From Opitutaceae bacterium (GTDB taxonomy: Bacteria; Verrucomicrobiota; Verrucomicrobiia; Opitutales; Opitutaceae): 33,446 nt of DNA. The position numbers were made by a program, and so were the translations under genes. Shown here piece after piece: positions 1 to 33,446 of the stretch. A model generated the notes under the pieces. The model was not told where the DNA came from. It worked only from the letters and a program-made list of their open reading frames with translations, and made no database searches. Within the stretch, counting starts at the first letter, position 1; each line of letters opens with the position of its first letter. The DNA lies in NCBI GenBank assembly GCA_026125215.1, contig JAHCLN010000023.1:1-33446 (forward strand), given 5' to 3'.

Positions 1-87
1 CGGCGGCGCGTATTTTTGGCCGATGTAGAGGCTCGCGAAGGCGGCGAGCATGAGGAGCACGCCGATGGTGAGGTTCTTTTTGTCCAT
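1..87 (-). CDS. yidC: Membrane protein insertase YidC, N-terminal fragment
   Basis: Only the first 29 codons are in the window; the gene runs off the left edge. The visible peptide begins MDKKNLTIGVLLMLAAFASL and is one hydrophobic segment after a short basic start, as in the first membrane helix of YidC of Gram-negative bacteria. YidC inserts and folds inner-membrane proteins with or without SecYEG. The identification rests mainly on position: it follows rpmH, rnpA and yidD in the conserved order and on the same strand, 12 nt after the yidD stop. No Shine-Dalgarno precedes the ATG. The rest of the protein cannot be judged. Confidence 0.85.
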   Translation of the reverse strand, partial: MDKKNLTIGVLLMLAAFASLYIGQKYAPP

Positions 88-99
88 TACTTGAAAAGT

Positions 100-417
100 T
101 CAGCGGGTGGGCAGGGCAACCCGCACGCAGCGCGGCCGGCGCGGCGCAGGCACGGGGTCGAAGCCGCCGGGATGAAAGGGCTGGCAGCGCAGCAGCCGGC
201 GCGCGGCCAGCCAGGTGCCGGCCACCGCACCGTGGGTGCGCAGGGCCTCGGCGGCATAATGCGAACAGGAAGGGGCAAAACGACAGCCGCAGCCCGGCCC
301 GAAGATGGCCGGCAGCACCGGCGAAAGGGTTTTTTGATACAGCCACACCAGACCAACCAGCAGGGCGGCGGGCAGGCCGACGAGCCGGCCCAGCGGATGG
401 GGGCGGTGCTTACGCAT
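100..417 (-). CDS. yidD: Membrane protein insertion efficiency factor YidD
   Basis: A 105-residue protein of the YidD family, small membrane-associated proteins that assist YidC/Sec-dependent insertion. The family signature is clear: an N-terminal hydrophobic stretch ending in [10 protein letters not shown], then a Cys-rich core [18 protein letters not shown], then [14 protein letters not shown]. Members are usually about 70-90 residues; the extra length here is an N-terminal basic stretch and a C-terminal tail rich in Arg and Pro. The ATG at 417 lies inside the end of rnpA (8-nt overlap, 410-417), which suggests translational coupling. yidC follows 12 nt downstream. Confidence 0.93.
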
Positions 418-763
418 GGCTGGCGGCGGGCAGACGACGGCAGGCGGCGGTGAATCTTTCCTCCAGGGCGGGAAACTCCCAGCGGTTGACCGCGGCGCGG
501 GCGATGAGCATGAGGTCGCAGCCGGCGGGCACCAGCGTCTGGTGCCGGCGGAAAAGCTCGCGGAGGCGCCGCTTGGCGCGGGCACGGGCCACGGCTTTGC
601 CCACCTGCGCGTAGGACGCCACGACGCCGAGCCGGGCGGGCGCGGCATCACCGCGGGCATGCCACCACAGCGTAAAGGCTCCGCAGTCGATGCGGCGGCC
701 CTGTTCGCGGACGGTGCGGAAATCCCCCGGGCGGCGCAGGTGCTGCTCTGGGCGGAAACGCAT
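410..763 (-). CDS. rnpA: Ribonuclease P protein component
   Basis: A 117-residue basic protein that binds the catalytic RNA of RNase P and helps process the 5' end of pre-tRNA. The start [18 protein letters not shown] matches the family opening, and the RNA-binding signature is [19 protein letters not shown] at about residues 57-75. Length is normal for the family. It lies 26 nt downstream of rpmH, the usual order, and its 3' end overlaps yidD by 8 nt. The C-terminal Ala-rich tail is not conserved. No Shine-Dalgarno is visible before the ATG. Confidence 0.95.
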
Positions 764-789
764 GGGGCGGCCGGCGTTCGCGGGGAAAA

Positions 790-927
790 TCAGACGACGG
801 TCAGCCGCTTGCGACCCTTGCGACGGCGGGACGTAAGGACCTTGCGGCCACCCTTGGTGGCCTTGCGGGCGCGAAAACCGATCTTGCGGGCGCGCTTTTT
901 GCGATGTGGGCGGAATGTAGGCTTCAT
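790..927 (-). CDS. rpmH: 50S ribosomal protein L34
   Basis: A 45-residue, very basic protein beginning [20 protein letters not shown] and ending in [12 protein letters not shown], the usual form and length of bacterial L34 (44-47 residues). It is the first gene of the rpmH-rnpA-yidD-yidC unit on the minus strand. In many bacteria this block adjoins dnaA and the origin of replication; here the neighbour on the other side is an unrelated secreted protein, and no dnaA is seen. Upstream, on the same strand, a perfect TTGACA lies at 980-975, but no good -10 box follows it. Confidence 0.96.
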
Positions 928-1076
928 GACTTTGGACGAAAAAGAGGGTCAGGAGTGCCGGACGGCCGGGGGGGTGTCAAGGGCGGTTTCCCCGGGGTAG
1001 TCCGTTGGTCATAATAGCCCGGATTTGGGCGATGGGCGGTTGTCAGGGGCGGAGGTCTGCACCACGGTGCGCGACC
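928..1076. promoter_or_regulatory. Divergent region rpmH / caspase-like gene
   Basis: A 149-nt gap between two divergently read genes. On the minus strand a perfect -35-like TTGACA (980 to 975) lies 48 nt before the rpmH ATG, but the hexamer at the expected -10 distance (CACTCC) is poor. On the plus strand CATAAT at 1010-1015 could be a -10 for the secreted peptidase gene, without a recognisable -35. A GGAGG at about 1050 is too far from the ATG at 1077 to act as a ribosome binding site. Confidence 0.3.
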
Positions 1077-2909
1077 ATGTTGTTATCCGTGATTTTCCGC
1101 CGTCTGCTTTTGCTCTCTCTCTGCCTGCCGGCGGTCCTGCCACTGGCCGCCCGCGACGCCTATGTGCTGATTTCCGGCGGGGGCACGCCGCTGAACAACA
1201 ACAACTCCCAATACCTGCAGGCCCGGGCCATCGCGGCGTTTTTCGAGCAGAATTATCCGAAGGAACAGACATGGGTGTTTTTTGGCGTGGGCAACCGCCC
1301 CGGCGAGCCGGTGAAAATCGCCGACACCCGCCGCCAATATAAGGCGGACGGGCTGGTGCTCGAATCGTGGGTGCCGGGGCCGCTGGCCGACAACCGGCCG
1401 GCGACCCGCGAAAGCATCCTCACCGCGCTGCGCGAGGAAATCCTGCCGACGGTGGCGGAGGGCGGCACGCTGTATCTGTTTGTGGGCGACCACGGCGAAC
1501 TCTCCCGCGGGGAGCCGCGCGAGAGCACGATCACGCTCTGGCAGTTGAAGCAGGATCCGGCGCGGCCCGGCTCCGGCTGGTTCACGGATGACAACGAGGT
1601 GCTCGGGGTGGCCGAGCTGCAGGCAGTGTTGCGCGAGGGACTGGGCAAGGGCCGCGTGGTGTTCTGCATGACGCAGTGCCACTCGGGCGGTTTTCACTTC
1701 CTCGGCGTGCCGCGCACGGTCGCGCCCAACTCCGACTGGTTTGTTACGGTGCCGGTCTGGGCGATGCCCGGCGAAGATGCGCCGTTGCCGCCGATCGCCG
1801 GCTACACGGCGACCGACGAAGCTTCGCTCGCCGCCGGCTGCGATCCTGATCCCGATCCGGACCGCTGGGCCGGCTACGAGCGCTTTCTGCCGGAAAACCT
1901 GCTGGGGCTGGATCTTTTCACGCGCGAGCCGGCCGGGGTGCGTCGCGACTCCTTTGCCGAGGCCCATGAGGAAGCCGTGCTCGTCAACCGCACCATCGAC
2001 AAGCCGCGCGCGAGCTCCGAGCAATTCCTCGAGCAATGGGCCGGCGTGATCGACCGGCTGTTGACGGGCGAGGATGAGCTGACGCCGGAAGTCCGCGGAC
2101 ACCTTGAAACCTACCGCATGGCGGTGGACACGGGCCGGGTGACGGCCGAGGATGCGGCCTTGCAGGAACGCGCCGCGCAGTTTTCCCGGTTCATCACGCG
2201 GCTCACCGAGCAAAATACCACGGTGAAGAACCTTTTGCTCAACGGCACGCGCGCCGAACTGGAGCGCACGATGGGGCCGGCGGCCACGCGGCCGGGCCGG
2301 CCCGGCGCCAGCGGCCGGCGCAATCCGCGCGAGGATTTGGAAAAAGCCTGGAAGGAGGGCCTGCGCCCGGCCTGGAAGGCGGCGGTGCTCGCCGGCGAGG
2401 TGGCCGGTCTCACGGGCCCGGCGCTGGATTTTGAGAAACGCCTGCTCGCGCAGGAGGACCGCGGCCGGAACCTGATGATCTACCGCAGTTGGCAGAATCC
2501 GCTGCTCAACGATATTTTCTGGCAGTCCAGCTATGCCTTTCCGGACCGTTTCGACGCGGAGCGCGCGGACGCCGTGACCCGCTGGGGCGCAGAGCGGCGG
2601 CAGTTCATCCAGGCCTGGGGCGAAATGGCGGATGATACGGAGGTGCGCGCGGCCGCCGCTACACTGGCACCCATGTTCCGGCGGCGACCGGCTCCACCGC
2701 CGCCCGCGACCGAAGCACCCGGCCCGGGGGCGGTGACCACCAACGTTTCCCTGCGGCCGCTCAGTCCGCGCACCGCGGCGGAGCGCACGCTGTTCTACCG
2801 GCGCGTGCTGGCCGCGTGGGAATTCCTGCTCGCGACCGGCGAAAAGCCGGCGCTCGACGAACTGCATGCGCTGATCGCGCTGGAGCGCACACCGCTCCCG
2901 CGCGGCTGA
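1077..2909 (+). CDS. Putative secreted caspase-like (clan CD) cysteine peptidase
   Basis: A 610-residue protein. An in-frame ATG exists at 1005, but 1077 is preferred because it begins directly with a signal peptide (residues 1-25, two Arg then a Leu-rich core, probable cleavage near PLAA). After it comes AYVLISGGGTP, then two motifs of the clan CD fold (caspases, legumain, metacaspases): a hydrophobic strand ending in GDHGE (His139) and another ending in MTQCHSGGF (Cys201). His-Gly after one strand and Cys after the next, 62 residues apart, fits the catalytic dyad order of that clan. The middle region (about 300-520) is helical and charged. A Pro/Ala-rich linker lies near 535-560. I do not recognise a named family, and substrate and activation are unknown. 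Export suggests periplasmic or extracellular action. The gene stands alone: its upstream neighbour is divergent and its downstream neighbour convergent. Confidence 0.6.
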   Translation: MLLSVIFRRLLLLSLCLPAVLPLAARDAYVLISGGGTPLNNNNSQYLQARAIAAFFEQNYPKEQTWVFFGVGNRPGEPVKIADTRRQYKADGLVLESWVPGPLADNRPATRESILTALREEILPTVAEGGTLYLFVGDHGELSRGEPRESTITLWQLKQDPARPGSGWFTDDNEVLGVAELQAVLREGLGKGRVVFCMTQCHSGGFHFLGVPRTVAPNSDWFVTVPVWAMPGEDAPLPPIAGYTATDEASLAAGCDPDPDPDRWAGYERFLPENLLGLDLFTREPAGVRRDSFAEAHEEAVLVNRTIDKPRASSEQFLEQWAGVIDRLLTGEDELTPEVRGHLETYRMAVDTGRVTAEDAALQERAAQFSRFITRLTEQNTTVKNLLLNGTRAELERTMGPAATRPGRPGASGRRNPREDLEKAWKEGLRPAWKAAVLAGEVAGLTGPALDFEKRLLAQEDRGRNLMIYRSWQNPLLNDIFWQSSYAFPDRFDAERADAVTRWGAERRQFIQAWGEMADDTEVRAAAATLAPMFRRRPAPPPPATEAPGPGAVTTNVSLRPLSPRTAAERTLFYRRVLAAWEFLLATGEKPALDELHALIALERTPLPRG

Positions 2910-2924
2910 ACCGCGGCCAACCGG

Positions 2925-2949
2925 CAAAGTAACCTATTAGGTTACTTTG
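2925..2949. repeat. Perfect 11-bp palindrome with 3-nt loop
   Basis: CAAAGTAACCT and its exact reverse complement AGGTTACTTTG flank ATT. An outer CCAA/TTGG pair (2917-2920 and 2953-2956) extends the stem across a small internal loop. It sits between two convergent genes and is much more AT-rich than its surroundings. There is no clean T-run on either side, so a simple intrinsic terminator is doubtful. It could be a bidirectional transcription stop or an operator. Confidence 0.6.
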
Positions 2950-2986
2950 GCTTTGGAGCGGCGGGTCGATTGTCGTGCATTTGGAC

Positions 2987-3010
2987 GGGCCGCTTGGAGA
3001 TCGGCCCCTA
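2987..3010. repeat. REP-like GC-rich hairpin downstream of ggt
   Basis: GGGCCG (2987-2992) pairs with CGGCCC (3002-3007) around a 9-nt loop. Read on the minus strand it begins GTAGGGGCCGATCTCC, resembling the element at the right end of the window (GTAGGGCGGGGTCGCC at 33373-33388). It starts 13 nt after the ggt stop. It may act as a terminator or be a copy of a dispersed intergenic palindrome family. Confidence 0.45.
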
Positions 3011-3022
3011 CCTCATCTCATT

Positions 3023-4750
<1,728 letters not shown>

Positions 4751-4830
4751 GGGGAAAGCGGTTTCAGGGAGGCGGGTTGCCAACAAGGAGAACGATAAAG
4801 AGAAAGAGAACGATTGCGAGAAGAGCGGGG

Positions 4831-6159
4831 TTATTGCGGGTCGTCGGGCGGGAAGGGGTCGGCTGCTTCGGGGGGTGTGGGAGCGGCTTGGCGCGGTTTG
4901 ATACGGCGCTTCATCCCGGCGTCGATTTCCTCGATCTCGGGCTCGGGGATGCGGGTGAAGGCGATGCGCATCGGGGCGTAGCCGGTGGCGCCGTGCGCGC
5001 CGCCAAAATAGACGGAGTTTTTGCCGAGCGCTTTGTTCAGCGTGTCCACGGCGGCGAACAGCTTGGTGCGCGACGCCTCTTGCCTGGCCTCGAACAGATC
5101 GGCCGTGTGGAGGTGGGCCGCGAGCAGCCGGTGCAGGATGATGCCGACGTGCTTCGGCGCCTTGGCGTGGTGCGCCCGCGGTCGGCGCGACCAGAGTTCG
5201 TTCAGCGCATGGGTGAAGTGGAGCGTGTCCTGCGTCTCGTTGAAGTGCAGCTCGGCGCTCCAGTCGGTATCGTCGCGGTAGCCGACCGACACCCGCAGGC
5301 CGCCGGCGTAAAAGCCCTCGTGACGCAGGCGCATGGCGGCCTTTTGCAGGAGCCGGTGCAGCACGGCGAGGGCGGCGGGGCCGTAACGTTTTTCGGGCGG
5401 AAGCACCTGGCTGTGGCCGATGGTTTCGTGGCGGGTCGGTTCGCGTTCCTGCACGCCGCCGTGCAGCCAACCGTGAAACCGCGCGCCCTCGACGCCGCCC
5501 CACACGCTGCGCAGTTTCGCGCTGCTGGCGGCGTAAAGCTGGGCGACATCGTTGATGCCGGCGGCGCGCAGGCGCTTCAGCATGTTGGCCCCGATGCCGG
5601 TGAAGTCGTCGAGCTGCACGTTGCGCTCGATCAGTTTGCCGGGCAGGTCGGCCTCGTCGAAGACGACGAGGCCGTCGGGTTTTTCGAGGTCGGAGGCGAG
5701 CTTGGCGATGAACCAGTTGGGCCCGATGCCGATGGAGCAGCGCAGGCAGCGGCCGACCTCGCGGTAGATTTTTTGGCGGATGGCCTCCGCCAGGGCGCGG
5801 ACGTGCCGGGGGTCCGCGAGGTCGCCGGAGAGCGCGCATTCCAGCTCGTCGATGGACTGGACCTTTTTCACCGGCGCGAGGGTGTCCACGACCGCCTTCA
5901 GCCGCCGGTGGTAGTCGATGTAAACCTCGGGCCGGGCCTCGATGACGGCGAGACCGGGAATCCTTTGTCGGGCCTCGGCCACGCGTGCATTGCGGTCGAG
6001 GCCGAGCTTTTTGGCCTCGATGCTGACGGCGATGGCCCCGGTGGTAGCCGCGAGCACGGGCACGACGATGAGCGGCTGTCCGCGCAGTTCCGGCCGCTCC
6101 TGCTGCTCGACGGAAGCGAAGAAGGAATTGAAGTCGATGGCGAGTGCGCGGAGGGGCAC
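4831..6159 (-). CDS. Y-family (DinB/UmuC-type) DNA polymerase
   Basis: A 442-residue error-prone, lesion-bypass polymerase. Motif I is AIDFNSFFASVE with catalytic Asp9; the second acidic position is Asn, as in UmuC. Motif III is QSIDE with Asp104 and Glu105. A short helix-hairpin-helix-like region follows (IGANMLKRLRAAGI, about 197-210), then a little-finger domain. Thus all three metal-binding acidic residues appear present. The C-terminus is Pro-rich and shows no obvious QxxLxLF-type clamp-binding motif. The start is GTG at 6159: the frame opens there and reads directly into the family N-terminus. A TTGACA/GACAAT promoter predicts a transcript beginning almost at this codon. The protein is longer than typical DinB (about 350) and near UmuC length (about 420), so the subgroup is left open. 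Neighbours are PutA upstream and GGT downstream; neither suggests an SOS operon, and no LexA box was recognised. Confidence 0.88.
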   Translation of the reverse strand: MPLRALAIDFNSFFASVEQQERPELRGQPLIVVPVLAATTGAIAVSIEAKKLGLDRNARVAEARQRIPGLAVIEARPEVYIDYHRRLKAVVDTLAPVKKVQSIDELECALSGDLADPRHVRALAEAIRQKIYREVGRCLRCSIGIGPNWFIAKLASDLEKPDGLVVFDEADLPGKLIERNVQLDDFTGIGANMLKRLRAAGINDVAQLYAASSAKLRSVWGGVEGARFHGWLHGGVQEREPTRHETIGHSQVLPPEKRYGPAALAVLHRLLQKAAMRLRHEGFYAGGLRVSVGYRDDTDWSAELHFNETQDTLHFTHALNELWSRRPRAHHAKAPKHVGIILHRLLAAHLHTADLFEARQEASRTKLFAAVDTLNKALGKNSVYFGGAHGATGYAPMRIAFTRIPEPEIEEIDAGMKRRIKPRQAAPTPPEAADPFPPDDPQ

Positions 6160-6166
6160 GGCCGGA

Positions 6167-6194
6167 ATTGTCGGCCGGTCAAATCCGCTGTCAA
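6167..6194 (-). promoter_or_regulatory. Sigma-70-like promoter giving a leaderless GTG transcript
   Basis: On the minus strand, TTGACA (6194-6189, perfect -35) is followed after 16 nt by GACAAT (6172-6167, four of six -10 matches). Start of transcription would be expected near 6160, next to the GTG start codon at 6159. A CGGCCG...CGGCCG inverted repeat surrounds the -10 and touches the start codon. Confidence 0.5.
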
Positions 6195-6220
6195 CTTGGG
6201 CGCTGCCGTCCCGGCGAAGC

Positions 6221-9202
6221 TTAAGTCTCGTCGGGCGGGGTGAAGCCGCGCCGCATCACGTTTTCGACCACGGCCCGCGGGAAGAGGAAGTTCTGCAGGT
6301 ATTCCTTGCCGCCGGCCTTGGTGCCGCCGCCGGACATCTTGAAGCCGCCGAAGGGATGTCGCTCGACGATGGCGCCGGTGATGCCGCGGTTGAGGTAGAG
6401 ATTGCCGACGAGCATTTCGTGTTGCGCGCGTTCCAAGGCCTGCGGGCTGCGCGAGAACAAGCCGCCGGTCAGCGCATAGTCGGTGCCGTTGACCATGGCG
6501 AAGGCCTCGTCGAGGTCCTTGGCGCGCAGGATGGCGACGACCGGCCCAAAGATTTCCTCGCGGGCGATGGTGTGCGCGGGCTTCACGTTCACGAACACGG
6601 TCGGCGGGACGAACCAGCCCTCGGCGGGCGCTTTGCCCTGGTAGGCGAGCTTCGCCTCTTTTTTGCCCTGTTCGATGATCGAGAGGATCTTTTTCTGCGC
6701 CTCGGCATCGATCACCGGGCCGATGATGGTGCCGGGCAGCGCCGGATCGCCGACCGGATAGGAACTGCAGGCGGCGACGAAACGCTCGACGAAGTGGTCA
6801 TACACCCCTTCGAGCACGATGAGGCGCGAGAGCGCGGAGCATTTCTGGCCGCTGAAACCGAAGGCGCTGTAGAGCGCGGCGGGAATGGCCTCGTCGAGGT
6901 CGGCGTCGTTGTCGATGACGAGCGCGTTTTTGCCGCCCATCTCGCAGACGACCTTCTTGAGGTTGGCTTGACCGGGCTGGGTCCGGCCGGCGGTTTCCCA
7001 GATTTTGCAACCGACGGCCCGCGAACCGGTGAAGGCGATGAAGTCCACCCGCGGATGCGCCACGAGGTGCGCGCCGATGTCCTCGCCGTAGCCGGGCAGA
7101 AAATTCAGCACGCCGGTGGGGATGCCGGCCTCGGTGAGAATGTCCATCAGCACGGCGCCGATGACGGAGGTCTGCTCAGCGGGCTTCATGATGACGCAAT
7201 TGCCGGCGACCAGCGGCGCGACGACGAGGCCGGCAAGGATGGCGAGGGGGAAGTTCCACGGCGCGATGGCCACGCCGACACCGCGAGGGGTCCAGGTCTG
7301 CACGCAGCGCTCGCCGGGGACGGCCTGCGTCACAACCGGTTTCGCGAGCTTGCGCATTTCGACGGCGTAAAAGCGGCAGAAGTCGATGGCCTCGGAGATG
7401 TCGCCGTCGGCCTCGAGCCAAGGTTTGCCGGCCTCAAGGATGAGCAGGGCGTTCAGCTCCAGGCGGCGCGATTCCATCAGGTCGGCGGCCCGCTCCAGGA
7501 TTTGGGCGCGGTTTTCGACCGGGGTCGCGCGCCATTTTGGGAACGCGGCGGCGGCGACGACGACGGCACTCTCGGCGTCGGCGACGGTCGCGCGGGCCCA
7601 GTGGCCGATGATCTGGGAGGGCTTGGCGGGATTGACGGAGGCGACGTATTCGCGGTCGGCGATTTTTTTGCCGTTGATGACCAGCGGCCACTTTTTCCCG
7701 AGCTGGGCGGAACAGGCGGCGAGCGCGGCGCGCTGGCGGTCGCGATTGGCGGCCTGGGCGTAGTCGGTGTTGGCGGCGTTGACGAACGTGCCGGCGGCGG
7801 GCGGCTTGCGCGCGAGGGGCGCGGGTGCGGCGGCGATGGCGTTCACCGGGTTGCCCAGGAGCTGGTCCTTGGTGGCCTCGCCCATGTTCTTGATGCGGAG
7901 AAAGCCCTCGTTCGAAGTGTTCTCGAGCAGGCGGCGAACGAGATAGGCCATGCCGGGCAGCAATTCGCCGACGGGGCAGTATTCGCGGACGCGATGACCC
8001 ATCTGGATGAGCGACGCCTTCAATTCGTCGGCCATGCCGTAGAGCGCCTGAAATTCGTAGGCCCGCGGGTCAATGCCGAGGCGTTCGGCCTGCACGATCG
8101 CGTGGGCGCAGGAACGGACGTTATGGGAGGCGAAGTTGGGGGTGACGATGTCGATGTTCTCGAGGAGGAAGCGCGTGAGTTTTTCGTAGTTGGCGTCGGA
8201 CTCGGGCTTCTTCTGCCAGACGGGAACCGGCCAGTCGCGCTGCTGGGCGAGGATGGTTTCGTAGTCCCAATAGGCGCCTTTCACGAGGCGGACGTTGAGC
8301 GGCCGTTGGTTTTTCCGCGCCCAAGCGACGAGGTCGCGCAGGTCGGCCTCGCAGTCGCGCAGGTAGGCCTGGATGGCGATGCCGATGGCGGGCTGCGTGC
8401 GGAATTCGGGTTCCTCGAAGATGGATTTGAAAAGCGCGAGCGTGAGGTCCTTCAGCTTGTAGCTCTCCATGTCGAAGTTGATCAGCGCGCCGACTTCGGC
8501 GGCGCGGCGCAGGATCGGGCGGAAGCGCTGCTTCAGGGCCGCGATGGAGTTCTCGGGGTCGGCGGGGTGAACGTCGGGCGTGAGGGCGGAGATTTTGACC
8601 GAGAGATTGAGCCGGGGCAGGGGGCCCTTGGGTCCGAGGTCGCTGAAACAGGGGGCGGATTCCTGCGCGTAGAACTTCGAGACCGAGTCGAGGACCTCGA
8701 GGTTGCGCTTGAGGAAAATGTCGGCTTCGGCGTCGTTGAGGACGGTTTCGCCGAGCAGGTCGATCGTGGTGGCAAGGCCGAGCTTGGCGTTCTTTTTGAT
8801 CTGCCGAATCAGATCCTCGCCCGTCTGGCCGGCGACGAACTGGCCGGCCATGTCGACGATCTGCGCCTTCACCGGCGTGGCGACGAGGGCCGGGGCGAAG
8901 GACGAAGCCGCGAGGCCGGCCTTGAGGGCGGGGTTGAGCGCCACGGCCTTGTCGCCGAGATATTCCTGCAGGTGGCGGACGATCTCGGCGGAGGAGTTGA
9001 GCGAAGGGAGGACGTCAACGAAACGGAAGAGCTGGGTCTTGAAGACGGGGTCCTTCATGGACCACTCCATCAGGCGGGCGTAGGCGCCTTTTTTGGAGAA
9101 CAGCGCCGGCGGCGGCTGTTGGTCCATCAGGGCGAAGAGCTGCTCGCCCTTGGTGCGGACGGCGGTTTCAATTTGCGGGTCGGGGGTCAGGAAAGCGGAC
9201 AT
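6221..9202 (-). CDS. putA: Bifunctional proline dehydrogenase / P5C dehydrogenase
   Basis: A 993-residue enzyme oxidising proline to glutamate in two steps. The FAD-dependent proline dehydrogenase half occupies about residues 60-450: note [24 protein letters not shown] and the EFQALYGM / SHN blocks. The NAD-dependent aldehyde dehydrogenase half occupies about 500-985: PWNFPLAI (Asn650), general base Glu754 in CEMGGKN, and nucleophile Cys788 in [12 protein letters not shown]. There is no N-terminal ribbon-helix-helix DNA-binding domain, so it is the short, non-repressor PutA type. An ATG 13 codons upstream (9241) is possible, but [10 protein letters not shown] at 9202 is the more natural start. 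It is the first of a minus-strand run with polymerase and GGT, and is divergent from the ECF sigma gene. Its glutamate product links it loosely to the arginine cluster farther right. Confidence 0.95.
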
Positions 9203-9448
9203 CGTGGTGGGCGAGCACGCTGCCAAAACGGCCGGCCGCATAGCAAGGGGGGAGGGGCCGTCGGCGGGGTTAATATCCGGGCTTAATGATTTTTAAGTGG
9301 CTATAATTTATATGTTTGAGAAACCAAATAGTCCTTTGGGACTAACTTGGATCATCCGGCTCCCTTCCGCGCCGCCGGCTGCCGGGCATAACGCCGTGGA
9401 CAGCCCGGGCGATTTTTGCGACTTTCCGCCATGGGGCGTGTTTTGGGC
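9203..9448. promoter_or_regulatory. Divergent control region putA / ECF sigma gene
   Basis: About 246 nt, with an AT-rich island at 9270-9350 in otherwise GC-rich DNA. A perfect TATAAT lies at 9302-9307 on the plus strand, but no clear -35 stands 16-18 nt before it. Directly after it is an inverted repeat: TAGTCC (9329-9334), TTTG, GGACTA (9339-9344), with an outer CCAA/TTGG pair at 9324-9327 and 9347-9350. If the TATAAT is used, the hairpin lies at or just after the transcript start and could be an operator or a 5' stem. No gene was recognised here. Confidence 0.45.
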
Positions 9449-10045
9449 ATGAACGATGACACTCCAGTGCAAAACCAACCTTCGGGGATGATCCCCCCGG
9501 TCGATTTCACCACTTTCATGCGCAACTATCAGGACATGGTCTTCTCCACGGCGGTGCGCCTCGTGAACAACGAGGCGCAGGCGGAGGACATTTCCCAGGA
9601 GGTTTTCCTGAAGGCCTACCAGCACTACGATTCGTTGCAGACCAGTCCGACCGCCGGAGGCTGGCTGAAGACCGTGACCACCAACCTCTCCCTCAACCAT
9701 CTCTCCCGCTACCGCAACCGCTGGCGTTTTTTTTCCGAGTTCACGCGGCAGGATGACGACGGCGGGGAAGGGGCGGAAGTGGAGTTCGCGTCCGGCGAAG
9801 ATTTTCTGGCCGGAGTGGATGCGGACGAACGCCGCGCCTGGGTCGAGCGGGCGCTGGAAAAGCTGCCCGAACACCAGCGCGTGCCGCTGGTGCTCTTTCA
9901 TTTCCAAGACATGCCTTACGACGAAATCGCCAAGAAACTCGGCGTTTCCCTCGCCAAGGTAAAAACCGACATTCTCCGTGCCCGCACCGCCCTCGCCCAG
10001 ATCCTGACGCGCAGCGGAACCACCCACGAAATCTTCAACGCCTGA
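9449..10045 (+). CDS. ECF-type RNA polymerase sigma factor
   Basis: A 198-residue sigma-70-family protein with only regions 2 and 4. Region 2 covers about residues 18-95: YQDMVFSTAVRLV and AEDISQEVFLKAYQ, the core-binding and -10 recognition block. An acidic linker (DDDGGEGAEVEF) follows. Region 4 covers about 130-190, with the helix-turn-helix MPYDEIAKKLGVSLAKVKTD. ECF factors direct RNA polymerase to envelope or stress promoters. ATGs at 9416 and 9431 are alternative starts; 9449 gives the most compact protein. It leads a three-gene unit: the next gene starts 5 nt after its stop and encodes a membrane protein that may hold it inactive. Target genes cannot be seen, but the linked polymer-forming membrane protein is the first guess. 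Confidence 0.9.
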   Translation: MNDDTPVQNQPSGMIPPVDFTTFMRNYQDMVFSTAVRLVNNEAQAEDISQEVFLKAYQHYDSLQTSPTAGGWLKTVTTNLSLNHLSRYRNRWRFFSEFTRQDDDGGEGAEVEFASGEDFLAGVDADERRAWVERALEKLPEHQRVPLVLFHFQDMPYDEIAKKLGVSLAKVKTDILRARTALAQILTRSGTTHEIFNA

Positions 10046-10050
10046 TTACC

Positions 10051-10506
10051 ATGTCCCACCAAAATCACGACAAGCTGGAGCAGACCATTCACCGCACGTT
10101 GCGGGCGCTGCCCGACCGGCGCGCGCCGCGCTCGCTGGAAGCGCGCGTGCTGGCCGCGATTGCGGCCCGGCAACACCTGCCTTGGTGGCGGCAATCGTTT
10201 GCCCACTGGCCGCTGGCGGCCCGGGCGGCTTTCCTCGTGGTCAGCGCCGTCCTCGCCGCCGCCTTTGCCGTGCTCTGTCTCCGTGCCGCCGCCGGCGCGC
10301 AACCGTCCACCGCGCTGGCCGAGCCGCTGGCGCTTTGGACGCAAATCCGCGCCATCACCGCCGCGATCGGCGATTTCTGCGGCACCGTGCTGCGCAGCAT
10401 CCCGAGCGTGTGGCTCTACGGCGCCATCGCCTTTGTTGGCTGCATGTATGCCACCCTCTTCGGCTTGGGCGCCGCCGCCTACCGCGCCTTCTTTGTCCAA
10501 CGTTGA
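10051..10506 (+). CDS. Two-helix membrane protein, possible anti-sigma factor
   Basis: A 151-residue protein without a family I can name with certainty. The cytoplasm-side N-terminus (1-55) is basic and contains LRALPDRRAPRSLEARVLAAI, followed by WWRQSFAHWPLAARA. Two hydrophobic segments follow (about 58-78 and 120-146) with a short loop between. It lies between an ECF sigma factor (5 nt upstream) and a membrane solenoid/RDD protein (13 nt downstream), so a role in controlling the sigma factor is a reasonable inference. However, the zinc anti-sigma motif HxxxCxxC is absent. It may instead only share a membrane function with the next gene. Confidence 0.6.
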   Translation: MSHQNHDKLEQTIHRTLRALPDRRAPRSLEARVLAAIAARQHLPWWRQSFAHWPLAARAAFLVVSAVLAAAFAVLCLRAAAGAQPSTALAEPLALWTQIRAITAAIGDFCGTVLRSIPSVWLYGAIAFVGCMYATLFGLGAAAYRAFFVQR

Positions 10507-10519
10507 CCCCTGTTTCCTC

Positions 10520-12367
10520 ATGAATCCCTCGCGCTTTCAAAAGTATCGCAGCTCCGTCCTCTGGTTGCTGGGCCTCGGCCTGGTTTCCACCCTCTGGGCG
10601 GCCGAACCGGTGGAGCCGGCCGCTCCCGCAACCGAGCCGGCGGCGCCCGAAGCGGCCGCCCCCGAGGTGGTGACGCCCGAAGCGGTTGCGCCCGAGGCCG
10701 CGGTGCCGGAGGCGGAGGAGCCTGTTCCTGCGCCGGTGCCGCCGGCCGAGGAGCCGGTCATGCGCCGGATTGATGTGGCTGCACCGGCAGCGGTTGAACC
10801 CGCCCCAGAGGAACCGGTCGCCGAAGACCCGGCCGGGCTGGATCCCGATGAACCTGCCGAGGCGCCGGAAGCGGAGAAGCGCACCCACCGGGTGCGGGTC
10901 CGCAGCCAGAATGACATTCCGTTTGGCAGCAACACCGTGGCGGCCGGCAACACCACCCGCGAGGCGGTTTCCATTATGGGTTCCACCGTTGTTGACGGCG
11001 AGGTGGAGCGCGAGGCGGTCTCGATCATGGGCAACACCCGCATCAACGGCTCCGTGGGGCGTGAGGCGGTGGCGGTCATGGGCAGCGTCCATGTCGAAGG
11101 CTCCGTGGGCCGTGAGGTCGTCGCCGTCCTGGGCAATGTCTATGTCAATGGTCCCGTGGGTAACGAAGTCGTGGCGGTCTTGGGCGATGTCGAACTCGGG
11201 CCGGAGGCTGTGGTCGAACGTGACGTAGTGGTGGTGGGTGGCCGGCTCACCCGCGATCCCGGTGCCGTGGTAAAGGGCAATGTGAAGGTGATCACCCTGC
11301 CGATCATCGGCTCGGGCTTCGCGCCGGTGAAAACCTGGATTGAGCGCTGCCTGCTGTTGGGTCGGCCGCTGGCCTTCGGTGAAAATCTGGGCTGGGCCTG
11401 GACGATCGCGATCGGGGTGTTTGCCTTCTATGTCCTGCTGGCCCTGCTTTTTCCGCGCGCCTTTGAAAAGTGTGCCGAGACGCTGGAGCAGCGCCCGGGC
11501 CACTCCCTGCTGGCGGTGGTCCTCACGGTGCTCATCACCCCCGTCCTCATCGTGCTGCTTGCCATCACCGGGGTGGGTGTGCTGCTGATTCCTTTTCTCG
11601 CTGCCGGACTTTTCTTTGCCGGCATCTTCGGCAAGGCGGTCATGCATGCCTGGCTGGGCCGGCGGCTGACCCGTTATTTCGGTCCGGGGCCGGGCTCGCA
11701 TGTGGCCGTGGCCACCTTGATCGGCAGCGGACTCGTGCTGTTGCTCTACACCATTCCCTTCTTCGGTTTCTTCCTCTGGAAGGCGCTGGATGTCATCGGT
11801 CTGGGGGTGGTGGTTTACACGCTGATCCTTGTCACGCGGCGCGAGAAGCCGGCGGCTCCCGCCCCGGTGCCGACGCCCGCGACGGCGGGATTGGCCGCAC
11901 CTGCCGCGTCTCCGGCCATGCCGGTCGTGGCGTCCGGCGGGGCTGAGGCATCCGCGCTGCCTCCCCCGGTGCTGGCGCCGGTGGCCACGGCGCTGCTGCC
12001 CCGTGCCGGTTTTTGGATCCGTATCGCGGCTTCGGCGATCGACATGATTCTGGTCGGGATCGTGGCGGGTTTCGTCAATCTCAGCGGTGCCTTCCCGGTG
12101 TTGTTCGCCGTCTATTGTGTGGTTTTGTGGGCCCTCAAGGGCACCACGATCGGCGGCATCGTGTGCAACCTGCGGGTGGTGCGGCTGGATGACCGCCCCG
12201 TGGACTGGACCGTGGCCATCGTCCGCGCCTTGGGCGGGTTCCTGTCGCTCTTTGTCGCCGGGCTGGGTTTCATCTGGGTGGCTTTCGATCCCGAGCGCCA
12301 GTCCTGGCACGACAAGATCGCCGGCACCACCGTGGTCCATGTGCCCAAGGGCACGTCGCTGGTGTAA
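10520..12367 (+). CDS. Polymer-forming solenoid / multi-helix / RDD fusion protein
   Basis: A 615-residue protein in four parts. (1) A signal sequence, about residues 1-28, ending LWAA. (2) A low-complexity Pro/Ala/Glu stretch to about 125, containing several PEA/PEE units. (3) A solenoid of six units (147-252) with the pattern REAVxxMGxxxxxGxVG, four of 17 residues and two of 19, like bactofilin or polymer-forming proteins that build a beta-helix. (4) A membrane part: helices from about 292 to 440 (including the stretch ITGVGVLLIPFLAAGLFFAG), a Pro/Ala linker, then a C-terminal RDD domain (about 494-612) with GFWIRIAASAID, GTTIGGIVCNLRVV and RQSWHDKIAGT. The solenoid is predicted outside the cytoplasm. 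RDD domains are often linked to ion or solute transport, but the function here is unknown. It is the last gene of the sigma unit, followed by a strong terminator. Confidence 0.75.
   Translation: MNPSRFQKYRSSVLWLLGLGLVSTLWAAEPVEPAAPATEPAAPEAAAPEVVTPEAVAPEAAVPEAEEPVPAPVPPAEEPVMRRIDVAAPAAVEPAPEEPVAEDPAGLDPDEPAEAPEAEKRTHRVRVRSQNDIPFGSNTVAAGNTTREAVSIMGSTVVDGEVEREAVSIMGNTRINGSVGREAVAVMGSVHVEGSVGREVVAVLGNVYVNGPVGNEVVAVLGDVELGPEAVVERDVVVVGGRLTRDPGAVVKGNVKVITLPIIGSGFAPVKTWIERCLLLGRPLAFGENLGWAWTIAIGVFAFYVLLALLFPRAFEKCAETLEQRPGHSLLAVVLTVLITPVLIVLLAITGVGVLLIPFLAAGLFFAGIFGKAVMHAWLGRRLTRYFGPGPGSHVAVATLIGSGLVLLLYTIPFFGFFLWKALDVIGLGVVVYTLILVTRREKPAAPAPVPTPATAGLAAPAASPAMPVVASGGAEASALPPPVLAPVATALLPRAGFWIRIAASAIDMILVGIVAGFVNLSGAFPVLFAVYCVVLWALKGTTIGGIVCNLRVVRLDDRPVDWTVAIVRALGGFLSLFVAGLGFIWVAFDPERQSWHDKIAGTTVVHVPKGTSLV
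10958..11275 (+). repeat. Six tandem in-frame 17-19-codon repeats
   Basis: Four units of exactly 51 nt (10958-11161) encode REAVSIMGSTVVDGEVE and three close variants. Two 57-nt units (11162-11275) follow, beginning NEVVAVLGDVELG and RDVVVVGGRL. They differ at the nucleotide level, so they are old protein repeats rather than a recent slippage array. The constant V-x-x-(M/L)-G and G-x-V spacing fits one coil of a beta-solenoid per unit. Confidence 0.85.
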
Positions 12368-12397
12368 GGCGAACTTTCGACCGCCATTCCCCAGCGC

Positions 12398-12425
12398 AAA
12401 AGGCCGGGCCGGTGCCCGGCCTTTT
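12398..12425 (+). terminator. Intrinsic terminator after the sigma-factor unit
   Basis: AAAAGGCCGGGC (12398-12409) and its exact complement GCCCGGCCTTTT (12414-12425) enclose CGGT. This is a 12-bp perfect stem ending in Ts, 30 nt after the stop of the RDD fusion gene. The A/T flanks make it usable in both directions. Confidence 0.9.
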
Positions 12426-12475
12426 CCTGTGCTGGACTTGGACTCCCCGGGCTCACAGCTTCGCGGCCAAGGCTT

Positions 12476-12961
12476 ATGGCTTCATCACCACTTGTCGGAA
12501 TCATCATGGGGAGCACCTCGGACTGGGAGACCATGCAGCATGCGGCCGCCCAGCTTGAGGCCCTGGGTGTGCCGTTTGAAAAACGGGTCGTCAGCGCCCA
12601 CCGCACCCCGAAGCTCATGGTCAGCTATGCGGAGTCGGCCGAGCAACGCGGGCTGAAAGTCATCATCGCCGGGGCGGGCGGCGCGGCCCACCTGCCCGGG
12701 ATGACCGCCTCGCTCACCACGCTGCCGGTGCTGGGCGTGCCGGTGGAATCCAAAGCGCTCAAGGGGCTCGATTCGCTGCTCTCCATCGCGCAGATGCCGG
12801 GCGGCGTGCCGGTGGCCACCTTCGCCATCGGGAAGGCCGGCGCCATCAATGCCGCGCTGTTCGCCGCGTCGCTGCTGGCGCAGAGCGACCGGAAGACCAA
12901 AAACGCCTGGGAGAGCTTCCGCCGGGCGCAGACCAGGAAGGTGCTGGGGGCGAAACTTTGA
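12476..12961 (+). CDS. purE: N5-carboxyaminoimidazole ribonucleotide mutase
   Basis: A 161-residue class I PurE, which moves the carboxyl of N5-CAIR to give CAIR in purine synthesis. The phosphate-binding GSTSD (residues 12-16), SAHRTP with His42, and [11 protein letters not shown] with His72 are the usual active-site blocks. Length is normal. The ATG at 12476 fits the family start. It is followed 82 nt later by purK, its partner in the same two-step route, so the pair probably works together although the gap is not tight. Confidence 0.96.
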
Positions 12962-13043
12962 AACGCCGGGTGCGTGAAGGGCGCAGGGCCATTTCACACT
13001 TGCCTTGGCGCTGCGGTTCTCCGCGTTCTTCGCGTTTAATCGC
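12962..13043 (+). repeat. purE-purK gap with a possible dispersed repeat fragment
   Basis: The stretch 13009-13040 contains CTGCGGTTCTCCGCGTTCTT, a unit rich in repeated CTCCGCGTT / CTTCGCGTT words. Similar strings are known to me as intergenic repeats in several bacterial groups. Only one copy occurs in this window, so repeat status is inferred. No terminator is evident. Confidence 0.25.
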
Positions 13044-14207
13044 ATGATTCTCCCCGGCAAAACCATCGGAATCCTCGGTGGCGGCCAACTGGGCCGCATG
13101 CTGGCGCAGGCGGCCACGCAGCTGGGCTACCATGTGCATGTCTTTGAGCCCGTCGGACTAAGCCCGGCCGGAGAGTTGGCCCGCAAGGAGGTCAACGCCC
13201 CTTACGAGGACCTCGCGGCGCTGACGGCTTTTGCGAGGGAATGCGACGTCGTCACCTACGAATTCGAAAACGTCCCGGCCGGCCCGCTGCGCGCCATTGA
13301 GGAGCTCACCCGGCTGCAACCGCACCGGTTGGTGCTCCAGACCTGTCAAAACCGCTCGCGGGAGAAAAACTGGCTGAAAGAGTCGGGATTTCCGCATGCC
13401 CGGTTTGTTGAGTTTCAGCCGGCGGCGGGTGGTGCCACTCCCCCGGACGGCGCCCCGGCGGACTTGGCCGCCGCCATCCGGCAGGTCGGACTGCCCTGTG
13501 TGGTAAAGACGGCGGACTTCGGCTACGACGGCAAAGGCCAGCTGAAGGTGACGGATGAAGCGGGCATTGCGGCCGCGGCCGCGCGCTTTGCCGGGCAGCC
13601 GGTGGTGATCGAGCAGTTCGTGACGTTTGAACGCGAAGTGTCCGTCGTGGTCGCCCGGACCGTCGGCGGCGAGGTGCGGGCGTTTCCCGTCACCGAAAAC
13701 CTCCACGCCAACCACATTCTCGACGTCTCCATCGTGCCGGCGCGGGTGCCGTCCGCTGTCGCGGAGGCGGCCCGCCGGCTGGCCTGTGATCTTGCCGGGA
13801 AGATCGGTTTGGTCGGCGTGCTCGGGGTGGAGATGTTTGTGACATCCGGGGGCGATATCTTGGTGAACGAACTGGCCCCGCGCACCCATAACAGCGGTCA
13901 CTGGACCTTGGACGCCTGTGCGACCTCGCAATTTGAGCAACAGGTCCGGGCCATCTGCGGGCTGCCGTTGGGAAGCGTGGAGGTGAAATCGCCCGTGGTG
14001 ATGGTCAACCTGCTGGGCGAGGTATGGGCCCGGGGTGAACCCGACTGGGCCGGCTTGCTGGCGCAGGACGGCGTCAAACTGCACCTTTACGGCAAGGCCG
14101 AGGCGCGCCCCGGCCGCAAGATGGGCCACTTCACCGTCCGGGCTCCCGATGTGGTTGAGGCTTTGGCCCTGGCCCAAGCCTGCAAACAGCGGCTGATTGG
14201 TTCCTGA
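13044..14207 (+). CDS. purK: N5-carboxyaminoimidazole ribonucleotide synthase
   Basis: A 387-residue ATP-grasp enzyme that carboxylates AIR with bicarbonate and ATP to N5-CAIR, the substrate of PurE. The protein starts MILPGKTIGILGGGQLGRM, the nucleotide-like N-terminal fold of PurK. The ATP-grasp core includes VVKTADFGYDGKGQ and VIEQFVTFEREVSVVVAR, and the C-terminal block has VNELAPRTHNSGHWT. A longer frame opens at 13005, but its extra 13 residues are repeat-like and unlike the family, so 13044 is chosen. No Shine-Dalgarno is visible. A hairpin with a TCGG loop follows the stop. Confidence 0.96.
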   Translation: MILPGKTIGILGGGQLGRMLAQAATQLGYHVHVFEPVGLSPAGELARKEVNAPYEDLAALTAFARECDVVTYEFENVPAGPLRAIEELTRLQPHRLVLQTCQNRSREKNWLKESGFPHARFVEFQPAAGGATPPDGAPADLAAAIRQVGLPCVVKTADFGYDGKGQLKVTDEAGIAAAAARFAGQPVVIEQFVTFEREVSVVVARTVGGEVRAFPVTENLHANHILDVSIVPARVPSAVAEAARRLACDLAGKIGLVGVLGVEMFVTSGGDILVNELAPRTHNSGHWTLDACATSQFEQQVRAICGLPLGSVEVKSPVVMVNLLGEVWARGEPDWAGLLAQDGVKLHLYGKAEARPGRKMGHFTVRAPDVVEALALAQACKQRLIGS

Positions 14208-14213
14208 GCCTTC

Positions 14214-14231
14214 CCGGGTGTCGGCACCCGG
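14214..14231 (+). terminator. Hairpin after purK (weak terminator candidate)
   Basis: CCGGGTG and CACCCGG enclose the stable tetraloop TCGG, 6 nt after the purK stop. No T-run follows, so it may be a weak stop or an mRNA 3'-end stem. A second 8-bp GC-rich stem lies at 14274-14281 / 14291-14298 with a 9-nt loop. Confidence 0.4.
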
Positions 14232-14347
14232 AGTAAGTCGCGGCGTTGATGATCGATTCCGCCCAAGGGCTGGCGCGGGCGAAGGTTACGCGCCCGCGAC
14301 AACCCAGGCGGGCGCGACACCGGGGCGTCATAAAAATTGGTTGATTC

Positions 14348-14364
14348 CCGGCATGGAAATTGCA
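14348..14364 (+). promoter_or_regulatory. Candidate sigma-54 (-24/-12) promoter
   Basis: The site CCGGCATGGAAATTGCA has the invariant GG (14350-14351) and GC (14362-14363) separated by exactly 10 nt, and matches the RpoN consensus at all but two specified positions. Transcription would begin near 14375, about 66 nt before the TonB receptor ATG. The stretch 14400-14440 is A/C-rich and free of stems. No activator gene lies in the window. Confidence 0.5.
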
Positions 14365-14440
14365 TTTGTCATAACCAAGAGAACATGCGGGACCGCCCGC
14401 TCTCTTGCCTAACAACACAACACACAACTGATTAACTACA

Positions 14441-17182
14441 ATGAACAAACATTCCGAAAGGAAGTTTTGGGCACTGCTTTCGCTCGTTTTGAGCCTGGGC
14501 TTTGCCTCATTCGCAGTGGCCCAACCAGCCGCTGCTGACGACGACGACACGGTGGTGCTGGAAAAGTTCACCGTTACCGGCTCGTTGATCCCGATGGCGG
14601 CTGACACTCCGGCCATCCCGGTGTCGGTCATCTCGTCCTTGGACATCCAGAAGTCCGGCGTCTCGGGCGACCTGCTCCAGGTGCTCAAGAAGACCGAGCC
14701 GTTCTTCTACGGCGCCAACAACATTGGCTCCGACAACGGCAACATCTCCTCCGGCTCCTCCAATGGTGGCTCCTCGGTCTCGCTGCGCAATCGCGCGACC
14801 CTGGTGCTCATCAACGGTCGCCGTGCGGCGGTCTCGCCGGTCACCGCTTCGGGTGGCGCCACCTTCGTGGACGTCAGCCTGATCCCGGTTTCCGCCGTGG
14901 AGCGCATGGAAATCCTCTCCGACGGTGCCTCCGCGACCTACGGCTCCGACGCCGTCTCGGGCGTGGTGAACATCATCCTGAAGACCAACTACCGCGGCGC
15001 CGAGGTTGGCGGCCGCTACGGCTTCAGCCCCAACGACGGTGACTATTCCGAGCGCAGCTACTACGGTGTCTTCGGCGCCGGCACGGACAAGACCCAGATC
15101 ACCGTTTCCACGGAGTGGAAGAAGAGCGATCCGCTCATCCAGTTCCAGCGTCCCTTCGGTGTCGGCCAGTTCCGCACCCCGACCTACGCGGGTGTGGTCA
15201 ACATCGGCAACGACTGGTATTACCTGAATCCCAGCCTGAACGCGCCGCCGATGAACACCGACATGACCCCGGCCGAGCTGGTGGCGGCCGGCATCTACCA
15301 GGGTCCGCTCAACCAGACCCAGGCTTCGCAGTTCTTCGACTTGGCGTCCTATCCGACCATGCTCATCAAGGCCCAGCGCCGTGCGGTCGTGGCCGCCATC
15401 GAGCACCGTTTCACGGACACGATCACGCTCTTCGGTGACTACATCTTCGCCGAAACGCGCACGCAGTCCGTCCTCAACGCCCAGCCGGTCGCCGGCAACG
15501 TGTCCGCCGCCACCCCCAGTAATCCGTTTGATCGCACGGTGACGGCCCGCAATCGTTTCATCACCTTCCCGCGTATCTACAACACCGAGAACTTCGCCCA
15601 GCGCGGCGTGGTCGGTGTCAAGGGCGTGCTGGGTGGCACCTGGAACTACGAAGCGGCGGCCAACTTCAACCGCACGGTTTCGAAGTTCCGCAACAACAAC
15701 CTGATTGACGCCGCCGCCTACACCGCGGCGGTCAACAACGGCACCTACAATCCGTTTGCCCGTCAGCAGGCTCCCGGTGTGATCGAAGGCTTCAGCGGCA
15801 CCAGCTTCCGCGACTACACCAGCGAACTCATCGGCTTCGACGTTCGCTTCACCGGCGAAATCATGGACCTGCCCGGCGGCCCCATCTCGGCGGCCATCGG
15901 TGCTGACACCCGGCGCGAGTCGCTCAGCTTCATGAACGACCGCTACGACCAAAGCGGCGGTTGGCTCCAAGCCACCCCCCGCCAGCCCTATTCGGCTGAC
16001 TCGAGCACGGACGGCTTCTTCGCCGAAATCCGCGTGCCGATCTTCGACAAGGGCAACTCCCGCGCCGGCTTCCACGTGATGGACCTCAACATCGCCGCCC
16101 GCAAGGAGCTGTATAACAAGACCACGGATCCGTTCGTGCCGAAATACAGCCTCCGCTGGCTGCCCTTCAACGACGAGTTTGCCATCCGCGGCACCTACTC
16201 GGAATCGTTCAGCGCGCCGACGCTGTTCAACCTCACCGGTCCGATCTCGCAGGGTTTCACGCCCAGCATCAATATCTTCCGGTATGATGCCAACGGCCAG
16301 CCGCTGAACGTCCAGACGGGTTCCCGTCAGTATCGTTCGTCCTCCGGCTCGAACCCGAACCTGCTGCCTTCCGAGTCCCGCAACTGGACCGCCGGTGTGG
16401 TCTGGTCGCCCTCGGGCAAGCTGAAGGGCCTCGAACTGTCGGTTGACTGGTTCAACATCGACGAGCGCGATCTGGCCTCGACCATCTCGTCCACGCTGAT
16501 CGTCAGCGACGTCGAGCAGTTCGGCCCGGCCTCGATCTACGCCCCCTTGGTTCGCTTCGGCGTCAGCCAGGCGGGTGAGACCTACTTCGGCACGGGCACG
16601 GCGGTCACCGCCCCCGGCCAGATGTCCGACAAGCCGTCGGACACGGTCTGGATCACCAACCAGCTGACCAACATCGCCGGCGTTTGGCAGGATGGCGCCG
16701 ACATCAAGGTCTCCTACACGCACGACACCAATTCTTGGGGCGTGCTCTCGGCCCGCCTCTCGGCGGTTTACCTGAACAGCTATGTCATCCAGAGCCTCCC
16801 GACCTCGGCGCCCTTCGACTACGAAGGCAGCTACTCGGGCACCAGCCTGTATGCCAAGTGGCGCGCTTACCTGAACGTGGGCTGGCGCTACAAGAACTGG
16901 ACGGCCGGCATGAACGGCACCTTCATCCCCGGCGTGACCGATGTGGCCTCGCCCGGCAATCCCAAGGTGACTTCCTACCGGACGTTCGACTTCCAGGTCG
17001 GGTATGACTTCCAGGGCTCCAGCAACAAGTGGCTGGAAGGTCTGTCGCTCAACCTCGGCGTGAACAATGCGTTCAACAAGTTCCCGCCGTTCATCGCCTC
17101 GGAAGGCAACCAGAGCCACGACATCAACGCTTACGATCCCATCGGCCGCTTCTTCTTCATGGAAGCCCGTTACAAGTTCTAA
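14441..17182 (+). CDS. TonB-dependent outer-membrane receptor
   Basis: A 913-residue outer-membrane active transporter. Signal peptide residues 1-27 (cleavage AVA before Q). Then an acidic stretch and VVLEKFTVTGSLIP, a likely TonB-box region. The plug domain covers about residues 50-180, with SVSLRNRATLVLINGRR and ERMEILSDGASATYGSDAVS, both typical. The rest is a 22-strand-type barrel ending in the aromatic MEARYKF, with the C-terminal Phe recognised by the barrel assembly machinery. The ligand cannot be told from sequence. Codon use is strongly biased to C-ending codons, suggesting high expression. The upstream region has a sigma-54-like promoter and the downstream end a strong terminator, so it is probably transcribed alone. 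The next gene, a secreted S9 peptidase, may be a functional partner in peptide use, but this is only proximity. Confidence 0.93.
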   Translation: MNKHSERKFWALLSLVLSLGFASFAVAQPAAADDDDTVVLEKFTVTGSLIPMAADTPAIPVSVISSLDIQKSGVSGDLLQVLKKTEPFFYGANNIGSDNGNISSGSSNGGSSVSLRNRATLVLINGRRAAVSPVTASGGATFVDVSLIPVSAVERMEILSDGASATYGSDAVSGVVNIILKTNYRGAEVGGRYGFSPNDGDYSERSYYGVFGAGTDKTQITVSTEWKKSDPLIQFQRPFGVGQFRTPTYAGVVNIGNDWYYLNPSLNAPPMNTDMTPAELVAAGIYQGPLNQTQASQFFDLASYPTMLIKAQRRAVVAAIEHRFTDTITLFGDYIFAETRTQSVLNAQPVAGNVSAATPSNPFDRTVTARNRFITFPRIYNTENFAQRGVVGVKGVLGGTWNYEAAANFNRTVSKFRNNNLIDAAAYTAAVNNGTYNPFARQQAPGVIEGFSGTSFRDYTSELIGFDVRFTGEIMDLPGGPISAAIGADTRRESLSFMNDRYDQSGGWLQATPRQPYSADSSTDGFFAEIRVPIFDKGNSRAGFHVMDLNIAARKELYNKTTDPFVPKYSLRWLPFNDEFAIRGTYSESFSAPTLFNLTGPISQGFTPSINIFRYDANGQPLNVQTGSRQYRSSSGSNPNLLPSESRNWTAGVVWSPSGKLKGLELSVDWFNIDERDLASTISSTLIVSDVEQFGPASIYAPLVRFGVSQAGETYFGTGTAVTAPGQMSDKPSDTVWITNQLTNIAGVWQDGADIKVSYTHDTNSWGVLSARLSAVYLNSYVIQSLPTSAPFDYEGSYSGTSLYAKWRAYLNVGWRYKNWTAGMNGTFIPGVTDVASPGNPKVTSYRTFDFQVGYDFQGSSNKWLEGLSLNLGVNNAFNKFPPFIASEGNQSHDINAYDPIGRFFFMEARYKF

Positions 17183-17214
17183 GCGCGGCTGACCAAGCTC
17201 ATCCGTCTTGTTTC

Positions 17215-17247
17215 AAGCCGGACCCCTTTGCCGGGGTCCGGCTTTTT
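17215..17247 (+). terminator. Intrinsic terminator after the TonB receptor
   Basis: AAGCCGGACCCC (17215-17226) and its exact complement GGGGTCCGGCTT (17233-17244) enclose a 6-nt loop and run into TTTTT (17243-17247). A perfect 12-bp stem, 33 nt after the receptor stop. Confidence 0.93.
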
Positions 17248-17286
17248 CTTGCTCGAAAACCGCGCGGCGAAACCCAGCCTTTGCCC

Positions 17287-19245
17287 ATGCAAAAATTCGC
17301 CCCGGCTTCGCGCACTTCCTTCCTCCTTGGCTGGCTTGCATTCATCCTGCTTGGCGTCGCCGCGACGGCGCGTGACCTGCTGCCGATCGGGATTTTCTTC
17401 GACCAGCAATCCATCCAATCCGTCGTGATCTCACCCGACGGGACCAAGGTGGCGATGATCGCGCCCAACCAGGGCCGCTACAGCATCGCGGTCATGGATC
17501 TCAAGACGGGCGCCGTGACGGTGCCGGTGCATTTCAAGGACGAGAACATCCGCGGTGTGTTCTGGAAGGGCAACGACCGGCTGCTGTTCACCTCCGCGAT
17601 TGCGGGCCACGAGGTGCCGCTGCTGGCCTCCATCGATGTCAACGGCCGCGGCTTGCGCCGCATCCTGGAGCCGCGCCGCACGCCGGACGACTTTTCCATT
17701 TTCTTCGGGAATCTGGTGGACCGCTTCCCGGCCAATGAGGATCAGATTCTGATCACCGGCTACACGGACCAGCATGACGCGCGCAAAATCAATCCCAGCT
17801 CTCCGGTTGGCAGCACGCCCAGCGTCTACCGGGTCAATGTGAAGACCGGTCGGCGCCTGCCGGTGGTGGGGCTGGACCGCGGCGTGTCGGCCGGCTGGTT
17901 CGACCGCGATGGCAACCAGCGGATGACCACGCAACAAGAAGGGCTCCAGACCCTGGTCCGGGTGCGTGAGCGCAACGACCAGCCCTGGCGGACCATCAAG
18001 ACCTTTGAACTGGCGGACGAGCGATGGCGTATCGCCGGGATGTCGGACAACGGTGAGACGGCCTATATCATCGATTACACCGAGGCGGACCGCGGGGCGC
18101 TCAAAGCTCTCAATGTCCGCAGCGGAGAGTTTACCGCCACCCTGTTTGAGCCGCCGGCCGGTGAGATCCAGAATATTATCCGTTCGCCCAAGCGGGATCG
18201 AATCCTGGGCGTGGTTTACGAGGGGGTTGATATCCGGTATCACTGGTTCGACCCGCAATGGGCCGCCATGATGCAGGCCGTGACGGCGCAGTTTCCCCGG
18301 CATGTTGTGCTGCTGACCTCGATCGCGGATGATGAGAAGCGGTTTGTCGTGCGCACTTTTTCCGACCGCGATCCCGGCCACTATTACCTAGTGGAGATGG
18401 GCCCGGCGGGGTTGCGTCTGCAAAGCATCACCCCGGCGCGGCCGGCGATCAAACCCGAGCAAATGGCGGCGATGCAGCCGATCCAATACACCGCGCGCGA
18501 TGGGCTCGTCATCCATGGCTACCTGACCAAGCCCGTCGGCAGCGAGGGCAAGCGGGTTCCGCTGCTGATCATGCCGCACGGCGGGCCTTTCGGCCCGCGC
18601 GATTCGTGGGGCTTCAATCCCGAGGTCCAGTTTCTGGCGAACCGCGGCTATGCTGTGTTGCAGCCCAATTTCCGTGGCTCCGGCGGCTACGGCCTGTCCT
18701 TCATGCACGCGGGCTACCAGGAATGGGGCGGCAAAATGCAGGACGACCTGACCGATGCGGTGAAGTGGGCCATTGACCAGGGTCATGCCGATCCGTCGCA
18801 GGTGGGCATCATCGGCGCGAGTTACGGTGGCTACGCCGCCTTGGCCGGCTTGGTTTTCACGCCCGAACTCTATCGCGTGGGTATCAATTACGTGGGTGTT
18901 TCCGATTTGCGGCTGATCACCCGTTACGATCTCGCCGGTGGCCGGGCTGATACGGCTTGGCAGGATCGGGCCATCGGCCGGGACCCCGCCATGCTGAAGG
19001 AGCGTTCGCCGGTGGAGCATGTGGCCAATATTCGGGTGCCCTCGTTTCATGCCTACGGCCGAAACGATCCCCGGGTGCGGTTTGAGAACTGGGAGGTGTT
19101 GGAACGCGAACTCAAGCGGCACAACAAGCCCTACGAAGTCCAAATCGAGACCAAAGAAGGTCATGGTTTTGAGAAGGAGGAAGCGGCGCTCAAGTTCTAC
19201 GGCGCGGTGGAGCAGTTTCTCACCAAGCACATGCCGGCCAACTGA
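17287..19245 (+). CDS. Secreted S9-family prolyl-oligopeptidase-like peptidase
   Basis: A 652-residue serine peptidase. The start at 17287 gives a signal peptide (residues 1-29, ending AATA); the open frame upstream runs through the terminator and is not coding. Residues 30-400 look like a beta-propeller (for example SVVISPDGTKVAMI). Residues 415-652 form the alpha/beta-hydrolase: PHGGPFGPRD for the oxyanion region, nucleophile Ser512 in GASYGG, Asp594 in GRNDPRV and His626 in EGHGF. This is the acylaminoacyl-peptidase/DPP-like S9C type. It would cleave short peptides in the periplasm or outside. It sits 40 nt after the terminator of the TonB receptor gene and meets the GH20 gene tail-to-tail, only 10 nt apart. 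No Shine-Dalgarno is present. Confidence 0.92.
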   Translation: MQKFAPASRTSFLLGWLAFILLGVAATARDLLPIGIFFDQQSIQSVVISPDGTKVAMIAPNQGRYSIAVMDLKTGAVTVPVHFKDENIRGVFWKGNDRLLFTSAIAGHEVPLLASIDVNGRGLRRILEPRRTPDDFSIFFGNLVDRFPANEDQILITGYTDQHDARKINPSSPVGSTPSVYRVNVKTGRRLPVVGLDRGVSAGWFDRDGNQRMTTQQEGLQTLVRVRERNDQPWRTIKTFELADERWRIAGMSDNGETAYIIDYTEADRGALKALNVRSGEFTATLFEPPAGEIQNIIRSPKRDRILGVVYEGVDIRYHWFDPQWAAMMQAVTAQFPRHVVLLTSIADDEKRFVVRTFSDRDPGHYYLVEMGPAGLRLQSITPARPAIKPEQMAAMQPIQYTARDGLVIHGYLTKPVGSEGKRVPLLIMPHGGPFGPRDSWGFNPEVQFLANRGYAVLQPNFRGSGGYGLSFMHAGYQEWGGKMQDDLTDAVKWAIDQGHADPSQVGIIGASYGGYAALAGLVFTPELYRVGINYVGVSDLRLITRYDLAGGRADTAWQDRAIGRDPAMLKERSPVEHVANIRVPSFHAYGRNDPRVRFENWEVLERELKRHNKPYEVQIETKEGHGFEKEEAALKFYGAVEQFLTKHMPAN

Positions 19246-19255
19246 GCCGGCGGGC

Positions 19256-21127
19256 TCAACGGGTCGCCGGCCAGTTGAGCGGCCACGTGTCCTGCACCTT
19301 GGTCCAGTCCAACTCGGGCAGCCCGGCCGTGGGGGCGCTTTGGCCGAGTAGTTTCGATCGCGGGCTCAATCGCCAAATCTTCCGGCCGCGGCGCAGCTCG
19401 ACCCGTTCCACCCGCACCTGGCCCACGCCCCGCAGCACGAGACGCAGCTTGGGCGGCTGGGCCGGGTCGCCGGGGCACGTGATCGGGGCGGCGTGTTCAC
19501 GGATGAAAGGTCCCCGCGGCCGTGCGGCCCGGGTTTGGAACTCGATGGTCAGACAACTTTGGACCGGCTGCCAGGAACCGTCGTCGGACTGCTGCTCCAC
19601 GCCGACCTGTTGCAACGCCGGGGCGAAGTTGCGCACGGCGTAGCACAACTGCCAGGGGCCGCCAAAAACCGGTTCGCCCCGCTGCCAGGCGTGGAAACGT
19701 TCTGCGTCCTGCCGGAGAATACACTCGTTGGCACCGCGCACCCGATGGTCGCGGGTAAAGTGCCACATCGCGCGCACGGCCCGCTGCCCGACCCGGAGGG
19801 CTTTGACGTAGTTGCGGGCGGCGATCCGGATCGCGCTGGTGGTCTTTGGGCCGGCCGCCCGGGCGGCTTGGCGCAGGAACAGTTCACGCACCGCCAGATA
19901 GTGGCGGAATTCCACGCTTGTGCGCAGCGGGGCCGGCAACCGGCGTGAGTCGCGCAACAGTTTGGAGAAATGCCGGACTTCCTGCCGGTAGGGAGCCAAG
20001 GATTCGCGGCGGGAAACGGTGTCCCAGCGTTCATTCGCCTGCCACCGCGGATAACCGCTGAAAGGATGGCGATCGCAGGCCAGCGCCACCTGGGCGGACT
20101 TGCGGGCGGAAGTTTTGCCAAACACCCGCGCGAAACCGCGCGTCAGCATCTCCCGGGGTTCGGTCACCGCCGGCTCCAGCCACAGGGAGGCCGCGGCGGC
20201 ATCCACCACGGTTGTCATTTCCATCGCCAGCCGGAACGGTTCCCACGAGGTGACCAGCAGGCCGGTGGTGCCGATGCGGGCGCCGTGCCGCCACCACGAC
20301 AGGATGTTGTCGAGGCGGTCGGTGAAGTGGGGCAGCGGTTCGTAGCGGGCGGAGCCGTTCATCGGGCAGCCCCAGACTTCGAAGCCGCGGGCGCGGAGAC
20401 GTTCGCCGAGATCGTTTTCGGCGAAGTTGAACAGCTCGACCCGCGGCCGGCGGCGAAAGCCGTAGTAATACCATTCGTAAATGATGAGGTCCGGCGGCAG
20501 CAGTTCGATGGCCTCCGGCAGAAAATAAAGCATGTCGCCCCACATGCCCATCCGCAGCCCGAGTTTCCGGGTGAGGTCGCGGAGCCGGTTTACGTGACCG
20601 GCAAAGTGTGCGCCGAGCCCGATGCGGGCGATTTCCTCACGGCTGAGCGGATGCCGGCCGAGATGAAACGACTCGTCGAGGCCCACATGCACCTTGCCCG
20701 TGGTGCAGAAAGGCTGCATGTCGCGCAGCAGTTTTTCCGCGATCTCCAGGGCGCGCGGATGCAGCGGGCAGATCTGGCCGGAAGGCAGCGGCGAGCCTTC
20801 GGGGCCGGTGAGTTCGTTGAGCTCGCGCAACGCGGGCACCTTGATGAGGTATTGCGTGTGGCCGAGCAGATTGACGATGGGCACGACCCCGATGCCGTGG
20901 CGTGACGCGGTTTTCACCAGCCGCTCCATCTGGCGGTAAGAATAGGCGTCGCGGCGTGCGACCCCGGGCACGCGGGGAAATTCCACCGCGTCCTCCAGGT
21001 GCAGATAGAGCTCCTGATAACCCCAGTCGGCATAGCGCGGCAACTGCGCCAACAGCCAGTCGAGGCGCTCGACCTGGCGGCCGAGATCCCACTGAAAGGC
21101 GCGGACCGGGTGATGAGGTTGCGGCAT
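19256..21127 (-). CDS. GH20-like beta-N-acetylhexosaminidase
   Basis: A 623-residue protein resembling glycoside hydrolase family 20. The start MPQPHHPVRAFQWDLGRQVE leads into a TIM-barrel-like part (about 8-350). GH20 enzymes use an Asp-Glu pair, and KVHVGLDESFHLG (Asp151-Glu152) fits it. Nearby strands YQELYLHLEDA, GIGVVPIVNLLGHTQYL and LRMGMWGDML also fit. GH20 removes terminal GlcNAc or GalNAc from chitin, glycans or peptidoglycan fragments. The C-terminal third (about 360-623) is Arg-rich and not recognised. There is no signal peptide, so it appears cytoplasmic, suggesting work on imported or recycled sugars. Substrate is not determined. It is divergent from the MOSC gene and convergent with the S9 peptidase gene. 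Confidence 0.7.
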   Translation of the reverse strand: MPQPHHPVRAFQWDLGRQVERLDWLLAQLPRYADWGYQELYLHLEDAVEFPRVPGVARRDAYSYRQMERLVKTASRHGIGVVPIVNLLGHTQYLIKVPALRELNELTGPEGSPLPSGQICPLHPRALEIAEKLLRDMQPFCTTGKVHVGLDESFHLGRHPLSREEIARIGLGAHFAGHVNRLRDLTRKLGLRMGMWGDMLYFLPEAIELLPPDLIIYEWYYYGFRRRPRVELFNFAENDLGERLRARGFEVWGCPMNGSARYEPLPHFTDRLDNILSWWRHGARIGTTGLLVTSWEPFRLAMEMTTVVDAAAASLWLEPAVTEPREMLTRGFARVFGKTSARKSAQVALACDRHPFSGYPRWQANERWDTVSRRESLAPYRQEVRHFSKLLRDSRRLPAPLRTSVEFRHYLAVRELFLRQAARAAGPKTTSAIRIAARNYVKALRVGQRAVRAMWHFTRDHRVRGANECILRQDAERFHAWQRGEPVFGGPWQLCYAVRNFAPALQQVGVEQQSDDGSWQPVQSCLTIEFQTRAARPRGPFIREHAAPITCPGDPAQPPKLRLVLRGVGQVRVERVELRRGRKIWRLSPRSKLLGQSAPTAGLPELDWTKVQDTWPLNWPATR

Positions 21128-21146
21128 GGTGCGAGTTATCCGGGTC

Positions 21147-21176
21147 TTGAACCGGAGGTAAAGCCCGCGCTAGTTT
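21147..21176 (+). promoter_or_regulatory. Sigma-70-like promoter before the MOSC gene
   Basis: TTGAAC (21147-21152) and TAGTTT (21171-21176) are 18 nt apart. The predicted start near 21183 is only a few nt before the likely GTG start codons (21185 or 21191), giving a leaderless or very short leader. The nearby GGAGG at 21154-21158 lies between the two boxes and would not be in the transcript. Confidence 0.4.
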
Positions 21177-21190
21177 TCCCGGACGTGCAG

Positions 21191-21697
21191 GTGCAAATCC
21201 ACCAGATCTATGTCTCACCCGGGCACAACTACTTCGGGCATCACGGCCAACCGGCCGGGGAAAATCCCATTGTGCCCGTGGATCGGGTGACCTGCCGCGC
21301 CGGGCGCGGCTTGGAGGGCGACCGGTTTTTTGACTACAAGCCCGACTACAAAGGGCAGGTGACATTTTTTGCGTGGGAAGTGTATGAGGCGATCAAACGT
21401 GAGCTGAATGTGCCCGAACTTTCCGCGGGCGCCTTCCGGCGCAACGTCCTTGTGTCGGGCATGGACCTTGCCGCCTTGATCGGCCGGACCTTCCGGCTGG
21501 GCGGGGTGGATTTCGAAGGCACGGCCGAAGCCAAGCCCTGCTATTGGATGGAGCAGGCAGTGGCGCCGGGAGCAGAGGCCTGGCTGCGCGGGCAGGGCGG
21601 TCTGCGCGCGAAAATCCTCAGCGACGGCGTGCTGGTGCCGGGGCCGGTCCGCTGCGCGGTGCTGGAGCCGCGGCTCAACCCTGCTGCTGCCGGATAA
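21191..21697 (+). CDS. MOSC domain protein
   Basis: A 168-residue MOSC domain (the C-terminal fold of molybdenum cofactor sulfurases, also found alone in YiiM/YuaD-like proteins). Visible blocks are [35 protein letters not shown] and the motif Cys in [10 protein letters not shown], which in the family carries or receives sulfur. MOSC proteins bind molybdenum cofactor or act in detoxification of N-hydroxylated compounds; the exact job is unclear. The frame is open from 20999, but that part overlaps the GH20 gene, so a GTG start is chosen: 21191 gives [22 protein letters not shown] at 21185 is equally possible. Its 3' end overlaps the transaldolase gene by 23 nt, tail-to-tail. Confidence 0.8.
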
Positions 21698-22622
21698 GGT
21701 TCTCCAATTTCACGATATCGGCGGAGAACAGCCGGATGCCCTCGGCGGTCTTTTCCGTGGCCATGGCATCCTCGTTGAGCGCGAACCGGAAGGTCTTTTC
21801 GTCAAACGTAACCTTCGCCAGCTCGGCCGCGGCCGCCTTGCCCGGATCGAGCTTGCGGGTGATGGGCTCGGTGGCTCCCTGAAGCTCGCCGAGCAGGGCC
21901 GGCGCGATGGTGAGCAGGTCGCAGCCGGCGAGTTCGAGGATCTCGCCCTTGTTGCGGAAGCTCGCGCCCATGACCTCGGTGGCGTGGCCGAATTTCTTGT
22001 AGTAGGTGTAGATCTGCGTGACGGATTGCACGCCGGGATCATCGGCACCGGTGAATTCCTTGCCGGTGTTTTTCCGGTGCCAGTCGAGAATGCGGCCGAC
22101 AAAAGGCGAGATGAGCCGCACGCCGGCCTCGGCGCAGGCCACGGCCTGGGCGAAGGAGAAAAGCAGCGTCAGGTTGCAATGGATGCCTTCCTTTTCGAGC
22201 ACCTCGGCGGCCTTGATGCCCTCCCAGGTCGAGGCGATCTTGATCAGGACGCGCTCGCGCGGCGTGCCGGATTTTTCGTAGAGCGCGATGATCTCGCGGG
22301 CCTTGGCCACGGTGCCGTCGCGGTCGAAGGACAGCCGGGCGTCCACCTCCGTGGAGACGCGGCCGGGGACAATCTTCAGAATCTCCAAGCCAAACAGCAC
22401 CAGCAGCCGGTCGATGGTCGTGGCCAGCGCGGCGCCCGTGCCGGCGTCCTTGCGCGCCCGCTCCACCAACCAGGCGTAGTCGGGCATGCCGGCGGCTTTC
22501 AGGATCAGGCTCGGGTTGGTGGTGGCGTCCTGCGGCGCGTAGGCCTTCATGCTGGCGAAGTCGCCGGTGTCGGCCACCACCTTGGTGAACTGCTTGAGTT
22601 GATCGAGTTGGGATGCGGGCAT
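21675..22622 (-). CDS. tal: Transaldolase
   Basis: A 315-residue class I transaldolase of the TalA/TalB type, moving a dihydroxyacetone unit between sugar phosphates in the non-oxidative pentose phosphate pathway. The Schiff-base Lys is Lys128 in [12 protein letters not shown]. Other family blocks are [10 protein letters not shown] (near 32-41), [11 protein letters not shown] and [20 protein letters not shown]. Length fits E. coli TalB (317). The gene starts 6 nt after the nucleotidyltransferase stop, so the two are probably cotranscribed. Its end overlaps the convergent MOSC gene by 23 nt. No Shine-Dalgarno is visible. Confidence 0.96.
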
Positions 22623-22628
22623 GGTGGG

Positions 22629-24032
22629 TCAGGTTAAAGCGGCGGGATGATCGCGCAAATAATTTTGCAGCCACGCGAGGCCGCCCGCCTCGTCGGCGAA
22701 GGCGCCGTCCAGCTGGGCCTCAAACGCCGCGTCGAGCACGGGCTTGAAACCGGCGCCGGGCCGGTGGCCGAGCTGGATGAGGTGCCGGCCAAAGAGCAGT
22801 GGCCTGGGCGCGGCGCTTTCGAGGGCCAGCGCGTGGGCGCGTGCCACCAGTTCATCAATCCGGGCGTGCGTTTCGGGCGATTGCAGCGGCGGCCGCCCGT
22901 TGCTGTCGGCCCGCATCACGGCGGCCAACTCGTCGATGGTGGCCGGATGCAGGCGCCGGGCGAGGCGGCGGACACTGGTGTCGGAGAAGGTGGTCTGGCC
23001 GTGATGATGCGCGAGGTGATTGACCACCAGGGCGCTCACCGGGGCGTCAAATTCCAGCGGCGCACCGATGCGGCGCAAGAAGGCGGCGGCAATCGGGCCG
23101 CCCGCGGCTTCGTGCCCCGGACTGATCCAGCGCATTACGCCGCGGCGTTCGGCGTAGGCGGTGGTGGCGGGTTTGCCGAAATCGTGCGCCAGCACCGCGA
23201 ACATGAGCCGCTTGCGGGTGGGTGGTGCCGCCGCCTGCCATGCCGGCAGGGCCGTCAAGGCGTCGAGGCAACATTGCGTGTGGGCGAAGACATCGCCTTC
23301 GGGGTGCCACTCGGGATCCTGGCGGCAGCCCCGCAGCGCGGCGATTTCCGGAAAGTGCCGCAGCCAGCCGGTCTCTTCGAGGACGATGAGCCCGCGGGAG
23401 GGCCGGGTGGATTTCACGGCCCACTTTTCCCACTCGGCCCAGACCCGTTCGACCGGCAGTTCACCATAGCTGTCCGCGATCCGGCGGCAGAGAGCGGCGG
23501 TTTCCGGGGCGAGGGTAAAATCAAAACGGGCCGCCAGCTGCATCGCCCGGAGCACCCGCAGGGGATCCTCGGTGAAGGCATCACCGGTGTGTCGCAGCAC
23601 CCGCGCCCGCAGGTCGGCCTGTCCGCCGTGGGGATCGATGATCTCGCCGGTGAAGGGATCGCAGGCGATCGCATTGAGGGTGAAGTCGCGCCGGGCGGCG
23701 GCTTCGGCGTCGCTCAACGCGGGATCGGGCGCCACGGCAAAGCCGCGGTGGCCGGCGCCGGTTTTTGATTCCCGCCGCGGCAGGCTGAAATCGTATTCGT
23801 GGTTTCCGCGGCGCAGCTTGATGACGCCGAAACTGCGGCCGACCACATCGGTGGCCCCGAAGGGGGCCAGCGTGTGATGCAGGGTCTCGAAATCCACGCC
23901 GGCCACCTCGATGTCGAAGTCGTGGCTGCCCAGCCCCAGCAGCCAGTCGCGCACCCCGCCGCCGACCAGCCGCGGGCGGCCCACGCGGCGCACGGCTTCC
24001 AGGACGGCTCGCAGGTCGGGTGGCAGGTGCAT
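22629..24032 (-). CDS. cca: CCA tRNA nucleotidyltransferase / poly(A) polymerase family, with HD domain
   Basis: A 467-residue class II nucleotidyltransferase. The head has RLVGGGVRDWLLG and the metal-binding HDFDIEV (Asp38, Asp40). The neck has RRDFTLNAIA and EDPLRVLRAMQLAARFDF, which bind the nucleotide and tRNA. A C-terminal HD phosphohydrolase-like domain follows (about 245-370): VFAHTQCCLDAL, then VLAHDFGKP (His283, Asp284). The HD domain favours an E. coli-type CCA enzyme over PcnB, but without a search the choice between CCA-adding and poly(A) activity is not certain. The start at 24032 leads straight into the head domain; an open frame upstream overlaps the DUF423 gene. It is 7 nt after the DUF423 stop and 6 nt before transaldolase. 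Confidence 0.88.
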   Translation of the reverse strand: MHLPPDLRAVLEAVRRVGRPRLVGGGVRDWLLGLGSHDFDIEVAGVDFETLHHTLAPFGATDVVGRSFGVIKLRRGNHEYDFSLPRRESKTGAGHRGFAVAPDPALSDAEAAARRDFTLNAIACDPFTGEIIDPHGGQADLRARVLRHTGDAFTEDPLRVLRAMQLAARFDFTLAPETAALCRRIADSYGELPVERVWAEWEKWAVKSTRPSRGLIVLEETGWLRHFPEIAALRGCRQDPEWHPEGDVFAHTQCCLDALTALPAWQAAAPPTRKRLMFAVLAHDFGKPATTAYAERRGVMRWISPGHEAAGGPIAAAFLRRIGAPLEFDAPVSALVVNHLAHHHGQTTFSDTSVRRLARRLHPATIDELAAVMRADSNGRPPLQSPETHARIDELVARAHALALESAAPRPLLFGRHLIQLGHRPGAGFKPVLDAAFEAQLDGAFADEAGGLAWLQNYLRDHPAALT

Positions 24033-24039
24033 GGTCGGG

Positions 24040-24456
24040 CTACGGGCGCGCAGGCTTTGGGCCGAAAATCGCTTCCAGCAGCAAAAGCCCCCAGCCGCCG
24101 ACCAGCAGCAGGCCGCCGACCGGAGTAACGGGTCCGAGCCACCGCGGCCCGCCGAGTGCGAGCACATAGATGGAACCGGAGAAAAATCCCACGCCCAGAA
24201 CCAACAGGCCGGCCGCCCGGGCTGTCCGCCGGTTTTTGTCCCCGGCATTCAGCTTCCACCACAGGGCGACAAACAACAGCACCACGGCGTGGATAAGCTG
24301 ATACTGCACCGCGGTTTCCCAGTTCCCGTGGGTGCCAAAGGCATCGAGCCGCTGGCGCAGCGAACCATGGGCGCCCGCGGCGCCCAGCACCACGCCGGTG
24401 AGCCCGAAAATCGCCGCGCAGAGGAAGGGAAATCGGTATGACATCAAAAAATTCAT
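24040..24456 (-). CDS. DUF423 (YgdD-like) membrane protein
   Basis: A 138-residue inner-membrane protein with about four hydrophobic helices. The DUF423 signature is present: GAAGAHGSLRQRLDAFG, then WETAVQYQLIHAVVLL, and near the end GSIYVLALGGPRWLGPVTPVGG. Members are small conserved proteins of unknown role. The start may be either ATG 24456 (MNFLMS) or the fifth codon (24444). It heads the minus-strand unit DUF423-cca-tal, with 7-nt and 6-nt gaps, and is divergent from the TorF-like gene. Confidence 0.92.
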   Translation of the reverse strand: MNFLMSYRFPFLCAAIFGLTGVVLGAAGAHGSLRQRLDAFGTHGNWETAVQYQLIHAVVLLFVALWWKLNAGDKNRRTARAAGLLVLGVGFFSGSIYVLALGGPRWLGPVTPVGGLLLVGGWGLLLLEAIFGPKPARP

Positions 24457-24510
24457 GAACTGGCCCGGGGATTGCTGAACCGGCGTTTGTTTGTCCGGTC
24501 ATTCAATCCA

Positions 24511-24555
24511 CAAGGCAGGGTCTGGCAAAGCCAGTCTTTGACAAGCCCCGCCTTG
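24511..24555 (+). promoter_or_regulatory. Nested inverted repeat upstream of the TorF-like gene
   Basis: An outer stem pairs 24511-24520 with 24546-24555 (nine of ten positions; CAAGGC with GCCTTG at its base). Inside is a perfect hairpin CTGGC-AAA-GCCAG (24522-24534). A perfect TTGACA lies at 24538-24543 in the internal loop, but the nearest -10-like word (TAGCAA, 24574) is 30 nt away. It could be an operator or, if transcription starts upstream, a folded leader. Confidence 0.4.
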
Positions 24556-24599
24556 CTGAACGTCAGGCATCCCTAGCAAACCCAGAAAACTACCATACC

Positions 24600-25307
24600 A
24601 TGAAGAAGACAGTCCTCATCATCGCAGCCTTGGCTGCGAGTCTCAGCCTCCGCGCCGAGGAAGCTCCGCAGTCCTCCTACAGCGTGACGGTTGATTTTCC
24701 CTACGTCTCAACCTACGTGTTCCGCGGCGTGCAGCTCGCCGAAGGCTCCCTCCAGCCCTCGGTGGAACTGTCGGCCGGCGATTTCACCGTCGGCTTCTGG
24801 ACCTCCCAGCCGCTGACCAGCAACATTGACAACGAGCTCGGCTTCTACGGCAGCTACGGGTTCAGCCTCTCGGATACCTGGAGCGTGGATACCGGCGTCT
24901 GGGTGTATTACTACCCCGAACTCGACGGCAACCTGGGCCTGGATCGCACCACCTGGGAGCCCTACATCGGCCTGAGCGGCGAGGTGGGCGGCTTCTCGCC
25001 CGGCGTTTATCTGTATTACGATGCCACGCTCAAGGTCTTCACCTACGAAGGCCAGCTCGGCTACAGCGTGGCGCTGGCACCGGCCGGCGCCTCGCTGGAC
25101 TTCAGCGCCACGCTCGGTCGCGTCGATCCGGATGCCGGCGGTGGCTACACCTACTACAGCCTCGGCGTCAGCACGCCGTTCACGCTGTCGGACAGCGCCA
25201 CCCTGACCGTGGGTCTCAACTACACCCACAACAACATCCCGGGCGGCGACGCCTTCGGCGAAACCAGCCATGTCTACGGCACGATCGGCATCACCGTCGG
25301 ATTCTGA
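24600..25307 (+). CDS. TorF-like outer-membrane beta-barrel protein
   Basis: A 235-residue protein with a short signal peptide (residues 1-19, ending LRA). The mature part is aromatic- and Gly-rich with alternating strands and ends ITVGF, a terminal Phe as in outer-membrane barrels. The motif VDFPYVSTYVFRGVQLAEGSLQPSVELS is typical of the TorF/TIGR02001 family, small barrel proteins of unclear function, some associated with metal or thiosulfate responses; these links are not tested here. Codon use is strongly C-ending, like the TonB receptor, suggesting high expression. It has its own terminator. There is no Shine-Dalgarno. Confidence 0.8.
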   Translation: MKKTVLIIAALAASLSLRAEEAPQSSYSVTVDFPYVSTYVFRGVQLAEGSLQPSVELSAGDFTVGFWTSQPLTSNIDNELGFYGSYGFSLSDTWSVDTGVWVYYYPELDGNLGLDRTTWEPYIGLSGEVGGFSPGVYLYYDATLKVFTYEGQLGYSVALAPAGASLDFSATLGRVDPDAGGGYTYYSLGVSTPFTLSDSATLTVGLNYTHNNIPGGDAFGETSHVYGTIGITVGF

Positions 25308-25334
25308 TCCAAGTTCCCGCTGACCAGTGAATTG

Positions 25335-25363
25335 ACCCGCCCCGGCCACGGGGCGGGTTTTTT
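25335..25363 (+). terminator. Intrinsic terminator after the TorF-like gene
   Basis: ACCCGCCCC (25335-25343) and its exact complement GGGGCGGGT (25350-25358) enclose a 6-nt loop and run into six Ts (25358-25363). Confidence 0.93.
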
Positions 25364-25376
25364 GCCATCAAAACGT

Positions 25377-25404
25377 TTGACAGTCTCTTTGCAGACCCTA
25401 GCTA
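25377..25404 (+). promoter_or_regulatory. Promoter of rplM-rpsI with very short leader
   Basis: A perfect TTGACA (25377-25382) is followed after 16 nt by TAGCTA (25399-25404). The expected start near 25411 leaves about 9 nt before the rplM ATG at 25420, too short for a Shine-Dalgarno, and none is seen in the pyrimidine-rich TCTTTTCCC. Confidence 0.6.
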
Positions 25405-25419
25405 TTGGCCTCTTTTCCC

Positions 25420-25848
25420 ATGAAAACGTTCCTCGCCAAAAAGGAGACGGTGCAACCCAAGTGGCATCTGATTGATGCCGATGGGCAGGTGCTCGGTCGT
25501 CTCGCCGTGAAAGCCGCCAACATCATCCGCGGCCGCCACAAAGCTTCCTACACCCCGCACGTCGACACGGGCGACTACGTCGTGATCATCAACGCCGAGA
25601 AGGTGGTCCTCACCGGCAAGAAGGAAGAGACCAACGAATACATGTTTTTCTCCGGCTTCGTCGGCGGCGAGAGCTACCGCAAGCTGTCCCTCATGCGCGA
25701 GAAGCACCCCGAGTTCATCATCGAGCACGCCGTCAAGGGCATGCTGCCCAAGAACCGGCTGGCCGCCAAGATGCTGACCAAGCTGCGCGTATTCGCCGGC
25801 CCGACGCATTCGCACGAGGCGCAGAACCCCGTCAAAGTTTCCGTCTGA
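25420..25848 (+). CDS. rplM: 50S ribosomal protein L13
   Basis: A 142-residue protein, the same length as E. coli L13. It opens [20 protein letters not shown] and continues [18 protein letters not shown], the family N-terminus; [19 protein letters not shown] near the end is also diagnostic. An ATG at 25405 would add five residues overlapping the promoter -10 region, so 25420 is preferred. It is followed by rpsI after 8 nt, the conserved operon order. Confidence 0.97.
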
Positions 25849-25856
25849 TCCGCCCC

Positions 25857-26255
25857 ATGAGCACCGCCACCAACGTTTTCACCGGCACCGGCCGCCGCAA
25901 GACCTCCACCGCCCGCGTGCGCCTCACCGAAGGCAGCGGCAAGCTGACCGTCAACGGCCGCGCCTTTGACGCCTACTTCTCCCACGAGAATTTCTCCAAG
26001 CAGGCTTATGCCCCGCTCCTCACCGTGGAGCTGCGCGACAAGATTGACGTCTCCGTCAACGTCGTCGGCGGCGGTGTGGCCGGCCAGGCCGGGGCCGTGG
26101 CCCACGGCATCGCCCGGGCGCTGCAGAAGCTGAACCCCGAGCTGCGTCCCGCCCTCAAGAAGGCCGGGCACATCACCCGCGACCCGCGCGAAAAAGAGCG
26201 CAAAAAGCCCGGCCAGCCCGGCGCCCGCAAACGCTTCCAGTTCTCGAAGCGCTAA
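25857..26255 (+). CDS. rpsI: 30S ribosomal protein S9
   Basis: A 132-residue S9. Family blocks are [32 protein letters not shown] and the basic tail [11 protein letters not shown], which reaches the decoding centre near P-site tRNA. It follows rplM by 8 nt and is closed by a strong terminator. The upstream sequence (TCTGATCCGCCCC) has no Shine-Dalgarno, even though this is a highly expressed ribosomal gene. Confidence 0.97.
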
Positions 26256-26280
26256 AGCGAGTCGCCTCCCAAGCTTATCG

Positions 26281-26311
26281 AAGCGGGCCGGATTTCCGGC
26301 CCGCTTTTTTT
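26281..26311 (+). terminator. Intrinsic terminator after rplM-rpsI
   Basis: AAGCGGGCCGG (26281-26291) and CCGGCCCGCTT (26296-26306) form a perfect 11-bp stem with an ATTT loop and run into seven Ts (26305-26311). Confidence 0.95.
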
Positions 26312-26367
26312 GTGCCCCCGTTTTTTCTAGTGACTCTCCCTCCCCGTAACCCTGAATCCTTCCCATC

Positions 26368-27390
26368 ATGAAAGTCGGCATTGTTGGCGCGTCGGGCTAT
26401 TCCGGCGAAGTTTTGGTCAAGCTCCTTCTGGCCCACCCGCAGGTGACCCTTGCGGCCGTCACCTCGCGCACGCATGCCGGCAAACCGCTGGCGGCGGTCA
26501 TACCGGCCCTGCGCGGCCTGGACCGGGGGTTGAAATTTGTGGATTCGGACCCGGCGGCGCTGGCGGCCGGCGACATCGGCTTGTTCTTCCTGGCGCTGCC
26601 GCACGGCGCGGCGGCGGTCTATGCCAAGGCCCTGGTGGCGGCGGGCAAACGGGTCATTGACCTCAGCGCCGACTTCCGGATCCGGGACCTTGCGACCTAC
26701 CAGAAATATTACGGCGAACACCATGCACCGGAGCTCATTTCCGCCGCCCGGTTCGTGCTGCCCGAGCTGACCGCGCCGGCGTGGAAGACCGAGGCCGGGC
26801 TGGTGGCGGCGCCGGGCTGCTATCCGACCAGCGTGCTGGTGCCGCTCGTGCCGCTGTTGCGCGCCGGCGTGATCGGCCGCGAACACATTGTGGTCAATTC
26901 CTGCAGCGGGGTGAGCGGTGCCGGGAAAAAGGCCGAGGAGATGTATCTTTTTGTCGAGCGCGCCGAGAGCATCAAGGCCTATGGGCTGACGAAGCACCGG
27001 CACCTGGCGGAGATGGAGGAGCAGTTGGCGCATTTTTCCGGGGCGCCGATCGCCATCCAGTTCAATCCCCACCTCGTCCCGATGCGGCGCGGCATTGCCA
27101 CCACGATCACCGTGCCGGCGGCCAAGCCTTCCATCGAGACGCTCTACGACGCATGGCGCACGGCCTACGCCGGGTCGCCCTTTGTGCAGCTGTTGCCGGC
27201 GGGGGAAACGCCGGATACCGCGCACGTGGTCGGCACCAACCGCGTCGACATGTCCGCCGTGCTGGATGCGCGCACGGGCAATTTCGTCATCACCTCGGCC
27301 GAGGACAACCTCATGAAAGGCGCCAGCGGCCAGGCCGTGCAGATCATGAACCTCTGGTGCGGATTTCCCGAGACGGCGGGGCTGGTCTGA
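26368..27390 (+). CDS. argC: N-acetyl-gamma-glutamyl-phosphate reductase
   Basis: A 340-residue enzyme reducing N-acetylglutamyl phosphate to the semialdehyde with NADPH, the third step of arginine synthesis. It begins MKVGIVGASGYSGEVLVKLL, with the dinucleotide-binding GASGYSG. The catalytic Cys is Cys151 in AAPGCYPTS, followed by SCSGVSGAGKK and the conserved HRHLAEME. Length is normal for the type 1 enzyme. It is the first arginine gene of the cluster, starting 57 nt after the rpsI terminator. The convergent argJ ends 12 nt away, so argC is probably a single-gene transcript rather than part of an argCJBD operon. Confidence 0.97.
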   Translation: MKVGIVGASGYSGEVLVKLLLAHPQVTLAAVTSRTHAGKPLAAVIPALRGLDRGLKFVDSDPAALAAGDIGLFFLALPHGAAAVYAKALVAAGKRVIDLSADFRIRDLATYQKYYGEHHAPELISAARFVLPELTAPAWKTEAGLVAAPGCYPTSVLVPLVPLLRAGVIGREHIVVNSCSGVSGAGKKAEEMYLFVERAESIKAYGLTKHRHLAEMEEQLAHFSGAPIAIQFNPHLVPMRRGIATTITVPAAKPSIETLYDAWRTAYAGSPFVQLLPAGETPDTAHVVGTNRVDMSAVLDARTGNFVITSAEDNLMKGASGQAVQIMNLWCGFPETAGLV

Positions 27391-27402
27391 GGGCGCCGCG
27401 GT

Positions 27403-28719
27403 TCAGCTCCGGTAGTCCGCGTTTTCGCTCACATATTCGTGGGTGAGATCGCCGCCGAACACGGTGGCCGCGGCTTCGCCGGCGCCGAGATCAACGGTAA
27501 TTTCCACGCAGCGTTCGTGCGGCGGATAGTCCACGGGCGGGACGAAAACGCCCGACGCATCCGGCTTGCTGGGATAAAGCTCGGCGCTCCGCAGGTGCGC
27601 CACCAGGGCCGTTTCCTTTTGCGGGTCGAGCCGGAAGATGCCGCCCGCGAAGATTTCGATCCCGCCCATTTGCAGGCGCAGGCGCGACAGATCGAGGCCG
27701 GGCGCATGCAGGCCGGTGTGCTTGCCGATGGCCTGGACCAGCCGGCCGACGTTGGGATCGTTGCCGGCCACGGCGCATTTGAAGAGCGGGGCGTTGACCA
27801 CGGCGCGACCGATGGCGCGCGCCGTGTCGAAATCCGGCGCGTGTGCCACGTGCACCCGGATGACGTGCCGGATGCCCTCGCCGTTGCGCACCACGTCCTC
27901 GGCCAGTTCGGTGCAGACCCGGGCCAGGGCCTGCTCAAATTCCGCCGCGGACACCCCGGTCACCCGGCCGGAGGAGACGAGGGCGACGGTGTCCGAGGTG
28001 CTCATGTCGCTGTCCACGCTGATGCTGTTGAAGCTGGGTCCGACCACGCGTCGCAGCATGGCCCGGAGCGTGTCCCGCGGCACGGCAATGTCGGTTAGGA
28101 TATAGACCAGCATCGTGGCGAGGTTGGGCTCGATCATGCCGGCGCCCTTGGCGATGCCGACGATGCGGCCGGCGCCGACCGTGGCGCAGCGCACCTTGGG
28201 GTAGAGGTCCGTGGTCACGATGCCTTCCGCGGCGGGCAAAACGGATCCGCCCGTCAGACCGGCGGTGGCGGCCGGCAGCGCGGCCAGCATGGCCTCGACC
28301 GGCAGGCTCCAGCCGATCACGCCGGTGGAGGAGGGGAGGACTTCGGTTGGCTGCAGCTGCAGGAGGCGGGCGGTCTCGGCGCAGATTTGTTCGGCCGCGG
28401 CCTCGCCGTCCGGCGCGCAGACATTGGAGATCTTGTTGTTGATGATGATGGCGCCGAGCCGCGGTTCGCCGAGACGCTTCCGGCCGACGATCACCGGGGC
28501 GCCGGGAAAAGCATTGCGGGTGAAGACGGCGGCGAAGTCCGGGGTGGGCCGGTCGAGGGCGATCAGGGTCAGCGTCATCTTCGCCGGCTTCGGGGCCTCG
28601 CGCGGCACAAAGTCGAAGCGGGTCGTGCCCACGCGGAATCCGGCGGGCAGGGCGGCCTGGGTCGCGAGCCACCGGCGGTGTTCCTCGCGGTTGGTAAAAG
28701 TCAGTTGGGTGCTCGGCAC
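27403..28719 (-). CDS. argJ: Glutamate N-acetyltransferase / ornithine acetyltransferase
   Basis: A 438-residue ArgJ, which moves acetyl from N-acetylornithine to glutamate and so recycles the acetyl group; some forms also use acetyl-CoA. The protein cuts itself before a Thr that becomes the nucleophile: Thr202 in MIEPNLATMLVYILTD. The oxyanion STGVIG lies at residues 131-136. Another block is SFNSISVDSDMSTSDTV. The first conserved Asn region reads INNKISNVCAPDG, unlike the common GNANACTG form. Some 30 extra N-terminal residues precede the core. It is inverted relative to the other arginine genes, convergent with argC and divergent from argB. Confidence 0.95.
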   Translation of the reverse strand: MPSTQLTFTNREEHRRWLATQAALPAGFRVGTTRFDFVPREAPKPAKMTLTLIALDRPTPDFAAVFTRNAFPGAPVIVGRKRLGEPRLGAIIINNKISNVCAPDGEAAAEQICAETARLLQLQPTEVLPSSTGVIGWSLPVEAMLAALPAATAGLTGGSVLPAAEGIVTTDLYPKVRCATVGAGRIVGIAKGAGMIEPNLATMLVYILTDIAVPRDTLRAMLRRVVGPSFNSISVDSDMSTSDTVALVSSGRVTGVSAAEFEQALARVCTELAEDVVRNGEGIRHVIRVHVAHAPDFDTARAIGRAVVNAPLFKCAVAGNDPNVGRLVQAIGKHTGLHAPGLDLSRLRLQMGGIEIFAGGIFRLDPQKETALVAHLRSAELYPSKPDASGVFVPPVDYPPHERCVEITVDLGAGEAAATVFGGDLTHEYVSENADYRS

Positions 28720-28916
28720 GGTTTCACAACTGGGCCCGGCGGGCCGCGGTGTGAAGCTGAATCTCCGCGCCGCCGCCCGCCGGCGGCACGTGCAATATTT
28801 TTGTGGAAATCCGGCCGCGGAGTGCGCTATGCGTTGCGGTCACAATTCCCATCGTGAGCGCCCATCATCGCCTTCCCCTCCACCACGCGGCCGCCGGCCG
28901 CGGGCTCTGACCACGG
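28720..28916. promoter_or_regulatory. Divergent region argJ / argB
   Basis: A 197-nt gap. I see GC-rich short inverted words (GGGCCCGGCGGGCC at 28733-28746; GCGGCCGCCGGCCGC at 28882-28896) and one AT-rich patch CAATATTTTTGTGG (28793-28806). No convincing -35/-10 pair or ArgR box was found. Both genes must be started from here. Confidence 0.3.
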
Positions 28917-29798
28917 ATGAATGTCGCCGAGATTACCGCCAAGGCGAAGGTGCTGCTGGAGGCCCTTCCCTACATCCAGGATTTCCGTGGCTCCACCTTC
29001 GTCGTGAAATACGGCGGGAGCTTCATGGATGATCCCGACCCCGCCGCCCGCAACCGGGTGGCCCACGACATCGCGTTCTTTGCGGCGGTCGGCATCAACG
29101 TCGTCGTCGTGCACGGCGGCGGCAAGGCCATCACCCGGGCGATGGAAGGCTCCGGCCTGAAGGCAAATTTCATCAACGGCCTCCGGGTCACCGACGAGGC
29201 GACGATCACCCTGGTGAAGAAAACCCTCGACGAGGTCGTGAACAAGGAGGTGTGCGAGGCGATCGCGCTTGCCGGCGGCCGCCCCAAGGGACTCGCGGGC
29301 GATGCGGTGCTGGTTTGCCAGAAGCTCACCACCGACGACAGCGGCAAGACCGTGGACCTCGGTTACGTCGGCGAGGTCACCGAGGTGAAAGTGAAACTCA
29401 TCAAGAAGGAAATCGGCGAGGGTTTCATTCCGGTCATCTCCCCGGTGGCCGAGGGCTACGACGGCAAGCCTTACAACGTGAACGCCGACTTGGTCGCCGG
29501 CCGCGTGGCCAGCGCGCTGCGGGCGCGGCGGTTGGTTTACATGAGCGACGTGCCCGGGCTGCTGGGCAATCCCGCGGATCCGGCCTCCCTCATCTCCACG
29601 CTGAAAATCAGCCAGGTGGACGACCTCAAGAAAAAGGGCGTCATCGACAAGGGCATGCGGCCCAAGGTCCAGAGCGCGATCCGCGCGCTGGAGGAAGGCG
29701 TGCAACGCGTGCACTTCATCGACGGCCGGCTGCCCCACAGCCTCTTGCTGGAAATTTTCACCGACAAGGGCATCGGCACGGAGATCGTGCACGGCTGA
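28917..29798 (+). CDS. argB: Acetylglutamate kinase
   Basis: A 293-residue amino-acid kinase phosphorylating N-acetylglutamate, the second step of the pathway and in many bacteria with ArgJ the arginine-inhibited one. It begins [20 protein letters not shown], with [11 protein letters not shown] for [14 protein letters not shown] for substrate, and [20 protein letters not shown]. The N-terminal helix of about 20 residues before the kinase core is the one that forms hexamers in arginine-sensitive enzymes, so feedback control is plausible but not shown. The argD gene follows after an 80-nt gap filled by an AT-rich inverted repeat. Confidence 0.97.
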
Positions 29799-29802
29799 GA
29801 TT

Positions 29803-29875
29803 ATTTTCGATTTTCGATTCTCGATTTTGGATTTGGTTGAGGGAAATCGAAAATCGAGAATCCAAAATCAAAAAT
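29803..29875. repeat. AT-rich 32-bp imperfect inverted repeat between argB and argD
   Basis: Arms 29803-29834 and 29844-29875 pair at 29 of 32 positions around a 9-nt loop GGTTGAGGG. The arms are built from repeats of words like TCGATT and GATTTT and are far more AT-rich than the genes around them. The stem starts 4 nt after the argB stop and ends 3 nt before the argD ATG. Such GATTTTCGATTCTCGATTTT-type strings look like a dispersed intergenic repeat. It could act as a terminator or block argD translation; no function is shown. Confidence 0.85.
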
Positions 29876-29878
29876 TTC

Positions 29879-31096
29879 ATGACCCCGCCCTCCATCATCC
29901 GCACCAGCACGGCGGAGCATTACGACGCCCACGTGCTCAAGAACTACGCCCGCGCGCCGCTCACCCTGGTGCGCGGCCGCGGGGCGCAGGTCTGGGATGA
30001 CGCGGGCAACGCCTACCTCGATTTCACCTCCGGCATCGCGGTCAGCGCCCTGGGCCATTGCCATCCGCATTGGGTGGCGGCGATCCAGCGGCAGGCCGGC
30101 GAGCTCATCCACACGAGCAACCTGTTTCGCCACCCAAACCAGGGGGAACTCGCGCGCCGGCTGGTCGGCTACGCCGGCCCCGGCCGGGTCTTTTTCTGCA
30201 ACAGCGGTGCCGAGGCCAACGAGGCCCTGCTCAAGCTCGCCCGGCTGCACGGCATGAAAAAGGCGGGCGAGGAGGGCAAATGCTACAAGGTGATCTGCGC
30301 GCAGCAGGCGTTCCACGGCCGCACCTTCGGCGGCATGAGCGCCACGCCGCAGGAAAAGATCCAGAAGGGCTTCCGCCCGCTGGTCCCCGGCTTCGCCTTC
30401 GGGGAACTCAACAACCTGCAAAGTTTCGCGGATCTGGTGGACGACCAGACGGCGGCGATTTTTGTCGAGACCATCCAGGGCGAAGGCGGCATTCACCCCT
30501 GCACGCCGGAGTTTTTGCTCGGCCTGCGCCAGTTGTGCGACCGGCACAACCTGCTGCTGATGCTCGACGAGGTGCAGTGCGGCATCGGCCGCACCGGCCG
30601 GTTCTTTGCCTTTGAGCACGCGGGCGTCCGGGCCGATGCGATCGGCATGGCCAAGGGCCTCGGCGGCGGTTTCCCCATCGGGGCGATGTGGGTCGGCGAG
30701 CGCGGTGCGGAGCTTTTCCAACCCGGGATGCACGGCACGACCTTCGGCGGCACCCCGCTGGCCTGTGCGGCCGGGCTGGCGGTGCTGGATGTGCTCGAGC
30801 GGGAAAAACTGCTGGCCAGGGTGCAGGCGCAAAGCCCCGGTTGGATCGACTCTCTCCGGCAGCTGGCGACCGATTTCCCCGCGCAGGTGCTGGGCGTGCG
30901 CGGGCTCGGCTACCTGGTCGGGCTGCAAATGGCCGCCGATCCCGCGCCCTTCCTTGCGGCGCTCCGGGAGCGCGGCCTGCTCGTGCCTTCCGCCGGCGGC
31001 AATGTCGTGCGCCTGCTGCCCCCGCTCACCGCCACGGCGGACGAGCTGGCGCGGTCCGTCGCCATCATCCGGGACGCGCTGGTTACGAAAGCGTAA
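29879..31096 (+). CDS. argD: Acetylornithine aminotransferase
   Basis: A 405-residue PLP enzyme of class III making N-acetylornithine from the semialdehyde and glutamate. Family blocks: YLDFTSGIAVSALGH (46-60), FFCNSGAEANEALLKLAR, AFHGRTFGGMSATPQ, LMLDEVQCGIGRTG with Asp230, and the PLP-binding Lys259 in GMAKGLGGGFPIGA. The start at 29879 is directly after the inverted repeat; the frame upstream is open but translates repeat and argB sequence. If the repeat folds in the mRNA, argD translation may be reduced. Its stop lies inside a small palindrome GTTACG-AAAG-CGTAAC (31082-31097). Confidence 0.96.
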   Translation: MTPPSIIRTSTAEHYDAHVLKNYARAPLTLVRGRGAQVWDDAGNAYLDFTSGIAVSALGHCHPHWVAAIQRQAGELIHTSNLFRHPNQGELARRLVGYAGPGRVFFCNSGAEANEALLKLARLHGMKKAGEEGKCYKVICAQQAFHGRTFGGMSATPQEKIQKGFRPLVPGFAFGELNNLQSFADLVDDQTAAIFVETIQGEGGIHPCTPEFLLGLRQLCDRHNLLLMLDEVQCGIGRTGRFFAFEHAGVRADAIGMAKGLGGGFPIGAMWVGERGAELFQPGMHGTTFGGTPLACAAGLAVLDVLEREKLLARVQAQSPGWIDSLRQLATDFPAQVLGVRGLGYLVGLQMAADPAPFLAALRERGLLVPSAGGNVVRLLPPLTATADELARSVAIIRDALVTKA

Positions 31097-31157
31097 CATT
31101 CCGCCTCACTTTTCCCTCGTGGGGAGCCCGGGGAAGGTTTTAGAACACCCCCTTTCG

Positions 31158-32105
31158 ATGCAGCATTTCCTGAAAGAAACCGACTTCACGGCGTCCGCCC
31201 TGCCTGAAATCTTCAACCTGGCGCGCACGTTGAAGCAGGGGCGCGGCCGGAGCGTTGCGTCGCCGCTCGCGGGGCAGACGTGGGCGATGATCTTTTCGAA
31301 GTCCAGCACGCGCACCCGGGTTTCCTTCGAGGTCGGCATCCGCGAGCTGGGCGGCAGTCCGCTTTTCCTGAACAAGAACGACATCCAGCTCGGTCGCGGC
31401 GAGACCATCGCCGACACGGCCCGCGTGCTGTCGCGCTTCGTGCACGGCCTGATTGTCCGCACCTACGACCACAGCGACATCACCGAACTCGCGGCGCACG
31501 GCACCATCCCGGTCATCAACGCGCTGACGGATTTTCTGCACCCCTGCCAGATCTACACCGACGCCTTCACCGCCGCGGAGCGCTGGGCCCCGCCGGGCGG
31601 CGATCTGCTGGCGTCCCTCAAGGGCCGCAAGATTGCCTACCTCGGCGATTGCAGCTTCAACATGGCCAACTCCTGGATTCTCGGTGCGAAGCTGTTTGGC
31701 ATGGAGGTCGCCTTGTCCGGGCCGAAGGAATTTGCTCCCGGCGCGGAGATCCGCGCGCAGCTCAAGGCGGAAGGTTTGGCCGAGGATTTTCAGTTTACCA
31801 CCGACCCGTATGAGGCCGTCAAAGGCGCCGACATCGTTTACACCGACGTCTGGGCCAGCATGGGGCAGGAGGACGAATCGCAGGCCCGCATCGCCCGGAT
31901 GAGCCCCTACGCCGTCACCGCCGGGCTCTTCGCGGCCGCGAAGCCCGACGCCCTGTTCATGCATTGCCTGCCCGCGCACGCCGGCGAGGAGGTCGAGCAG
32001 GTTGTCCTCGACAATCCGCGCTCCGTGATCTTCGACGAGGCGGAGAACCGCCTCCACATGCAAAAAGCCATCATGGCGGTCCTGGCCAAGAAGCCGGGCG
32101 CCTGA
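31158..32105 (+). CDS. argF: Ornithine carbamoyltransferase
   Basis: A 315-residue anabolic-type OTC making citrulline from ornithine and carbamoyl phosphate. The carbamoyl-phosphate site is SSTRTR (49-54), with HPCQ (128-131). The ornithine site has FNMANSW (167-173), the SMGQE loop near 234, and HCLPAH (269-274). All are intact. The ATG at 31158 gives the standard N-terminus; open frame upstream is argD in another frame. It follows argD by 61 nt and precedes argG by 18 nt, so argD-argF-argG may be one transcript. Confidence 0.96.
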   Translation: MQHFLKETDFTASALPEIFNLARTLKQGRGRSVASPLAGQTWAMIFSKSSTRTRVSFEVGIRELGGSPLFLNKNDIQLGRGETIADTARVLSRFVHGLIVRTYDHSDITELAAHGTIPVINALTDFLHPCQIYTDAFTAAERWAPPGGDLLASLKGRKIAYLGDCSFNMANSWILGAKLFGMEVALSGPKEFAPGAEIRAQLKAEGLAEDFQFTTDPYEAVKGADIVYTDVWASMGQEDESQARIARMSPYAVTAGLFAAAKPDALFMHCLPAHAGEEVEQVVLDNPRSVIFDEAENRLHMQKAIMAVLAKKPGA

Positions 32106-32123
32106 ACCCCTTCCCGTTTATCC

Positions 32124-33350
32124 ATGAAAATCGTCCTCGCCTACTCCGGTGGTCTCGACACCTCCGTCATCGTCAAATGGCTCCGCGAAACCTACGACGC
32201 GGAGATCGTCACCTTCGCGGCCGACATCGGCCAGGAGGAGGAGCTGAAGGGGCTGCCTGCCAAGGCCCGCAAGACCGGCGCTTCCAAGCACTACACCCTC
32301 GATCTCGTCGAGGAGTTTGCCCGCGACTTCATCTACCCGATGATCCGCGCCAACGCGATCTACGAGGGCCAGTATTACCTCGGCACCTCCATCGCCCGCC
32401 CGCTCATCGCGAAGGCGCAGGTCGAGATCGCGAAGAAGGAGAAGGCCGACACGGTGGCACACGGCGCCACCGGCAAGGGCAACGACCAGTGCCGCTTCGA
32501 GCTCACCTACATGGCGCTCAACCCGCGCCTCACGATCCTCGCGCCGTGGAAGATCGAGAAATTCCGCGACGAGTTTCCCGGCCGCGCCGAGATGATCGCC
32601 TACTGCCAGGAGCACAAGATTCCCGTCGAGGCCTCGCTCAAGAAGCCGTATTCGATGGACCGCAACCTCCTCCACATCTCCTACGAGGCGGGCATCCTTG
32701 AGGATCCATGGTTCGACCCGACCACGAAGGCCAACAAGGCGATGTTCAAGCTCTCCGTCTCGCCCGAGGACGCGCCCAACAAGGCCGAATACGTCGAGCT
32801 CGATTTCGAAAAGGGCAACTGCGTCGCCGTGAACGGCAAGAAGCTCTCCCCCGCCGGTGTGCTGAAAACGCTGAACAAACTCGGCGGCAAACACGGCATC
32901 GGCCGCGTGGATCTCGTTGAGAACCGCTTCGTCGGCATGAAGTCGCGCGGCGTCTACGAGACCCCGGGCGGCACCATCCTCATGCACGCCCACCGCCAGG
33001 TGGAGTCGCTCACGATGGACCGCGAGGTCATGCACCTGCGCGACTCGCTCATTCCGAAATACGCCGAGCTCGTCTACTACGGGTTCTGGTTTGCCCCCGA
33101 GCGCGAGGCCCTGCAGGCCCTCGTGGACGAGTCGCAGAAGCACGTCACCGGCACCGTCCGCCTCAAGCTCTACAAGGGCAACATCATCACCTGCGGCCGG
33201 AAGTCGAAGTATTCGCTCTACGACATGAACATCGCGTCCATGGAAGGCGTGAAGTCCTGGTATAACCAGACCGACGCCACCGGCTTCATCCGGCTCAACG
33301 GTCTCCGCCTCCGCGCGCGCAACCTCGCCCAGGGCGGCCCCAAGCTCTGA
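32124..33350 (+). CDS. argG: Argininosuccinate synthase
   Basis: A 408-residue ATP-dependent enzyme joining citrulline and aspartate. The ATP pyrophosphatase loop [11 protein letters not shown] is at residues 6-16. [12 protein letters not shown] and [20 protein letters not shown] follow, and the C-terminal helix region ends NLAQGGPKL. Length is normal (about 400-410). Start at 32124 fits the family exactly. It is the last arginine gene in the window; argH, which would finish the pathway, is not seen and may be elsewhere. A REP-like palindrome pair begins 23 nt after the stop. Confidence 0.97.
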
Positions 33351-33373
33351 AGCTGGATCCCATCCGCAAGTTG

Positions 33374-33446
33374 TAGGGCGGGGTCGCCGAACCCCCCCCC
33401 GCCACCGACCAAGAGAACCGGCGGGGGTCGGAGACCCCGCCCCGCC
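33374..33446. repeat. Paired REP-like GC palindromes, truncated by window end
   Basis: One element (33374-33403) reads TAGGGCGGGGTCGCCGAACC followed by a run of nine Cs. A second, inverted element (33420-33446) contains GGGGTCGGAGACCCC. The pair faces head-to-head around ACCGACCAAGAGAAC, resembling a bacterial interspersed mosaic element. Each unit also forms its own small hairpin around TCGCCGA or TCTCCGA. It probably ends argG transcription or is an intergenic repeat; the last part is outside the window. Confidence 0.7.

Follow-up and report, generated by a model that had tools for sequence, protein, structure and literature searches.

The nearest described counterpart of the element considered here is the intervening sequence (IVS) of Coxiella burnetii, which is 428 nt long, carries an S23 ORF and has a 28-bp terminal repeat (PMC4990558). 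Repeats of seven nucleotides whose cause is unexplained have been described elsewhere in bacteria: TAACTGA repeats in Beggiatoaceae, Cyanobacteria and Bacteroidetes (PMC4679880), and GGGAATC repeats in Xanthomonas and GGGGA(C/T)T repeats in Nostoc, the Xanthomonas heptamers forming 70-75 inverted pairs per genome (PMC4692102). S23 is mentioned in neither of these two heptamer-repeat papers. In the solved structures PDB 2gsc and 2rld, S23 proteins, each a four-helix bundle, assemble as pentamers, and the pentamer is credited to Lin 2006 in a paper on diversity-generating retroelements, whose Avd is an S23-homologous four-helix-bundle protein essential to retrohoming (PMC10053308). Are S23 proteins connected with mobile elements? 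A search of the open-access literature, with most subscription papers outside its scope, returned no paper that ties the two together under those names.

The DNA studied here, called the window, is a stretch of 33,446 nt from an Opitutaceae genome, and an inverted repeat lies in it between argB and argD (Table 1). The original prediction described a 32-bp stem with three mismatches that fills this gap, starting 4 nt past the argB stop and ending 3 nt ahead of the argD ATG, and this description is accurate: the 32-nt arms are 91% complementary. The window has 10 listed inverted repeats of short range, of which this one is the longest and the sole AT-rich one. Both arms are tandem arrays of the 7-nt unit GATTYTN. 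The word GATTTTCGATT occurs 7 times in the window at up to one mismatch, against 0.34 expected and with no shuffle reaching 7, and all 7 matches are inside the stem. The predicted RNA fold has an energy of -34.1 kcal/mol, compared with -24.6 +/- 3.4 for shuffled sequences (z -2.8), and is more stable than all 200 of 200 shuffles. An Rfam search of the hairpin gave sub-threshold microRNA hairpin matches alone, which were judged artefacts of a long hairpin, and a literature search with the literal arm sequence returned unrelated papers only.

Table 1. Features of the argB-argD junction and of two S23-bearing elements of the same genome.
Feature	Position	Strand	Remarks
argJ	27403-28719	-	argC on one side (convergent), argB on the other (divergent)
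argB, acetylglutamate kinase	28917-29798	+	upstream gene of the junction; TIGR00761 7.5e-67, translation
Left arm	29803-29834	+	about 4.5 heptads GATTYTN (ATTTTCG ATTTTCG ATTCTCG ATTTTGG ATTT); word reads inward
Loop, 9 nt	29835-29843	no strand
Right arm	29844-29875	-	inverted heptad array; all three mismatches with the left arm at the variable 7th letter of the heptad
argD, acetylornithine transaminase	29879-31096	+	ATG 3 nt past the right arm; TIGR00707 7.8e-137, translation
S23-bearing element, GATTTTC-word arms	contig C1, 52673-53095		this genome (G000)
S23-bearing element, GATTTTC-word arms	contig C1, 54357-54779		this genome (G000)

Is the stem peculiar to this junction? The genome searched for copies is a 3.46-Mb draft in 224 contigs and is 91% complete. 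BLAST with the argB-argD element gave 84 matches in it, and the pattern GATTTTNGATTYTNGATTTT gave 51 at up to one mismatch, while the reversed pattern gave 0. The suspicion that the stem is an inserted dispersed repeat is thus well supported. Many of the copies are inverted pairs, often closely flanked by a stop codon at one edge and a start codon at the opposite edge, and the loops between their arms are unrelated in sequence and length; some copies are single arms. A second word, TAAGCNN, occurs in this genome at one S23 copy and at many other sites, including inverted pairs that have no ORF. In a phylum sample of 387 genomes the exact pattern was found in 40, among them 16 of the 37 genomes of the same family (Opitutaceae), with a maximum of 71 matches per genome, and in none from other families of the same order. 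The congener G437 (about 91% DNA identity) has several of the same GATTTTC sites, so those copies predate the split, and the many copies common to the two may be old and inert. One GATTTTC element without an ORF (L009 vs L256) is inverted between its arms in G437, its flanks being colinear.

The word also flanks genes. Two elements on contig C1, whose arms carry the same word as the argB-argD arms, each enclose a gene of PF05635 (23S rRNA-intervening sequence protein, a four-helix bundle; E 2.7e-13 and 9.8e-13). These two elements are 1.7 kb apart, their proteins are 97% identical, and they look like a tandem duplication that includes flanking sequence. Most S23 genes of this genome lie within inverted repeats, with heptad arms that each use a different word (TAAGCNN, GAGTAGC, AGTCAGA, TTTTAGG and GATTTTC). 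At three loci (L210, L211, L206) the S23 reading frame can extend into the right arm, where the heptads encode a C-terminal tail, e.g. QSKIGNQKSKI. A second class of elements of similar size was seen at L143, L144, L148 (argF-argG gap) and L383, with a GxxExxY / PDDEXK_3 (PF13366) gene enclosed by inverted arms whose words, CGAATGGACG and GCGCAGAAA, have a period of 9-10 nt.

How general is the arrangement? PF05635 is present in 99 of 120 sampled family genomes. With flanking arms called at a score of at least 12 (match +1, mismatch -2, ungapped), 26 of 32 family S23 genes have them, compared with 2 of 192 control positions shifted within those loci. Within these arms the self-identity is 0.76 at lag 7 and 0.79 at lag 14, while it is 0.28 in shuffles and 0.21-0.27 at other lags. 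A scan of public genomes, made with one single S23 protein as query, gave 80 loci of another S23 clade, from Verrucomicrobia, Planctomycetes, Chloroflexi, Nitrospira, Acidobacteria, Cyanobacteria, Bacteroidetes, several Proteobacteria and others. Arms were found at 44 of the 74 loci tested, against 2 of 408 controls, with a lag-7 identity of 0.74 (overall 0.74-0.76, shuffled 0.25-0.28). By the same criterion 6 of the 32 family genes and 30 of the 74 scan genes have no clear flanking repeat. The sequences show that S23 genes as a rule sit between heptad arms, and the full element would consist of an inverted heptad array, an S23/PF05635 gene of about 120 aa and a second heptad array, about 395-480 bp in all.

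The words follow the proteins. In the public scan the word is mostly TCAGC-NN or close to it. Relatives of the C1 protein in the phylum have arms in 25 of 30 cases, with words mostly of the GATTNNN type, and the five nearest ones have GATTTTN. Over 73 elements, protein identity correlates with word similarity (Mantel r 0.64, reached by 0 of 2000 permutations). This is partly expected, since physical linkage within one element accounts for part of it. The words persist, however, between proteins that are 50-80% identical, a distance at which DNA free of constraint should lose similarity, which suggests that linkage is not the whole cause. Six plasmid records, from five cyanobacteria and one Chloroflexota species, again join each clade to its word: GATTNNN with a C1-type protein on plasmids of Gloeocapsa, Chlorohelix, Planktothrix and Nostoc, and TTAGCNN with the other S23 clade, that of the public scan, on plasmids of Pseudanabaena and Calothrix. 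Several plasmid S23 genes stand amid defence genes or genes that work together, i.e. cas6-S23-cas4, DUF1156-S23-Swt1 and drmD-S23-mmeI (L402, L398, L399, L400), and the DUF1156-S23-Swt1 arrangement was seen twice, in two phyla. Within the family, the five genomes that have a close C1-type S23 carry 4-71 GATTTTC matches, while 20 others carry 0-6 (Mann-Whitney p 0.0004).

Do such elements move? The S23 element at L206 is missing in the congeners G437 and G453. Compared with G437 it is a 438-bp insertion with ATGA at both edges, a 4-bp duplication, which could be read cleanly at this one site only (against G437, not against G468). At the empty site in G437, ATGA is the overlap of the two host genes, as stop and start; with the element in place, neither gene loses its codon. 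For the argB-argD copy, no relative close enough for such a comparison had an orthologous empty site. In G437, one S23 element of C1 has lost its interior by deletion: the arms remain and the ORF is gone. These comparisons show that such elements insert and that their ORF can be lost by internal deletion. A further candidate for an empty site, L203 in G437, was rejected, as most of its S23 element has given way to a GxxExxY element.

We consider it likely that the argB-argD stem is an ORF-less, MITE-like satellite copy of a small selfish S23 heptad element. Its arms belong to a dispersed repeat, and their word flanks two S23 genes here. No S23 ORF was seen in the argB-argD gap itself, which has a 9-nt loop only, so the stem is classed just as an ORF-less satellite and its descent from a full element is deduced from the shared word. 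How might such an element work? To our knowledge, S23 has no known catalytic domain and is not a transposase family. From a fixed period of 7 nt, together with a word that is free and yet specific to the clade, one would expect a protein able to read repeats set at a fixed spacing. The pentameric four-helix bundle may recognise its own heptads by their conserved core, every 7 nt along RNA or single-stranded DNA, so that the ring would bind the cores of successive heptads. It would act on full elements and also, in trans, on satellites, and strand joining or copying would be left to another enzyme. Insertion at a tight stop/start junction would spare both genes, and the stem could fold out and keep the argB stop near the argD start. 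As a more general and more tentative proposal, in which our confidence is well below that in the satellite origin of the stem, S23 proteins might mark out a widespread class of minimal mobile elements under a heptad code, the ring reading, at the ends of its own element, a core word that is particular to its clade and recurs every 7 nt, with many unexplained intergenic heptamer repeats, including the argB-argD stem, as satellites.

There is a further question of concern, whether the stem controls argD. The original prediction supposed that the folded RNA would hide the argD start. A regulatory hairpin kept to set argD relative to argB, by attenuation or by masking of the argD start, would agree with a stem that folds stably, fills the gap and covers the expected Shine-Dalgarno position with its 3' arm. 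In five orthologous stems of two congeners (91% DNA identity) the arms vary less than loops and flanks, at 11 of 300 sites compared with 11 of 120 and 38 of 477. The covariation of the arms that was proposed as a check did not appear, however, as there are 0 compensatory double changes in the 150 pairs; the changes are 4 pair-preserving single ones, 3 breaks and 2 gains. The comparison of relatives can be read on both sides. The genes argB and argD are adjacent in 78 relatives, and in 69 of them the gap measures 30 nt or more. An inverted repeat (score at least 12) is found in 26 of these 69 gaps, compared with 3 of 48 argD-argF gaps and 7 of 27 argF-argG gaps, and the outer stem edges lie at a median of 8 nt past the stop and 6 nt ahead of the start. 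Placing the GATT state on a tree of ArgB+ArgD takes 14 changes, of which at least 11 are forced by well-supported branches, gains and losses being indistinguishable. Such recurrence would suit a regulatory role, but about two thirds of the relatives have no strong stem in the gap, which in some is just 5-10 nt. The words vary as well: about 19 genomes, counted by reading, have words of the GATTNNN type, and others have unrelated words in stems that fill the same place. The same elements are also found at many unrelated junctions. GTAG-type palindromes (GGTAGGGACGG..., TTGTAGGGCGG...) were also seen at junctions of the same operon (L129, L145, L155 and others). Repeated occupation by varied inverted repeats means that the argB-argD junction is a preferred target, or that inserts are tolerated or useful there. 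We regard a kept regulatory hairpin as unlikely, though the stem might have some effect on argD. The best reading is that the stem, as an ORF-less S23 satellite, is tolerated between two operon genes.

Other origins of the stem are much less probable than this. One is a REP/REPIN moved by a RAYT, i.e. a Y1 tyrosine transposase. The copies are dispersed, intergenic and palindromic, their inverted pairs resemble REPINs, and the genome has 8 Y1_Tnp matches. This origin is nevertheless very improbable, since the stem has an AT-rich heptad array instead of the GTAG tag of a palindrome that neighbours a Y1 RAYT gene, the Y1_Tnp loci listed have no significant copy of the word close by, the gene between the GATTTTC arms is S23, and GTAG-type palindromes form a separate class in these genomes. 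Slightly more doubtful still is chance or local slippage, in which heptads expanded in place and template switching made a quasi-palindrome. Heptad arrays do differ by whole units (21 nt, i.e. 3 heptads, between this genome and G437), and heptamers are over-represented in bacteria (PMC4692102), but the same word occurs at tens of sites in this genome and in family relatives, and in other phyla it surrounds the genes of one S23 clade. The least credible origin is an intrinsic terminator, for which a stable stem between the two genes would be suitable but which is opposed by an AT-rich rather than G+C-rich stem without a U-tract, by a list of six terminator-like sites for the region that does not include it, and by argF and argG, which follow argD in the same direction.

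The S23 satellite reading brings together three puzzles: what S23/IVP proteins do, the selfish elements of the IVS type and the scattered heptamer repeats of bacteria. It also suggests a route by which inserts settle in operons without gene damage, i.e. by landing in stop/start overlaps.

How do these elements compare with the known systems? Like the rRNA IVS with an S23 ORF, they have a PF05635 ORF of about 120 aa, a length of about 400-480 nt and a terminal inverted repeat of about 28 bp, and share the trait of being regarded as selfish and horizontally spread. Unlike the IVS, they sit between protein genes, as the stem does at the argB-argD junction rather than within a 16S or 23S rRNA gene, and ORF-less copies outnumber full ones. 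Their arms have a 7-nt period and a clade-specific word, which may be a further difference. With MITEs and REPINs the stem shares a short, non-autonomous inverted repeat that is dispersed, intergenic and related to a gene-bearing partner; the argB-argD element has terminal inverted repeats, is multi-copy and is non-coding. In contrast, the gene-bearing partner with matching ends encodes S23, a four-helix bundle without known catalytic domain, and not a transposase, and the arms are degenerate tandem arrays around arbitrary loops. The stem agrees with the S23 heptad elements themselves in its inverted arms of 7-nt period and in sharing its word with an S23-bearing element of the genome. Avd and S23 are homologous four-helix bundles. 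Finally, the published heptamer repeats resemble the arms in their 7-nt units, intergenic, near gene ends. TAACTGA is the complement of TCAGTTA, and TCAGTNN words occur here; GGGAATC is the complement of GATTCCC, a GATTNNN word. The rule seen in S23 elements may explain the heptamer repeats of other bacteria.
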